From Blattabacterium cuenoti (lineage in GTDB: Bacteria; Bacteroidota; Bacteroidia; Flavobacteriales; Blattabacteriaceae), in assembly GCF_014252035.1 (NCBI RefSeq), contig NZ_CP059207.1, positions 523,578 through 587,577 of the forward strand: a stretch of 64,000 nucleotides of DNA, written 5' to 3'. Shown one piece after another: positions 1-64,000 of this stretch; position 1 is the stretch's first letter; each line of letters opens with the position of its first letter. Position numbers and translations under genes: made by a program. The notes under the pieces were generated by a model that saw only the letters and a program-made list of their open reading frames with translations, was not told the DNA's origin and did not search any database.

Positions 1-194
1 AAGAAATTTCTTCTATAGAAATAAAAAAACTTTTAGGAGAATCAATAGCTAAAGAAAATAAAAAAAAACCATTAACTGACGAAAAATTATCTAAAATTTT
101 ACAAAAAAAAGGTTATATGGTTGCTAGAAGAACAGTTTCTAAATATAGAGATCAAATGCATATACCAATTGCCAGAATGAGAAAAACTTTATAA
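1..194 (+). CDS. rpoN: RNA polymerase sigma-54 factor, C-terminal end (partial)
   Basis: The gene enters from the left edge; only the last 63 codons are present, read from base 3. They encode the DNA-binding end of sigma-54. The residues ARRTVSKYRDQ form the RpoN box, which reads the -24 promoter element, and the protein ends in IPIARMRKTL as in the family. Sigma-54 directs RNA polymerase to -24/-12 promoters and needs an AAA+ activator; none is encoded in this window. Its stop overlaps by six bases the stop of the convergent aldehyde dehydrogenase gene. Identification rests on the RpoN box and is firm; whether the rest of the gene is intact cannot be seen. Confidence 0.9.
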   Translation, partial: EISSIEIKKLLGESIAKENKKKPLTDEKLSKILQKKGYMVARRTVSKYRDQMHIPIARMRKTL

Positions 195-1553
195 GTTATT
201 CATTATAATTGTTTTACAGTTTGTAAATTCTGTTATGGATAGAATAGATAACTCTCTTCCATATCCAGATTTTTTTATTCCTCCAAAAGGAAAACGTGGA
301 TCAGAACTAACTAATTCATTGATAAATACCATTCCCGTTTTTATTTTTTTGGATAATATTTCTGCTTTATCCAAATCTTTTGTCCAAATAGAACTACCTA
401 AACCATATAATGTATTATTAACAATATCAGGAATTTGTTCTTCTTTAGAAAAAGAAATAACTAAACCTATTGGACCAAATATTTCTTCTTCTCTTAAAAA
501 AGAGGTATTATTCTGTTTTATTTTTAATAAAGATGGAGAAAAAAAATTATCATCTCTTTCAAGATTTAAGCATATTTCTCCTCCATTTGAGATAATATTT
601 AAATATTGTTGATTTAATTTATCTGATAAATCACTTCTAGAAATATAACCTATTTTTGTAGAATCTTTATATAAATCTCCTCTACAATATTTTTTCATTT
701 CTTCAATTACTATGTGTATAAAATCATCCATAATAGATTCGTCCACAATAAATCTTTTTGCTGATATACATGCTTGTCCCGTATTATTTAATCTAGATTT
801 TGTAGCTAATTTTGCAACTTTTTTTATGTTATCTATATCTTTCATTACAATAAAAGCATCATTTCCTCCCAATTCTAAAATTGATTTTTTAATATATTTC
901 CCTGATAAACTTCCTATTATACTTCCAGCATAACAACTACCTGTAAAAGTAACTCCTTGTATAACATCATTTTTAATAACATGCTCTATTTTATTATTAT
1001 CTATCAATAAAATTTGAAAAACTCCTTTAGGGAAACCAGATTCTAAAAACATTTTTTCTAAAAAAAGAGAACATTCAGTAGTATTTATGGCTGGTTTAAT
1101 AAGAATAACATTTCCTATTAACAAATTAGGAACAGCAGATCTAATAGGTTGCCATATAGGATAATTCCAAGGAGTAATTCCTAGTATAGATCCTATAGGT
1201 TCATACATAACATATGATTTCTTATATGAACTAGATATTTCTTTAAAAAGAATAGATTTATCTATGTTATTAGAGTAATATTTACATAAACTAATACTCT
1301 TATTGATTTCTAAACGAGATTGATTGATAGGTTTACCCATTTCTTTTGTTATAAAACAAGATATGATATCTCTTGCATTATATAAACAATTGGATAAATG
1401 CAATAAACATTGAATTCTTTCTGAAAAAGAAATATTTTTCCATTTTTTGAATGCTATATCAGCTATAGATAACTTTTTTTCTATTTCTTTATCAGACAAA
1501 TAATAATATGTTTTTATAACATTATTATTTACAGGATTAAAAGTTCTATACAT
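189..1553 (-). CDS. gabD: NAD(P)-dependent aldehyde dehydrogenase, probably succinate-semialdehyde dehydrogenase
   Basis: The protein (454 residues, normal family length) oxidises an aldehyde to the acid, probably succinate semialdehyde to succinate feeding the TCA cycle. Family motifs are complete: the substrate-channel sequence GITPWNYP near 125, the cofactor-loop sequence FTGS near 203-206, the general base Glu227 in LELGG and the catalytic nucleophile Cys262 in NTGQAC. The C-terminal stretch PFGGIKKSGYGRELS is typical of the succinate-semialdehyde group. It lies last in a leftward run, two bases after sufE, so it is probably co-transcribed with it. Family membership is certain; the exact substrate is inferred from motif style. 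Confidence 0.8.
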   Translation of the reverse strand: MYRTFNPVNNNVIKTYYYLSDKEIEKKLSIADIAFKKWKNISFSERIQCLLHLSNCLYNARDIISCFITKEMGKPINQSRLEINKSISLCKYYSNNIDKSILFKEISSSYKKSYVMYEPIGSILGITPWNYPIWQPIRSAVPNLLIGNVILIKPAINTTECSLFLEKMFLESGFPKGVFQILLIDNNKIEHVIKNDVIQGVTFTGSCYAGSIIGSLSGKYIKKSILELGGNDAFIVMKDIDNIKKVAKLATKSRLNNTGQACISAKRFIVDESIMDDFIHIVIEEMKKYCRGDLYKDSTKIGYISRSDLSDKLNQQYLNIISNGGEICLNLERDDNFFSPSLLKIKQNNTSFLREEEIFGPIGLVISFSKEEQIPDIVNNTLYGLGSSIWTKDLDKAEILSKKIKTGMVFINELVSSDPRFPFGGIKKSGYGRELSILSITEFTNCKTIIMNNL

Positions 1554-1555
1554 TA

Positions 1556-2020
1556 TTAGTATGTATTTTTTTTAATTTTATCATTATTTAAACCAACAGA
1601 AATTTTTGCATTGAAAGCAATAGCATAAAATTTTATTTTTTTTATAAAAAGTAATATACCATTAGCTCTAATAGGTGATAAAAAAGTTTGAAATCCTATT
1701 TGAGAAATCAAATTTGTATTTGAATAAATAATTTCAAAAGGAAAAAGTTCTGAATATAAACGGATAATAATAGCCACCATACCTCTAGGTAATAAAGCAT
1801 CACTATCTGCATCAAAAGAAATGCGAAAATCATTTTTTAACTTAGCTTCCAACCAAACTTTAGATTGACATCCATTAATTAGTTTATCATCAGTTCTAAA
1901 TTCTTTTGGTTTTTTTGGTAATTTTCTTCCTAAATCAATTAAATATTCATATTTCTCTTCCCAATTATTTAGGACTTCAAATTCTTTTTTTATTATTTCT
2001 TCTCTTTTTTGTAAAGTCAT
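1556..2020 (-). CDS. sufE: Cysteine desulfuration protein SufE
   Basis: SufE takes persulfide sulfur from the cysteine desulfurase SufS and passes it to the SUF iron-sulfur cluster scaffold in the cytoplasm. The 154-residue protein has the acceptor cysteine at position 51 in NGCQSKVW, the same position as in E. coli SufE, followed by the expected core with the conserved ALLPRGM-like stretch near 96-102. The last 20 or so residues are lysine/asparagine rich and longer than usual. No other suf genes are in the window. It sits between metE and the aldehyde dehydrogenase on the same strand, with a 41-base spacer to metE. Confidence 0.9.
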   Translation of the reverse strand: MTLQKREEIIKKEFEVLNNWEEKYEYLIDLGRKLPKKPKEFRTDDKLINGCQSKVWLEAKLKNDFRISFDADSDALLPRGMVAIIIRLYSELFPFEIIYSNTNLISQIGFQTFLSPIRANGILLFIKKIKFYAIAFNAKISVGLNNDKIKKNTY

Positions 2021-2061
2021 TTATTTTTTTGCAAAAATATAATTAATTATACAAAAATTAT

Positions 2062-4365
2062 TTAATGTGATTGATTCGCTAACTTTATTCTAGCTATTCT
2101 TGCAGCTTCTGTCATATTTTTAAGTGATTGTAATACTTCTTCCCATTTTCTAGTTTTTAATCCACAATCTGGGTTGATCCAAATATTCCTGATTGGTAGT
2201 TTTTTAGATGCTTTTTCTATCAAATTGAATATTTCTTTTACAGTAGGAATCCTCGGAGAATGAATGTCATATACTCCAGGTCCTATTTCATTTGGATAAC
2301 AAAAGTCTGAAAAAGCTTTCAATAATTCCATTTTAGATCTAGAAGTTTCCATTGTAATAACATCAGCGTCCATATCTGCAATATGTTCAAATATATCATT
2401 AAATTCGCTATAACACATATGTGTATGTATTTGAGTTTCATCTTTAACTCCACTAGAAGAAATACGAAATGCTTTAATAGCCCAATTAAAATAATATTTC
2501 CAATTCTTTTTTTTCAAAGGTAATCCTTCTCTTATAGCAGGTTCATCTATCTGAATAATATTAATACCATTTTTTTCTAGTGACAAAACTTCTTCTCTAA
2601 TAGCCAATGCAATTTGATACGCTGTATCATGAATAGGTTGATCATCTCTAACAAAAGACCATTGTAATATAGTAACAGGACCAGTTAACATTCCTTTTAT
2701 TGGTTTAACAGTTTGTGATTGAGCAAAACATATCCAATCAACAGTCATATCATTTTTTCTACTAACATCTCCATAAATAATAGGTGGTTTAACACATCTA
2801 CTTCCATAACTTTGAACCCATCCATTTTTTGTAGATAATATTCCTTGAAGTTTTTCTGAAAAATATTCTACCATATCTGTTCTTTCAAATTCTCCATGTA
2901 CTAAAACATCAAGATTAATTTCTTCTTGTTTTTTAATAACATTTATAATGAATTCTTTAATCTTATTTCTATACTCTTCTTTATTTATTATTTTTTTACG
3001 GAATTTGTTACGAATAACTCTGACCTCTTTTGTTTGAGGAAATGAACCTATAGTTGTAGTTGGAAAATAAGGAAGATTTAGTTTATCTTTCTGTTTTTTC
3101 TGTCTTATATGGAAGATATTTTTTCTATTAAAATTTTGACCACTTATTTGTGCAACTCTTTTTTTTACTACTTCATTATTCAGAATAGATGAATTTTTAT
3201 ACTCTTCTATTATATTTTTATTTTCTAATAAAATTTTTTCTTCTCCTTTTATAATATTTGCTAAATCAACTAATTCATAAATTTTTTGTTTTGCAAAAGA
3301 CATTATATTTTTTATATCATGATCAATAGAATTTTCCAATTTTATATCTATTGGAACATGAATTAAAGAACAATTAGGTGCAATCATTACACGATTTTCT
3401 CCTAAATAGTCTATAGATTTTTTTATAATTTTAATTGAATGATTATAGTTATTTTTCCATATATTTCTACCATCAACAATACCTAAAGAAAGAGTGGTAG
3501 TAATATTTAATTTATTTAAAAAATGAATTATTTTACTAAGTTGATTTGGATCTTCTATTAAATCAATATGTAAAGCTTTTATAGAAATATCCTTTATTAA
3601 GGATATATTTTCTATTATTCCATCAAAATAGGATGTTAACAATATATCGGAAGATATTTTACTTATTTTTTTGTAAGCATATTGGAAAGCTTCTTTTTCT
3701 CTATCAGAAAGATCTAATCCTAAAATAGGTTCGTCTAACTGTATCCAAGAAATACCTAACTTTTGAAGTTCATGAATGATTTGTATATAAATAGGAACTA
3801 ATTTGTCAATTAAATCCATTTTATGGAAATATTTCTCTTTTTCTTTTCCTAAAAAAAGAAAAGAAATAGGACCTATTAATACAGGTTTAATTTTTTCCGT
3901 GGATTTTAACAAAACTTTCATTTCATTTACTTCTTCAAAAATTTTTTTTGAAAATATAAAGAATTGTTGATTTTTATTAAACTCCGGAACTATATAATGG
4001 TAGTTCGTATTGAACCATTTAGTCATTTCCATTGCTTTGATATCCCATCCATGCTTTTGAAAACCTCTAGCCATGGAAAAATATAAATTCATATTATCAT
4101 TATTATTAGGAATAGACATATATTCTTCGGGAATAACCCCTAATAATAAAGTCATATCTAAAACATGATCGTAAAAACTAAAATCATTACATGGTATTAA
4201 ATCTAAACCTGCTTTATTTTGAACTTCCCAATTTTTTTTTCTTATTTTTCTACCAACTTCAAATAAGTTATTTAAATCATTTTTATTATTCCAATAATCC
4301 TCGCAAGCATTTTTTAATTCTCTATATATCCCTATGCGTGGATAACCCAAATTATGTTTCAGCAT
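2062..4365 (-). CDS. metE: Cobalamin-independent methionine synthase
   Basis: MetE transfers the methyl group of 5-methyltetrahydropteroyl-triglutamate to homocysteine, the last step of methionine synthesis, without B12. The 767-residue protein is full length, with two related barrel halves. The zinc ligands are all present: His649 and Cys651 in HTHMCYSEF, Glu673 in METSRS and Cys734 in NPDCGLKTR, a constant offset of eight from the E. coli residues. The N-terminus LGYPRIG is also typical. It is followed by sufE and preceded after 21 bases by the GlmU-like gene on the same strand. Retention implies the symbiont can finish methionine if homocysteine is available. Confidence 0.96.
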   Translation of the reverse strand: MLKHNLGYPRIGIYRELKNACEDYWNNKNDLNNLFEVGRKIRKKNWEVQNKAGLDLIPCNDFSFYDHVLDMTLLLGVIPEEYMSIPNNNDNMNLYFSMARGFQKHGWDIKAMEMTKWFNTNYHYIVPEFNKNQQFFIFSKKIFEEVNEMKVLLKSTEKIKPVLIGPISFLFLGKEKEKYFHKMDLIDKLVPIYIQIIHELQKLGISWIQLDEPILGLDLSDREKEAFQYAYKKISKISSDILLTSYFDGIIENISLIKDISIKALHIDLIEDPNQLSKIIHFLNKLNITTTLSLGIVDGRNIWKNNYNHSIKIIKKSIDYLGENRVMIAPNCSLIHVPIDIKLENSIDHDIKNIMSFAKQKIYELVDLANIIKGEEKILLENKNIIEEYKNSSILNNEVVKKRVAQISGQNFNRKNIFHIRQKKQKDKLNLPYFPTTTIGSFPQTKEVRVIRNKFRKKIINKEEYRNKIKEFIINVIKKQEEINLDVLVHGEFERTDMVEYFSEKLQGILSTKNGWVQSYGSRCVKPPIIYGDVSRKNDMTVDWICFAQSQTVKPIKGMLTGPVTILQWSFVRDDQPIHDTAYQIALAIREEVLSLEKNGINIIQIDEPAIREGLPLKKKNWKYYFNWAIKAFRISSSGVKDETQIHTHMCYSEFNDIFEHIADMDADVITMETSRSKMELLKAFSDFCYPNEIGPGVYDIHSPRIPTVKEIFNLIEKASKKLPIRNIWINPDCGLKTRKWEEVLQSLKNMTEAARIARIKLANQSH

Positions 4366-4386
4366 ATAAAAATTTTTTATCTAAAA

Positions 4387-5604
4387 TTATAAATTTTCAC
4401 AAAATCTATTATTATACAAATACTTTAAAATATTTTTTTCTAAAATAGAAAAATGAACGTTTCTCCTATTCATAACGATAGAAGCTGTTTCACATATTCT
4501 ATGAAAATGCATTTTATTGCTATTATTCTGTATTGCTCCCAAAGAAAAAGAAGGAATATATCTAGGAGCGAATCCAAATCCAAATATATTAGCACCAACA
4601 CCTACTACAGTAGCTGTATTAAACTGAGTGTTTATTGCTGATTTAGAATGGTCTCCCATTATTATTCCAAAAAATTGGATATCAGTAGATATAAACTTTT
4701 TTTTCTCATAACTCCAAACTGTTACTTTTGAGTAATCATTTCTTAGATTTGATACATTCGTACCAGCTCCTAAATTACACCATTCTCCTAAAACCGAATT
4801 TCCTAAAAAACCATCATGAGTTTTATTAGAATAAGAAAAAATAACAGTATCTACTATTTCTCCACTGATTTTACAATAAGGCCCAATGGTTGTCCCACCA
4901 TATATTTTGCATCCTATATTTAATGTAGACATTTTTCCTATACAAGATGGGCCTCTTATCACAGAACCTTCCATAATATCTACTCCACTATCAATATAAA
5001 TAGGTCCATATTTAGCATTTAAAACAATATTATTAGTTTTTAATTCCTCTTCTAGAAATATTTTTTCTTTATAAAGAAGAATATTATTACTTCCTAATAA
5101 GGAGAAAGATTTTCTATTTTTTGTATAAAATAAAAAATCTTTCTCCAATATAATTTTATTGTATATAAATATATCCCATGTATTTTTTATGTGGATAATT
5201 TTTTTTAATTCGTAATTTTTCTTATATGTTATTTTTTCTATTTTATTATAGATATCTTTTTCATTTTTATCATAAAAAAATACATTTTTTCTAACAGCTA
5301 CTATTTTATCATTATAACAAATTGCTTCATCTATTTTTAGATAAAAAATTAAATCAACCAATTCTTCATTTGGAAGATATGAAGAATTAACTAATAATAC
5401 ATCTTTGAAATTATTTTTTGCATTTTTTGAATACTTATCTGATAAAAATGGTTTTGTTATGACATAATCAATATTTTTTTTTATATATTTTTCCCATCTT
5501 TCTTTCATTGTAAATAAACCTATCCGTATTTCAGATACAGGTCTAGTAAAAGTTAAAGGTAACAAACTACTCCATTCTAACCCATCATATAATATAAAAT
5601 TCAT
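4387..5604 (-). CDS. GlmU-related sugar-nucleotidyltransferase/acetyltransferase-like protein (Bacteroidetes type)
   Basis: This 405-residue protein belongs to the Bacteroidetes family often called alternative GlmU. The N-terminal half begins with a nucleotidyltransferase-like opening (FILYDGLEWSSLLPLTFTRP) but lacks the usual GGxGTR signature. Residues about 195-345 form hexapeptide repeats of a left-handed beta helix, as in acyltransferases (for example GPIYIDSGVDIMEGSVIRG). The likely job is in UDP-N-acetylglucosamine formation for peptidoglycan and LPS, which is inference from family naming. The neighbour rpmE2, six bases upstream, is the usual partner in flavobacteria. The N-terminal domain is very AT-driven and divergent, so activity of that half is uncertain. 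Confidence 0.8.
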   Translation of the reverse strand: MNFILYDGLEWSSLLPLTFTRPVSEIRIGLFTMKERWEKYIKKNIDYVITKPFLSDKYSKNAKNNFKDVLLVNSSYLPNEELVDLIFYLKIDEAICYNDKIVAVRKNVFFYDKNEKDIYNKIEKITYKKNYELKKIIHIKNTWDIFIYNKIILEKDFLFYTKNRKSFSLLGSNNILLYKEKIFLEEELKTNNIVLNAKYGPIYIDSGVDIMEGSVIRGPSCIGKMSTLNIGCKIYGGTTIGPYCKISGEIVDTVIFSYSNKTHDGFLGNSVLGEWCNLGAGTNVSNLRNDYSKVTVWSYEKKKFISTDIQFFGIIMGDHSKSAINTQFNTATVVGVGANIFGFGFAPRYIPSFSLGAIQNNSNKMHFHRICETASIVMNRRNVHFSILEKNILKYLYNNRFCENL

Positions 5605-5609
5605 ATAAA

Positions 5610-5867
5610 TTATTTGAATTTTTTAAATTTTTCATATTTTTTCTTAAATTTTTCCGCTGGACCTGTTTTTCCTAAAAATCTTTTTTCACCAGTGAAAAAA
5701 GGATGTGAATAGCTAGATATTTCCATTTTATATAATGGATAATTATGTCCATCTATTTTAATTGTATCTTTTGTTTTTACTGTTGACCTACAAATTAAAA
5801 TTTTGTCGTTGTTAATATCTTTAAAAACAACAGGTCTATAATTTTCTGGATGAATTTTTTGTTTCAT
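5610..5867 (-). CDS. rpmE2: 50S ribosomal protein L31, type B
   Basis: L31 sits on the large ribosomal subunit near the subunit bridge. The 85-residue protein starts MKQKIHPENYRPVVFKD and contains SSYSHPFFTGEKRF, both diagnostic of type B L31. It lacks the CxxC zinc pairs of type A, so it is the zinc-independent form, which is the normal one in Bacteroidetes. It lies between fabH and the GlmU-like gene on the same strand, with spacers of about 30 and 5 bases, consistent with one transcript. Confidence 0.95.
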   Translation of the reverse strand: MKQKIHPENYRPVVFKDINNDKILICRSTVKTKDTIKIDGHNYPLYKMEISSYSHPFFTGEKRFLGKTGPAEKFKKKYEKFKKFK

Positions 5868-5898
5868 ATCATGTATATATTTTATTTATTTATTTTTT

Positions 5899-6993
5899 TT
5901 ATTTTGGAAAACGATAAATCATTCCATTTATATTCATTCCAGCACCTAAAGAAGCCATTAATATAGTGTCTCCAGGGTTTATTTCATGTGGTGGCATTTT
6001 GCCTTTAAGAATTAAATCCAGTAAAGTAGGTACTGTTGCTACAGAAGAATTACCAAATTTCTGAATAGTCATCGGCATAATTTTAGATAATAATTCTTTA
6101 TTTAACGATGTTGTATAATCATACAATTTTAATAATCTATCCAAAATAGCATAATCCATTTTTGCATTAGCTTGATGTATGATGATTTTTTTTAAATCAT
6201 TCAAATGAATTTCTGCTTTGTCAAGTATATTTTTGAGCATATTTGGAACTCTTGTTAATGCATACTCATAAATTCTTCTTCCATTCATTCTAATATTAAT
6301 TAAAGATTTTTTATAACTAGGATTTAAAGAAGGACCATTAGTAAGATAATAAAATTCTTCGTTATTATCACATTGAGAGTCATAATAAATAATACCGCTA
6401 TTTTTATCGTTATTTTTTTCAATTGCTGATAAAATAACTGCCCCTGCTCCATCTGAGAATATCATTGCATTTCTATCATGTGGATCTATAACTTTTGATA
6501 AAGTTTCTGAACTTGTAATCAATATATTTTTAGCATATTTAGATTGTAGTAACTGATCTGCTAAAATCATACCTTCTATCCACCCAGTACATCCAAAAAT
6601 CATATCATATGGTTTACATTTTCTATTTTTTATTTTCAATTTATTTTTTACTCTAGCAGATATAGAAGGCATAAAATCAGATTGAAGAGATAAAGAATGT
6701 ATATCTCCATAATTATGAGCAGATATTACATAATCTATTTTTTCTTTGTAAATTTTTGAATTTAATAAAGCCCTATTTGCAGCAATAGTCGCTATATCAG
6801 AATTTAATAAGCCTTTGTCTATATATCTTCTTTCTTCTATTTCTGTAATATCTTGAAATTTTCTAATAATTTCTTCATTAGACTTATTAATTTTTCCTTT
6901 TTTATCAAAAAATTCATGTTTCAAAAAATAATTGTTTCTTATAACTTTTTTTGGTAAATAATGCCCTGTTCCTGTAATGATTGATCGAATCAT
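5899..6993 (-). CDS. fabH: 3-oxoacyl-ACP synthase III (beta-ketoacyl-ACP synthase III)
   Basis: FabH condenses acetyl-CoA with malonyl-ACP to start fatty acid synthesis. The catalytic triad is visible: Cys135 in FGCTGW, His273 in IIHQANAKMD and Asn315 in FGNSSVATVP. At 364 residues it is longer than E. coli FabH (317), matching the longer Bacteroidetes variant with an insertion after the N-terminal strand. It appears to be the first gene of the leftward run fabH-rpmE2-GlmU-like-metE-sufE-aldehyde dehydrogenase. Other fatty-acid genes in the window are acpP, fabF and fabG. Role as the initiating synthase is inferred; a related ketoacyl-synthase III with another substrate cannot be excluded. 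Confidence 0.9.
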   Translation of the reverse strand: MIRSIITGTGHYLPKKVIRNNYFLKHEFFDKKGKINKSNEEIIRKFQDITEIEERRYIDKGLLNSDIATIAANRALLNSKIYKEKIDYVISAHNYGDIHSLSLQSDFMPSISARVKNKLKIKNRKCKPYDMIFGCTGWIEGMILADQLLQSKYAKNILITSSETLSKVIDPHDRNAMIFSDGAGAVILSAIEKNNDKNSGIIYYDSQCDNNEEFYYLTNGPSLNPSYKKSLINIRMNGRRIYEYALTRVPNMLKNILDKAEIHLNDLKKIIIHQANAKMDYAILDRLLKLYDYTTSLNKELLSKIMPMTIQKFGNSSVATVPTLLDLILKGKMPPHEINPGDTILMASLGAGMNINGMIYRFPK

Positions 6994-7061
6994 TCTTTTT
7001 TTCTAATGTTAGAAATTTTAAATTCAAAATAAATAAAACTTCAGTATTAAAAAATATCAAA

Positions 7062-7802
7062 ATGATGAATAATAAAAAATTATTTTCAATTTCCTCAAAA
7101 AAAGAAAAAAAAATAATAAATATGTTTAATCATATATCCATAAGATATGACGTAATTAATCATATATTATCATTTGGAATGGATTTTTTTTGGAGAAAAA
7201 AAACGGTTTTTCTGTTAAAAAAATATACAAAAAAAAAAAATAATAACATACTAGATTTAGCAACAGGAACTGGCGATTTAGCAATATTATTAGCTAATAA
7301 TTTTACTAACAGTACAATTATAGGATTAGATCCATCCGATAATATGTTAAGAATAGCTAGAAAGAAAATAATAAAAAAATTTTTGGTAAAAAGAATTAAA
7401 ATAATTAAAGGTTATTCTCAAAAAATTCCATTTGAAAATGAAAAATTTGACATAGTAACTATTGGTTTTGGAATAAGAAATTTCCAATTTCTTATTCATT
7501 CTACCAAAGAAATAGATAGAATACTTAAACCATCAGGTATACTTGCAATTTTAGAATTTTCTATCCCCAATAATTTATTTTTGAGAAAAATATATAACAT
7601 ATATTCTCATTTTATTGTAAATAAAATTGGTAATTTTTTATCAAAAAATAAGTTCGCTTATGATTATTTAGAAAAATCAATAAAATGGTTTCATAATAAT
7701 AATCAAATTAATACATTTTTAAAATATCATAGATTTAATGTTTTTAATATTCATAAACTAACTTTTGGTATTGCTACCATTTATTTATCAAGAAAAAAAT
7801 AA
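7062..7802 (+). CDS. menG: Demethylmenaquinone methyltransferase (UbiE/MenG family)
   Basis: The enzyme methylates demethylmenaquinone with S-adenosylmethionine, the last step of menaquinone synthesis, at the inner membrane. Motifs are FNHISIRYDVINHILSFGMD near the N-terminus, the SAM-binding LDLATGTGDLA, and the post-motif IGFGIRNF. An in-frame upstream ATG would overlap fabH and add a non-conserved 27-residue tail, so the tandem ATG at this start is preferred; it gives 246 residues, the normal size. A run of 12 A lies inside the gene just before the SAM motif, yet the frame is kept. menD at the other end of the window belongs to the same pathway. A GH3-like gene follows after 20 bases. Confidence 0.92.
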   Translation: MMNNKKLFSISSKKEKKIINMFNHISIRYDVINHILSFGMDFFWRKKTVFLLKKYTKKKNNNILDLATGTGDLAILLANNFTNSTIIGLDPSDNMLRIARKKIIKKFLVKRIKIIKGYSQKIPFENEKFDIVTIGFGIRNFQFLIHSTKEIDRILKPSGILAILEFSIPNNLFLRKIYNIYSHFIVNKIGNFLSKNKFAYDYLEKSIKWFHNNNQINTFLKYHRFNVFNIHKLTFGIATIYLSRKK

Positions 7803-7822
7803 CATCAAATTTTTTCATACTA

Positions 7823-9334
7823 ATGATAAAAAATTTATCATCTTATTTAATATCTTCTTTTATTAAGAAAAGAATTAATAATATAGAATTATTTATGCGT
7901 TATCCTATAGAAACACAAAACGTATTAATTAATCAATTAATTTTATATGCAAAAAATACAGAATTTGGCAAAAAATATGGATTTAATGATATTAAAAAAT
8001 ATCAACAATTCTCAGAAAGAGTTCCAATATGTAATTATTCTAATTTAAAATCCTTTATCAAAAGAATGCGAAGGGGTGAAAAAAATATATTATGGCCTGG
8101 AAAAGTTAAATGGTTTGCAAAATCTTCGGGAACTACAGACGCTAGAAGTAAATATATTCCTGTTACTGATTTATCTATGAATAGATGTCATTATAAAGCT
8201 GGTAAAGATATGTTATCAATTTATATTCATAATCATCCTAAAACAAATATTTTTCTAGGAAAAACTGTTCGTTTAGGAGGGAGTCATGAATTATGTAAAA
8301 AATATGATACTTTTTATGGTGATTTATCTTCTATTTTGATAGAGAATATGCCGTATTGGGCTAACAATATTTGTATACCTAAAAAAAAAACAGTTTTAAT
8401 AGGTGAATGGGAAAATAAAATAGAAAGTATAGTTAAAGAAACTGTATCTAAAGATGTTAGAGTTGTATTTGGAGTTTGTTCTTGGTTATTGGTTTTTTTA
8501 AAAAAAATATTAAAATTTTTCAATAAAAAAAAAATTAATGAAATATGGCCAAATATAGAGGTTATATTTCATGGTGGAGTTAGTTACATGCCTTACATCT
8601 CTCAATATGAAGAAATATTTGATCATCAAATGAACTATTATGATGTATATAGCGCATCAGAAGGTTTTTTTGCTATTCAAGATCAAAAAAATAACAGAGA
8701 TCTCCTACTTTTATTAAATCATGGAGTTTTTTATGAATTCCTTCCTGTGGAAGAAATTAGGAATGATAATCCAAAAATTATTTCTATTGAAAATGTAGAA
8801 CTACATAAAAATTATGCACTAGTAATTTCGACTAATGCTGGATTATGGAGGTACATCATTGGAGATACTGTTAAATTTACTAGTTTATCTCCATACAGAA
8901 TTTCCATTTCTGGTAGAACAAAACATTACATTAATTCTTTTGGAGAAGAATTAATTGTGGAAAATGTAGAAAGAGCTATAAATCAAACATGTTTAAAAAC
9001 AAATTCAATTATTCATGAATATACTGTAGGACCTATATATATGAATGAAAATAAATCTGGAGCTCATGAGTGGATTATTGAATTCGAAAAACCTCCAAAA
9101 AATTTGGATAAATTTAAATATATCTTAGATGAAGAATTGAAATCCTTAAATTCAGATTATGAAATCAAACGTTATAAAGATATAATTTTACGTCCACCAA
9201 TTTTAAAAGTAGTTAGGAATGGTTTATTTTATGATTGGCTAAAATATCAAAAAAAATTAGGAGGACAAAATAAAATTCCACGTTTATCAAACGACAGGAG
9301 ATATATAGATTCTCTGAGTCTATTATTGAAATAA
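7823..9334 (+). CDS. GH3 auxin-responsive-promoter-family protein (acyl-adenylating enzyme fold)
   Basis: The 503-residue protein matches the GH3 family, first known from plants, whose members adenylate a carboxylic acid and join it to an amino acid. Visible family features are the P-loop-like KSSGTTDARSKYIP near 110 for ATP, YSASEGFFA near 277, and LWRYIIGDTVKF near 340. Bacterial GH3 proteins are common in Bacteroidetes but their substrate is unknown, so no reaction is claimed. The gene is intact, has two in-frame runs of 10 A, and is transcribed with menG upstream. Its survival in a strongly reduced genome suggests a useful role. Confidence 0.85.
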   Translation: MIKNLSSYLISSFIKKRINNIELFMRYPIETQNVLINQLILYAKNTEFGKKYGFNDIKKYQQFSERVPICNYSNLKSFIKRMRRGEKNILWPGKVKWFAKSSGTTDARSKYIPVTDLSMNRCHYKAGKDMLSIYIHNHPKTNIFLGKTVRLGGSHELCKKYDTFYGDLSSILIENMPYWANNICIPKKKTVLIGEWENKIESIVKETVSKDVRVVFGVCSWLLVFLKKILKFFNKKKINEIWPNIEVIFHGGVSYMPYISQYEEIFDHQMNYYDVYSASEGFFAIQDQKNNRDLLLLLNHGVFYEFLPVEEIRNDNPKIISIENVELHKNYALVISTNAGLWRYIIGDTVKFTSLSPYRISISGRTKHYINSFGEELIVENVERAINQTCLKTNSIIHEYTVGPIYMNENKSGAHEWIIEFEKPPKNLDKFKYILDEELKSLNSDYEIKRYKDIILRPPILKVVRNGLFYDWLKYQKKLGGQNKIPRLSNDRRYIDSLSLLLK

Positions 9335-9401
9335 AAAATGAAATAAAAAAATAATAATTTAATAAAAAAAATATTTTTAACTTTATTTACTTTATTAATA
9401 T

Positions 9402-9671
9402 ATGATGATTACTGCAGAAAACAAAAAAGAAATATTTAAAACATATGGAGGTTCTATTGACAATACAGGATCTTCTACATCACAAGTGGCCTTACTTACT
9501 TATCGTATTAATTATTTAAGCAAACACTTAAAGAATAATAAAAAAGATTTTAATACTGAAAGAGCTTTAGTAAAATTAGTAGGTAAAAGAAAAAAAATAT
9601 TAAAATATATTGAAAAACGTGATGTAAATATTTATAAAGATATCATTAAAAATCTAGGATTAAGAAAATAA
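9402..9671 (+). CDS. rpsO: 30S ribosomal protein S15
   Basis: S15 binds the central domain of 16S rRNA early in small-subunit assembly. The 89-residue length equals that of E. coli S15. Conserved stretches are GSIDNTGSSTSQVALLTYRI and LVKLVGKRKKILKYI. Two ATG codons in tandem are possible starts and differ by one residue. It is followed after 47 bases by pnp, the classical rpsO-pnp pair, in which the pnp product in many bacteria controls its own mRNA. Confidence 0.97.
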   Translation: MMITAENKKEIFKTYGGSIDNTGSSTSQVALLTYRINYLSKHLKNNKKDFNTERALVKLVGKRKKILKYIEKRDVNIYKDIIKNLGLRK

Positions 9672-9718
9672 ATAATTTTATGATCAATTAATTATTAATC
9701 CAATTCAAGAAAAGCAAT

Positions 9719-11881
9719 ATGCCAGATATACTGAAAGAAACTATCTACCTTAATGATGGAAGAACTATTATTATAGAAACAGGAGAGATAGCAAAACAAG
9801 CAGATGGATCTGCTATAGTTAGATCAGGAGATACAATGTTATTAGCAACTGTAGTAGTTTCTAAAGATATAAAAAAAGATAAAAATTTTGATTTTTTACC
9901 ATTAACAGTAGATTATAGAGAAAAATATTCTGCTGGAGGAAAAATACCTGGAGGTTTTATAAAAAGAGAAGGAAGACCATCTGATGAAGAAATTTTAACT
10001 ATGAGATTAGTAGATAGAGTTTTAAGACCTACGTTTCCAGAATTTTTTAATAAAGAAATACAAATAATGATATCTTTATTATCATATGATAAAACTGTTT
10101 TACCAGATGGTTTAGCTGGTTTAGCTGCATCTACAGCTATAACTATAGCTGGAATACCATTTAATGGCCCAATATCAGAAATACGAATAGTTCGATTAGG
10201 AGATAAATTTATTATTAATCCAAGTTTAGAACAATTAAAAGAATCAGATATTGATTTAATAGTAGGAGGAAATAAAGATTCTATTCTGATGATAGAAGGA
10301 GAAATGAAAGAAGTAAAAGAAAATGAATTTTTGGAAACATTAATTGAAGCTCATAAAGCTATCAAACCTCAAATAGAAGCTCAATTACGATTAATCAAAA
10401 AACTATCTAATAATACAAAACATATTTTTTATAAAAATGATAAAAAATTATCAGACAATCATTTAAATGATGAATTTTTAAAAAAAGAAGTTTTTTCTTT
10501 TTTATATGATAAAATTTATAAATTATACAAAAGCTTTTTAGATAAAAAAAATAGATCTATTAAAGAAAAATTAATATTAAATGATTTAAAAAATTATATA
10601 ATTAAGAATAATGATGATGGATTTATAGAAGAAAAAGAATTACTCATTGAGAAATATTATAATCAAGTAAAAAAAAATATTATAAGAAATTTAATATTAA
10701 CAGAAGGATTACGATTAGATGGAAGAAATTATAAACAAATACGTCCAATTCATTCTAAAGTAGATTATCTTCCAGGTGTACATGGTTCTGCTTTATTTTC
10801 AAGAGGAGAAACTCAATCATTAAGTACGGTAACATTGGGTTCTTCCTTAGATGCTAATAGGATAGATAATGTTATTATGGAAAATCAAGAAAAATTTTAT
10901 CTTCATTATAATTTTCCACCTTTTTCTACAGGAGAAATACGTCAAATAAGAGGTGTTTCTAGACGAGAAGTAGGTCATGGAAATTTAGCTCAACGTGCAT
11001 TAAAAAATATCATACCTAAGAATCCATATACAATTCGTGTAGTTTCCGATATTTTAGAATCTAATGGATCTTCTTCTATGGCTACTGTTTGTGCTGCAAG
11101 TTTAGCCCTAATGGACGCTGGTATTCCTATAGATAATCCTGTATCTGGAATAGCAATGGGAATGTTTATAGAAAATAATAAAAAAGTTATTATATCCGAT
11201 ATAACGGGTGAAGAAGACTATTTTGGAGATATTGATTTTAAAATTACAGGAACAAAACACGGAATAACTGCGTGTCAAATGGATGTAAAAATAAAAGATA
11301 TATTAACATATGATACACTAAATGATATTCTAACTCAATCTAAAGAAGGACGTATTTTTATTTTAAAAAAAATGTTAGATACTCTATCAAAGTATAGAGA
11401 TAAAATGAAACCAAATGCTCCAAAAATATATACATTTAATATTCCTAAGGATTTTATAGGATCTGTTATAGGAACAGGAGGAAAAGTAATTCAAGAAATA
11501 CAATCATATACAAATACAAATATTCTTATAGAAGAAAAAGGAGATTTTGGTTATATTGAAATTATAGGAAAAGATTATGAAAAAATAGAAGAAGCTGTTG
11601 ATAGAATTAAACAAATTACTTTTGTTCCTGAATTAGGAAAAATTTATAAAGCTAAAGTAAAATCTATAAAGGATTTTGGAGTTTTTGTTGAAATTGCAAA
11701 AGGCGTAGAAGGGTTGCTCCATATTTCGGAAATAGGATGGAAAAGAATAAGTAATATAGAAAAAGAATTACATATAGGAGAAATTATTGATGTAAAGTTT
11801 ATGGGAATAGATGAAAAAAACAAAAAAATGAAATTATCTAGAAAAGTTCTTTTGCCTCGTCCTACAAAAAAAAATGAATAA
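9719..11881 (+). CDS. pnp: Polyribonucleotide nucleotidyltransferase (PNPase)
   Basis: PNPase degrades RNA from the 3' end by phosphorolysis. The 720-residue protein has the full domain order: a first RNase PH domain, an all-helical linker, a second RNase PH domain (active-site region with SNGSSSMATVCAASLALMDAG and a DITGEEDYFGDIDFK stretch), a KH domain from about 575 (GSVIGTGGKVIQEI), and an S1 RNA-binding domain from about 640 to the end. It lies between rpsO and rpoD, with 11 bases before rpoD, so all three are probably co-transcribed. Nothing is missing compared with free-living relatives. Confidence 0.97.
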   Translation: MPDILKETIYLNDGRTIIIETGEIAKQADGSAIVRSGDTMLLATVVVSKDIKKDKNFDFLPLTVDYREKYSAGGKIPGGFIKREGRPSDEEILTMRLVDRVLRPTFPEFFNKEIQIMISLLSYDKTVLPDGLAGLAASTAITIAGIPFNGPISEIRIVRLGDKFIINPSLEQLKESDIDLIVGGNKDSILMIEGEMKEVKENEFLETLIEAHKAIKPQIEAQLRLIKKLSNNTKHIFYKNDKKLSDNHLNDEFLKKEVFSFLYDKIYKLYKSFLDKKNRSIKEKLILNDLKNYIIKNNDDGFIEEKELLIEKYYNQVKKNIIRNLILTEGLRLDGRNYKQIRPIHSKVDYLPGVHGSALFSRGETQSLSTVTLGSSLDANRIDNVIMENQEKFYLHYNFPPFSTGEIRQIRGVSRREVGHGNLAQRALKNIIPKNPYTIRVVSDILESNGSSSMATVCAASLALMDAGIPIDNPVSGIAMGMFIENNKKVIISDITGEEDYFGDIDFKITGTKHGITACQMDVKIKDILTYDTLNDILTQSKEGRIFILKKMLDTLSKYRDKMKPNAPKIYTFNIPKDFIGSVIGTGGKVIQEIQSYTNTNILIEEKGDFGYIEIIGKDYEKIEEAVDRIKQITFVPELGKIYKAKVKSIKDFGVFVEIAKGVEGLLHISEIGWKRISNIEKELHIGEIIDVKFMGIDEKNKKMKLSRKVLLPRPTKKNE

Positions 11882-11892
11882 AAAATAAAAGC

Positions 11893-12756
11893 ATGAGACA
11901 ACTTAAAATTACTAAACAAGTAACAAATAGAGAATCTGAGTCATTAGATAAATATCTTCATGAAATAGGAAAAATTCCATTATTAACTCCAGAAGAAGAA
12001 GTAGAATATGCTAGAAAAGCAAGAGAAGGGGATGCATCTGCTATAGATAAATTGGTAAATGCAAATTTACGTTTCGTAGTTTCTGTTGCTAAACAATATC
12101 AAAATCAAGGATTAAGTTTATGTGATCTAATCAATGAAGGAAATTTAGGTTTGATAAAAGGAATATTACGTTTTGATGAAACAAGAGGATTTAAATGTAT
12201 TTCTTATGTTGTATGGTGGATCAGACAAGCTATATTACAAGCAATAGCAGAACAATCTCGTTCTATTCGTCAACCTACAAATAAATTAGCTTTATTAAAT
12301 AAAATATTAAAAACTCTTGCTCAATTAGAACAAGAATTGCAGAGAACACCATCTGCTAGAGAAATTGCTGAATATTTAAATATGAATGAAAAAGATGTAG
12401 AAGATTCTATAAAAAATTCAGGAAGACACGTTTCTATGGATGCCCCATTAATAGAAGGAGAAGATTCAAATTTATATGATTTGGTTAGATCAGATGAATC
12501 CCCTCGTCCAGATGAACATTTAGAGAAAGAATCACTTCGTAAAGATATAAGAAGAATATTAGCTACTCTTAGCGAGAGAGAACGACGTGTCATTATTCTG
12601 CATTTTGGATTAAATGGGGCTCCTCCTATGACTTTAGAAGAAGTAGGACAATCTTGTGATTTAACTAGAGAAAGGGTAAGACAAATTGAAAGTATAGCTT
12701 TAAAGAGATTAAAACATTCTTCGAGGAGTAAAATACTAAAACCTTATCTGGGATAA
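11893..12756 (+). CDS. rpoD: Primary RNA polymerase sigma factor (sigma-70 family, short Bacteroidetes type)
   Basis: This is the housekeeping sigma factor. Regions 1.2 (SLDKYLHEIGKIPLLTPEEE), 2 (NLRFVVSVAKQYQNQGLSLCDLI; DETRGFKCISYVVWWIRQAI), 3 and 4 (LSERERRVIILHFGL; MTLEEVGQSCDLTRERVRQIE) are all present in 287 residues. Region 1.1 is absent, as is normal in Bacteroidetes. Sigma factors of this group read promoters with TTTG near -33 and TAnnTTTG near -7, and several such elements occur in the window. The gene ends 14 bases before the 3' end of the convergent tRNA-Arg gene. Confidence 0.96.
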   Translation: MRQLKITKQVTNRESESLDKYLHEIGKIPLLTPEEEVEYARKAREGDASAIDKLVNANLRFVVSVAKQYQNQGLSLCDLINEGNLGLIKGILRFDETRGFKCISYVVWWIRQAILQAIAEQSRSIRQPTNKLALLNKILKTLAQLEQELQRTPSAREIAEYLNMNEKDVEDSIKNSGRHVSMDAPLIEGEDSNLYDLVRSDESPRPDEHLEKESLRKDIRRILATLSERERRVIILHFGLNGAPPMTLEEVGQSCDLTRERVRQIESIALKRLKHSSRSKILKPYLG

Positions 12757-12770
12757 GAATTATTTCAAAA

Positions 12771-12844
12771 AGACCTCGAAGGGATTCGAACCCATAACCT
12801 TCTGATCCGTAGTCAGATGCTCTATCCAATTAAGCTACGAGGCC
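12771..12844 (-). tRNA. tRNA-Arg (anticodon ACG)
   Basis: On the minus strand the 74 bases fold into a cloverleaf. The acceptor arm pairs GGCCTCG with CGAGGTC (one G-U pair), the anticodon loop is CTACGGA giving anticodon ACG, and the T arm contains GGTTCGAATCC. The 3' CCA is not encoded. ACG, with A34 edited to inosine, reads CGU, CGC and CGA. The gene lies between the convergent rpoD gene and tpiA, and has its own candidate promoter just upstream. Confidence 0.95.
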
Positions 12845-12850
12845 ATGAAA

Positions 12851-12858
12851 CAAATATA
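12851..12858 (-). promoter_or_regulatory. Candidate -7 promoter element of tRNA-Arg (TATATTTG)
   Basis: Read on the minus strand this is TATATTTG, an exact match to the Bacteroidetes -7 consensus TAnnTTTG. It ends six bases before the first base of the tRNA, the distance expected for a start of transcription at or next to the mature 5' end. No clear TTTG lies at the -33 position, which falls in the end of tpiA. Confidence 0.45.
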
Positions 12859-12867
12859 GAATAATTT

Positions 12868-13626
12868 TTAGGATTGAATAATATTTAAAAATTTATTCAT
12901 ATCTAGAGATGAATTTCCAATAAGTCCTCCATCTACATCTTCTTGATATAAAATATCCTTTGCATTAATATCATTAATACTACCTCCATATAAAATGGAT
13001 ATTTTATTGGATATTTCTTTTCCATATTTTTCTGAGAAAAGAGAACGAATAAATTGGTGCATATTTTGAGCATCTTTTGGAGATGCAGTAATTCCTGTAC
13101 CAATAGCCCAAATAGGTTCATATGCTATAGAAAAATTAGCTATTTCATGTAATGAAAAATGAAATACAGTATTTTTTAGTTGATTTTCTATGACGGAGTA
13201 ATGAACATTTTTATTTCTTTCAGAAATAGTTTCTCCTACACAAAATAGGATTTTTATATTATACTTTAAAGCTATTTTTATTTTTTGTAATAGAATATTA
13301 TCATCTTCAAAAAAGTATATTCTACGTTCACTATGTCCTAATAATACTTTTTTAATTCCTATAGATTTTAGCATATTTGCTGATACTTCTCCTGTATATG
13401 CACCTTTATCTTTTTGATGAATATTTTGAGATGCTATACTTAAAGTAGTTCCCTGTAAAATTTGATTTGAAATGTGTAAAAAAGGAAAAGAAGGAGCTAT
13501 AATTATTTTTTTATTGTGATTGATTTTGTTATCAAATAAAATTTTTAACAAATTTCTAATAAAAGAAGTAGTTTCATAAAAATCATAATTCATTTTCCAA
13601 TTTGCTACCAAAATTTTTTCTCTCAT
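12868..13626 (-). CDS. tpiA: Triosephosphate isomerase
   Basis: TpiA interconverts dihydroxyacetone phosphate and glyceraldehyde 3-phosphate. The 252-residue protein has every catalytic residue: Lys11 in NWKMN, His98 in LGHSERR and Glu170 in AYEPIWAIGTG, plus the phosphate-binding LYGGSI and GGLIGNSSL near the C-terminus. With pckA in the same window it fits a gluconeogenic lower pathway. It follows the DUF1599 gene by 26 bases on the same strand, the normal neighbourhood in Bacteroidetes, where folP is also close by. Confidence 0.97.
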   Translation of the reverse strand: MREKILVANWKMNYDFYETTSFIRNLLKILFDNKINHNKKIIIAPSFPFLHISNQILQGTTLSIASQNIHQKDKGAYTGEVSANMLKSIGIKKVLLGHSERRIYFFEDDNILLQKIKIALKYNIKILFCVGETISERNKNVHYSVIENQLKNTVFHFSLHEIANFSIAYEPIWAIGTGITASPKDAQNMHQFIRSLFSEKYGKEISNKISILYGGSINDINAKDILYQEDVDGGLIGNSSLDMNKFLNIIQS

Positions 13627-13652
13627 CTTTTTTTAATTAGATTTTATTAATA

Positions 13653-14141
13653 TCAAAAATTTTTTTCTAATAAAAAAAAAATTTTCATTACTATTTCTAT
13701 ACTAAATTCCTTTAGTTTATCTAAAGGAATTTCTTCCTCATTTTTTTTGAAAAAAATTTTTTTCAAAATGTCATCTGCAGTACAAACTGTATTTTTCAAC
13801 ATATTATTATTTTTTACAATATAATTATTTATCATTTCAATATTTTTATTATAAATAGATAGAACACTTTTATGTGAAATAGATTTAGATGCAATATCTA
13901 AATCTATTTTGATTAAAATAATAAAAAAATAATTGATAATGTCTATATAAGTATCTATAATTGTTTCTTCTTTTATTAATTGATTTTTATTTAATTGTAT
14001 ATTTTTTATCCGCATAATTTTAATAAAAATTTGATCTATTATGGAAAAATATCTTAATTTTTTCCATGAAAAATCATAGTCTATTAATTTTATTAAGAAT
14101 AATTTCCTACATTTATCTATAATAATAGAAGTATGTTTCAT
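13653..14141 (-). CDS. DUF1599 / nucleotide-modification-associated (Nmad1-like) protein
   Basis: The N-terminal half, CRKLFLIKLIDYDFSWKKLR followed by a DQIFIKIMRIK stretch, matches the DUF1599 pattern (cysteine-arginine, then DYGxSWxxLR, then DQIFIKxxRI), a family also called nucleotide-modification-associated domain 1. The family is found next to tpiA and folP across Bacteroidetes, as here, which supports the call. At 162 residues it is a little short, and the C-terminal half is degenerate and rich in lysine, asparagine and isoleucine. The biochemical role is unknown. It is divergent from folP, with an 80-base spacer. Confidence 0.7.
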   Translation of the reverse strand: MKHTSIIIDKCRKLFLIKLIDYDFSWKKLRYFSIIDQIFIKIMRIKNIQLNKNQLIKEETIIDTYIDIINYFFIILIKIDLDIASKSISHKSVLSIYNKNIEMINNYIVKNNNMLKNTVCTADDILKKIFFKKNEEEIPLDKLKEFSIEIVMKIFFLLEKNF

Positions 14142-14221
14142 ATAACAACATAATTTTTATAAACAAAATATAATATATTTATTATATAGCTACTATCTTT
14201 CTTTAATTAAAAGCATCAAAA

Positions 14222-15053
14222 ATGATAATTAATTTTTCAGGATCTTTATTTTCATTTAATGAACCAAAGATTATGGGAATAGTGAATTTAACACCAGACT
14301 CTTTTCATGATGGAGGAAAATTTACATCTGAATCACACATGATACAACATGTCGAAAAATTATTATATGAAGGAGCTGAATTTATTGATGTAGGTGGTTG
14401 TTCAACACGTCCAGGATCCAAGTTAATTACGGAAAAAGAAGAAATAAAAAGAGTAATGAAACCTATACGTCTCATCATAAAAAATTTTCCACATATTAAA
14501 ATATCTATAGATACTTTTAGAAGCGAAGTAGCAAAAATAGCTATAGAAGAAGGAGCTGTTATGGTAAATGATATTTCAGGAGGAAATATGGATCAAAAGA
14601 TGTTTCCTATAATAGGAAGACTAAAAATTCCATATATACTAAACCATATGAAAGGAATTCCAGAAAATATGCAAAATAATCCTAATTATTATAATATTTT
14701 GATGGAAATTAATTTTTTTTTTCTCTAAAAAAATTTCCATTTTAAAAAAATATGGAGTTATTGATATTATTTTAGATCCTGGATTTGGTTTTGGAAAAAC
14801 AACAAAACACAATTTTCAATTATTAAAAAATCTATCTTTATTAGGATTTAAAGACAATTTAATTTTAATAGGAATTTCGAGAAAAAATATGTTAAATAGT
14901 CTTTTAAAAATATCTCATGAAGATTCATTAAATGCAACTTCTATAATTCACACTATAGCTCTTTTAAACGGTTCTAAATTATTACGAGTACATGATGTAA
15001 AAGAAGCTATGGAATGTATAAAATTAGTGCAATATTATAAGGATATTTTATAA
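14222..15053 (+). CDS. folP: Dihydropteroate synthase, interrupted by a frameshift at a T10 run
   Basis: FolP joins p-aminobenzoate to the pterin pyrophosphate in folate synthesis. The first 168 codons encode MGIVNLTPDSFHDGG, DVGGCSTRPGS, a SIDTFRS stretch and VNDISGG. The frame then ends just after ten T (14713-14722). The rest follows in another frame up to the TAA at 15051 and encodes DPGFGFGKTTKHN, LIGISRK and the closing RVHD. Removing one T restores a single 276-residue protein of normal length, and no other damage is visible. It may be a fresh inactivation, a base-calling error, or a gene rescued by polymerase slippage on the run. It is the first gene of folP-cdaA-murF. Confidence 0.85.
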
Positions 15054-15074
15054 TTATTAACATTTATAATAGTT

Positions 15075-15875
15075 TTGCATGAATCATTTTTCTCGTTGTT
15101 ATTAATAATATTGAGAATTTATTTCATTGATATTTTAGATATTTTATTAGTAACCATAATTTTATTTCAAGTATATCGACTTATTTATAATACAGCTGCT
15201 ATAAATATATTTTATGGATTTATAGCTACTTTTATTTTCTGGAAAATAGTTGAAATATATGAAATGAAATTACTTAGTATATTGATAAGTACTTTTTTCA
15301 AAGGAGGGTTTCTAGCTCTCATTATTTTATTTCAACCAGAAATAAGAAAATTTCTACTTATAGTAGGAAGTAAATTTTTTTTAAAAAAATTTATTTCTTC
15401 TATTTTTAAAAATCCAATAGGTAGTTCTATTAAAACGGAAACTATAGATAACATAGTAAATGCTTGTGCTATTTTTTCAGGAGATAAAACTGGAGTATTA
15501 ATAGTCATTCAACTTCATGAAGAACTAAAAGAATTTATTCAAAACGGTGATGATATGGATATAAGAATTAATGTACCTATTTTGGAAAGTATTTTTTATA
15601 AAAATAGCCCATTACATGATGGTGCTGTGATTATTATAGAAAATAAAATCGTAAAAACAAGAGCAATTCTACCTGTTTCTTATAATAAAGAAATACCTTC
15701 CCGTTTAGGATTACGTCATAGAGCTGCTATTGGATTATCAGAAAAAACAGATGCTATTTGTCTTGTTATTTCTGAAGAAACAGGATATATTTCTTATATA
15801 AAAAACCAAAAAAGAACTATAATTACTAATATTAATAATTTAAAAATAAAACTTGAAAAAGAGCTATTATTTTAA
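15075..15875 (+). CDS. cdaA: Diadenylate cyclase (membrane-bound CdaA type)
   Basis: CdaA makes cyclic di-AMP from two ATP. The protein (266 residues) has three N-terminal membrane segments between about 5 and 85, then the DisA_N catalytic domain with DGA at 182-184 and RHR at 214-216, the two signature motifs. The start is a TTG codon; the nearby ATG is out of frame and closes after eight codons. It follows folP by 21 bases and precedes murF by five, the usual flavobacterial placement. c-di-AMP elsewhere controls potassium balance and cell-wall stability; a target in this organism is not visible. Confidence 0.92.
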   Translation: MHESFFSLLLIILRIYFIDILDILLVTIILFQVYRLIYNTAAINIFYGFIATFIFWKIVEIYEMKLLSILISTFFKGGFLALIILFQPEIRKFLLIVGSKFFLKKFISSIFKNPIGSSIKTETIDNIVNACAIFSGDKTGVLIVIQLHEELKEFIQNGDDMDIRINVPILESIFYKNSPLHDGAVIIIENKIVKTRAILPVSYNKEIPSRLGLRHRAAIGLSEKTDAICLVISEETGYISYIKNQKRTIITNINNLKIKLEKELLF

Positions 15876-15880
15876 AAAAA

Positions 15881-17197
15881 ATGAGGGAACTAATACATAG
15901 GATCTATCAATTATATATTACTTCTTCTGGAATAGAAATAAATAGTAAAAAAATAAAAAATAATTCCATATTTATAGCTTTAAAAGGAAGAAATTTTGAT
16001 GGAAATCAATTTGTTCATGAAGCAATTATCAATGGAGCAAAACTTGCGATAATGGACAACAAAAAATTTTTTTTTTCTTGTAAAAAGATTATTATGGTAA
16101 ATAATAGTTTACAAATTTTACAAAATTTAGCAAAATATCACAGAAATAAATTATATCATATTCCTATTATTGCTATTACTGGAAGTAATGGAAAAACTAC
16201 TACAAAAGAACTAATTAAAAATATTTTACTAAAAAAATATAAAAAAGTTCATTATACTCGTGATAATTTAAATAATCATATTGGAATTCCATTAACTATA
16301 CTATCTATGTCTAAAAATACTGAAATCTCTGTTATAGAGATAGGAGCAAATCATAAGAATGAAATAAAAAAAATGTGTTCTATCATTAATCCAAATTATG
16401 GATATATAACTAATTTTGGTAAATCTCATTTGGAAGGATTTAAAGATATAAAAGGAGTTATCAAAGGAAAATTAGAATTATACAAATTTCTGAAAGATAC
16501 AAATAGAATGGTATTTGTTAATGGAGATGACCCTATTCAATTTTCTAATAGTATAGGAATACGGAGATATATTTTTTCAGAAAAAGGAATAAATAATTAT
16601 GATATAAAAATCAGATTTTTTTGTAAAAAAGGAGAAATGAAATCAACTTTATATTATGAAAATATAAAAATAATATCTCATTTAATAGGAATTTATAATA
16701 TGTATAATATAGCATCTGCTATTACTATTGGTATTTACTTTAAAGTTTCTTTATTTAAAATAAAGGAAGCTGTTGAAAAATATATTCCTAACAATAAACG
16801 TTCTCAAATTATAAAAAAAAAAAATTTAAAAATTATTGTAGATTGTTATAATGCTAATCCTAGCAGTATGATAGAAGCTCTAAATTTCTTAAATGAAAAT
16901 ATACAAGGAAGAAAAGCAGTAATATTAGGAGATATGTTAGAATTAGGATCATATTCTCACAATGAACATAAAAACATAATTTTATTTTTAGAGAATAGTA
17001 GCATAAACATTCCTTTACTAATTGGAGAAAATTTTTTTTATGTAGATTCAATAAATTTTAAAAAAATAAAAAAATTTAAGTATAAAGAAGATTTTATTAC
17101 ATGGATAATAAATAACCCTATTTATAATAAAATAGACTACTTACTTATAAAAGGATCTAGAAAAATGGCTCTTGAAAGTATCATTACTTTCATTTAA
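15881..17197 (+). CDS. murF: UDP-N-acetylmuramoyl-tripeptide--D-alanyl-D-alanine ligase
   Basis: MurF adds the D-Ala-D-Ala dipeptide to the peptidoglycan precursor in the cytoplasm. The ATP loop GSNGKTTTKE is at 101-110. Other Mur-ligase features are EIGANHKNEI, the NFGKSHLEGF stretch, NGDDP and DCYNANPSSM. The length of 438 residues is normal. A run of 12 A occurs in frame at 16813-16824. Together with uppS and the SanA-like gene it shows that the cell keeps a peptidoglycan layer. It is close behind cdaA and probably in the same transcript. Confidence 0.96.
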   Translation: MRELIHRIYQLYITSSGIEINSKKIKNNSIFIALKGRNFDGNQFVHEAIINGAKLAIMDNKKFFFSCKKIIMVNNSLQILQNLAKYHRNKLYHIPIIAITGSNGKTTTKELIKNILLKKYKKVHYTRDNLNNHIGIPLTILSMSKNTEISVIEIGANHKNEIKKMCSIINPNYGYITNFGKSHLEGFKDIKGVIKGKLELYKFLKDTNRMVFVNGDDPIQFSNSIGIRRYIFSEKGINNYDIKIRFFCKKGEMKSTLYYENIKIISHLIGIYNMYNIASAITIGIYFKVSLFKIKEAVEKYIPNNKRSQIIKKKNLKIIVDCYNANPSSMIEALNFLNENIQGRKAVILGDMLELGSYSHNEHKNIILFLENSSINIPLLIGENFFYVDSINFKKIKKFKYKEDFITWIINNPIYNKIDYLLIKGSRKMALESIITFI

Positions 17198-17217
17198 ATT
17201 TAATAGGGTTATTATTT

Positions 17218-17248
17218 TTTGTAGATTTAATCTTTAAGATTAAATTTG
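17218..17248 (+). promoter_or_regulatory. Promoter of pdhA (TTTG-N19-TAAATTTG)
   Basis: TTTG at 17218-17221 is followed by exactly 19 bases and then TAAATTTG at 17241-17248. This is a complete match to the Bacteroidetes housekeeping consensus TTTG-N19-TAnnTTTG. Transcription would start near 17255. The element also carries a 9-base inverted repeat (17225-17233 and 17237-17245, three-base loop) that could bind a regulator or form a stem-loop. Confidence 0.65.
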
Positions 17249-17287
17249 TGTAATTAATAATGAATGTTATTTCATAAATTTTTTCTC

Positions 17288-18271
17288 ATGAGAGAGATTA
17301 CCACAAAAACTTACTTGAAGTGGTTTAGAGATATGTTTTTTTGGAGAAAATTTGAAGATAAATGCCGTTCTCTATACTTAAAAAAAAAAATTAGAGGTTT
17401 TTTACATTTATATAATGGACAAGAAGCTGTTGCCGCTGGTATAACTCATGCTATGGATATGTCTAAAGATAATATTATTACAGCATATCGATGTCATATA
17501 CTACCCATTTCAATGGGGGTAGATCCAAAGAAAATAATGGCAGAACTTCTTGGAAAAAGAACAGGGACATCACATGGTATGGGAGGTTCTATGCATATTT
17601 TTAGTAAAAAATATAGATTTTATGGTGGACATGGTATTGTTGGTGGACAAATTCCATTAGGTGCTGGAATTGCTTTTGCAGATAAATATTTTAATAGAAA
17701 TTCAGTAACAATTACCATTATGGGAGACGGAGCGGTTAGACAAGGATCTCTACATGAAACATTGAATATGGCTATGATATGGAAATTACCTGTAGTTTTT
17801 ATTTGCGAAAATAATAAATATGCGATGGGCACTTCTGTAGAAAGAAGTAGTAATATACCTATTCATAAAATAGGTTTATCGTATGGGATGCCATCTTATT
17901 CTGTTGATGGTATGGATCCTAAGAAAATAGCACAAGCGACATATGTCGCTATAGAAAGAGCGAGAAGTGGACAAGGATCATCATTTTTAGATATTAAAAC
18001 ATATAGATTTAGGGGCCATTCTATGTCAGATTCGGAATCATATAGAAGTAAATATGAAGTTCTTTTATACAAGAAAAATGATCCAATATTGAAATTAAAA
18101 AATCTTATTTTAAAAAATAAGTGGGAAACAATAGAAAAATTAAATTTTATTGAAAATGAAGTGAAAAAAGATATAGAATCTTGTGTAGATTTTGCAGAAA
18201 AATCAGATTATCCTTCTTTAAACGAAATGTATAATGTTGTTTATAGTGAAACAAATTATCCCTTTCTATAG
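17288..18271 (+). CDS. pdhA: Pyruvate dehydrogenase E1 component, alpha subunit
   Basis: E1 alpha, with E1 beta, decarboxylates pyruvate using thiamine diphosphate. Motifs are FLHLYNGQEAVAAG, AYRCHILPISMGV, the thiamine-diphosphate motif GDGAVRQGSLHETLNMA and the phosphorylation-loop-like YRFRGHSMSD. An in-frame ATG lies 24 bases upstream, but the family start (MREITTKTYLKWFRDM) begins at the ATG chosen here and leaves a 33-base leader after the promoter; this gives 327 residues. An 11-A run lies in frame. pdhC follows, but the E1 beta gene is not in the window; in flavobacteria it is usually elsewhere. Confidence 0.93.
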   Translation: MREITTKTYLKWFRDMFFWRKFEDKCRSLYLKKKIRGFLHLYNGQEAVAAGITHAMDMSKDNIITAYRCHILPISMGVDPKKIMAELLGKRTGTSHGMGGSMHIFSKKYRFYGGHGIVGGQIPLGAGIAFADKYFNRNSVTITIMGDGAVRQGSLHETLNMAMIWKLPVVFICENNKYAMGTSVERSSNIPIHKIGLSYGMPSYSVDGMDPKKIAQATYVAIERARSGQGSSFLDIKTYRFRGHSMSDSESYRSKYEVLLYKKNDPILKLKNLILKNKWETIEKLNFIENEVKKDIESCVDFAEKSDYPSLNEMYNVVYSETNYPFL

Positions 18272-18329
18272 ATAGAAAATAAAGATATAAAACAAATTAA
18301 AAATTTCAAATTAAAAATATTTTAAAATA

Positions 18330-19493
18330 ATGGCAGAAATAATAACCATGCCCCAATTGAGTGATACTATGGAAGAGGGTACTGTAATAAGATGGAATAA
18401 AAAAATAGGAGATGAGGTTTTAGAAGGAGATATTTTAGCTGAAATAGAAACTGATAAAGCAACCCAAGATTTTGAAATAGATGTTAGTGGAATTTTATTA
18501 TTTATAGGAGTACATGAAGGAGAAAAAACACGTGTTAATGAAATATTAGCAATTATAGGAAAAAAAGGAGAAGATATAAGCCATTTAATTCCGAAAAATA
18601 AAGAAAAAAAAAATCATCAAGAAATTAGGGATGATAAAATAATTAATGAGTATGAAAAAAAAGATAGAATTCTTATTTCTCCACTAGCAAAAAAAATGGC
18701 TAAAAAAATAGGTATTCCTATAAAGAATTTAAGAGGAAGTGGAGATAATGGTAGAATAATAAAAAGAGATATTCAACAATCTTATGATGCATATGATAAT
18801 AGTTTATTAATAAAAAAAACTATATCTCATTCTTCTATGAGGAAAAAAATAGCATGTCATTTATCTATTTCTAAATTTTCATCACCTCATTATTATTTAT
18901 TTAGTGAAATAAATGTTGATAAATTAATTGAATTTAGAAAAAATATAAATGATAAACTTTCTTTAGAAGAAAGAATTTCGTTTAATGATATTATTATTAA
19001 AGCTGTAGCTAAAGCTTTAAATATACATCCTGATATAAATACTTCTTGGAATAAAGATGAAATGATATATTACTCAGATATAAATATTGGAATAGCTGTT
19101 GCATTAGAAGATGGATTAATAGTACCAGTAATTAAAAATGCTGATAAAAAATCTTTATCACAAATTTCTAAAGAAATGAAAGATAAAGTTCTTCGTTCTA
19201 AATTGAGAAAAATACAACCAGAAGAAATAGAACATAGTACATTTACAGTTTCTAACTTAGGAATGTATGGAATAGAATCTTTCACTTCTATTATAAATCA
19301 TCCTAATTCGTCTATACTATCTATAGGATCTATTATGAAAAAACCAATTATTAAGGATGCTAAAATAATAATAGGATCCGTAATGAAAATCACATTATCA
19401 TGTGATCATAGAATTATTGATGGAGCTAATGGTAGTTCATATATTATTTCTCTTAGAAAATTTTTAGAGGATCCTATTACTATCTTGCTTTAG
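18330..19493 (+). CDS. pdhC: Dihydrolipoamide acetyltransferase (pyruvate dehydrogenase E2)
   Basis: E2 carries the acetyl group on lipoyl-lysine to coenzyme A and forms the core of the complex. The 387-residue protein has one lipoyl domain (Lys43 in ETDKATQDFE), a peripheral subunit-binding domain at about 113-150 (ISPLAKKMAKKIGIPIKNL), and a catalytic domain with His360 and Asp364 in SCDHRIIDGA. Relatives often carry two lipoyl domains; here there is one, with a short lysine-rich linker. It is 58 bases after pdhA and its last 14 bases overlap the convergent terC-like gene. Confidence 0.94.
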   Translation: MAEIITMPQLSDTMEEGTVIRWNKKIGDEVLEGDILAEIETDKATQDFEIDVSGILLFIGVHEGEKTRVNEILAIIGKKGEDISHLIPKNKEKKNHQEIRDDKIINEYEKKDRILISPLAKKMAKKIGIPIKNLRGSGDNGRIIKRDIQQSYDAYDNSLLIKKTISHSSMRKKIACHLSISKFSSPHYYLFSEINVDKLIEFRKNINDKLSLEERISFNDIIIKAVAKALNIHPDINTSWNKDEMIYYSDINIGIAVALEDGLIVPVIKNADKKSLSQISKEMKDKVLRSKLRKIQPEEIEHSTFTVSNLGMYGIESFTSIINHPNSSILSIGSIMKKPIIKDAKIIIGSVMKITLSCDHRIIDGANGSSYIISLRKFLEDPITILL

Positions 19494-20208
19494 CTAATTT
19501 TTTTATCCAATAAAGATAAACTGGTGATAAAAATAAAAATAAAGTCAGCAATGGAAATATCTCTTCTAAAGAAAAATTATAAAATACGATAAAATTATCA
19601 TTCTTGATAAAAGAAGATAATATAAGTTTTATACCAAGTATAATTATTATATAGAAAGATGAAGTTTCTAACTTCGGAAATTTTTCCATTAATTTGATGA
19701 AAAATTGGGAAACTAGTCTTATAGATAAAATTCCTATAAAAACACCAAAAAAAATTATAATAATATTTTCTGATAAAGCAACGGAAGCAAAAATATTATC
19801 TATAGAAAAAGCAAGGTCTATCATTTCTATGAGAATGATAATTCTCCAAAAATTATTTTCTTTTTTCAATTTTGATTTTTTAATTTTTTGAAAACCTTTT
19901 TGTCTAAAAAAATGGTTTAATCCAATAAAAATTAAATAACACCCACCTATAGGTTTTAACCACCATATTTTAATTAAAAAAGAAGCAAATATAAGGCATA
20001 TACCTCTAAAAAAATAGGATCCAATAATTCCATATTTTATAGCTTTATTTCTATCTTCTTTTTTTAGCTGCATAATCATTGAAGCGATCATAGCTGCGTT
20101 GTCTATAGATAAAATACTTTCTATAATAAAAAGATTAACTACAATAGAAATGGATAAAGTAGGATGATCAATGATTTCTTTAATAGATCTAAAAATAAAA
20201 TCATTCAT
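19480..20208 (-). CDS. TerC-family integral membrane protein
   Basis: The 242-residue protein has about seven membrane segments and the TerC signature: an acidic residue followed by SxDN in both halves (ESILSIDNAAMIASM near 28 and EMIDLAFSIDNIFASV near 128). TerC/Alx proteins are implicated in metal ion export, especially manganese, and in loading exported metalloproteins; which applies here is not known. It follows the MsbA-like gene by five bases, so the two are probably co-transcribed. Its 3' end overlaps pdhC tail to tail. Confidence 0.85.
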   Translation of the reverse strand: MNDFIFRSIKEIIDHPTLSISIVVNLFIIESILSIDNAAMIASMIMQLKKEDRNKAIKYGIIGSYFFRGICLIFASFLIKIWWLKPIGGCYLIFIGLNHFFRQKGFQKIKKSKLKKENNFWRIIILIEMIDLAFSIDNIFASVALSENIIIIFFGVFIGILSIRLVSQFFIKLMEKFPKLETSSFYIIIILGIKLILSSFIKNDNFIVFYNFSLEEIFPLLTLFLFLSPVYLYWIKKLAKAR

Positions 20209-20213
20209 TATTT

Positions 20214-22052
20214 TTAAAATTTTTGTAGATCCATAAAATTTTTATAAATACCTCTTTTTAACATTAGTTTTTTATGTTTACCTTGTTCTACAATTTTTCC
20301 TTTTTCTAAAACAATAATGTGATCTGCATTATGTATGATTGGAGAAGATAATCGATGTGATATAATGAGAAAAGTTCTATTTTTCATCATTTTATTCAAT
20401 GCTTTTTGAACTTCTATTTCTGATTCTTTATCTAAAGAGGAAGTTATCTCATCTAAAATCATAATTGGAGAATCTTTTAATACTGCTCTAGCTATACTGA
20501 TTTTTTGTTTTTGTCCTAAAGACAATTTATTACCATTATATCCAATAACAGTATTATATCCTTTTGGTAGCTTTTTTATAAAACAATGTGCATTTGCAAT
20601 TTTAGCTGCTTCTATGACAGAATTTGTAGATATTTTTTTTTCTATTCCAAGTGTTATATTATTAAATATAGAATCATTAAAAAGAACAGGTTCCTGAGTT
20701 ACTATTCCTAATAATTTTCTATAGTCTTGAATTTTTAAATATTTTATATTATTTCCATCAATAGTAATCTTTCCAGAGGATACATTATAAAAATTAGCTA
20801 ATAAATTTACTATTGTTGATTTTCCACTTCCTGATCTACCTACTACAGCAATAGTCTTACCTTTTTTTATGGAAAAATTTAAATTTTGAACTAAAAAAAC
20901 TTTATCATAAGTAAATGATACATTATGGAATAATATTTCATCATTAAAATGAATAATAGATTTTGATTTTCTTTTTTCGTTTAAATCACTTTTACTACTA
21001 TTTAATATTTCTACAATTCTTCTTACAGAAGCTTTTGCTTTCTGTATATTTGATATAGAATTAACTAAATTTTTTGCTGGATTAATTATTTGAAAAAATA
21101 GACCTATAAAAGGAATAAGAATTTCAGTAGATATTTCTCTCTTTTCTAAAAATAAATTACCTCCATACCAAATGATTAAAATCATTATAATATATCCTAA
21201 AAATTCACTGATAGGAGAAGCTAATTCTTTTTTTCTATTAACACAAGAAGATAATTTTTTTTGACATTCAGATACTTTTTCAAATCTTTTTTGCACTATT
21301 TCCTCTGCGTTAAAAATACTTATAATTCTAATTGAATTTAAAGTTTCTTCCATTACAGAAAATAATAAACCCAATTTATTTTGAGATTTTATTGCATCTT
21401 TTTTAAGACTATTTCCTACAATAAAAATAAAAGCAACCATTAAAGGAAGTAACAATAGTGTAAATAATGTTAATTGATAATTCATAAAAAAAAGTGCTAC
21501 TAAATGAAAAATAACCACAATAGGGGTACTCATTAAATGAGCTATAGAATTAACAATAGAAATTTCTATTTCATTTATATCGTTAGATAATCTAGACATT
21601 AGATCCCCATTTCTTTTATCAAAAAAAAATGCTGAAGGTGAGTATAATACTTTCTTATGAAAATCATTTCTAATGTCTCTAATAATAGAAGTTCGTATTC
21701 CTATAAGGAAATATATCGCAAAATAACGAAATATATTTCTTATTAAAAAAAGTATTACAATAAAAATACAAAATATGGCTAATGTATTTTTTTTACCATA
21801 TTTAAAAGATAATATCTCTATATATTGATGAAAATTTTTAACAATACAATTAAAATAACTATTAAAAGAATAATTGAAAAATATTGTTTTATTTTTTTGT
21901 TCTGTATCATTATTAAGGATAATACTTAATACAGGAGAAATGGATATTATGGATATTACTGAAAATAAAGAATGTAAAAAATTACATAATATATTAATAA
22001 GATAAGAATATTTATAAGATTTTGAATAAGATAAAATTCTTCCAAGTGCCAT
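20214..22052 (-). CDS. ABC transporter, fused permease and ATPase (MsbA-like lipid flippase)
   Basis: The 612-residue half-transporter has six membrane segments in the first 330 residues and a nucleotide-binding domain with Walker A GRSGSGKS at 405-412, signature LSLGQ at 510-514 and Walker B MILDE at 531-535, followed by the switch histidine in ISHRL. In Bacteroidetes this subfamily is the usual candidate for flipping lipid A core across the inner membrane, which fits retention of lptC and bamA here. The signature glycines are changed from LSGGQ to LSLGQ. Export of another hydrophobic compound cannot be excluded. Confidence 0.85.
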   Translation of the reverse strand: MALGRILSYSKSYKYSYLINILCNFLHSLFSVISIISISPVLSIILNNDTEQKNKTIFFNYSFNSYFNCIVKNFHQYIEILSFKYGKKNTLAIFCIFIVILFLIRNIFRYFAIYFLIGIRTSIIRDIRNDFHKKVLYSPSAFFFDKRNGDLMSRLSNDINEIEISIVNSIAHLMSTPIVVIFHLVALFFMNYQLTLFTLLLLPLMVAFIFIVGNSLKKDAIKSQNKLGLLFSVMEETLNSIRIISIFNAEEIVQKRFEKVSECQKKLSSCVNRKKELASPISEFLGYIIMILIIWYGGNLFLEKREISTEILIPFIGLFFQIINPAKNLVNSISNIQKAKASVRRIVEILNSSKSDLNEKRKSKSIIHFNDEILFHNVSFTYDKVFLVQNLNFSIKKGKTIAVVGRSGSGKSTIVNLLANFYNVSSGKITIDGNNIKYLKIQDYRKLLGIVTQEPVLFNDSIFNNITLGIEKKISTNSVIEAAKIANAHCFIKKLPKGYNTVIGYNGNKLSLGQKQKISIARAVLKDSPIMILDEITSSLDKESEIEVQKALNKMMKNRTFLIISHRLSSPIIHNADHIIVLEKGKIVEQGKHKKLMLKRGIYKNFMDLQKF

Positions 22053-22080
22053 TCATTTAATTCTCTTATTTTTTTATAAA

Positions 22081-22088
22081 CAAAGGTA
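22081..22088 (-). promoter_or_regulatory. Candidate -7 promoter element upstream of the MsbA-like gene (TACCTTTG)
   Basis: On the minus strand the bases read TACCTTTG, an exact TAnnTTTG. The element ends 28 bases before the start codon of the MsbA-like gene, so transcription would begin about 22 bases upstream of the start. No TTTG is found at the -33 distance. The remaining 200 bases up to tatA are AT-rich and contain no gene that I can support. Confidence 0.4.
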
Positions 22089-22295
22089 GTTAATAAATTT
22101 TACTTATTATTTTTATTAATGTTAATTTTGGTAAATTTCAAATTTTAAAAAAATCAGTACAGAAAAATTATTCAAAATATCAGTTAGTTATTTGATTCTA
22201 GTTGTTTAGTTTTTTTTTCATAATACATCATACTATATTCATTAATTATTAATTATTAGATATTATGTATTTTCTGTCAAAAAATAATAATTAAT

Positions 22296-22535
22296 ATGAC
22301 AAATTTTTTTTTATTTATTAGTATTGAAGAAAGTTTCTTCATAATATTTATAGCTTTACTTATTTTTGGTCCAAAAAAAATACCTGATATAGCACGTGGA
22401 TTAGGAGAAGGAATACGATATATGAAAATCTCAAAAGATAAAATAAAAAATGAGATAATAGAGAATACTCATAAAATTGTAAATAATAAAAATACAAGTA
22501 TAAAAAAAAATAAAGATTATTCTGTTAAAAAATAG
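22296..22535 (+). CDS. tatA: Sec-independent protein translocase TatA/TatE
   Basis: TatA forms the pore part of the twin-arginine translocase that exports folded proteins. The 79-residue protein has one N-terminal membrane segment (about 9-24), the hinge FGPKKIPDIARGLGEGI and a charged tail rich in lysine, as in the family. No tatC is present in this window. It is a single gene: the MsbA-like gene diverges on the left and ppiD converges one base away on the right. Confidence 0.9.
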   Translation: MTNFFLFISIEESFFIIFIALLIFGPKKIPDIARGLGEGIRYMKISKDKIKNEIIENTHKIVNNKNTSIKKNKDYSVKK

Positions 22536-22536
22536 A

Positions 22537-24684
22537 TCATTGTATATTTCTTCTAAAGTCTTTTATTTTCGATTTTTCTACTAAAACATTACTTAACTTT
22601 TCAATAAAATTATTTCTCAATTGATTATTCAATAATTCTATTTCATAAGAAAAATAATAACGGTCATATTTATCGGTATAATCAAATTGTTTTAGTTTTT
22701 TTACAAAAAAAATACCTTTTTCTCCAAAAAAAGGTTTAGAAATTTTATTTTTTAATGAAGAAGAAAAAATATTACCAACGACTTTAGGTTCTTTATAATC
22801 ATCTATCATACAATCATCAAAATTTATTTTACAAGATTTTCTTATTTTTTTAGAAAAAAAAGATGATACATTTTCTAAATTCATTTTTTTATTCATGGAA
22901 TTTACTATTTTAAACAAAAATTTTTTTATTTTTTCATCGAAAATAAATGGAATGAAATAACTATTTATTTTTTTTATAGAAATACCATTTTTTTGTATGT
23001 CAGATAAATATACTATGATATAATCTTTATTTGAGTTCGTAAAAATTATTTTATCTCCTTTATTTCTTTTCTTTTCAAAAGACCAATCTATTATTTTTCG
23101 ATCTAATTCACTGTTTATACCGTTAATATTCCATTGATTTTTTTTCACTTCTTCTAGAAAGATAGTGTCATATTTTCTTTTTCTTGCATTATTAAGAAAC
23201 AAATTCAAATTTGAATATTTATTTTCTTTCATAAAATGCATAACATTTTTATAAATTAAATTTTCTGTTTTTTTTGATGGAATAAGTTTTTTTACAATCA
23301 TACCAAATTGGTAAGCTAATTCAGGATTTTTTTGATCATCTATTCTAACAATGTGGTATCCAAATTTAGTTTCTATAAATCCTATGGTTCCTTTTTTATT
23401 TTTATGATAAAAAATATCAAATCCTTGTATAGGGATATGATCTTCATATCTTATCCATCCTAAACTTCCCTTATTTTTTTTCATATTAATAAAATCATCG
23501 GATCTTTTTAATCCGATTGTATTAAATTTATATGGATTTTTTTTAATTTCTTGGTACAATTCTGTAGCAATTTTTTTTGCTTCTTCTTTCGTCCTTTCAT
23601 TAGAAGAACGCATTGCATCTTTATGCGATATCAATATATGACTAGATAAAATATAGTCATATACCATTTTTTTACCCATTAGTTTAGCTATAATATAAAT
23701 ATTATCTTCATTTTTTATAGGACCAAACATAGTTCCTATTTTAGGATCTTTTTTTACAAAATATTGTAAAAAAATGGGAAGATGTCTTTTCATGTAGAAA
23801 TTTGAATCAAAAGGTTTCTCAGATTCTATAGAAATAATGTTTTTTTCTTGGTTAGAAAATTTAAGTTTATCAAATAATTTTTGAACTTTTTTTTCCATAT
23901 TTTTTTTATCGTTCAATGATGGATAAGATCGACAAATTACAAAACTAAGATATCTTAAATCTTCTCTTTTACATTTTTTATATAATTTATTTCTTGTTAG
24001 AAAATTATGAATTTCCGATTTTTTTATTGGATATACATTGTATTTTTTATCTATTTCTGAATAAGGAAGGAAAACATAATCAATAATTGAAAAATTATTT
24101 TTATTACTATGATTTAATTTTGCTTCTATAGTAGTAGAATTTAATCCATACATTAACATGTCTATATACTTTTTAGCAATAATTCTTTTTGGAAGGCTTT
24201 TTTTCTCATACAACCATATATTTTTCTCTTCTTTCAATTGAGGATCATTAGAATTTTTTTCTATATTTTTTACATATGATTGAAATTTCTTCATATCCAT
24301 ATTACCTTTATCATCATGTAAATCTACCAATTTACTGTATATTGATTGTTTTTCTACTGCTTTCCAAAATTCTTTTTCTGTACTTTCTATTCCTAATTTT
24401 ACAGCTTGTTGATTTAACAATTTTTCATGAATTAATAATTTCCAAGCTTCATCTTGTAGATTTGAATCTGTTGTATCACCTTCTCTAAACCTTTTTAAAA
24501 AATGAAAACAATCAACATATTCTTTTAGATAGATATTATTTCCATTTACTTTTCCTACAATATTAGGATTTGTAGAAAAAATATTTAATAATACATTAGG
24601 ATCTAACATAAAAGACATTAAACATATTCCTATGAATAATAAAATTAACCATGTTTTTTTTCTTAGTTCTTCTAAAAAACTCAT
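22537..24684 (-). CDS. ppiD: Periplasmic peptidyl-prolyl isomerase/chaperone, PpiD/SurA-like
   Basis: The 715-residue protein has one membrane anchor at about 12-32, a SurA-like N-terminal chaperone part, and a parvulin-type PPIase domain at about 345-450 (SHILISH at its start, SLGWIRYEDHIPIQGFD in the middle, GFIETKFGYHIVRI at the end). It would help newly exported proteins fold at the outer face of the inner membrane and serve the BamA route. Its start overlaps the CorC-like gene by four bases, so translation is coupled. The C-terminal third is lysine- and asparagine-rich and diverged. Confidence 0.88.
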   Translation of the reverse strand: MSFLEELRKKTWLILLFIGICLMSFMLDPNVLLNIFSTNPNIVGKVNGNNIYLKEYVDCFHFLKRFREGDTTDSNLQDEAWKLLIHEKLLNQQAVKLGIESTEKEFWKAVEKQSIYSKLVDLHDDKGNMDMKKFQSYVKNIEKNSNDPQLKEEKNIWLYEKKSLPKRIIAKKYIDMLMYGLNSTTIEAKLNHSNKNNFSIIDYVFLPYSEIDKKYNVYPIKKSEIHNFLTRNKLYKKCKREDLRYLSFVICRSYPSLNDKKNMEKKVQKLFDKLKFSNQEKNIISIESEKPFDSNFYMKRHLPIFLQYFVKKDPKIGTMFGPIKNEDNIYIIAKLMGKKMVYDYILSSHILISHKDAMRSSNERTKEEAKKIATELYQEIKKNPYKFNTIGLKRSDDFINMKKNKGSLGWIRYEDHIPIQGFDIFYHKNKKGTIGFIETKFGYHIVRIDDQKNPELAYQFGMIVKKLIPSKKTENLIYKNVMHFMKENKYSNLNLFLNNARKRKYDTIFLEEVKKNQWNINGINSELDRKIIDWSFEKKRNKGDKIIFTNSNKDYIIVYLSDIQKNGISIKKINSYFIPFIFDEKIKKFLFKIVNSMNKKMNLENVSSFFSKKIRKSCKINFDDCMIDDYKEPKVVGNIFSSSLKNKISKPFFGEKGIFFVKKLKQFDYTDKYDRYYFSYEIELLNNQLRNNFIEKLSNVLVEKSKIKDFRRNIQ

Positions 24685-25955
24685 ACTGAAATTTTTTTTC
24701 TAAGTAAAACTTCTTCTATTTTATTTTTAGATACTTTTTTTATTGAAAGAAAAAAATTATTATTGATGACAATATTTTCTCCTTTTCTTGGGATATTACC
24801 TGTATAAGTAACTATTAAACCTCCTAAAGTTTCATATTTTTCAGATTTTGGTAAATCTAAATTATATTTTGCATTAATAAAATTTATTTCTAAACGCGCC
24901 GAAAATAAAAACTCATTATCATTTAGTTTCTTATCTAATAAAATAATGTCATCATGTTCATCTTTTATATCTCCAAGAAATTCTTCTAATATATCTTCAA
25001 TAGTTATCATACCAGCTGTACCTCCATATTCATCTAAAACTATAGCTATACTTCTTTTTTTTTTTATTAAAAGATCCATTATTTCCCTTACAGGAGTGGT
25101 AACATATGCTAATTCTACAGTTCTAATTATGGATTCTACATTTTTCGGATTTTTTAAAAGTTCTAAATAATGTATATATCCTATAATATTATCTATATTA
25201 TTTTTATAAATGACAATTTTTGATAATCCGCTTTCCGTAAAAAGATTTCTGATATTATCAATAGATGATGAAATATTAGAAGATACTATTTCTTTTCTAG
25301 GTACCATACATTCTCTTGCTTTTTTTTCAGAGAAATTCAAAGCTCTGTGAAAAATTTCAATTTCTGATTCTACAAAACCCTTTTCTTTTACTTCACTTTC
25401 TACATTTTCTGATACAAAATAAATCAAATCTTCTTTATCAAAAATTCTTTCTTGATTATTTTCTTTATCTCCTAGAAATTTTAGAAATACATTAGATATC
25501 CAAATAATACAACTTGTAATTGGATATAAAATTTTGTATATAATATATATGGGAATAATAAATAAACTTATCAATTCATTTGAATATATACTAAATATTA
25601 TTTTAGGAATAAATTCCCCAAAAATTAAAATTATTGTAGCAGAAAATACTGTTTCTAACAATAATATCCATAAATAAGAATTATCTAATAGTTCTTTTGG
25701 AAAAAGAAAAAAAAATATTTTTTCCATATAAATACCATATATCACAAGAGATATAGTATTTCCAATTAACATAGTTGTTATAAATTTCTTAGACTCATGA
25801 ATGCTTTTAGAAATAAGTTTAGACCTAAAAGATCCTTTTTCTTTTTCTAATTCTATTTGAAATAAGCTAGAGGAAGTTAAAGCCATTTCTATTCCAGAAA
25901 AAAAAGCAGATACTATTATAGTAATAAATATCACTATGATATAAGAAGAAATCAT
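24681..25955 (-). CDS. HlyC/CorC family membrane protein (CNNM and CBS domains)
   Basis: The 424-residue protein has an N-terminal DUF21/CNNM domain with about four membrane segments, then a CBS pair (about 205-335, with RKEIVSSNIS and VLDEYGGTAGMITIEDILEEFLGDI), then a CorC_HlyC domain to the C-terminus. Related proteins are linked to magnesium or cobalt efflux; Bacteroidetes also have GldE in this family, but the neighbourhood (ppiD, lptC) argues for the non-gliding paralogue. Function is inferred from the family only. It follows lptC by six bases. Confidence 0.85.
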   Translation of the reverse strand: MISSYIIVIFITIIVSAFFSGIEMALTSSSLFQIELEKEKGSFRSKLISKSIHESKKFITTMLIGNTISLVIYGIYMEKIFFFLFPKELLDNSYLWILLLETVFSATIILIFGEFIPKIIFSIYSNELISLFIIPIYIIYKILYPITSCIIWISNVFLKFLGDKENNQERIFDKEDLIYFVSENVESEVKEKGFVESEIEIFHRALNFSEKKARECMVPRKEIVSSNISSSIDNIRNLFTESGLSKIVIYKNNIDNIIGYIHYLELLKNPKNVESIIRTVELAYVTTPVREIMDLLIKKKRSIAIVLDEYGGTAGMITIEDILEEFLGDIKDEHDDIILLDKKLNDNEFLFSARLEINFINAKYNLDLPKSEKYETLGGLIVTYTGNIPRKGENIVINNNFFLSIKKVSKNKIEEVLLRKKISV

Positions 25956-25961
25956 ATTATT

Positions 25962-26483
25962 TTATCTAATAGATATAGTTCCACTAATATTTTTTAGTTT
26001 AATGTTACTTAAATTATCAGAAGACTCTATTCCATTTTTTGCACGGAATACCATTCCATTTGTAGTGGATATGATGGTGTATTTTTCATTATATATTTTT
26101 TTGTTTTTCAAATTGAAAAATATTTCTTCTGTTTTTAATATGTATCCTATAGAATTTACAATTCTAATATCTCCTTTGAAATGATAAAAAATTTTTTTTA
26201 TTGATTTAACCCATTTAGCACTAATATAAATAGATTCATTGTTTTTTTTTTTATAAATGAATAATTTTAAACCATTTGGAAATATGGTATAAAAAGAATA
26301 ATCCATTATTATAGGAGAATAAATAAATAATTTTAACAGTCCACTTTTTTTAAACGAAATAGTTGTTTCAATAAAAATTTTTTCAGGAATATATTTTTTT
26401 TCAAAAAAAGAAAAAAAAGCATTTTCTTTTTCATCGCAAGAAAAAAAGAAAAATAAGATTGTAATGAAAATTTTTCGTCTAAT
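25962..26483 (-). CDS. lptC: LPS export protein LptC-like lipoprotein, probable ATT start
   Basis: The first ATG in frame (at 26306) would give 114 residues without a signal. The frame stays open upstream and encodes IRRKIFITILFFFFSCDEKEN, a textbook lipoprotein signal with the lipobox cysteine, preceded by a TAA. No ATG, GTG or TTG lies in between, so the start is probably the ATT at 26483-26481, giving about 173 residues, normal for LptC. The body (AKWVKSIKK, GDIRIVNSIGYILKTEEIFFN) resembles the beta-jellyroll of LptC, which passes LPS from LptBFG to LptA. The position behind a CorC-like gene and ppiD is the usual one in flavobacteria. Confidence 0.7.
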   Translation of the reverse strand: MRRKIFITILFFFFSCDEKENAFFSFFEKKYIPEKIFIETTISFKKSGLLKLFIYSPIIMDYSFYTIFPNGLKLFIYKKKNNESIYISAKWVKSIKKIFYHFKGDIRIVNSIGYILKTEEIFFNLKNKKIYNEKYTIISTTNGMVFRAKNGIESSDNLSNIKLKNISGTISIR

Positions 26484-26504
26484 TACTTATTATTTATTTT
26501 ATTG

Positions 26505-26512
26505 TATTTTTG
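26505..26512 (+). promoter_or_regulatory. Candidate -7 promoter element of tRNA-Phe (TATTTTTG)
   Basis: TATTTTTG is an exact TAnnTTTG and ends ten bases before the first base of tRNA-Phe. A clear TTTG near -33 is absent. The tRNA is isolated between two genes of the opposite strand, so it must have its own promoter in this 40-base spacer or start inside lptC. Confidence 0.45.
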
Positions 26513-26522
26513 TTTTGTTTTT

Positions 26523-26595
26523 GGTATCTTAGCTCAGTCGGTAGAGCAAAGGACTGAAAATCCTTGTGTCCCCGGTTCGATTCCGGGAGATACCA
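26523..26595 (+). tRNA. tRNA-Phe (anticodon GAA)
   Basis: The 73 bases fold into a cloverleaf with a fully paired acceptor stem (GGTATCT with AGATACC), D arm containing AGCTCAGTCGGTAGAGC, anticodon loop CTGAAAA (anticodon GAA) and T arm GGTTCGATTCC. The discriminator base is A and CCA is not encoded. It lies between lptC and bamA, both on the opposite strand. Confidence 0.97.
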
Positions 26596-26603
26596 CAAAA
26601 AAT

Positions 26604-29207
26604 TTATAAATCTTTACCTATAAAGAATCTTGTTTTCCATTTTGATAAAAATGGTTTTTTATCAATTAAGTCTATAGGATAAATAACATCTATACCTAAA
26701 AATCCTATTGGAGAAATAAAAGAACGAATTCCAAATCCAAAAGATTTATTCATCAAAAAAGGATTAAATTTTCGATAAGAACTACTAATACTTCCTCCTT
26801 CTACAAAAGAATTAGTCCAAATTTTAATATTATTTGGAACATTTGGAATAATATTATTGATATTGATTAAATAACGTAATTCTAAAATAATTTTGTCATA
26901 AATTATACCTCCAGTTTTTAACATTGGATATTTTGAATTATTCATTTCTGTGTTATAACCTCTTAATGTAATAACATCAATATCTTCTAATCCAAAAAAT
27001 TTACTAGGAATTTCTCCCATATAAAATTTTTGAAATGGATATAATTTACTTTTTTGATTTGTAGCTAAACATCCAAATTCTCCTCCAATTCTTATTACCA
27101 TATCTTTCATAATCTTTTTGTACCAAGAAGAATTCATTCTAAATTTAGAATATTCCATCCATTCTATTTTTTTATTTATATCTCCATTATTATTATTATC
27201 ACTTTTAAAAATAAAAGAATATGGTGGAGTAAATTCAATGTTAAACTGCATTTTTGATCCTTCTAATGGAAAAATAAAATCAGGTTTTGTTGAAATTCTT
27301 TGAAATGAAACTAAAGAACTTAGATTACCAAATATATGTTCATAATAAGAATTAGATAGCATTTCTCTTTTATATGAAGAAAAATCATAATCTATTAAAA
27401 ATGAGGCACTCAAATAAGGATCTAAAAATTTTAAAAATTTATCTACTTGAATAGATGCTCCTTTTCTTTCTAATATTTGTGTTTTGATATCTGCAATTTT
27501 ATTATTTTCATTAATTTGAGATATAAGGAAATCATCATCGTTGTCTTTTATTCTTTTCAAAGAATATTTACCATGTAGTGTTATAGATGTGGGATTTATT
27601 TTACTACCAAGCCAAGGTTCTGTAAAATAAAATCCATAAGATAAAAAATCTTTTCCTAATTTGCTAAAAAGTGATAATTTTTGATTATCCCCCTGAGGAA
27701 TAGGGTTCCATAAACTCCAGTTAAAAAAATTTTTTAAAGAAAAATTATTAAAATTTAATCTAAAATCTCCAATAAATTTTTTGATACTTTTACCATCAAA
27801 TCCTCCATAAAATTGGATTTCATTAGTATTTTGCTCTACAACACACCATTCTATATCAACAGAATTTTCATTTATTGGATAAACATTAGGATAAACATTC
27901 TTAAATAATTTTAAGCTTTCTAAGTTTAATAAACTCTCTTTTACTTTTTTAGCAGAAAAAAGGTCACCTTTATGAGTAGTTATTTCTCTTATAATAACAT
28001 AATCATTAGTAATTGAATTTCCAGATATTTTAATATCATTTATATATACAGGTTGATTTTCTTCTATTTGTATCGTTAAATGTATTTTATTATTTCCTAT
28101 TATTTTCTCTATAGGATTTATTTTAACAAATAAAAATCCTAAATTTAAATAAGTATTTAAAATGCTCGTATTTTTTGGATCGAATATTTTATGACTAATA
28201 TTGATTCTATCATAAATATCATTTTTTTTGTATGTAAAAATATCTTTTAGTGTACTTGTACTTATATTTTTATTTCCAAAAAATTCAACATCATTTTCTA
28301 AATAATATTTATCTCCTTCAATAATTTTTATTTTTATAATATAATCTCCAAAACTTTTTTTCCATACTGAATCTAAAAATATTTTAACATCTATAAACCC
28401 CATGGATTGATATTTATCAATAATACTTTTTATATCCTCTTGTATATTTTTTTCGACGAAAACATAATTTGAACTATCTATTATTGGAATATAAAAACTT
28501 TTTTTAGTTTTTTTCATGTATTTAAGTAACTGTTCACTACTTAATTCTTTATTACCCTCGAATAATATTTCTTTTATTCCAATTTTTCGTCCTTGATTTA
28601 CATCAATATGTAAAATATTTTTTTCATTATCATTATCTTTTTTTAAGATGCTACATTTTACACTAATTTCATCATATCCTTTATCCTTATAATATTCAAT
28701 GATTTCATTCTTAATATTTTGAATAAAATCAACTGAAATTCTATATCCAGGTTTAATATTTTTCAGTATAGGAAATTCATCAATTTGTATTCCATCTGCT
28801 ATGATTTCATCTATCTCTATTAAATCTTTTAATTCAAAAAACAAATCAATTTCATTTTTTGAAATTTGTTTTTTATAAACAGAAATATCTTGAAATAAAT
28901 TATTTTTCCACAATACATTTATTATTTCATTTATTTTATTTTCAGATAGATCAATAAAATCACCGGAATAAATATTAGATAATTTAGAAATAAAATTATG
29001 ATCATACTTTGTTTGTCCAAAAACATGAATTTTTCTTATTCGAAAAAGATTATTTTCATTTCGAATAGATAAATCATCTATATGACGAATAATATATTTA
29101 TGATGTTCATATTCATTAGAAATATTAGAAAAAGAATAACTTTTCTGTTGTAGTATTTGCATCATTATTAAAAAACCAAAAATGGTAATAACAATATTTT
29201 TTTTCAT
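26604..29207 (-). CDS. bamA: Outer membrane protein assembly factor BamA
   Basis: BamA inserts beta-barrel proteins into the outer membrane. The 867-residue protein has a signal peptide (about 1-26), a periplasmic region with five POTRA domains (about 55-450; repeated patterns such as IRKIHVFGQTKYDHNFI and IKISGNSITNDYVIIREI), and a C-terminal barrel that includes the loop-6 region LRGYNTEMN and ends RFFIGKDL. It is the last gene of nadK-uppS-bamA on the minus strand, the standard Bacteroidetes cluster. In free-living relatives skp-like chaperone genes usually follow; here a tRNA gene of the other strand does. Confidence 0.95.
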   Translation of the reverse strand: MKKNIVITIFGFLIMMQILQQKSYSFSNISNEYEHHKYIIRHIDDLSIRNENNLFRIRKIHVFGQTKYDHNFISKLSNIYSGDFIDLSENKINEIINVLWKNNLFQDISVYKKQISKNEIDLFFELKDLIEIDEIIADGIQIDEFPILKNIKPGYRISVDFIQNIKNEIIEYYKDKGYDEISVKCSILKKDNDNEKNILHIDVNQGRKIGIKEILFEGNKELSSEQLLKYMKKTKKSFYIPIIDSSNYVFVEKNIQEDIKSIIDKYQSMGFIDVKIFLDSVWKKSFGDYIIKIKIIEGDKYYLENDVEFFGNKNISTSTLKDIFTYKKNDIYDRINISHKIFDPKNTSILNTYLNLGFLFVKINPIEKIIGNNKIHLTIQIEENQPVYINDIKISGNSITNDYVIIREITTHKGDLFSAKKVKESLLNLESLKLFKNVYPNVYPINENSVDIEWCVVEQNTNEIQFYGGFDGKSIKKFIGDFRLNFNNFSLKNFFNWSLWNPIPQGDNQKLSLFSKLGKDFLSYGFYFTEPWLGSKINPTSITLHGKYSLKRIKDNDDDFLISQINENNKIADIKTQILERKGASIQVDKFLKFLDPYLSASFLIDYDFSSYKREMLSNSYYEHIFGNLSSLVSFQRISTKPDFIFPLEGSKMQFNIEFTPPYSFIFKSDNNNNGDINKKIEWMEYSKFRMNSSWYKKIMKDMVIRIGGEFGCLATNQKSKLYPFQKFYMGEIPSKFFGLEDIDVITLRGYNTEMNNSKYPMLKTGGIIYDKIILELRYLININNIIPNVPNNIKIWTNSFVEGGSISSSYRKFNPFLMNKSFGFGIRSFISPIGFLGIDVIYPIDLIDKKPFLSKWKTRFFIGKDL

Positions 29208-29220
29208 ACAGTAATTTAAG

Positions 29221-29964
29221 TTATTTTATGCGTCCAAAACGACGTTTTCTTCTTTGATAATTTATTATAGCCTTATAAAAATCTTTTTTTCTAAAATCAG
29301 GCCATAAAACATCTGTAAAATACAATTCAGCATAAGCAGATTGCCAAAGTAAAAAATTACTTATCCTATGTTCTCCACTTGTTCTTATCATTAAATCTAC
29401 ATCTGGTAAATTTTTAGTATATAAATGATTTTTAAAATATAACTCATCTACATCTTTTAATGAAAAATCTCCATTACATATTTTTTTTGCTATACTTTTT
29501 GTAGCTCTTAAAATTTCTTCTCTAGATCCATAACTCAATGCTAATATTAAAGTACCAGATGTGTTATGTTCTGTTTTTTTTGTAAAAAATAATAACTCTT
29601 CTTGAATAATATTGGAAAATTTTTCGATTTCTCCTATGATAATAACTTTTACATTTTTTTCATGAATATCTTCTAAATTTGTTCTTAAATTAGTGTGAAA
29701 TAGTTTCATTAAACTATCTACTTCTTTTTTTGGCCTATTCCAATTTTCTGATGAAAAAACATATAAAGTAACATATGGAATACTTAATTCTCTAGAAACA
29801 TTTATAGTTTCCTTTACAGATTCTATTGCCTTTTTATGTCCAAATGTTCTAAATTTTCCTCTTTTTTCAGCCCATCTACCATTTCCATCCATAATAATAG
29901 CTACATGACTTGGTATGTTATTGCAATCTATTTTATTTAATAAATTTTTTTCCAACTCTATCAT
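29221..29964 (-). CDS. uppS: Isoprenyl transferase (undecaprenyl diphosphate synthase)
   Basis: UppS builds the C55 carrier lipid for peptidoglycan and LPS sugars. The catalytic Asp26 lies in AIIMDGNGRWA, the same number as in E. coli, when the start is set at the internal ATG used here (247 residues). An upstream ATG would add the hydrophobic tail MIFIIIFII, which the family lacks. Other motifs are YVFSSENWNRP, LALSYGSREE and DLMIRTSGEHRISNFLLWQ. It lies 13 bases before bamA and shortly after nadK. Confidence 0.96.
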   Translation of the reverse strand: MIELEKNLLNKIDCNNIPSHVAIIMDGNGRWAEKRGKFRTFGHKKAIESVKETINVSRELSIPYVTLYVFSSENWNRPKKEVDSLMKLFHTNLRTNLEDIHEKNVKVIIIGEIEKFSNIIQEELLFFTKKTEHNTSGTLILALSYGSREEILRATKSIAKKICNGDFSLKDVDELYFKNHLYTKNLPDVDLMIRTSGEHRISNFLLWQSAYAELYFTDVLWPDFRKKDFYKAIINYQRRKRRFGRIK

Positions 29965-29994
29965 AATAATAAATATAATAATAAAAATCAATAC

Positions 29995-30888
29995 TCAATT
30001 TCTCTGATCCATTCCCCATAAAAGTTTTTCCCGCAAAGTTTTATAATATATATTCCTTTCTTCTTGAAGGAGGTATATATAAAAAGGGGCTTTTCTAATA
30101 AAAAGTTCATTGTCTTGGTTCATACATGTTAATCTAGTGTCCATTGATAAAGAATAATACTTTACACGACTATGTATTTTTAAATGAACTATTTTCTGAT
30201 CTGATATAATTAATGGACGAGAAAATAAATTATGTGGAGATATAGGAGTAAGAACAAAATTTTTATTGTCGGGGCTTATTATAGGGCCCCCACAACTTAA
30301 AGAATACCCCGTAGAACCTGTAGGAGTTGAAACTATTAACCCATCTGCCCAATAAGATGTTAAAAACTCATTATCAATATAAGCATCTATAGTAATCATG
30401 GAGACTGTTTCTTTGCGAAGAATAACTATTTCATTTAATGCAAAATTGAAAAAATCTTCTTTTTTTTTTATCCTTGAAGTTTCTAACCATAATAAACTTC
30501 TTTTCATCAAATGCAATTTTTTGTTAAAAATTTGATCTATTTTTTTTATGAAAACATCTTTATTGAAAGTAGCTAAAAAACCTAAATTACCTGTATTAAC
30601 ACCAACAATAGGAATACCGGAATCTCTAATCAAAGTTATAGCAGATAATATAGTTCCATCCCCTCCAAAAGTAAACATTAGGCTAAAATCTTTAGTTAGT
30701 TCTTTATAATGAGAAAAAACAGGAAAATTTAGATTTTTTAATTCTTCAAAAGAATTTAAAATGTCTAAAAAAGATTTTTCAATATATATATCTATTGAGT
30801 GATTAAATGCATAACCTATGAACTGATTTAAGTAAGGAATATTTTTTTTACCAAATTTTTGTCCATATAAGGCTATTTTCATCTTCAT
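29995..30888 (-). CDS. nadK: NAD kinase
   Basis: NadK phosphorylates NAD to NADP. The 297-residue protein has GGDG at 75-78 with the following TILSA, NTGNLGFLA, and the catalytic-region TPTGSTGYSLSCGGPI. Two in-frame ATG codons two residues apart are possible starts. It is the first gene of the nadK-uppS-bamA run. In free-living flavobacteria a PorG/DUF6089-type gene usually stands between nadK and uppS; here the spacing to uppS is only about 30 bases, so that gene is missing. Confidence 0.95.
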   Translation of the reverse strand: MKMKIALYGQKFGKKNIPYLNQFIGYAFNHSIDIYIEKSFLDILNSFEELKNLNFPVFSHYKELTKDFSLMFTFGGDGTILSAITLIRDSGIPIVGVNTGNLGFLATFNKDVFIKKIDQIFNKKLHLMKRSLLWLETSRIKKKEDFFNFALNEIVILRKETVSMITIDAYIDNEFLTSYWADGLIVSTPTGSTGYSLSCGGPIISPDNKNFVLTPISPHNLFSRPLIISDQKIVHLKIHSRVKYYSLSMDTRLTCMNQDNELFIRKAPFYIYLLQEERNIYYKTLREKLLWGMDQRN

Positions 30889-30922
30889 TTATTTTGTAAA
30901 GTTGCAAGAAAAATATTAATTT

Positions 30923-30955
30923 TTTGTAGAAATATATGAAAAAAAGATTAATTTG
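30923..30955 (+). promoter_or_regulatory. Possible promoter of the mevalonate-kinase-like gene
   Basis: TTTG at 30923-30926 is followed after 21 bases by TTAATTTG at 30948-30955, one mismatch from TAnnTTTG. Published flavobacterial promoters allow 17-23 bases between the elements. The start codon is 48 bases further on. The mismatch makes this weaker than the pdhA case. Confidence 0.3.
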
Positions 30956-31002
30956 GTTTTCACTAATTGATCTTTTTAAAAGACCTTACCTAAGGAAAAA
31001 AA

Positions 31003-31929
31003 ATGAGAAAACAATTTTTTCCTGCAAAAATACTTTTATTTGGAGAATATGGAGTTATGGAAAATTCGGTAGGTATTTCCATTCCTCATAATTCTTATAC
31101 AGGATCTTTAGAATTTCATACAAAATTCAATACAAAAATTTTATATTCTAATTACGAAATAAAAAAATATTATAATTTTTTATCAATTTTAGAAAAAAAA
31201 AGAAGAAACTTAATAAAATTGAATTTAAGAAAATTACATGAAGATTTACAAAAAGGAATTTTTTTTCATTCAAATATTCCTCAAGGATATGGAATAGGAA
31301 GTTCTGGAGCATTAGTAGCTGCAATATATGACAGATATGCAAAAAAAAAATTAGAAAAATGTTTAAAACATGCAATAATACTAAAAGAAATATTTAGCAA
31401 AATGGAATCTTTTTTTCATGGAAAAAGTTCTGGTATTGACCCTCTAACTTGTTATTTAAATATTCCTCTACTTATTCATTCAAAAACAGATATAACAGAA
31501 ATAAAATTTGCAAAAAATAATAATAAAAATAAGGGAACTATTTTTTTGCTAAATTCAGGATTTCCAGGAAAAACTTCTTCCATGGCAAGATTTTTTATTG
31601 AAAAATTGAAAAATCCTAAATTTAGGAAAATATTAAAGAATGAATTCATAATATATAATGAGAAATGCGTGGAATCTTTTTTAAAAAAAGATTTTGAATT
31701 TTTATTAAAGAATGTAAAAATTCTTTCCACTTGGATTTTCAATAATCTACGCCCTATGATTCCAAAAAAACTTTGGAAAATATGGGAAGAAGGTATTTTA
31801 AACAACAGATATTATTTAAAATTATGTGGATCTGGAGGGGGAGGTTTTATATTAGGATTTACTAAAAATTATGAAATATCAAAAAATAAATTAAAAAAAT
31901 ATACAACAAAAGTTGTATTTCATTTTTAA
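31003..31929 (+). CDS. mvk: GHMP-family kinase, probably mevalonate kinase
   Basis: The protein (308 residues) has the opening AKILLFGEYGVMENSVGISIP, the ATP motif PQGYGIGSSG at 93-102, FHGKSSGIDPLTC, and a glycine-rich third motif GSGGGGFILGF near the end, the layout of mevalonate kinase in Bacteroidetes. In flavobacteria this gene is also followed by a pseudouridine synthase, as here. It would phosphorylate mevalonate for isoprenoids, supplying uppS. No other mevalonate pathway gene is in the window, so the pathway is inferred and another GHMP kinase role is possible. Confidence 0.7.
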   Translation: MRKQFFPAKILLFGEYGVMENSVGISIPHNSYTGSLEFHTKFNTKILYSNYEIKKYYNFLSILEKKRRNLIKLNLRKLHEDLQKGIFFHSNIPQGYGIGSSGALVAAIYDRYAKKKLEKCLKHAIILKEIFSKMESFFHGKSSGIDPLTCYLNIPLLIHSKTDITEIKFAKNNNKNKGTIFLLNSGFPGKTSSMARFFIEKLKNPKFRKILKNEFIIYNEKCVESFLKKDFEFLLKNVKILSTWIFNNLRPMIPKKLWKIWEEGILNNRYYLKLCGSGGGGFILGFTKNYEISKNKLKKYTTKVVFHF

Positions 31930-32696
31930 TGAAAAAAATATATAATATGTACCAAAAAATCAGATTAAATCATTATTTATCTAATGCTGGTATTTGTTCA
32001 AGAAGAAAAGCAGATAAATTAATTCAATCAGGATCTATAGAAATTAATGGAGTTACTGTTCTAAAACTAGGAAGTTTAGTTGGTATAGATGATATAGTAA
32101 AATACAACGGTAAAACTGTTAAAAATAATAATGATAAAATATATGTACTACTAAATAAACCTAAAAATTTTATTTGTTCTACAAAAGATCAATTTCATAG
32201 AAAAACAGTAATCGATTTATTTCCAAAACTTTATGAATATAAAAGAATTTATCCTGTAGGGAGATTAGACTATTCTACTACAGGAATATTACTTCTTACA
32301 AATGATGGATTTCTTTCCGAAAGATTAACTCATCCCAAATTCCATGTAAAAAAAATATATCACGTATATTTAAACAAAGAAATTTGTAACAAGGATTTAG
32401 ATAAAATAAGAGAAGGAAAAATTTATTTAAAAGAAGGAAGAGTTAAAGTTCTTTTTGTAGAAAAGAGTTTTCAAAAAAATCAAGTAAAAATAGGTTTATC
32501 CATTGGATGGAACAGAATTATTAAAAGAATTTTCAAAAGATTAAACTATAGAGTTGATCATCTAGATAGAATAAATTTTGCTGGATTCCATAAAAAAAAC
32601 ATTAAAATAGGAAAATACCGTTTTTTAAATCAAGAAATAATAAAAAAAACAATTGAAAATAATTTTATTTATGAAAAAAAATATAAGTATAATTAA
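31929..32696 (+). CDS. Pseudouridine synthase, RsuA/RluB family
   Basis: It isomerises a uridine of ribosomal RNA. The 255-residue protein has an N-terminal S4 RNA-binding domain (about 10-65, RLNHYLSNAGICSRRKADKL) and a catalytic domain with Asp114 in VGRLDYSTTGILLLTNDG. Length and S4 domain favour the RluB/RsuA branch; the exact rRNA site cannot be told. Its start overlaps the kinase stop by one base (TAATG), and its 3' end overlaps aroQ, so the three genes are tightly coupled. Confidence 0.9.
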   Translation: MKKIYNMYQKIRLNHYLSNAGICSRRKADKLIQSGSIEINGVTVLKLGSLVGIDDIVKYNGKTVKNNNDKIYVLLNKPKNFICSTKDQFHRKTVIDLFPKLYEYKRIYPVGRLDYSTTGILLLTNDGFLSERLTHPKFHVKKIYHVYLNKEICNKDLDKIREGKIYLKEGRVKVLFVEKSFQKNQVKIGLSIGWNRIIKRIFKRLNYRVDHLDRINFAGFHKKNIKIGKYRFLNQEIIKKTIENNFIYEKKYKYN

Positions 32697-33099
32697 TGGA
32701 CCAAATTTAAATTTATTAGGAAAAAGAGAAACAAAAATTTATGGATCCACAAATTTTACAGATTTTTTGGAAAGTTTAAAAAAAAAAGAATTATTTTCCA
32801 ATATAGAAATTAATTATTATCAAAATAATAGTGAGGGAAAAATTATAGACATATTACATAATATAGGTTTTTCTTGTAATGGAATTATATTAAATGCAGG
32901 AGCTTATACTCACACTTCTATAGGAATAGCTGATGCTATAAAATCAATAATTTCTCCTGTTATTGAAATTCATATTTCCAATATTCATTCAAGAGAAAAT
33001 TTTAGAAAAAGTTCATATTTATCACCTGTTTGTAAAGGAACTATATTTGGTTTTGGATTAAAATCCTATGAATTAGGAATAATTAGTTTTTGTTTATAA
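32671..33099 (+). CDS. aroQ: 3-dehydroquinate dehydratase, type II
   Basis: AroQ makes 3-dehydroshikimate in the shikimate pathway to aromatic amino acids. Motifs of the type II enzyme are ISIINGPNLNLLGKRE, the lid tyrosine in KIYGS, NAGAYTHTSIGIADAI and EIHISNIHSRENFRKSS with the catalytic His. The start chosen gives 142 residues and a 26-base overlap with the pseudouridine synthase; an ATG 18 bases further upstream would only add MKIILF. The 3' end overlaps engB on the other strand by 34 bases. Confidence 0.95.
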   Translation: MKKNISIINGPNLNLLGKRETKIYGSTNFTDFLESLKKKELFSNIEINYYQNNSEGKIIDILHNIGFSCNGIILNAGAYTHTSIGIADAIKSIISPVIEIHISNIHSRENFRKSSYLSPVCKGTIFGFGLKSYELGIISFCL

Positions 33100-33686
33100 A
33101 TAGACAATTGTTCTTCCATATACCTAATGATATTCTTTCTTCCATATTTTTTTTTTACAGAGACCTTAAACCAAGTAGGAATTGATAATTTGTTATTCTT
33201 AATTACATTTATGTAACGACATATATTTTTATCAATAGTTAAATTACTCATTTTATCTATTTTTGTAAATACAATACAAAAATTGATTTTATTATCATTT
33301 AATTTTTTTATTAAATTAAAATCACTTTCTTGAATAAACATTCTAGAATCTATTAATAAAAATAAAGATATTATCTTATTGTTTTTAACAAAAAGATAAT
33401 TATTTACTAACTTTTGGATATCATTTTTTTTTCTTAATGAATATCCATATCCTGGTAAATCGATTAAATACCATTTTCTATTTATTAAAAAATAATTAAT
33501 GTATCGTGTACTTCCTAAATGAGAAGAAACATTAGCTATTTTTTTATTCACTATATAATTGATTAAACTAGATTTTCCAACATTAGAACGTCCAGCAAAA
33601 GCATATTCTGGAAATATGTATCTATGATTACTGTATTGATTAATATCAACTACACTTTTTTTAAATTTTACAGAAAAAATTTTCAT
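33066..33686 (-). CDS. engB: Ribosome biogenesis GTP-binding protein (YihA/YsxC)
   Basis: EngB is a small GTPase needed for large-subunit assembly. G motifs are GRSNVGKSS (G1), DLPGYGYS (G3) and TKIDK (G4). The start MKIFSVKF is preferred to an ATG four codons upstream because it matches the family; it gives 206 residues. The gene overlaps the hydrolase upstream by 26 bases and aroQ tail to tail by 34 bases. The residues after G1 (SHLGSTRYINYF) differ from the usual GRPGKTQLINHF, a conservative drift in the switch region. Confidence 0.93.
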   Translation of the reverse strand: MKIFSVKFKKSVVDINQYSNHRYIFPEYAFAGRSNVGKSSLINYIVNKKIANVSSHLGSTRYINYFLINRKWYLIDLPGYGYSLRKKNDIQKLVNNYLFVKNNKIISLFLLIDSRMFIQESDFNLIKKLNDNKINFCIVFTKIDKMSNLTIDKNICRYINVIKNNKLSIPTWFKVSVKKKYGRKNIIRYMEEQLSIYKQKLIIPNS

Positions 33687-34452
33687 GATCAAAATCAAAT
33701 TTTGATAACCATTTTTCTAATATGTCTAGAAATATTTTAGGACGTTCCATCATAGGAACATGTCCACACTTATCTATCCAATATAATTCCGAATGTGGAA
33801 GTAATCTATGAAATTCCTTTGCTACTTCTGGAGGAGTAACATGATCTTGTTTTCCCCAAATAAGACAAATAGGTTGATGAATTACAGATAAATCTTTAGA
33901 CATATTATATTTCATTGCACTTTTTGCAAGGTATAAAGTTTTCATTCCTTTTTTTTTATCATTCACAATGTGAAAAACTTCATCAACTAATTCTTTAGTT
34001 GCTATTTTTGGATCAAAAAATACTTCTTGTGATTTTTTTCTGATATATTCGTAATTTTCCCTTTTAGGGAAACCGTCTCCAAAAGACTTTTCAAATAAAC
34101 CAGAGCTTCCTGTTAAAACTAAAGAATGTACTAGATCTATTCTTTTTTTAGCTATAATTAAAGCTATATGTCCTCCCAGAGAGTTGCCTATTAAAGTAGC
34201 CTTTTCAATTCCTATCTCTATTAAAAATTGAATAACATATTTAGATAAGTTAGAAATATTTGTTAAAAATAGTGGCATATTATAAATAGGTAATGAAGGA
34301 ATAATAACTTTGTAACCTTTTTTTGGAAAAAAATCTAATAAAGCTTTAAAATTACTTAACCCACCCATCAATCCATGAAGTAATATTAAAGGATGACCTT
34401 CTCCTTTTTTTATATAAGGGAACTTTTTCTCTTTTTTAAAAAGATTAAACAT
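33661..34452 (-). CDS. Alpha/beta-fold hydrolase
   Basis: The 263-residue protein has the oxyanion motif LLHGLMGGLSNF, the nucleophile elbow GNSLGGHIAL, an acid near WGKQDHVTPPEVA and the catalytic His in CGHVPMMERP, so the triad is complete. Substrate unknown. In flavobacteria a hydrolase of this type stands directly upstream of engB, as here, which suggests an old functional or merely operonic link. It lies 22 bases after rnc. Confidence 0.88.
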   Translation of the reverse strand: MFNLFKKEKKFPYIKKGEGHPLILLHGLMGGLSNFKALLDFFPKKGYKVIIPSLPIYNMPLFLTNISNLSKYVIQFLIEIGIEKATLIGNSLGGHIALIIAKKRIDLVHSLVLTGSSGLFEKSFGDGFPKRENYEYIRKKSQEVFFDPKIATKELVDEVFHIVNDKKKGMKTLYLAKSAMKYNMSKDLSVIHQPICLIWGKQDHVTPPEVAKEFHRLLPHSELYWIDKCGHVPMMERPKIFLDILEKWLSKFDFDHENFFCKI

Positions 34453-34474
34453 GAAGTTTTAATTTTACAATTTT

Positions 34475-35209
34475 TCATTTTTTTATATTTAACATATTAT
34501 TATTAACACGAATATAAGCTGCTTTTGCAGCCATTTCTTCAGATTTTTTTTTTGACCCACCTGTTCCTTCTGTTATTAATTGATATTCTGTAATTATAAG
34601 TTTTGATAAATAAATAATTTGATTTTTATCCTTATCTTCTTTTTCTATAGAAGTTTGAAAATTGATAAGAATTTTATTTTTCTGAGCCCATTCGATCATC
34701 AAAACCTTATAACTAGAAATTTCATTTTGTAATTTTTCTATACTTATGTGAGTTTTTATTATTTTATCTACAAAATGTTTACAATTATTATACCCCATAT
34801 TTATATATATAAATCCTATTAAAACTTCAAGTGTATTACCCAAAATGTTATCTGATATAATATTTATTTCTAATAAAATATCTGTAAGAATTAATTTCTT
34901 ATATAATTCATTCAAATTTTTTCTGCATACAATCTTAGATCGTATTTTAGTTAATTCTCCTTCTTTTTTTTCAGGTAGTTTTTCATATAAAAAATGTGAT
35001 ATTATAGTATTTAATACAGCATCTCCTAAGAATTCTAGCCTTTGAAAATGAATAAAATTCATTTTGTTATTATTAACAACTACTTTTGTAGAAAAACTAT
35101 AAATGAGAATCTCTTTTAAAAAATTTGTTTCTTTTAGTTGAAATCCTAATATTTTACTTAATTTTTTTACCAAAATAGATAATTTTTCACTATTACTATT
35201 AGATAACAT
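34475..35209 (-). CDS. rnc: Ribonuclease III
   Basis: RNase III cuts double-stranded RNA, including rRNA precursors. The signature RLEFLGDAVLNTIISHFLYE is present, the acidic metal ligands follow (GNTLEVLIGFIYIN), and a double-stranded RNA-binding domain ends in GGSKKKSEEMAAKAAY. The start used gives 244 residues and an 11-base overlap with fabF; an ATG 45 bases upstream would lie deeper in fabF and add non-family sequence. Ten T (ten A in the mRNA) occur in frame near the end. The acpP-fabF-rnc order is classical. Confidence 0.92.
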   Translation of the reverse strand: MLSNSNSEKLSILVKKLSKILGFQLKETNFLKEILIYSFSTKVVVNNNKMNFIHFQRLEFLGDAVLNTIISHFLYEKLPEKKEGELTKIRSKIVCRKNLNELYKKLILTDILLEINIISDNILGNTLEVLIGFIYINMGYNNCKHFVDKIIKTHISIEKLQNEISSYKVLMIEWAQKNKILINFQTSIEKEDKDKNQIIYLSKLIITEYQLITEGTGGSKKKSEEMAAKAAYIRVNNNMLNIKK

Positions 35210-36458
35210 CGATTTTTTTAAATAAAATACAAACATTATGTCCTCCGAATCCAAAAGTATTAGATATACTTATATTTACCTCTCTATTTATGGCTTTATT
35301 TCGAATAAAATTAATTTTTGAATCTATATTTTTATCTATATGAAATAAATTGATCGTAGGTGGTATTTTTTTTTTTGTTAAAGTAAGTATGGTAGCTATT
35401 GCTTCTATTGCTCCGGCAGCACCTAATAAATGACCAGTCATCGATTTTGTAGAATTAATGAATATATTATAAATATTTTTATTAAATACTTTTTTAATAG
35501 CTTTGATTTCTGCAATATCTCCCAATTTTGTAGAAGTACCATGAGTATTAATATGATCAACATCTTCAGATCTAATTCCAGCATCTCTTATTGCTTCTTT
35601 CATTGCTAAAATAATACCTTTCCCTTCAGGATGTGGAGCAGTTACATGGTAAGCATCACCTGACATCCCTACTCCACCTATTTCTCCATATATTTTAGCT
35701 CCTCTTTTTATAGCATGGTTATATTCCTCAAGAACAAGACAACCGGCACCTTCCCCTAAAACAAAACCATCTCTATCTTCATCAAAGGGACGAGATGCTG
35801 TTTTATAATCTTTATTTCTAGTAGATAAAGCATGTAAAGCATTAAAACCACCTACACCACTTTCTGTAATAGCGGCCTCTGAACCTCCCGTTACAATGAT
35901 ATCCGCCTTACCTAAACATATTAGATGATAAGCATCTACAATTGCATTGGAAGAAGAAGCACATGCAGAAACAGTAGCATAATTTGGACCATGAATTCCA
36001 TAATTCATTGAAATGAACCCTGCAGTAATATCTATAAGCATTTTGGGGATAAAAAATGGACTAAATCTAGGATTTCTTCCCCTAGAAATATAATCTGAAA
36101 TAGAATCTTCTAAGTTTAACAACCCACCTATTCCAGACCCCCATATTACTCCAATTCTTTCTTTTTTTTCTTTCGAAAAATTAATTCCACTATTTTTAAT
36201 AGCCTCTTCTGATGATATTATTCCATATTGCGCGCAAGGATCTAATTTATTGATTTCTTTTCTATTAAAAAAAGTAATGGGATCATAGTTTTTTAATTCA
36301 CAAGCAAATTTAGTTTTATATTTGCTAGTATCGAAATAAGTAATAGGAGCAGTCCCATTGATGCCATTAATAAGAGATGTCCAATATTCTTCTATATTAT
36401 TTCCTATCGGAGTGATAGTACCAAGCCCAGTAACTACTACTCTTTTTAATTTATTCAT
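35199..36458 (-). CDS. fabF: 3-oxoacyl-ACP synthase II
   Basis: FabF elongates acyl-ACP with malonyl-ACP. The nucleophile Cys166 is in VSACASSSNA, with the two histidines in NTHGTSTKLGD and KSMTGHLLGAAG. The start at MNKLKRVVVTG is the family start; an ATG four codons upstream is less likely. The protein is then 419 residues. It follows acpP by 23 bases and overlaps rnc, so the three genes are one operon. Confidence 0.96.
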   Translation of the reverse strand: MNKLKRVVVTGLGTITPIGNNIEEYWTSLINGINGTAPITYFDTSKYKTKFACELKNYDPITFFNRKEINKLDPCAQYGIISSEEAIKNSGINFSKEKKERIGVIWGSGIGGLLNLEDSISDYISRGRNPRFSPFFIPKMLIDITAGFISMNYGIHGPNYATVSACASSSNAIVDAYHLICLGKADIIVTGGSEAAITESGVGGFNALHALSTRNKDYKTASRPFDEDRDGFVLGEGAGCLVLEEYNHAIKRGAKIYGEIGGVGMSGDAYHVTAPHPEGKGIILAMKEAIRDAGIRSEDVDHINTHGTSTKLGDIAEIKAIKKVFNKNIYNIFINSTKSMTGHLLGAAGAIEAIATILTLTKKKIPPTINLFHIDKNIDSKINFIRNKAINREVNISISNTFGFGGHNVCILFKKIDVI

Positions 36459-36481
36459 AGATCCATACAATCAGTCAATAA

Positions 36482-36745
36482 TTAAGATTTTTTATCTACA
36501 TCTTTTTTCATGGATAAAATATCTTCGATAGCTTGTACCGCCTCTCCTACTGTTGTAATTTTTTCTGCTTTTTCATCAGAAATACTAATGTTAAACTCTT
36601 TTTCAAATTCCATTATAAGTTCCACTATATCTAGTGAATCCGCACCTAAATCATTGGTAAAACTAGCAGTGGGAGTGACATCGTTTTCTTCCACACTTAA
36701 TTTTTCTACGATAATAGCATTAACTCTAGATTTTATATCAGACAT
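36482..36745 (-). CDS. acpP: Acyl carrier protein
   Basis: AcpP carries growing fatty acids on a 4'-phosphopantetheine arm attached to Ser37 in [15 protein letters not shown]. The 87-residue protein has the typical acidic helices and a short lysine tail (MKKDVDKKS). It is the first gene of acpP-fabF-rnc and has its own candidate promoter, back to back with that of pckA. Confidence 0.97.
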
Positions 36746-36767
36746 AGGTTATATTTTTTTTATCATA

Positions 36768-36775
36768 CAAAATTA
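36768..36775 (-). promoter_or_regulatory. Candidate -7 promoter element of acpP (TAATTTTG)
   Basis: On the minus strand the bases read TAATTTTG, an exact TAnnTTTG, ending 22 bases before the acpP start. At a 20-base spacing the upstream element reads TATG, two mismatches from TTTG. Transcription would begin about 16 bases before the start codon. Confidence 0.45.
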
Positions 36776-36805
36776 GTAAACTTTTATAAATCATACATAC
36801 ATTTG
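36773..36805 (+). promoter_or_regulatory. Candidate promoter of pckA (TTAG-N21-TACATTTG)
   Basis: TACATTTG at 36798-36805 is an exact TAnnTTTG; TTAG at 36773-36776, 21 bases upstream, is one mismatch from TTTG. The pckA start is 29 bases downstream. The element interleaves with the acpP promoter on the other strand, so the two promoters share the same 40 bases. Confidence 0.5.
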
Positions 36806-36834
36806 TCTATTGTAGTAGAATAATAGAATATTAT

Positions 36835-38448
36835 ATGATGATCTCTCCTTCTTTTTCTTTAGAAAATTATGGAATTTTTAATTCTTTCAATAATTACCAA
36901 CTAAATCCTTATGAATTGCAAAAAATTATCATCAATAAAAAAATGGGAGTAAAAACAAAATCCGGGGCATTGGCTATTAATTCTGGAATTTTTACCGGAA
37001 GGTCTCCAGATGATAGATTTATTGTAAAAGATCATATTACAAAAAATAAAATTTGGTGGGATAAAAAATTTAATATTCCATTTGATACAACTAACTTTGA
37101 TAAATTATATCAAAATATAGTGAAATTCCTTTCAGGAAAAACTCTTTATAGTAGAGATTCATATCTATGTTCTGATCAACGTTTTCAATTAAACATTCGT
37201 TCTATTAGTGAATATCCATGGTCTGATCTTTTTATATATAATTTATTTTTAAGATTTAAAAAATTCAACGACAATTATTTACAAGATTGGTTATTATTAT
37301 GTTCTCCTGGTTTTGAATCAGATCCTAATAAACATGGAACACGAAAAAAAAATTTTTCTATATTGAATTTTTCCAAAAAAATAATATTAATTGGAGGTTC
37401 AGGTTATACAGGTGAAATAAAAAAATCTGTTTTTTCTGTTTTAAATTTCATATTACCATACAAAAATGTATTCCCTATGCATTGCGCTGCAAATGTCGGA
37501 AAATATGAAAAAGATACAGCTTTATTTTTTGGATTATCTGGAACTGGAAAAACTACTATATCTAATGATGTTAATAGAAATTTAATAGGAGATGATGAGC
37601 ATGGATGGACTGATGATGATATCATTTTTAATTTTGAAGGTGGATGTTATGCAAAAATATTCGGAATTTCGAAAAAAAAAGAACCTATGATTTATAACGC
37701 AATAAGAAAAGGAGCAATGTTAGAAAATGTTATCTTGAAGAAAGATAGTAAAGAAATTGATTTTTATGATGATACTATTACTCAAAATATAAGAGTAAGT
37801 TATCCGATATATTTTATCAAAAATATTGAAAAAAAACTATCATCATCTAATATCAAAAATATTTTTTTCCTTACTTATGATGCATTTGGAATATTACCGC
37901 CTATAGCTAAATTAAATAAAGAACAATCATCCTACTATTTTTTATTAGGATATACTTCTAAAGTTGCTGGTACAGAATTAAATATAAAAAATCCAATAGC
38001 TACATTTTCTTCTTGTTTTGGTGCTCCATTTATGCCTCTACACCCCGTTCAATATACAAAAATGTTAATGAAAAAATTGAATAGTCATAATAATATATCA
38101 GTATGGATGGTAAATACAGGATTAATACCAGAGAATAATAATATAAATGGTAATATATCTTTTTCACGTGTCAAATTATATGATACTAGACGTATTATTC
38201 AAAATGTTTTGAATGATTCTTTATTCAAAGTTCCATATGAAATGGATCCTATTTTCAAGTTTCAAATACCAAAATACTGCCCAGGAGTTTCTAAAAAAAT
38301 TTTAAATCCAAGTAAAATATGGAAATGCCAAAAAACGTATAAAAATAAGGTAAATATACTAATTAATAGATTCAATGATCATTTATCTATATACAAAAAA
38401 TATATCACTACAGATATTTTATATGGATCACCAAATATAGATATATAA
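36835..38448 (+). CDS. pckA: Phosphoenolpyruvate carboxykinase (ATP)
   Basis: PckA turns oxaloacetate into phosphoenolpyruvate with ATP, the entry to gluconeogenesis. The 537-residue protein has the kinase loop GLSGTGKT at 233-240, the metal-binding IGDDEHGWTDD, the oxaloacetate-site GRSPDDRFIV and the Arg-containing NIRVSYPI. It is intact and full length. Together with tpiA and amino-acid catabolic genes it fits growth on amino acids or TCA intermediates. Its own promoter diverges from acpP and a hairpin with a T run follows its stop. Confidence 0.96.
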   Translation: MMISPSFSLENYGIFNSFNNYQLNPYELQKIIINKKMGVKTKSGALAINSGIFTGRSPDDRFIVKDHITKNKIWWDKKFNIPFDTTNFDKLYQNIVKFLSGKTLYSRDSYLCSDQRFQLNIRSISEYPWSDLFIYNLFLRFKKFNDNYLQDWLLLCSPGFESDPNKHGTRKKNFSILNFSKKIILIGGSGYTGEIKKSVFSVLNFILPYKNVFPMHCAANVGKYEKDTALFFGLSGTGKTTISNDVNRNLIGDDEHGWTDDDIIFNFEGGCYAKIFGISKKKEPMIYNAIRKGAMLENVILKKDSKEIDFYDDTITQNIRVSYPIYFIKNIEKKLSSSNIKNIFFLTYDAFGILPPIAKLNKEQSSYYFLLGYTSKVAGTELNIKNPIATFSSCFGAPFMPLHPVQYTKMLMKKLNSHNNISVWMVNTGLIPENNNINGNISFSRVKLYDTRRIIQNVLNDSLFKVPYEMDPIFKFQIPKYCPGVSKKILNPSKIWKCQKTYKNKVNILINRFNDHLSIYKKYITTDILYGSPNIDI

Positions 38449-38473
38449 AAAAATATCTAAAGGTATTTTTTTT
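38449..38473 (+). terminator. Probable intrinsic terminator after pckA
   Basis: Directly after the pckA stop, nine bases (38449-38457) pair with 38462-38470 around a TAAA loop, with one T-G pair, and the run of T continues to 38473. The stem is AT-rich, so it is weak by itself. It would separate pckA from pdxA. The rest of the 265-base spacer to pdxA is AT-rich without a supported gene or an exact promoter match. Confidence 0.5.
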
Positions 38474-38713
38474 CATTTATAGTTTTTTCAAATTGATAAT
38501 CAATTTATTTATATTTATTACTATTTTTATTTGATTAATTTATTAGTAAAACATATCAATATGTTGTACATATAATATTTAATTAATAATTTTTTAATAA
38601 TAATCATTAAACTTTTTTATCAATTTTATCAAATTATTATTAATAGTTTACATAAAAATTCCATAATTACAGTAATATAATACAAAGAATACTAAACAAA
38701 TTTTTCTTATTTT

Positions 38714-39736
38714 ATGAAGAATTGTAAAAAAAAAATTAAAGTAGGAATTACTACTGGTGACATCAATGGAATTGGAATGGAAATTTTCTTGAAAGTTTGT
38801 AGAAAAAAAAATATTTTAGATTTTTTTACACCAGTATTGTTCGGATCTACTGAATTATGCTATTATTATCAAAAAATATTGAATATAAAAATCAGTAATA
38901 TAAAGGAAGTTAAAAATTTTAAGGATATTACTGATTATAAAATTAATATTTTTAATGTATGGGAAGAAAATATAAAATTTGAATCAATAAAAATAAATCC
39001 TGAATCTGGAAAATATTCTTTATTATCTTTAGAAAAAGCTGTAAATACTTTAAAAGAAGGAAAAATAGATGTTCTTGTTACATCTCCTGTAAATAAAAAA
39101 TTTATGAACTTTCAATCCCCCTACTTTTTCGGACATACGGAATATTTACAAAATATTCTGGGAGGAGAATCATTAATGATAATGATTCATGATTTATTAA
39201 AAATAGCTCTAGTAACTAATCATATTCCATTAAATAAAGTCAATTCAGAATTGACTATAAATAAAATAATAAAATCAATTAAAATTTTATATGAATCTCT
39301 CATCATTGATTTTTCTATAAATAAACCTAAAATTGCCGTTTTAAATTTAAATCCTCATTCTGGAGATAATGGATTAATAGGAAATGAAGAAAAAAAAAAA
39401 ATAAAACCAGCTATAGAAAATTTGTTTCAAAAAAAAGGATGGTTAATATTTGGACCTTATTCTTCAGACGGATTTTTTGGAAATCAAAATTATCGTAATT
39501 TTGATGCTATTTTATCAATGTATCATGATCAAGGTTTAATTCCTTTTAAAACATTAACATTTAATGAAGGAGTTAATTTCACTGCAGGTTTACCTAACAT
39601 ACGAACTTCTCCAGATCATGGTGTAGCATATGATATTGCAAAAAAAGGAATAGCTAACGAAAAATCATTTGAGAAAGCTATTTTCAGTGCCATAAAAATA
39701 TTCAATAATAGAAAAGAACATATAAAACTTTTATAA
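38714..39736 (+). CDS. pdxA: 4-hydroxythreonine-4-phosphate dehydrogenase
   Basis: PdxA oxidises 4-phosphohydroxythreonine in pyridoxal phosphate synthesis. The metal-binding histidines are His141 in FFGHTEYL, the one in SMYHDQGLIPFK and the one in SPDHGVAYDIA. The 340-residue length is normal. Twelve A in a row (39390-39401) occur in frame. In free-living flavobacteria it is followed by genes for a DUF177 protein, rpmF and fabH; here the convergent atpC follows with a six-base overlap, so the neighbourhood has been rearranged. Confidence 0.95.
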   Translation: MKNCKKKIKVGITTGDINGIGMEIFLKVCRKKNILDFFTPVLFGSTELCYYYQKILNIKISNIKEVKNFKDITDYKINIFNVWEENIKFESIKINPESGKYSLLSLEKAVNTLKEGKIDVLVTSPVNKKFMNFQSPYFFGHTEYLQNILGGESLMIMIHDLLKIALVTNHIPLNKVNSELTINKIIKSIKILYESLIIDFSINKPKIAVLNLNPHSGDNGLIGNEEKKKIKPAIENLFQKKGWLIFGPYSSDGFFGNQNYRNFDAILSMYHDQGLIPFKTLTFNEGVNFTAGLPNIRTSPDHGVAYDIAKKGIANEKSFEKAIFSAIKIFNNRKEHIKLL

Positions 39737-39970
39737 AATAACAATAACCTTATTTTTTTTTACTTGTAATAATCCTTCTTCTTTTATCTTTATTTTTTTA
39801 TTCTCATTCATATTATTTATTAATAGTTTTAAAAATCCATTTTTTAATATGGAAATGAAAGGAGCATGGTTTTTTAATATTTGAAAATAACCATTAAATC
39901 CAGGTGCTATGAGTGAATAAATATATCCTTGATATAAAACTCTTTTATTATTTATAACTTTCACTTCCAT
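39731..39970 (-). CDS. atpC: ATP synthase F1 epsilon subunit, short form
   Basis: Epsilon belongs to the central stalk of F1. The 79 residues cover only the N-terminal beta-sandwich (VLYQGYIYSLIAPGFNGYFQILKNHAPFI). The C-terminal helical hairpin that brakes ATP hydrolysis in E. coli is absent. Short epsilon subunits are common in Bacteroidetes, so this is probably normal rather than decay. It follows atpD by eight bases; the other ATP synthase genes are not in the window, as in other flavobacteria. Confidence 0.9.
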   Translation of the reverse strand: MEVKVINNKRVLYQGYIYSLIAPGFNGYFQILKNHAPFISILKNGFLKLLINNMNENKKIKIKEEGLLQVKKNKVIVIL

Positions 39971-39978
39971 AACAATAA

Positions 39979-41517
<1,539 letters not shown>

Positions 41518-41565
41518 TTAGAAAATGTTCACTTTTAACATTTATTTTAAGTAAAGTAAGTATTG

Positions 41566-42564
41566 ATGATTCATAATAATTATAAGTATCTTTACTATCA
41601 TAAATGTATAGAGAATAAATATAAAATTTTGAAAATTTATTCATCAATTGATGAATTTTCCTCTTTTTCTCCTTGTGTTTTTACACTTGGAGTTTTTGAT
41701 GGAGTTCATATTGGACATAAAAAAATAATTAAACATTTACTTCATAGATCTTATAAAAAATATACTCCTGTTTTATTAACCTTTGATCCTCATCCAAGAA
41801 AAATATTAAATCCTAAAAAAAATTTATTGTATTTGAATACTTTATCTGAAAAAATAAAAAACTTAAGAAAAATAGGAATAAAACATTTAATTATTCAACC
41901 TTTTACATTAAAATTTTCAAAATTAAGTACTAAAGATTTTTTCAATATTTTGCAATTTAAAATTAAAGAAATAATTATTGGATATGATTCTCATATTGGT
42001 AGAAATAGATATGGTTCATATAATAAATTAAAAAAACTTTCTTATGTTTATGGATTTAATATATATAAGATATATCCTTGTAAATTAAAAACTAAAATAA
42101 TAAGTTCTACTAATATACGAAAATCTCTATTACTAGGAAATATAAAATATGCCAATAAAGCTTTAGGTTATTTTTATACTATATCTGGATATGTTGTAAA
42201 GGGGAAAGGAATAGGAAAATCTATAATCAAATTTCCAACAGCTAATATTAAGATAGACTCACCAGAAAAACTGATCCCAAAAAATGGAGTATATGCAGTA
42301 AAAATAAATTACTTAAATAATATTTACAAAGGAATGTTAAATATAGGATTTAATCCTACTATAAATAAAAAAAATAAAAAAATAAAAATAGAAGTGCATA
42401 TTTTCAATTTTTCTAAAAATATTTATGGAAATAAAATAGATATATTTATTATCAATATTATACGAAATGAAAAAAAATTTTCATCTATTCAAGAATTGAA
42501 AAAACAAATTCAAAAGGATGAAATAAATATTAAAAATTTTTTTTCTTATGAAGAGAAAAATTGA
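41566..42564 (+). CDS. ribF: Bifunctional riboflavin kinase / FAD synthetase
   Basis: RibF makes FMN and then FAD from riboflavin. The N-terminal nucleotidyltransferase domain has TLGVFDGVHIGHKKII and the STNIRKSLLLGN stretch. The C-terminal kinase domain has GKSIIKFPTANI and GMLNIGFNPT. The ATG used follows directly on a TTG; 332 residues result. The first 33 residues before the nucleotidyltransferase motif are longer than usual. It is divergent from atpD and overlaps the AddB-like gene by 17 bases. Confidence 0.94.
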   Translation: MIHNNYKYLYYHKCIENKYKILKIYSSIDEFSSFSPCVFTLGVFDGVHIGHKKIIKHLLHRSYKKYTPVLLTFDPHPRKILNPKKNLLYLNTLSEKIKNLRKIGIKHLIIQPFTLKFSKLSTKDFFNILQFKIKEIIIGYDSHIGRNRYGSYNKLKKLSYVYGFNIYKIYPCKLKTKIISSTNIRKSLLLGNIKYANKALGYFYTISGYVVKGKGIGKSIIKFPTANIKIDSPEKLIPKNGVYAVKINYLNNIYKGMLNIGFNPTINKKNKKIKIEVHIFNFSKNIYGNKIDIFIINIIRNEKKFSSIQELKKQIQKDEINIKNFFSYEEKN

Positions 42565-45286
42565 TCAAATAATAAGAAATTTATTATTTAACAAAAAAAT
42601 AAATAACAATACAAAAAGAAAAAAATTGATATTAACATCTATTAATAATCCAATTATAGAATATATTAAAAATAAATATCAATCTACAATAGATAATACT
42701 TATGTTTCATTTCTTAGAATAGAAAAATTTTTAGAAATTGTTTCAGGTCTACATATTGTAGATAATAACTATTTGCTTCTTTATTTATTTTATTCACTTA
42801 ATAATAAAGTAGAAAATAAATTCAGTTCTTATTTAAGATGGGGCCCTAAGATTTTAAATGATTTTAAAATTATAGATTATGAAATAATGGATAAAGAAAA
42901 ATTTTTTTCTTCAATGATTTCTACAGAAAAAATAAAAAAATGGAATCCAAATATTCCATTTTTAAAGGAAAAAAATAATTTTCTTTATTGGGAAAAAATT
43001 TATGAATATTATAATATTTTACAATCTGAACTCTTAAAAAGAGGATTTGCTTATAAAGAAATGATATTTAAATTATTGATAATAAATAATCAATATTTAG
43101 ATCATTTTTTTTATAAAAATGCTGATACAATTATTGTTTTATTTTTTATTGAAAATCTTATATATAAAAAATATACTATAAAACATTTATTAAATAAAAT
43201 AACTCAATTTAATCAGGGACTCATATATGATATATCTGCTGTAGATAATAATAAATTCATAGAAAAAAATTATTTTCTAATATTAAAAAAAGAAAAGAAT
43301 AAATTAGATAATTTAGAAGTAATTAGTGTTTCAAAGGAAATAGAACAAGTAAAAATTATAGAAGATATAATAGAAAGTAAAAAAATATACAAAAATAAAA
43401 TTCTTATAGTTCTTGGAGATAAATATTTATTCACTCCTCTATTCTATTCTATCAATAGAAAATATTCAAATATTTCTATTAATATAGATTATCCATTAAA
43501 AATGATTTCTATTCATTATACTATTTATTCAATATTTCAATTATTATTAAAAAAAAACAAGTATCAAGAGTTTAATAAAAAAGATGTGATAAGATTATTA
43601 TCAGATGTATATATAAAAAAGTTCTTTTTTCAGAAAGATTACTTGTTAAAAATTTTGAATAAAGAAGAAAATAAATCAAATTTTATTTCAAAAAATGATA
43701 TAATTAACAAATATCTATCAAATAATGATTTACGTTTTATATTCGAAATTCAGGATAATGATAGTAAAAAAATATTTACTAATATTCTTTTTTTCATTAG
43801 AAAAATGAAAAACTTTTTGAAAGAAAAAATAACATATATTGTAGAATATCAATTTCTATCTAATTTAGAAAATTATATACAAAAAATAAAAATAATATTT
43901 AGAAGAAAAAAAAATTTGTTTTTCGGAATAAAAGATATTTTTACTTATTATGAACAATTTATAAATACAGAAAAAATACGTTATCAATATGTAAAAAACG
44001 GTAAAAAAAATAATGAATTATGTAGTATAACAATAACAGGTTTTATGGATATTTTTTTTGATAATTTTGATACAACAATTGTCACTTCTTTTAATGAAGG
44101 TATAATTCCAAGTTATAATAGAAAAAATAATTATTCTTTTATTCCATTTGATATTCGTAAAAAATTAGGTATTGATCATAATAATGAAAATTACTATTTT
44201 TATTATTTTATAAATATTTTACGTTCTTCTAAAAAAATATTTTTGACATACAAAAATCAATCTGATGAATTAAATTCAGGAGAAAAAAGTCGTTTTATTC
44301 ACCAGATAGAAAGAATTTCTAATATTTCAATAAAACAAAAAAATTTTCCTTTTATTCCAAAAAATAATTTTCATGCGAAACCTATCATAATTAAAAAAAC
44401 AAAATCTATAATTAAAATATTAGATAGATTATCTTATCAAGGATTTTCTCCTTCTTCAATTTACTTATACAATTATAATCCTATATTATTTTATTACAAA
44501 AAAATACTAGGAGTGAATTATTTAGAAAAAACTTCTATAAAACAAAAAATAGGAAAAATAATTCATCAAGCATTAGAAATGCTTTATCTTCCATTGAAGG
44601 GAAAATTAATGACATTAGATTTAATACAATCGGAAATTAGAAATAAATCTGAATGTATCATAAAAAAAATTTTCTATCAAAAGGATAACAATTATCCTCT
44701 TACAGAGAGTGAAATTCTTTTATATTACCGCATAATTAAAAATTATGTAGATAATTTTGTTTCTTTGGATGAAAAAAATGTTAAAAATGGACATAGAATA
44801 TTTATTAAAGAAATTGAATGCAATATTTCCACAATACTAAATATTAGACTAAAGAAAGTAAAATTACATGGAATTATAGATCGTATAGATGAGTATAATG
44901 GGGAAATTCGTATAATTGACTATAAAATAGGATTTTCTAAAAAAAAAGAAATGAACATTTTATTATCTGATATAGAAAATATTTTTAGTAATACTTATTA
45001 TTCTAATGTGATGCAACTACTGATATATTTATATATTTATTTTAAATCTTATGATATCAATAGTCCTACTACAACAACAATAGGAATTGTATCTCCAGAT
45101 AAAAATGAATATAATTCTGTTACATATGTTCCTATTAATTTTTTTTATGATCATGATAAAGAAATAAAAAAAAATATAACATATAATGATTACATAAAAA
45201 ATTTCCTTCCATTTCTTATAAATAGAATATCAGAAATTATAAACCCAGAAATACCAATTATAGAGAATTTGCAAAAAAATTATTGA
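42548..45286 (+). CDS. PD-(D/E)XK nuclease family protein, AddB/RecB-exonuclease-like
   Basis: The 912-residue protein ends in a RecB-type nuclease domain: QKIGKIIHQALEMLY, then GIIDRIDEYNGEIRIIDYK with Asp791 and Lys793, then a conserved QLLIYLYIYF helix. The long N-terminal part resembles a degenerate superfamily-1 helicase without a Walker A loop, as in AddB, the structural partner of the AddA helicase-nuclease in double-strand break repair. AddA is not in the window. The N-terminal two thirds are very rich in lysine, asparagine and isoleucine, so alignment there would be poor. The gene overlaps ribF upstream and leuB tail to tail. Confidence 0.8.
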   Translation: MKRKIDQIIRNLLFNKKINNNTKRKKLILTSINNPIIEYIKNKYQSTIDNTYVSFLRIEKFLEIVSGLHIVDNNYLLLYLFYSLNNKVENKFSSYLRWGPKILNDFKIIDYEIMDKEKFFSSMISTEKIKKWNPNIPFLKEKNNFLYWEKIYEYYNILQSELLKRGFAYKEMIFKLLIINNQYLDHFFYKNADTIIVLFFIENLIYKKYTIKHLLNKITQFNQGLIYDISAVDNNKFIEKNYFLILKKEKNKLDNLEVISVSKEIEQVKIIEDIIESKKIYKNKILIVLGDKYLFTPLFYSINRKYSNISINIDYPLKMISIHYTIYSIFQLLLKKNKYQEFNKKDVIRLLSDVYIKKFFFQKDYLLKILNKEENKSNFISKNDIINKYLSNNDLRFIFEIQDNDSKKIFTNILFFIRKMKNFLKEKITYIVEYQFLSNLENYIQKIKIIFRRKKNLFFGIKDIFTYYEQFINTEKIRYQYVKNGKKNNELCSITITGFMDIFFDNFDTTIVTSFNEGIIPSYNRKNNYSFIPFDIRKKLGIDHNNENYYFYYFINILRSSKKIFLTYKNQSDELNSGEKSRFIHQIERISNISIKQKNFPFIPKNNFHAKPIIIKKTKSIIKILDRLSYQGFSPSSIYLYNYNPILFYYKKILGVNYLEKTSIKQKIGKIIHQALEMLYLPLKGKLMTLDLIQSEIRNKSECIIKKIFYQKDNNYPLTESEILLYYRIIKNYVDNFVSLDEKNVKNGHRIFIKEIECNISTILNIRLKKVKLHGIIDRIDEYNGEIRIIDYKIGFSKKKEMNILLSDIENIFSNTYYSNVMQLLIYLYIYFKSYDINSPTTTTIGIVSPDKNEYNSVTYVPINFFYDHDKEIKKNITYNDYIKNFLPFLINRISEIINPEIPIIENLQKNY

Positions 45287-46344
45287 TTCAATATATACTT
45301 TTCTATGTAACTCCCTACTTCATCAGTAGTTGATGGTGTTATATGTCCTTCAATAATATCCTGTGTACATACATTTTTTTCGATAGAATCACTGACAGCT
45401 TTTTCTATAATTTTTTTTTCTTCATATAAACCAAAATATTCCAACATCATTGCAGATGAAAGTATTGATCCTAAAGGATTAGCTATATTTTTTCCTTTTG
45501 CTTCTGGATAAGATCCATGTATAGGTTCAAAAATAGGAGTTTTATTTCCTATAGAAGCGGAAGGTAGTAGACCTAAAGATCCTGCGATAACACTTGATTC
45601 ATCAGAAAGAATATCACCAAACATATTATCTGTTAAAATAACATCAAATTTTTTAGGATTGAAAATAATTTGCATAGCTGCATTATCTATGTATAAAAAT
45701 TCTAAAATAACATCAGGATAATCAAATGATATTTCATGAATTACTTCACGCCATAATCTAGAAGTTTCTAGTACATTAGCTTTGTCAACTACCGTTAATT
45801 TTTTATTTCTACTATTAGCCGCTTGCAAAGCTAATTTTCCTATTCTTCTTATTTCTTTTTTTGAATATAAACAATGATCATAGGCAGATTCTCCATTTTT
45901 AGAACGACCTTTTTTACCAAAATAAATTCCTCCTGTTAATTCTCTATATATTATAAAATTAACTTTATCTAATAAATTATTTTTTATGGGTGATTTATTA
46001 ATTACTTTTGGGTAAGATATTATAGGTCGAATATTGCAATATAATCCCATTTCTTTTCTAATTTTTAATAAACCATCTTCAGGACGCATTCCAGTTAAAT
46101 ATTTATCTCCATCAGGATCTCCAATACAACCAAATAAAATTGCATTTGATTTTAAACAACTATCTATTGTTTTTTTTGGCATTGGATCTCCAAATTTTTT
46201 CATAGCTATAAATCCAGCCATAGCCATTTCATAAAAAAATTCATGATGATATTTTTTTTCTATAGCGTTTAAAATTTTAATTGTTTGTTTCATAATTTCA
46301 GGACCAATTCCATCTCCTTCTATCACAGTAATATTTTTTTTCAT
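45280..46344 (-). CDS. leuB: 3-isopropylmalate dehydrogenase
   Basis: LeuB oxidises 3-isopropylmalate to the oxo acid that gives 2-oxoisocaproate. Motifs are [28 protein letters not shown], the metal site [11 protein letters not shown] and [16 protein letters not shown]. The start used forms an ATGA overlap with the leuD stop, an arrangement for coupled translation; an ATG four codons upstream is less likely. The protein is 354 residues. It is the last gene of the leucine operon. Confidence 0.96.
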
Positions 46345-46937
46345 TGTTGAAAACAAATTTTTTTTTCAAAAATTTCTATTTCTTTTTTAATAGAAACTAG
46401 AAAGTCTATATCATCATAACCGTTTATAAAACATTTTTTTCTATATGGATGAATATAAAATTCTTCAAATTCTTCTGTACTTTGTATGAAAATTTTTTGA
46501 TTAAGTAAATCTACTTTTATTTTTGTTTTTGGTTTTTTTTCAATGAGAAAAAATAATTTTTGAAGAAAATTATTAGATACTTCTACAGTAAGTAGTCCAT
46601 TATTTAGTGCATTTTCTTTAAAGATATCAGCAAAATAACTAGATATTACAACTTTAAATCCATAATCTAATATACTCCAAACAGCATGTTCCCTACTTGA
46701 ACCACAACCAAAATTTCTTCCAGTTAAAAGAATTTTTCCAGAAAAATTTCGGTTATTTAATATAAAATATTTATTTAATGATCCATCATTATTGTAACGC
46801 CAATCTTTAAAAAGATTTTTTCCTAATTCTTCTCGTTTTACTTCCTTTAAAAATCTAGATGGAATAATCTGATCTGTATCTATATCTTCAACGTGTAATG
46901 GTATTACACAACTAATCAATGTTGTAAATTTTTTCAT
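46341..46937 (-). CDS. leuD: 3-isopropylmalate dehydratase, small subunit
   Basis: LeuD, with LeuC, isomerises 2- to 3-isopropylmalate. The swivel-domain motifs are [16 protein letters not shown] and [15 protein letters not shown]. The 198 residues match the family. It overlaps leuC by 26 bases at its start and leuB by four bases at its end, so all three are translated from one message. Confidence 0.96.
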
Positions 46938-48318
46938 AAATATATTGATTTATATCAACAATTTTTCCTTCAATAGCAATAATTGATGCTGTTAAAGGAC
47001 TTGCAAGCAAAGTTCGAGAACCAGGACCCTGTCTACCTTCAAAATTTCTATTAGATGTAGAAACACAATATTTACCAGTAGGTATTTTATCTTCATTCAT
47101 AGCTAAACAAGCAGAACATCCTGGTTGTCTAAATTCAAATCCTGCTTCTTTAAATATTTTATCTAAACCTTCTTCTTTAGCTTTTTTTAATACTTGATTA
47201 GAACCTGGTACTACCATAGCTCTTTTTATATTGCTAGACTTTTTCTTTCCTTTTATAGCAATAGCAGCCAATCTCAAATCTTCTATTCTAGAATTAGTAC
47301 AACTTCCTATAAAAATGTAATCAATCATTTTTCCTATTAATGATTCTCCTTTACGGAATCCCATGTAATCTAAAGATTTATTATCTACATTTTCAAATGG
47401 AATAGATTCTGTTATTTTAATAGCAGTCCCAGGATTTGTCCCATAGGTAATCATAGGTTCTATATCCTCAGCTATTAATGAATATTCTTTATCAAAAATT
47501 TTTTCTTCATCTGTTTTCAAATATTTCCAATACTTTATCAATTTTGATTGACTTTTTAAATCATGATTTAAAAAATTTTTACTGTTTTTAACATAGTTAA
47601 AAGTGACTTCGTCTGGAGCAATCAACCCCCCCTTTGCTCCCATTTCAATACTCATATTACAAATAGTCATTCTTCCTTCCATAGTCATTTTTTCTATAGT
47701 AGAACCAGAATATTCTATAAAATATCCAATACCTGCATCCACTCCAAGTTTCGATATTATATATAAAATAACATCTTTTGGAGATACTCCTTTTCTTAAA
47801 TCTCCATTTATTTTAATTCTCATCTGTTTCGGTTTTGAAAGTAATAAACATTGACTAGCCATTACCATACTAACTTGACTAGTTCCAATTCCAAACGCGA
47901 TACATCCAAAAGCTCCGTGAGTGGAAGTATGACTATCGCCACAAACTATTGTCATACCTGGTATGGTATGGCCCAATTCTGGTCCAATGACATGAACAAT
48001 TCCATTGTATGGATTTCCTAATTCATATAATTTGATACCAAAATTTTTACAATTTTTTGTTAATGTATTTATTTGTTTTCTAGATAAAAAATCTGATATA
48101 GGTAAATGTTGATTGATAGTAGGAACATTATGATCTACTGTTCCTATTATTTTTTTAGGTCTGAAAATAGTAAGATTTCTTTTTTTTAATTCTAAAAAAG
48201 CTTGTGGACTTGTTACTTCATGTATATAATGTCTATCAATATAAAGTACGTCTATTTTATTTTCTAATTTTTTTACTGTATGATAGTCCCATATTTTATC
48301 AAACAATGACCTTGACAT
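46912..48318 (-). CDS. leuC: 3-isopropylmalate dehydratase, large subunit
   Basis: LeuC is the [4Fe-4S] aconitase-family subunit. The cluster cysteines lie in FIGSCTNSR and in GCSACLAMN (two). Other motifs are [22 protein letters not shown] and [13 protein letters not shown]. The 468-residue protein is complete. The cluster would be supplied by the SUF system, of which sufE is present here. It follows leuA by 14 bases. Confidence 0.97.
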
Positions 48319-48332
48319 ATTTTTATTTTTTT

Positions 48333-49532
48333 TTACACAACATTTATTATTCTTCTACTAGAATGTAATAGTTTACTATTTAAATTAGCTTTATTTAATA
48401 TAATTTTTAGTTCTTGATCAGTAATTTCCTTTTTTTTATCTGCATGATTAAGAAATATAGAATAAACTAAGTCTAAAGATCTTTTATTCAAAGAATATCC
48501 TAGTTTTTTATAACGATATGCTAAAGCAGCTCTTCCACTTCTAGCTGTTAGAATAATTGAAGATTCATTTATTCCAACATCTTCAGGATTAATAATCTCA
48601 TAAGTTTCTCTGTTTTTTATAACACCATCTTGATGAATACCAGATGAATGAGAAAATGCATTTACTCCTACAATAGCTTTATTGGCCTGCACTTTCATTC
48701 CTGTACAATCGGATACTAAACAACTAATAGAAGAAATTAATTTTGTATTAATATTAGTAAATAAATTTAAATGTGGATTTTGTTTAATTATCATTACAAT
48801 TTCTTCTAAAGAAGTATTTCCAGCTCTTTCTCCTATACCATTAATAGTACATTCAACTTGTTGAGCTCCATTGATTATACCAAATAGAGAATTAGCTGTA
48901 GCTAATCCTAAATCATTATGACAGTGAGTAGATAATGTAATTTTATGAATATTTTTGACATTTTCTTTTAAAAAACGTATTTTTTCTCCGTATTCTTGTG
49001 GTAAACAATAACCCGTAGTATCAGGTATATTGATTACTGTTGCTCCACTTTTTATTACATTTTCACATACTTTTGCTAGAAATTCATTTTCTGTACGACC
49101 TGCATCTTCAGCATAAAATTCTACATCCTCTACAAATCTTTTTGCAAATTTTACAGAAAGATTAGCTATTTCTATTATTTTTTCCGGAGTACTATTAAAT
49201 TTATAACGAATATGACAATTTGATGTCCCTATCCCTGTGTGAATTCTTGGTCTTTTAGCATTTTTTAATGCATTACCAGCTAATTCTATATCTTTTTCAA
49301 CAGCTCTAGATAATGCACATACTATTGAATTTGATACTGATTTACTAATCTGTTCAACAGATTGATAATCTCCAGGACTTGAAGTTGGAAATCCAGCTTC
49401 TATAATATCAACACCTAAATCTTCTAATTTTTTAGCTATTTTTACTTTTTCTTTTGTATTTAATTTACAACCTGGAACTTGTTCACCATCTCTTAAGGTT
49501 GTATCGAAAATTTGTATTTTTTTATTTTCCAT
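48333..49532 (-). CDS. leuA: 2-isopropylmalate synthase, without C-terminal regulatory domain
   Basis: LeuA condenses acetyl-CoA and 2-oxoisovalerate, the first step to leucine. The catalytic barrel is complete: [13 protein letters not shown], the metal-binding [15 protein letters not shown] and [23 protein letters not shown]. The protein ends at 399 residues, whereas E. coli LeuA has 523; the C-terminal domain that binds leucine for feedback inhibition is absent. This short form appears to occur also in other flavobacteria, so it may be lineage-wide. It is the first gene of leuA-leuC-leuD-leuB. Confidence 0.95.
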
Positions 49533-49565
49533 ATACTATAACTGGATTATTTTATAATTCCAAAA

Positions 49566-49597
49566 CAAAACTATTTTTTCCCAAAAAAAAATAGAAA
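49566..49597 (-). promoter_or_regulatory. Candidate promoter of the leucine operon (TTTC-N20-TAGTTTTG)
   Basis: On the minus strand TAGTTTTG (49573-49566) is an exact TAnnTTTG. TTTC lies 20 bases upstream, one mismatch from TTTG. The leuA start is 33 bases downstream of the -7 element, leaving a leader of roughly 27 bases. No leader peptide with leucine codons and no T-box could be seen. Confidence 0.45.
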
Positions 49598-49623
49598 TAC
49601 ATTCTATCAACATTTACAATATC

Positions 49624-49641
49624 CAATAATTTAAATTATTG
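49624..49641. other. Perfect 18-base palindrome between leuA and the 523-residue protein gene
   Basis: The bases CAATAATTTAAATTATTG form a perfect inverted repeat without a spacer, about 90 bases upstream of leuA and 45 bases upstream of the divergent gene. It could be an operator for a dimeric regulator or a cruciform-prone chance repeat in AT-rich DNA. No regulator gene is adjacent. Confidence 0.35.
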
Positions 49642-49685
49642 TATATTTTTCTATCTATCAATTCAAATACTATTATATTATTACA

Positions 49686-51257
49686 ATGTCAAATTATTAT
49701 AATAAATCGGATCATTTGTTTCTTCTCATTCAAACTTTATCTAAATCAGAAAAAATAAATTTTAATATTTATGTTAACCGTATCAAAAAAAATAAGAATT
49801 CAAAATTTATGAAACTATTTCATATTATGAGCAAAATGAATTTTTATAATGAAAAAAAAATATTAGAAAATACAATTATAAGTAAAGTACAATTTTCTAA
49901 TATAAAAGCTCATTTATATAAACAAATATTGATAAGCTTGAAATTGCAAGAAACTAACAAAAAAAACCATGAAATTCAAATACGTGAATATTTAGATTTT
50001 GCTCAAATATTATATAATAAAGGTTTATATATACAAAGTTTAAAATTTTTAGAAAAAGCAAAAATTATTGCTAGATCTTTCGAATTCAATACTATTTTAT
50101 TAGAATTGATTGAATTTGAAAAAATGATAGAATCTCAACATATTACTAGAAGTTTATGTTCAAGATCTGTAGAATTATCTGCAGAGTCTAAAGAATTAGT
50201 AGAAAGAGTTCAATGTAATAATGCATTATCAAATCTTTCTCTAGAATTGTATGGTTTATACCTAAAAGTAGGTTATGTAAGAAATGATAAAGATAAAATC
50301 TTTATAGAAACTTATTTTAGAACTAATCTTCCAAAATTTAATATCGAAAATATTAGTTTTTATGAAAAGTTATTTTTATACCAAGCACAAGTTTGGTATC
50401 ATTTTATCAGACAAGATTTTATAATGTGTTATAGATCATCTTATAAATGGGTAGAATTATTTAAAAATAATAGAAAAGCGAAAAAAATAGCTCCTGTTAG
50501 TTATTTAAAAGGTTATCATTATTTACTAAATACCTTATTTTATTTGAATCATTATTATAAATTCACTGATATTTTTCAACAATTTGAAAATGAAGTAAAA
50601 AATGGAGAAATAATGATTAATGGAAATACGAGAATATTAATCTTTATGTATACATATTCCAATCGTATTAATAAACATTATATGGAGGGTAATTTTTCAG
50701 AAGGAGTAAAAAATATTATACCATCATTATTTTCAAATTTTAATAAGATTTATAATTATTTGGATTATCATTATATTATGGTTCTCTATTATAAAATAGC
50801 TTGTTTGTATTTTGGTAGCGGAGACAATGATAATGCTATTCGATACTTATTGAAAATAATGGCAAATAAAAAGAAAAATATCAGAAAAGATTTACAATGT
50901 TCTGCTCGTTTACTACATTTAATCGCCTGTTATGAAAGTGGATTAGACGAAAATATGGATCAAAAAATTAAATCTGCGTATAAATTTTTTATCCAAATGG
51001 ATGATTGGTATATAGTACAAAAAAAAATAATTTTTTTCTTTAAAAATTTAGGTAATGTTTATCCTCACCAAATAAAAAATCAATTTAAAAAGTTAAAAGA
51101 AAAATTGATAAAATATTATGATCATCCTTATGAAAAAAGAACCTTTTTATATTTAGATATTATATCATGGATAAATTCTAAAATAGAAAATAAATCTATA
51201 GAATTAATCATCAAGGAAAAATTTATAAAAAATAAAATGAATGAAAATTGTAAATAA
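49686..51257 (+). CDS. Conserved-looking all-helical protein of unknown function
   Basis: I do not recognise this 523-residue protein. It has no signal peptide and no membrane segment. Most of it reads as amphipathic helices in pairs with spacing like TPR repeats (for example REYLDFAQILYNKGLYIQSL and YYKIACLYFGSGDNDNAIRYL), so a helical-repeat scaffold is likely. Tryptophan, cysteine and histidine are scattered normally and the frame is undamaged, which speaks for a real protein under selection. It lies between the divergent leucine operon and a convergent small membrane protein gene. Confidence 0.75.
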   Translation: MSNYYNKSDHLFLLIQTLSKSEKINFNIYVNRIKKNKNSKFMKLFHIMSKMNFYNEKKILENTIISKVQFSNIKAHLYKQILISLKLQETNKKNHEIQIREYLDFAQILYNKGLYIQSLKFLEKAKIIARSFEFNTILLELIEFEKMIESQHITRSLCSRSVELSAESKELVERVQCNNALSNLSLELYGLYLKVGYVRNDKDKIFIETYFRTNLPKFNIENISFYEKLFLYQAQVWYHFIRQDFIMCYRSSYKWVELFKNNRKAKKIAPVSYLKGYHYLLNTLFYLNHYYKFTDIFQQFENEVKNGEIMINGNTRILIFMYTYSNRINKHYMEGNFSEGVKNIIPSLFSNFNKIYNYLDYHYIMVLYYKIACLYFGSGDNDNAIRYLLKIMANKKKNIRKDLQCSARLLHLIACYESGLDENMDQKIKSAYKFFIQMDDWYIVQKKIIFFFKNLGNVYPHQIKNQFKKLKEKLIKYYDHPYEKRTFLYLDIISWINSKIENKSIELIIKEKFIKNKMNENCK

Positions 51258-51267
51258 TAATGTTCCA

Positions 51268-51633
51268 TCATTTTGTAATGATAAACAAAACATTAAAAAA
51301 CAAAATAATAAAATATGAAAATATGAAATTTATAAGGTAAATTTTTGCTGTATATGATATAGTTTGAATATGATCATTATTCAATAAATAAAAAAATAAT
51401 AAAACGAAAATAAATAATTTAATAAAAGAATAATATATATATTTTATTATATACGTTTTTTTTGTATATATTTTTGTCCAGAAAAAAAATAAAAAAATAA
51501 AAATACTATTTATAGAAAATAAGTACATATATATTTTCAATATAAAATATTCTTTTCTAAGAATTCCAAAAATTATATGAATTAAACCAATAATACAAGT
51601 ACAAATATAATATATTATATTATTTTTCGTCAT
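51268..51633 (-). CDS. Small membrane protein of unknown function, four predicted segments
   Basis: The 121-residue frame encodes four hydrophobic stretches (about 6-24, 31-51, 68-85 and 97-118) separated by short lysine/tyrosine loops. This layout resembles small membrane proteins that accompany the ATP synthase a-subunit gene in flavobacteria, but the sequence is too AT-driven to be sure. It fills the whole interval between the unknown helical protein and tyrS on the opposite strand. A chance frame in AT-rich DNA is possible. Confidence 0.5.
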   Translation of the reverse strand: MTKNNIIYYICTCIIGLIHIIFGILRKEYFILKIYMYLFSINSIFIFLFFFWTKIYTKKTYIIKYIYYSFIKLFIFVLLFFYLLNNDHIQTISYTAKIYLINFIFSYFIILFFNVLFIITK

Positions 51634-51664
51634 AACAATAAATATTACACAATTAACATTTTAA

Positions 51665-52936
51665 ATGCAAAAAAACATCATTAATGATCTTTTATGGAGA
51701 GGGTTAATACAAAATAAAGTTCCTGGTATTGAAAATCAAGTGAAAAAACCTACTACCATATATACAGGTTTTGATCCCACCTCAGATTCTTTACATTTGG
51801 GAAATTTACTTCCTATTATTGTGTTAATTCACTTTCAAAAAATGGGGCATCAATCGTTAATATTAATTGGTGAAGCTACAGGATTCATAGGAGATCCATC
51901 TGAAAAAGATGAAAGTAGAATTTTTCTTAAAAGAGAAAAACTGCATGATAACGCAAAATCTATAAAAAATCAAATAATAAGACTTATTAAGGATCATTCA
52001 GAAGGAATAGAATTATTGAATAATATCAATTGGATAAAAAATCTTTATTTCTTAGAATTTATTCGTGAAATAGGAAAATTTTTTACAGTTAATTATTTAA
52101 TGTCTAAAGATTCTGTAAAAAAACGAATGAAAAATAATAAAAATGGAATTTCATTTACTGAATTTTCCTATTCTCTTATACAAGGATATGATTTTTTATA
52201 TTTGAACGAAGTAAAAAATTGTCAGATTCAAATAGGAGGATCTGATCAATGGGGTAATATTACTACAGGTATAGAACTTATTAAAAGAAAAACTGGTAAA
52301 AAAGTATATGGTTTTACTTTTCCATTGATAACGAAACCTAATGGAGAAAAATTTGGAAAAAGTCATAATGGAAATAACATATGGTTAGACAAAAATAAAA
52401 CATCTCCATATAAATTTTATCAATTTTTCATGAACGTTTCCGATGAAAATGTTGAGAGGTATATAAAAATATATACATTTTTATCTAAAGAAGTGATAGA
52501 TAATTTGATTTTAAATCATAAAAAAGATCCAAGCAAAAGAATACTACAAAAAAAGTTGGCTTTTTATCTAACTGAATGGGTTCATGGATATGAATCATCC
52601 AAAACAATAATGAAAATATCAAACATTTTATTTAATGAAATCAACTTAGAACTATTAGATGAAAAATATTTCATGATGATATATGAAAATATTCCACATA
52701 TGTTTTTATCTTATATAGAATTTAAAAAAGGAATCTTCATACTAGATATACTAAAACATTCAGGATTTTTTACTTCTAAAAGTGAATCTTATCGTGCAAT
52801 GAAAGCAAATTCGATACTTTTAAATAAAAAAATTATAAAAGAAAATATAATACTTACAAAAAATAATATAATATGTAAAAAATATATTATATTTCAATTT
52901 GGTAAAAAAGAATTTTTCATTCTAAAAATAGATTAA
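51665..52936 (+). CDS. tyrS: Tyrosyl-tRNA synthetase
   Basis: TyrRS charges tRNA-Tyr. The class I signatures are HLGNL (HIGH motif) in GFDPTSDSLHLGNLLPI and KFGKSH (KMSKS motif); the tyrosine-binding GGSDQWGN stretch is present. The C-terminal part (about 355-423) is the S4-like RNA-binding domain. The 423-residue length is normal. It is divergent from the small membrane protein gene and convergent with era. Confidence 0.97.
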   Translation: MQKNIINDLLWRGLIQNKVPGIENQVKKPTTIYTGFDPTSDSLHLGNLLPIIVLIHFQKMGHQSLILIGEATGFIGDPSEKDESRIFLKREKLHDNAKSIKNQIIRLIKDHSEGIELLNNINWIKNLYFLEFIREIGKFFTVNYLMSKDSVKKRMKNNKNGISFTEFSYSLIQGYDFLYLNEVKNCQIQIGGSDQWGNITTGIELIKRKTGKKVYGFTFPLITKPNGEKFGKSHNGNNIWLDKNKTSPYKFYQFFMNVSDENVERYIKIYTFLSKEVIDNLILNHKKDPSKRILQKKLAFYLTEWVHGYESSKTIMKISNILFNEINLELLDEKYFMMIYENIPHMFLSYIEFKKGIFILDILKHSGFFTSKSESYRAMKANSILLNKKIIKENIILTKNNIICKKYIIFQFGKKEFFILKID

Positions 52937-52946
52937 AAAATAGATT

Positions 52947-53843
52947 TTAATAACCAAAATTCTTTAATTTATTGTAATCATATCGCCAATTTTTACAAAT
53001 TTTTACATTCAAAAATAATTGGACTTTTTTTTTAAAAAAAGATTCTATATCCATAACAGAATAATATTCTAATTTTTTTATAGATTTTCCTTTTTCTCCA
53101 ATTAATATTCCTTTTTGAGAATTTCTTTCTACATATATAGTGGATCTTATATAGATAAAATTATTATATTCTTTGAATAATTCTGTTTGTATTTCTGTAC
53201 AATAAGGTATTTCTTTTCTGTAAAAAATAAATATATTTTCTCTTATGATTTCACTAACAAAAAAACGCTCTGATTTATTACTAAAAATATCATTGGGATA
53301 ATAAGGTGGATGCTCAGATAAAAAAGTTATAATTTTATTGATTAATAAATCTTCATTTATTTTTTTTAATGCTGATATTGGTAGTATTTCTGACTTTGGA
53401 AATATTTTATTCCAGTATTCTATTGTGTCATACAATATGTTTTCTCTACATTTTATTCCTATTTTATCTATCTTATTAATTAAAATTATAATGGGTTTTT
53501 TTTGAAAAAATAAACATTTATTAATGTTAGGAGGAATAGTTTCTTTCCTGCCTATTTCTGTAGTAAATAATATAATATCTGCATCTTCTAAAGATTTTTT
53601 CACATATTGCATCATTATTTTTTGTATTAAACCTATAGGATGCATTATTATACCAGGCGTATCAGAAAATACAATTTGAATATATGGTTGATTGAATATA
53701 CCTAATATTCTATGTCTAGTTGTCTGTGGTTTGTATGTTATTATAGATATTTTTTCACCAATAATGGAATTTATTAATGTAGATTTTCCTGAATTAGGGA
53801 ACCCTATAATATTAACAAAACCAGATTTATAAGAAGAACTCAT
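52947..53843 (-). CDS. era: GTPase Era
   Basis: Era is a GTPase that binds the 3' end of 16S rRNA during small-subunit assembly. G motifs are GFPNSGKSTLINS (G1), DTPGI (G3) and NKIDK (G4). The C-terminal KH domain has the GKSIKKLE stretch and ends near KICKNWRYD. The 298-residue protein is complete. It lies three bases after clpB on the same strand, so it is probably co-transcribed with it. Confidence 0.95.
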   Translation of the reverse strand: MSSSYKSGFVNIIGFPNSGKSTLINSIIGEKISIITYKPQTTRHRILGIFNQPYIQIVFSDTPGIIMHPIGLIQKIMMQYVKKSLEDADIILFTTEIGRKETIPPNINKCLFFQKKPIIILINKIDKIGIKCRENILYDTIEYWNKIFPKSEILPISALKKINEDLLINKIITFLSEHPPYYPNDIFSNKSERFFVSEIIRENIFIFYRKEIPYCTEIQTELFKEYNNFIYIRSTIYVERNSQKGILIGEKGKSIKKLEYYSVMDIESFFKKKVQLFLNVKICKNWRYDYNKLKNFGY

Positions 53844-53846
53844 TAT

Positions 53847-56453
53847 TTATTTTTTTTCTGATTTTATAAATACAATTCCTTGTTCTTTAAAAAAATCTAT
53901 TAGAATATTATGATTTTTTTGAATACTTCCTTTAATAATCTCTTTAGATAAACTATTTAGAATGTCATGTTGAATTACTCTTTTTAATGGTCTAGCACCA
54001 AAATGTGGATCGTACCCTTTTTCCGATAAATATGCTATAGCTTCGTTGGTATACTCTATACTAATATTATTTCTGGATAATAACTTTTCAAGTTTTTTCA
54101 TTTGTAATTTTACAATATCCATAATTTCTTTTCTAGAAAGAGGTTTAAATAATATTATTTCATCAATACGATTAATAAATTCAGGTCTTACTATATTTTT
54201 CAGTAAATCTATTAAAGTTTTTTTTATAGCATCTATTCTATTATAAGAAACTTCTTGATCTAAATTTTCCTGTATAATCTCTGAACCTACATTAGAAGTC
54301 ATAATAATAATAGTATTTGTAAAATTAACAGTTCTTCCTTTATTATCAGTTAATCTTCCATCATCTAAAACTTGTAAAAGAACGTTAAAAACATCAGAAT
54401 GAGCTTTTTCTATTTCATCCAAAAGAATAACGCTATACGGTCGTCTTCGTATAGATTCTGTTAATTGACCACTTTCATCATATCCGACGTATCCAGGAGG
54501 AGCGCCTATTAGTCTACTTATAGAATGACGTTCTTGATACTCACTCATATCTATTCTAACCATATTATTTTCATCATCAAATAAATATTCCGCTAATGTT
54601 TTAGCTAATTCTGTTTTTCCCACTCCTGTACTTCCCATAAAAAGAAAAGAACCTATAGGTTTTTTCTCATCTTGTAATCCAGCTTTAGAACGTCTTATTG
54701 TATTTGCTACAGATTGTATAGCATCATTTTGTCCTACTACTCTTTTATGCAATTCTTTTTCTAGAAATAATAATTTTTCTTTTTCACTTTGAAGCATTTT
54801 AGTAATCGGTATTCCTGTCCATTTAGATACTACTTGTGCAATTTCTTCTCTAGAAACTTCTTCTTGTATCATTCTTTTTCCTTTGTCACCTTGTTTTTTT
54901 AATTCGTTTTCTAGTAATTTAACTTTATTTTGTTCCTCTTTAATTTTTCCATATCTTAGTTCTGCTACTTTTCCATAATCTCCTAACCTTTCTGCTTGTT
55001 CTGCTTCAAACTTAAAATTTTCTATCTTATCTTTAGCTCGTTGTATTCCTTCTACTAAATCTTTTTCACTTTGCCACTGAGCTTGTAACTGTATTCTTTT
55101 CTCATTTAATTTATATAATTCCTTTTTTAATGGAACCAATTGTTGTTCATCATTCTCTCTTTTTAATGCTTCTATTTGTATTTCCATATGCATAATTTTT
55201 CTGTGTAAAACATCTAGTTCTTCCGGTTTAGAATTGATTTCCATCCTTAATTTAGAAGCAGCTTCATCTATTAAATCAATAGCTTTATCAGGTAAAAATC
55301 TTTCGTTAATATAACGTTTAGATAGTTCAACCGCTGCTATAATTGATTCATCTTTAATTCTTACTTTATGATGACTTTCATATTTATCTTTAATTCCACG
55401 TAAAATAGATATAGTATCATTTATAGATGGTTCATCAATATAAACTTGTTGAAACCTTCTTTCCAAAGCTTTATCTATTCTAAAATATTTTTGATATTCA
55501 TTTAAAGTCGTAGCTCCTATTGCTCTAAGTTCACCTTTTGCTAATGCTGGTTTTAAAATATTTGCAGCATCCATAGCACCTTCACCACCCCCTGCTCCAA
55601 CTAACGTATGTATTTCATCTATAAATAAAATAATTTCTCCATTTGATGATGAAACTTCCTTTACAACAGATTTAAGACGTTCTTCAAACTCTCCTTTATA
55701 TTTAGCTCCTGCTATTAAAGCAGCCATGTCCAATGAAAATACTTTTTTATTTTTTAGATTATCTGGAATATCTCCACTAATAATACGGTGCGCAAGTCCT
55801 TCAGCAATAGCAGTTTTACCTACACCTGGTTCCCCAATTAATATGGGATTATTTTTCGTTCTTCTAGATAATATTTGTAATACTCTACGTATTTCTTCAT
55901 CACGTCCAATTACTGGATCTAATTTACCATTAGATGCCCATTCATTAAGGTTTTTTGCATACTTTTCTAAAGCATTATAATTACTTTCTGCTGTAGAAGA
56001 AATAACGTTTCCACTTTTTTTTCTAAGATCATCAATAATTTCCTTTATTAATTTTTCTTTTATTCCTTGATCTTTTAACAATTTTGAAGTAGAATCATCA
56101 CACATGAATATTCCATAAAAAATATGTTCTACAGAAATAAATTCATCTTTTAACGATTTAGCATATTTTTCTGCTATATTTAAAATTTTTGTAACGTTAT
56201 AACTAATATGTTGAGTAAAAGTATTACTGATCACTTTTGGATAGGTAGATATTATTCTATTTAATCCAATTATTATGGATTCTCTAGAAACTTTTAACTT
56301 ATTTAATATAAATGGTATTATATTATTTTCATTATATAATATTGATTTCAGAATATGCGCCGTATCAATAGCTTGTTGTTGATTTTCTAGTGCAATACGT
56401 TGTGCTTCTTGTATTATCTCTTGAGATTTTATAGTAAACTTTTTAGAATTCAT
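53847..56453 (-). CDS. clpB: ATP-dependent disaggregase chaperone ClpB
   Basis: ClpB pulls proteins out of aggregates together with DnaK. The 868-residue protein has the N-domain (about 1-145), the first AAA+ module (GEPGVGKTAIAEG; sensor GATTLNEYQKYF), the coiled-coil middle domain (about 405-525), and the second AAA+ module (GSTGVGKTELAK; RIDMSEYQERHSISRLIGAPPGYVG). It has no zinc finger and no ClpP-binding loop, which separates it from ClpA and ClpC. The gene is undamaged; chaperone retention is typical of endosymbionts. Confidence 0.97.
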   Translation of the reverse strand: MNSKKFTIKSQEIIQEAQRIALENQQQAIDTAHILKSILYNENNIIPFILNKLKVSRESIIIGLNRIISTYPKVISNTFTQHISYNVTKILNIAEKYAKSLKDEFISVEHIFYGIFMCDDSTSKLLKDQGIKEKLIKEIIDDLRKKSGNVISSTAESNYNALEKYAKNLNEWASNGKLDPVIGRDEEIRRVLQILSRRTKNNPILIGEPGVGKTAIAEGLAHRIISGDIPDNLKNKKVFSLDMAALIAGAKYKGEFEERLKSVVKEVSSSNGEIILFIDEIHTLVGAGGGEGAMDAANILKPALAKGELRAIGATTLNEYQKYFRIDKALERRFQQVYIDEPSINDTISILRGIKDKYESHHKVRIKDESIIAAVELSKRYINERFLPDKAIDLIDEAASKLRMEINSKPEELDVLHRKIMHMEIQIEALKRENDEQQLVPLKKELYKLNEKRIQLQAQWQSEKDLVEGIQRAKDKIENFKFEAEQAERLGDYGKVAELRYGKIKEEQNKVKLLENELKKQGDKGKRMIQEEVSREEIAQVVSKWTGIPITKMLQSEKEKLLFLEKELHKRVVGQNDAIQSVANTIRRSKAGLQDEKKPIGSFLFMGSTGVGKTELAKTLAEYLFDDENNMVRIDMSEYQERHSISRLIGAPPGYVGYDESGQLTESIRRRPYSVILLDEIEKAHSDVFNVLLQVLDDGRLTDNKGRTVNFTNTIIIMTSNVGSEIIQENLDQEVSYNRIDAIKKTLIDLLKNIVRPEFINRIDEIILFKPLSRKEIMDIVKLQMKKLEKLLSRNNISIEYTNEAIAYLSEKGYDPHFGARPLKRVIQHDILNSLSKEIIKGSIQKNHNILIDFFKEQGIVFIKSEKK

Positions 56454-56527
56454 ATAAAATTTGTTTATTGAGAAATATATTATTTATTTATTTTGTGAAA
56501 CTAATGACTACACTAAATTAAGGCATT

Positions 56528-57619
56528 ATGATAAAAATGGAAGAAATTGAATCTATTTCAAACAGAATTCACAAAATACACGACATTTTAAATATAAATC
56601 AAATTAAACATAATTTATATCAAGAACAAAAAAAAATATCCGATCCAAATTTTTGGAATGAAAAAAATGATTCTCAAGAATTATTGAAAAGGATAAACGA
56701 AATGAAAAAATGTATTGAGAATTTTACAGAATTAGAAAATTCTTTAGAGGAATTAAAAATAATTTTTTCTCTTTCTCAAGAAGAAAATTTAGAAAAAGAA
56801 TTTAAAATTCAATTACGTAAAACAAAAAAATTAGTTTCAAAAATAGAATTAATTAATCTTTTATCAGAAAAAGAAGATCATTTAAATGCTATATTACAAA
56901 TATCTGCAGGTGCTGGAGGAACTGAAAGTTGTGATTGGGTTTCTATGTTAATGAGAATGTATATCATGTGGGCAGAAAAAAATAATTTTGGAATAAAAAA
57001 AATACATCATATATCTGGAGATATAGCAGGAACCAAATCTATAACTCTGGAAATTTTAGGAAAAAATGCTTTTGGATATCTAAAAGGAGAGAATGGAATA
57101 CACAGGTTAATACGAATATCTCCATTTGATAGTAATTCTAAACGTCATACTTCATTTTCTTCAGTTTATGTTTATCCGATGATAAATGATGATATAAATA
57201 TTAATATCAATAATTCAGAAATAAAATGGGAAACATTTCGTTCTAGTGGTGCTGGAGGGCAAAATGTAAATAAAGTAGAGACTGGAGTAAGATTACGTCA
57301 TTTGCCTACGGGAATCAAAATAGAAAATACAGAAACACGTTCTCAAATACAAAATAGACAAAAAGCTTTACAAATTTTGAAATCTAGATTATTTGAAATA
57401 GAAATGATGAAAAAAAATGAAAAAAAGGAAAAAATACAATTAGAAAAAAAAAAAATAGAATGGGGAAATCAAATACGAAATTACATAATGCATCCTTATA
57501 AATTAATAAAAGATCTAAGAACTGGTTATGAAACTACAAAAATTCAATCTATAATGGATGGTGAAATAGAAATTTTTCTAAAAAAATTTTTAGTTTATAA
57601 AAAAAAAATTACTGAATAA
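56528..57619 (+). CDS. prfB: Peptide chain release factor 2, without a programmed frameshift
   Basis: RF2 ends translation at UGA and UAA. The stop-reading motif SPF is at 198-200 and the catalytic GGQ at 243-245. The 363 residues run in one frame from the start. The region near codon 25, where many bacteria have an in-frame UGA and a +1 shift for autoregulation, reads straight through (DILNINQIKHNLYQEQKK). A run of 12 A in frame is at 57444-57455. It heads the rightward run prfB-speA-speB-cmk-fabG-menD and is divergent from clpB. Confidence 0.95.
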   Translation: MIKMEEIESISNRIHKIHDILNINQIKHNLYQEQKKISDPNFWNEKNDSQELLKRINEMKKCIENFTELENSLEELKIIFSLSQEENLEKEFKIQLRKTKKLVSKIELINLLSEKEDHLNAILQISAGAGGTESCDWVSMLMRMYIMWAEKNNFGIKKIHHISGDIAGTKSITLEILGKNAFGYLKGENGIHRLIRISPFDSNSKRHTSFSSVYVYPMINDDINININNSEIKWETFRSSGAGGQNVNKVETGVRLRHLPTGIKIENTETRSQIQNRQKALQILKSRLFEIEMMKKNEKKEKIQLEKKKIEWGNQIRNYIMHPYKLIKDLRTGYETTKIQSIMDGEIEIFLKKFLVYKKKITE

Positions 57620-57633
57620 CTTTATTTATATAT

Positions 57634-59025
57634 ATGAAAATTCGTTATGCTGATCTTATAGATCAAACTTTTGATTTTCCTACTGAGGAATTTTCTATGA
57701 AAAATAATTTATTAGAATTTCATGGTATTCCACTAATGGATCTTATTCAAAGATATGGAACTCCATTAAAATTTACTTTTTTACCAAAAATATCTAATAA
57801 CATAAAAAAAGCTAGAAAATGGTTTGAAAAAGCTATTCATATTAATAAATATAATAATAAATACACATATTGTTATTGTACAAAAAGTTCTCATTTTTCC
57901 TTTATTTTAGAAGAAGTTTTAAAAAATAATATCAGTATAGAAACTTCATATGCTTATGATATAGATATCGTTAAAAATCTATATCAAAAAGGAAAAACAA
58001 ATAAAAATATTGAAGTTATTTGCAATGGATATAAAACTTTAAATTACATAAAAAAAATATCAGAACTTATTAACAATGGTTTTTCTAATACTATTCCTAT
58101 ATTAGATAATGATGATGAGTTAGAAAAACTTAGTTTATTTATTAATTATCCTTTTAAGTTAGGAATACGTATAGCTTCGGAAGAAGAACCAAAATTTGAA
58201 TTTTATACTTCTAGATTAGGAATATGTTATAAAGATATTATTGTATTCTATCTAAACAAAATAAAAAATAACCCAAAAGTAGAATTAAGGATGTTGCATT
58301 TTTTCATTAATACTGGTATTAAAGATACTGCGTATTATTGGAATGAATTATTTAAATGTTTGCATATTTATGCAAAACTAAAAAAAATCGCCCCTGAATT
58401 AGATATTTTAAATATAGGTGGTGGATTTCCCATTAAAACTTCCATGTCTTTTACATATGACTATGAGTATATAACTAATGAAATTGTTTATCAAATAAAG
58501 AAATTTTGTCAAAAAGAAAATGTATCAGAACCACATATATATACAGAATTTGGAGCCTATACTGTAGGAGAAAGTGGAGGGGTTTTGTACAAAATATTAT
58601 GCCAAAAACGTCAAAACGATAGAGAAAAGTGGAATATGATAGACAGTTCTTTTATGACTACTCTTCCTGATACATGGGCTATTAGCAGAAGATTTATCAT
58701 GATGGCTATTAATCGTTGGAATGATTCTTATGAAAGGGTTTTTTTAGGAGGACTAACATGTGATAGTGATGATTACTATAATTCGGAACAACATATGAAT
58801 GCAATATATCTCCCTTGTTTTCGAAAAAAAACTCCATTATATATTGGATTTTTTAATACTGGAGCTTATCAAGATACTATTAGTGGATATGGAGGTGTCC
58901 ACCATTGTTTGATTCCACAACCTATTCACATATTAATAAATTATGATAATAAAAATAAATTAGTATACAAAATATTTCGTCATTCTCAAAGTCCAGAAGA
59001 AGTATTGAAAATATTAGGATATTAG
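57634..59025 (+). CDS. speA: Arginine decarboxylase (PLP-dependent, Bacteroidetes short type)
   Basis: It converts arginine to agmatine. The pyridoxal phosphate lysine is Lys84 in YCTKSSHFSF; further family stretches are LNIGGGFP and the substrate-site LGGLTCDSDD. At 463 residues it is far shorter than E. coli SpeA (658) but of the flavobacterial size. speB follows after 19 bases, so arginine can be taken via agmatine to putrescine and urea. A related diaminopimelate or ornithine decarboxylase role is less likely because of the speB partner. Confidence 0.9.
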   Translation: MKIRYADLIDQTFDFPTEEFSMKNNLLEFHGIPLMDLIQRYGTPLKFTFLPKISNNIKKARKWFEKAIHINKYNNKYTYCYCTKSSHFSFILEEVLKNNISIETSYAYDIDIVKNLYQKGKTNKNIEVICNGYKTLNYIKKISELINNGFSNTIPILDNDDELEKLSLFINYPFKLGIRIASEEEPKFEFYTSRLGICYKDIIVFYLNKIKNNPKVELRMLHFFINTGIKDTAYYWNELFKCLHIYAKLKKIAPELDILNIGGGFPIKTSMSFTYDYEYITNEIVYQIKKFCQKENVSEPHIYTEFGAYTVGESGGVLYKILCQKRQNDREKWNMIDSSFMTTLPDTWAISRRFIMMAINRWNDSYERVFLGGLTCDSDDYYNSEQHMNAIYLPCFRKKTPLYIGFFNTGAYQDTISGYGGVHHCLIPQPIHILINYDNKNKLVYKIFRHSQSPEEVLKILGY

Positions 59026-59044
59026 ATTAATTATAAAATTTCTT

Positions 59045-59908
59045 ATGAAAAAAAAAAGTTTTGCTGGTATACCTAAAAAATATTCAATTATAGAAAATTC
59101 TAAAATAGTATTAATTTTAGTTCCATATGAATCTGATGCAACGTGGAAAAAAGGCTCTATAAGAGGACCAAAAGCTTTCTTAAATGCATCAAATTATATG
59201 GAATTATACGATATAGAAACTAATTCTGAAGTGTATAAAAAAGGAATTTTTATTATCGATTTTATTGATGATAAAAATTCCTTAAGTTCCCAACAAATGA
59301 TTAAAAAAGTAAAAAATATCACCAATAAATTTATATCAAAAAATAAATTTATTACTTTAATAGGTGGGGACCATTCAATCTCAATAGGAAGTATAAAAGC
59401 CTTTGGAGAAAAATATAGTGATGATTTAAGTATTCTACATATGGATGCTCATGCGGATTTACGTCCTATATACAATGGAGATTATTATAATCATGCTTGT
59501 TCTATGTATGAAGCTTCAAAAAAATATCCATTAATTCAAATAGGAATTAGAAGTATGGATATCACGGAAATAAATAATATCCAAAAAGGAAATGTTTTTT
59601 ATATGCACAAAATATATAAAAATGAATTATGGATGAATAATGCAATTAATAATTTATCAACAAAATATATATATATAAGTATAGATATTGATGTATTTGA
59701 TCCAAGTATTGCACCTTCTACGGGAACACCAGAACCAGGAGGTTTATACTGGTATACTGCTATAAAATTTTTAAGAAAAGTTTTTGAAAAAAAAAAGGTC
59801 GTCGGATTTGATATAGTTGAACTTCTACCAAATGATAAAGAGCATTCTACTGATTTTTTATCAGCAAAACTTTATTATAAATTATTATCATACAAATATG
59901 AAACATAA
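59045..59908 (+). CDS. speB: Agmatinase (ureohydrolase family)
   Basis: It splits agmatine into putrescine and urea using two manganese ions. Metal ligands are His110 (GGDH), Asp134, His136 and Asp138 (MDAHAD), Asp214 and Asp216 (SIDIDVFDP); TGTPEPGG follows, as in agmatinases. The 287-residue length is normal. It stands directly behind speA and overlaps cmk by 11 bases. Urea formed here could feed a urease, which Blattabacterium is known to have but which is not in this window. Arginase or formiminoglutamase activity is less likely given the neighbour. Confidence 0.9.
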   Translation: MKKKSFAGIPKKYSIIENSKIVLILVPYESDATWKKGSIRGPKAFLNASNYMELYDIETNSEVYKKGIFIIDFIDDKNSLSSQQMIKKVKNITNKFISKNKFITLIGGDHSISIGSIKAFGEKYSDDLSILHMDAHADLRPIYNGDYYNHACSMYEASKKYPLIQIGIRSMDITEINNIQKGNVFYMHKIYKNELWMNNAINNLSTKYIYISIDIDVFDPSIAPSTGTPEPGGLYWYTAIKFLRKVFEKKKVVGFDIVELLPNDKEHSTDFLSAKLYYKLLSYKYET

Positions 59909-60595
59909 CAAAAAAAAAATTATCATAGCTATAGACGGTTTTTCTTCATCTGGAAAAAGTACTTTAGCAAAAGCTATTTCCAAAAAATTAAAGTATAAAT
60001 ATTTAGATACTGGAGGTATGTACAGAAGCATTGCTTTGCTAGCCATACGGGAAAAAATATTTAATAGTGATTTATGGAATCACCAAAATTTTCTACACTT
60101 ATTAAAAAAAAAATATTTCAAATAAAATGGAATGAAAAAATAAATGAAACAGAATTTTTTTTGTATAAAAAAAATGTAAAATCTGAAATTAGATCAGTGG
60201 AAGTTTCAAAAAAAGTAAGTATTATATCTAAAATACCGGAAATTCGTCAGTTATTAATTTCTATGCAAAGAGATTTTGGAAAAAATAGAGGAATAGTAGT
60301 GGATGGAAGAGATATTGGAACTATAGTTTTTCCCAAATCAGAATTGAAAATTTTTCTCAAAGGATCAATAGAAATCAGATCCTATAGAAGATATAAAAAT
60401 ATTAAAACAGAAGAGAAAAAAAATATTTCTTACGAAGAAGTAAAAAAAGATTTAGTTTATAGAGATACAATGGATATAAATAGAAAATATTCACCATTAA
60501 AAAAGTCTATAAATGCAATAGAAATAGATAATACATTTCTTAATGCAGAAGAACAATTAAATATCATCAATCAATTGATAAATAAAATCAAATAA
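59898..60595 (+). CDS. cmk: Cytidylate kinase, interrupted by a frameshift at an A10 run
   Basis: Cmk phosphorylates CMP and dCMP. The first 75 codons encode the ATP loop GFSSSGKS (14-21) and DTGGMYRSIAL, then the frame stops shortly after ten A (60104-60113). The remainder continues in the next frame with GRDIGTIVFP, the arginine-rich EIRSYRRYK and RDTMDINRKYSP, to the normal C-terminus. Adding one A (or removing two) restores a 232-residue protein of normal length; all motifs are conserved on both sides. Cmk is usually essential, so slippage or a sequencing error is more likely than true loss. It overlaps speB and precedes fabG by six bases. Confidence 0.87.
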
Positions 60596-60601
60596 AATTT
60601 A

Positions 60602-61336
60602 ATGAAATTATTAAGTGGAAAAGTTGCTATAGTAACAGGAGGTTCAGGTGATATAGGAAAAACTATAGTAAAGACTTTTGTTCAACATGGAGCAAATGTA
60701 ATTTTTACATTTTTATCCTCAGAAAATGAAGCAAAAAAATTATCGATAAAATTTCCTGATTTTGTAGAACCATATAAAATTGATATTTCAGATTTTAATT
60801 CTTCAGAAAAAATGATAAAAAAAATTACAAAAAAATATGGTAGTATAGATATATTGGTTAATAATGCTGGAATAATAAAAGATAATTTATTACTTAAAAC
60901 TTCGAAAAAAGATTGGGATATAGTGATAAAAACTAATCTATTTTCTGTTTTCAATTTAACAAAACATGTTATTTTTCCTATGATGAAGCAAAAAAAAGGA
61001 AGCATCATCAATATGAGTTCTATCATAGGGATAACTGGAAATATCGGTCAATCAAGTTATGCCGCATCTAAAGCTGGAATCATTGGATTTACAAAATCAA
61101 TAGCACGAGAATTAGGTAGAAAAAATATCCGTTGTAATGCTATCGCCCCTGGATATATAGATACAAAAATGAATTTTAATTTACAATCTAAATTAAAAGA
61201 AAATTGGATAAAAAAAATTCCTTTAAAAAGAGCTGGTACTCCTCAAGATGTTGCAAATTGTAGTTTATTTCTTGCTTCTGATTTATCTAATTATATTACT
61301 GGCTCCATTTTAAATGTAAATGGAGGATTAATTTAA
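60602..61336 (+). CDS. fabG: 3-oxoacyl-ACP reductase
   Basis: FabG reduces 3-oxoacyl-ACP with NADPH in fatty acid elongation. The cofactor motif is VTGGSGDIGK (11-20), NNAG follows at 87-90, and the catalytic residues are Ser140, Tyr153 and Lys157 (SSYAASKAG). The 244 residues match E. coli FabG. It lies between cmk and menD with spacers of six and seven bases. The SDR family is broad, but the overall pattern and the presence of acpP, fabF and fabH support FabG. Confidence 0.93.
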   Translation: MKLLSGKVAIVTGGSGDIGKTIVKTFVQHGANVIFTFLSSENEAKKLSIKFPDFVEPYKIDISDFNSSEKMIKKITKKYGSIDILVNNAGIIKDNLLLKTSKKDWDIVIKTNLFSVFNLTKHVIFPMMKQKKGSIINMSSIIGITGNIGQSSYAASKAGIIGFTKSIARELGRKNIRCNAIAPGYIDTKMNFNLQSKLKENWIKKIPLKRAGTPQDVANCSLFLASDLSNYITGSILNVNGGLI

Positions 61337-61343
61337 ATTTTAA

Positions 61344-63044
61344 ATGTATTCAAATAAAAAAATAGTACAAAGTTTAGGTGAAATTTTAATTTCGAAATAT
61401 ATTTTTAATATCATTATATCTCCAGGATCTAGAAACGCTCCTATTATAGTACATTTTACACAACATAAAAAATTCAATACTTATAGTATTGTAGATGAAA
61501 GATGTGCTGGATTTTTTGCTTTAGGAATGGCACAAAAAATAAGAAAACCAGTAGTTATGAGTTGTACATCTGGTTCAGCAGTTGTTAATTATTATCCTTC
61601 AATTACAGAAGCATTTTATCAAAAAATACCATTAATTGTTATTACTGCAGATCGTCCTAAAGAAATTATAGATGTTTATGATGGTCAATCAATTCATCAG
61701 GAGAATATATTTAATAATCATGTAGAAATGTCAATACAATTAACAGAAGATGAATCGGTGTTGGGATTATGGTATAATGAAAAATTAATTAATGAATCTA
61801 TAAATAAATGTTTTTTAAGTAAAAGGCCTATACATATCAATATACCTTTCTCAGAACCACTTTATCAAACTACTAATCGTTTAAAAGTTAAACCTAAAAT
61901 CATCGATTATATTCCTACAACAAATTATATAATAAAATCATCGATTTATAAGAAAGAAAAATATTTATTCCATAAATATAAAAAAAAAATGATTTTAATA
62001 GGATTATGTCATATTGATTATGATGATATAAAAAAATTTCTATTAAAATTTAGAGCAGATCCATCTGTGGTTATTTTTACAGAAACAACATCTAATATTA
62101 TTAATGAAAAAATTTGTTTTTCTAATATAGATGAACTCATATTTAATATGAAAAATGAAGATTGGATAAAATTAAAACCTCATATTTTAATAACCATTGG
62201 TGTTAATATTATATCTAAAAAAATAAAATCCTTTTTGAGAAAATTCCCACCATTATATCATTGGCATATAGGAGGAGAAAACATGGAAAAATATCCTGAT
62301 ACTTATTATAAATTAAGTACATATTGGCCTATTTCGGAAAAATATTTTTTTCAAAATTTCTGTAGTAATTATCATATAAAAAACCATTCACTTTCAGATT
62401 ATAGGTATCAGTGGGAAAAAATAAAAAAAAAAAAGATAAGTAAACAAGAATTTTTTATAAAAAAAGAAAAAAGTTTTTCAGATTTAAAAGCTTTATTTTT
62501 AGTATTTAAATCAGTTCCAGACAATTCCATACTTCAATTAGGAAATAGTATGGTGATAAGATATTATCAATTATTTCATGATAAAAAAAAATCTATTACA
62601 TCCTATTGTAATCGTGGAACTTCAGGGATAGATGGTTGTGTTTCAACTGCTATAGGAATGGCTGTCAGCAGTAAAAAAATTGTAACATTGATTGTAGGGG
62701 ATATTAGTTTTTTTTATGATAGTAATGCTTTATGGAATAATTATACACCAAAAAACTTTCGTATTATTCTTATTAACAATAGAGGAGGAAATATATTCAG
62801 GTTTATTTCAAAAATAAAAATTTCAGAAAAAATATCCAATTTTTTTGAAACAAAACACAAATTTTCCGCGAATACAATATGTAAAATGCACAAATTTAAA
62901 TATGAAGGAGTTTCTAATTATTATTATTTAAAGAAAAAACTATCATATTTTTGGAATAATTTTAACAAACCATTTCTTTTAGAAATAAAAACTCATAGAT
63001 ACGACAATGCAAAAATATTAAAGAAATATCTTTTATTATCTTAA
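61344..63044 (+). CDS. menD: 2-succinyl-5-enolpyruvyl-6-hydroxy-3-cyclohexene-1-carboxylate synthase
   Basis: MenD is the thiamine-diphosphate enzyme that adds 2-oxoglutarate to isochorismate in menaquinone synthesis. Motifs are the opening ISPGSRNAPII, DERCAGFFALGMA with the catalytic Glu, SCTSGSAVVNYYPSI, and the cofactor motif from VGDISFFYDSNALWN to NNRGGNIF. The 566-residue length is normal. Twelve A in frame are at 62423-62434. With menG at the other end of the window it indicates menaquinone respiration. Its 3' end overlaps the convergent SanA-like frame by 83 bases. Confidence 0.95.
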   Translation: MYSNKKIVQSLGEILISKYIFNIIISPGSRNAPIIVHFTQHKKFNTYSIVDERCAGFFALGMAQKIRKPVVMSCTSGSAVVNYYPSITEAFYQKIPLIVITADRPKEIIDVYDGQSIHQENIFNNHVEMSIQLTEDESVLGLWYNEKLINESINKCFLSKRPIHINIPFSEPLYQTTNRLKVKPKIIDYIPTTNYIIKSSIYKKEKYLFHKYKKKMILIGLCHIDYDDIKKFLLKFRADPSVVIFTETTSNIINEKICFSNIDELIFNMKNEDWIKLKPHILITIGVNIISKKIKSFLRKFPPLYHWHIGGENMEKYPDTYYKLSTYWPISEKYFFQNFCSNYHIKNHSLSDYRYQWEKIKKKKISKQEFFIKKEKSFSDLKALFLVFKSVPDNSILQLGNSMVIRYYQLFHDKKKSITSYCNRGTSGIDGCVSTAIGMAVSSKKIVTLIVGDISFFYDSNALWNNYTPKNFRIILINNRGGNIFRFISKIKISEKISNFFETKHKFSANTICKMHKFKYEGVSNYYYLKKKLSYFWNNFNKPFLLEIKTHRYDNAKILKKYLLLS

Positions 63045-63618
63045 AAAGTAAGGATGATAGATACTTTTTTAAGATCGAAAAAATATCCCATAAAGCCTTA
63101 ATTCTAGCAAAAATTTCTCTTAGTTGTGTTTTACTATCGTGAGATATATTTTTTGCATTAAAACCTACAACTTCCAGGCCTAAACAATTACCAATAAAAA
63201 TGGCTCTTTCATTATGAAATTTTTGAGATATGATTGTAAATTTTTTTTGATGAAAAATCTTATATACCCTTAATACAGAAGATAATGTATTAACTCCATA
63301 TAAATCTTCATAAATAAAATTAGAAGGAATTCCTTTTTTTATAAGTTCTTTTTTCATCATTTTTGGTTCATTATAGTTCTTTTCTCTATTATCTCCACTT
63401 ACAATAATATATCTTATTTTTTTATGATGGAATAGACAACTTGCTGCGTCAATTCTATATTTAAAATAAACATTCAATCCTCCTCCCTGTAAATATTTAG
63501 AAGTACCTAAAACAACACCATATGTACTATATGGAATTATATTGATACTATCATAAGTTTTTCTCATAGACCAGAAACTTATTCCAATAGGACAAAAAAT
63601 GAAAAACAAAATTATCAA
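62962..63618 (-). CDS. sanA: SanA/YdcF-like membrane-anchored protein (DUF218)
   Basis: The core (VVLGTSKYLQGGGLNVYFKYRIDAA, VSGDNREKNYNEP, NTLSSVLRVYKIF, ISQKFHNERA) matches the DUF218 SanA group, which acts on the envelope barrier. One N-terminal membrane anchor is present. The first usual start is the TTG used here (218 residues). However, the frame is open six codons further upstream, where it encodes IKRIFF, a positive charge expected before an anchor, with only ATA as a start, so the true start may be the ATA at 63636. The C-terminal 27 residues overlap menD and look unlike the family. Confidence 0.8.
   Translation of the reverse strand: MIILFFIFCPIGISFWSMRKTYDSINIIPYSTYGVVLGTSKYLQGGGLNVYFKYRIDAASCLFHHKKIRYIIVSGDNREKNYNEPKMMKKELIKKGIPSNFIYEDLYGVNTLSSVLRVYKIFHQKKFTIISQKFHNERAIFIGNCLGLEVVGFNAKNISHDSKTQLREIFARIKALWDIFSILKKYLSSLLFKIIKDISLIFLHCRIYEFLFLKEMVC
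63038..63075. other. Hairpin over the menD stop codon
   Basis: Thirteen bases (63038-63050) pair with 63062-63075, with one unpaired T in the right arm, around an 11-base loop. The menD stop lies in the left arm. No T run follows on the plus strand, so it is not a standard terminator, but it could protect the 3' end of the menD message. It also lies inside the C-terminal part of the SanA-like frame. Confidence 0.35.
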
Positions 63619-63662
63619 AAAAAATATACGTTTTATTATTTACACAAAATCATTTTTATTCA

Positions 63663-64000
63663 TTAATAAAAATCTTTTTCTATAATAACCCATTCCCCAT
63701 TTTCTAAAAAAGATTCTACCTGTTTAAATTTAATTTTTTTAGTTACTCCTGTGATCAAATGTCGAATATTAACTTTATTATTTCTTCCTATTTTCTTTTT
63801 TTTTTCTTTTGTCATTATTAAAGAATTGTTGAATTCTAAATTATTATTTAATAATATATTACTTGTTATTATATATGATCTTAGAAGGAAAGAAATTATT
63901 TTTCTATTAATTTCATAAACTTTATCTTGAAATAAATTGAAAGCATTTTGTTTATAAACTACAAGAGGGTCTTTTTGTTCAAAAACAGCATTTTGTACTG
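63663..64000 (-). CDS. secA: Preprotein translocase ATPase SecA, C-terminal end (partial)
   Basis: The gene enters from the right edge on the minus strand; the last 111 codons are present. They begin VQNAVFEQKDPLVVYKQNAF, which matches the SecA helical-wing region (EQKDPxxxYK), and end in GEWVIIEKDFY. No cysteine zinc-binding tail (CPCGSGKK) is present; the end instead has an arginine-lysine stretch and VNIRHLITGVTKKIKFKQ, which I believe is usual for Bacteroidetes SecA. SecA drives Sec-dependent export. The call rests on the helical-wing motif. Confidence 0.8.
   Translation of the reverse strand, partial: VQNAVFEQKDPLVVYKQNAFNLFQDKVYEINRKIISFLLRSYIITSNILLNNNLEFNNSLIMTKEKKKKIGRNNKVNIRHLITGVTKKIKFKQVESFLENGEWVIIEKDFY

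Follow-up and report, generated by a model that had tools for sequence, protein, structure and literature searches.

The window, that is, the whole stretch of 64,000 nucleotides analyzed here (positions 523578-587577 of the 621,526-base chromosome of Blattabacterium, an endosymbiont of cockroaches), contains a folP gene for dihydropteroate synthase (DHPS) whose reading frame is lost at a run of ten T (T10) (Table 1). The first open frame ends with the residues LMEINFFFL and a stop, one codon past the run, and the remainder of the gene continues in the shifted frame. It had been proposed from the letters alone (hereafter the sequence-only reading) that the two frames meet exactly at the run and that deletion of one T joins them, and both proposals hold: with one T removed folP encodes 276 residues without a stop, so that T10 is the sole lesion of the gene. 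The read-through protein scores 283.6 bits against the DHPS equivalog profile TIGR01496 (cut-off 162.6), and the first half alone reaches 154.2 bits against a cut-off of 25.5 (TIGR01496/PF00809 profile test). Alignment of the read-through protein with solved DHPS chains extends over residues 7-270, and the motifs NLTPDSF, STRPG, SIDT, NDI, LDPGFGFGK, SRK and RVHDVKE are kept, in agreement with the earlier remark that both halves retain their recognizable motifs. No second DHPS or second folP copy was found in the genome that carries the window (G000), and the plasmid records searched gave no match.

Table 1. Positions of folP features and of other genes discussed in the text, numbered within the window.
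Feature	Position	Strand	Description
First open folP frame	14222-14728	+	168 aa; N-terminal two thirds of DHPS, matching Pterin_bind profile positions 1-149
T10 run	14713-14722	+	Site of frame loss; T8 in frame in relatives
CTC codon and immediate stop TAA, first folP frame	14723-14728	+	CTC is a rare Leu codon; UUU-C beside CUC is a possible +1 ribosomal slip site
Second folP part, shifted frame	14724-15053	+	109 codons and stop; LDPGFGFGK, SRK and RVHDV motifs
Stop of second folP frame	15051-15053
Imperfect inverted repeat spanning T10	14702-14740	+	RNA folding against shuffles, z -1.14
mvaK (mevalonate kinase)	31003-31926		In frame
aroQ (3-dehydroquinate dehydratase)	32671-33096		In frame
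cmk ((d)CMP kinase)	59898-60592	+	Second run-split gene in the window; A10 at 60104-60113, net -1 nt

As suggested in the sequence-only reading, folP was compared among related strains, using a set of 49 Blattabacterium genomes that includes G000. The gene is present in 46 genomes and intact in 44 of them; the second split copy, in G002, is broken at an A11 run elsewhere in the gene, and folP is absent from G025, G033 and G036. At the stretch homologous to T10 most relatives have AAT AAT TTT TTT TCT AAA, with eight T in frame, and the nearest sampled relative, G065 (87% DNA identity), has AAT CAT TTT TTT TCA AAA. The G000 sequence, AAT TTT TTT TTT CTC TAA, shows a net gain of one nucleotide relative to these genomes. 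The longer run is derived from T8 by a codon change (Asn or His to Phe, giving TTT) together with a one-base indel, in which the added base is formally either T (T9-CTCT to T10-CTCT) or C (T11-CT to T10-CTCT), with an identical read-through protein. Since folP of G065 is in frame, the shift in G000 is younger than the split between these two genomes, and it was found in G000 only rather than conserved among diverged relatives.

The neighboring steps of the folate pathway are preserved in G000, where folE, folB, folK, folC and folA are all intact; folC is a 420-aa open frame whose A11 run is in frame, and two chorismate-using enzymes are present. In five of the 49 genomes folE is missing (G020, G025, G033, G036 and G063), and three of these, G025, G033 and G036, are the genomes that lack folP, an overlap with a probability of 10/18,424 = 0.0005 under the assumption of independent genomes, which these genomes are not. 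Thus, the genus drops the two genes as a pair, a pattern of loss that is not seen in G000. Both folK and folA are retained in 49 of 49 genomes, folK being weak in the three folP-less ones. According to a published reconstruction, the folate route of most Blattabacterium functions jointly with a host phosphatase (PMC9603385).

By comparing G000 with G065, we assigned 23 folP amino acid changes to the former and 17 to the latter (ratio 1.35), and the corresponding numbers for 33 other genes are 954 and 726 (ratio 1.31). None of the 23 changes in G000 affects a residue that is invariant in ten outgroups. The dN/dS of folP between the two genomes is 0.084/0.44, and dN is the same upstream and downstream of T10 (0.084 on both sides). 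The explanation of folP as an old pseudogene is rejected by this absence of acceleration, by the equal constraint on the two flanks of T10 and by the intact pathway. An unconstrained share of 20% of the G000 branch gives P = 0.05 and one of 30% gives P = 0.012, and a share of 10-15% is allowed, so a shift within the last 10-15% of the branch would be invisible to this test. As judged from these substitutions, an inactivation of folP older than about a fifth of the G000 branch is rejected.

Neutrality over that last interval would be compatible with a folP that is being lost, through an inactivation of very recent date or a polymorphism of run length; the enzyme would be gone and its decay not yet visible. 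This reading is also in line with the outright loss of folP in three genomes and its split in G002, and with the gain of a base, which is the rare direction of frameshifts in the genus (see below). The intact state of the five companion folate genes and the limit of about 20% on the unconstrained part of the branch speak against it, and we consider it a serious alternative but a somewhat unlikely one.

We surveyed run-associated frameshifts in 46 genomes, using 37 gene families from the 20-71 kb that surround folP (loci L112-L199) and excluding plainly decayed gene copies. The survey covered 1.53 Mb of coding DNA and yielded 53 frame changes, of which 4 fell in the 17,399 A/T runs of six to eight, 6 in the 1,096 nine-base runs, and 41, often in core genes, in the 546 runs of ten or more. 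Among A runs the frequencies are 2/12,238 for A6-A8, 6/893 for A9, 18/346 for A10, 10/82 for A11, 1/30 for A12, 5/23 for A13 and 0/14 for A14; among T runs they are 2/5,161 for T6-T8, 0/203 for T9 and 5/47 for T10. Because frameshifts are almost confined to A/T runs of nine or more, the split of folP at T10 is not a coincidence.

The same rise with run length would also be expected from miscounts, and a run of ten belongs to the kind of sequence that is hardest to count, so the run length in the assembly may be wrong, with a true run in frame and an ordinary folP. However, an error rate rising with run length is at odds with the longest runs, as all 14 of the A14 runs and 29 of the 30 A12 runs in the genus are in frame. 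Within the window, coding sequence contains 25 runs of ten to twelve bases, 23 of them in frame and the exceptions being folP and cmk, and the assembly is therefore not generally careless with runs. On balance we regard a miscounted folP run as unlikely.

Apart from its A10 split, cmk is conserved in comparison with G065 and G004. Outside the surveyed stretch, two folate genes are similarly affected in other genomes: folA carries a split at A11 in G008 (L109) and one at A10 in G031 (L110), and G009 (L111) has a split folK, also at a long A run, all of these genes being otherwise conserved. Splits of murF were observed at A16 in G004 (L117 region) and at A11-A13 in G008, G021 and G068. In seven genomes aroQ (family F23) has lost its frame at a run of A9-A13, at roughly the same codon.

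The best-supported case in the genus, a frameshift that is conserved among relatives, was found in the mevalonate kinase gene mvaK (TIGR00549 match; family F21). Seventeen genomes carry this gene off frame, at A10 or A11 (G001, G002, G003, G011, G014, G018, G019, G023, G031, G032, G034, G035, G061, G062, G064, G067 and G068), and 15 of them belong to a single clade of 24. The part of mvaK past the run comprises 236-241 codons and is free of stops in all 17 shifted genomes, and its dN/dS between shifted pairs is mostly 0.15-0.30. Four further genomes of the clade retain A10 and regain the frame through differing adjacent indels, namely G016 (+4), G022 (-2), G027 (-2) and G070 (-8), and the clade of 24 also includes in-frame runs of A11 (G005 and G029) and A8 (G069). 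Parsimony on a tree built from about 13,600 aligned residues requires at least nine changes. The second-site repairs beside A10 make most sense when the shifted state preceded them.

Seventeen separate assemblies share the mvaK A10, with compensating second indels adjoining it in some sister genomes, and a miscount cannot yield such indels; this observation supports the genus-wide pattern and not the folP run specifically. A silent mvaK would lose its constraint, and from these sequence comparisons we infer that a slipping mechanism of some kind restores the reading frame in Blattabacterium.

The direction of the shifts is strongly biased. Among 47 clean shifts in the genus, 43 leave the gene one base short and only four, including folP, leave it with one extra base. 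The ratio of one-short to one-extra shifts is 39:1 in A runs and 4:3 in T runs; mvaK contributes 17 of the one-short shifts, which are non-independent, and the ratio without mvaK is 26:4. For a gene that is one base short, the frame can be regained in two ways, through a base inserted into the mRNA or through a ribosomal -1 slip on A AAA AAA. The bias could be a product of mutation, of selection through a one-sided rescue, or of undercounted runs. Shifts of +1 may be poorly rescued, and the +1 direction of folP weakens the case for rescue of folP itself.

For folP we tentatively favor a real one-base shift that arose in the T10 run on the G000 lineage after its split from G065, with some full-length DHPS still made through imprecise copying or reading of the run. 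This reading builds on the observed split with its single cause, the intact remainder of the gene and of the pathway, the constraint acting before and after T10 and the long-lived shifts of the genus, and it would further require slippage at T10 and a sufficient yield of enzyme. Most likely, RNA polymerase would slip on T10 and give a minority of mRNAs with a frame-restoring run length; the folP message would need a shorter run, or else a +1 slip. A +1 ribosomal slip at UUU-CUC beside the stop is a conceivable alternative route but a weak one, because the needed tRNAs exist (both tRNA-Leu(GAG) and tRNA-Phe(GAA) are present in G000).

A missing tRNA for CUC as the cause of such a slip is thereby rejected, which leaves only the rarity of the codon (17 of 18,559 codons are CTC). 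An RNA hairpin at T10 was also considered as a signal and rejected, as the folding of the inverted repeat is not significantly better than that of shuffles (Table 1). Accordingly, a programmed +1 or -1 ribosomal frameshift, with a slip site and a conserved stimulating structure, finds no counterpart at folP, where the site itself is unconserved. A two-piece enzyme, with halves that are translated separately and then assemble, would agree with the sequence conservation of both halves but is highly improbable, as none of the relatives has such an arrangement and the second frame contains no ATG, GTG or TTG before 14889, downstream of LDPGFGFGK, so that a separately started C-terminal product would be without this essential motif.

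Slippage, a very young pseudogene and a miscounted run were the three explanations put forward in the sequence-only reading. The long-lived shifts under selection across the genus, as in mvaK, now make rescue a real possibility beyond the analogy with Buchnera and Blochmannia, whereas the rare +1 direction of the folP shift and its restriction to G000 count against it.

Homopolymer slippage is indeed described for Blochmannia and Buchnera, with transcript evidence (PMC3017870, PMC5009743), as the sequence-only reading had stated, and a passage of PMC3017870 cites Tamas 2008 and Wernegreen 2010 for the rescue of poly(A)/poly(T) frameshifts by transcriptional slippage. Blattabacterium resembles these bacteria in being an AT-rich obligate insect symbiont, in which a single indel lies in an A/T run of at least nine and the gene is otherwise intact and shows no acceleration on the branch as a whole. 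Core genes are hit in both cases: dnaX and dnaG in Buchnera and Blochmannia; cmk, murF and folA in Blattabacterium. Unlike these gammaproteobacteria, Blattabacterium belongs to Bacteroidota and was compared here at the genome level, and the folP shift is a +1 change in a T run of a single lineage. The folP gene shares with the slippage-rescued class the single indel in an A/T run of at least nine and the intact remainder. Because the shift is not conserved across relatives, we file folP as a gene that would work like the Buchnera and Blochmannia cases and not as a proven member of the class. Programmed slippage of RNA polymerase is known at the A9 run of dnaX and at similar runs (PMC5009743), and there too the polymerase slips in tracts of at least nine A or T; however, in dnaX both products have a use and the signal is a conserved one, whereas the folP T10 is unconserved in relatives.

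Frameshifts at runs are a known phenomenon in AT-rich symbionts, and the genus is new. The pattern in the genus, with the long-kept shifts of mvaK and other genes and their one-sided direction, is more interesting than folP alone. It might be that Blattabacterium has long kept many core genes whose frame is broken at A/T runs, almost always by the lack of one base, with one direction of slipping (insertion by RNA polymerase or a ribosomal -1 slip on A AAA AAA) acting as a standing repair and folP as a rare opposite case that works by a second route; we see this as possible rather than probable. Should the rescue prove real, Blattabacterium would still be using folP and some of its core "pseudogenes", and metabolic reconstructions in which a split gene counts as lost would be wrong. 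With 49 genomes and a similar gene order in the compared stretch, long-lived frameshifts can be traced together with their direction and reversal, and the genus makes testable both the extent to which slippage protects decaying genomes and the question of whether the polymerase or the ribosome is the agent.

Core genes that are called broken have already been reported in this genus. The pseudogenes listed for Blattabacterium of Periplaneta in a part of PMC6039017 include mvaK, metG, gltX and dnaN, the mvaK entry referring to the symbiont of Periplaneta fuliginosa, and that part names no cause. Homopolymer frameshifts were also noted in Walczuchella, a flavobacterial symbiont of scale insects (PMC3971599), where, as in Blattabacterium, genes frameshifted at runs are thought to be possibly functional. 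The frameshifts of Walczuchella were merely remarked on, and the comparison within Blattabacterium adds the constraint on split genes and cases conserved among relatives.
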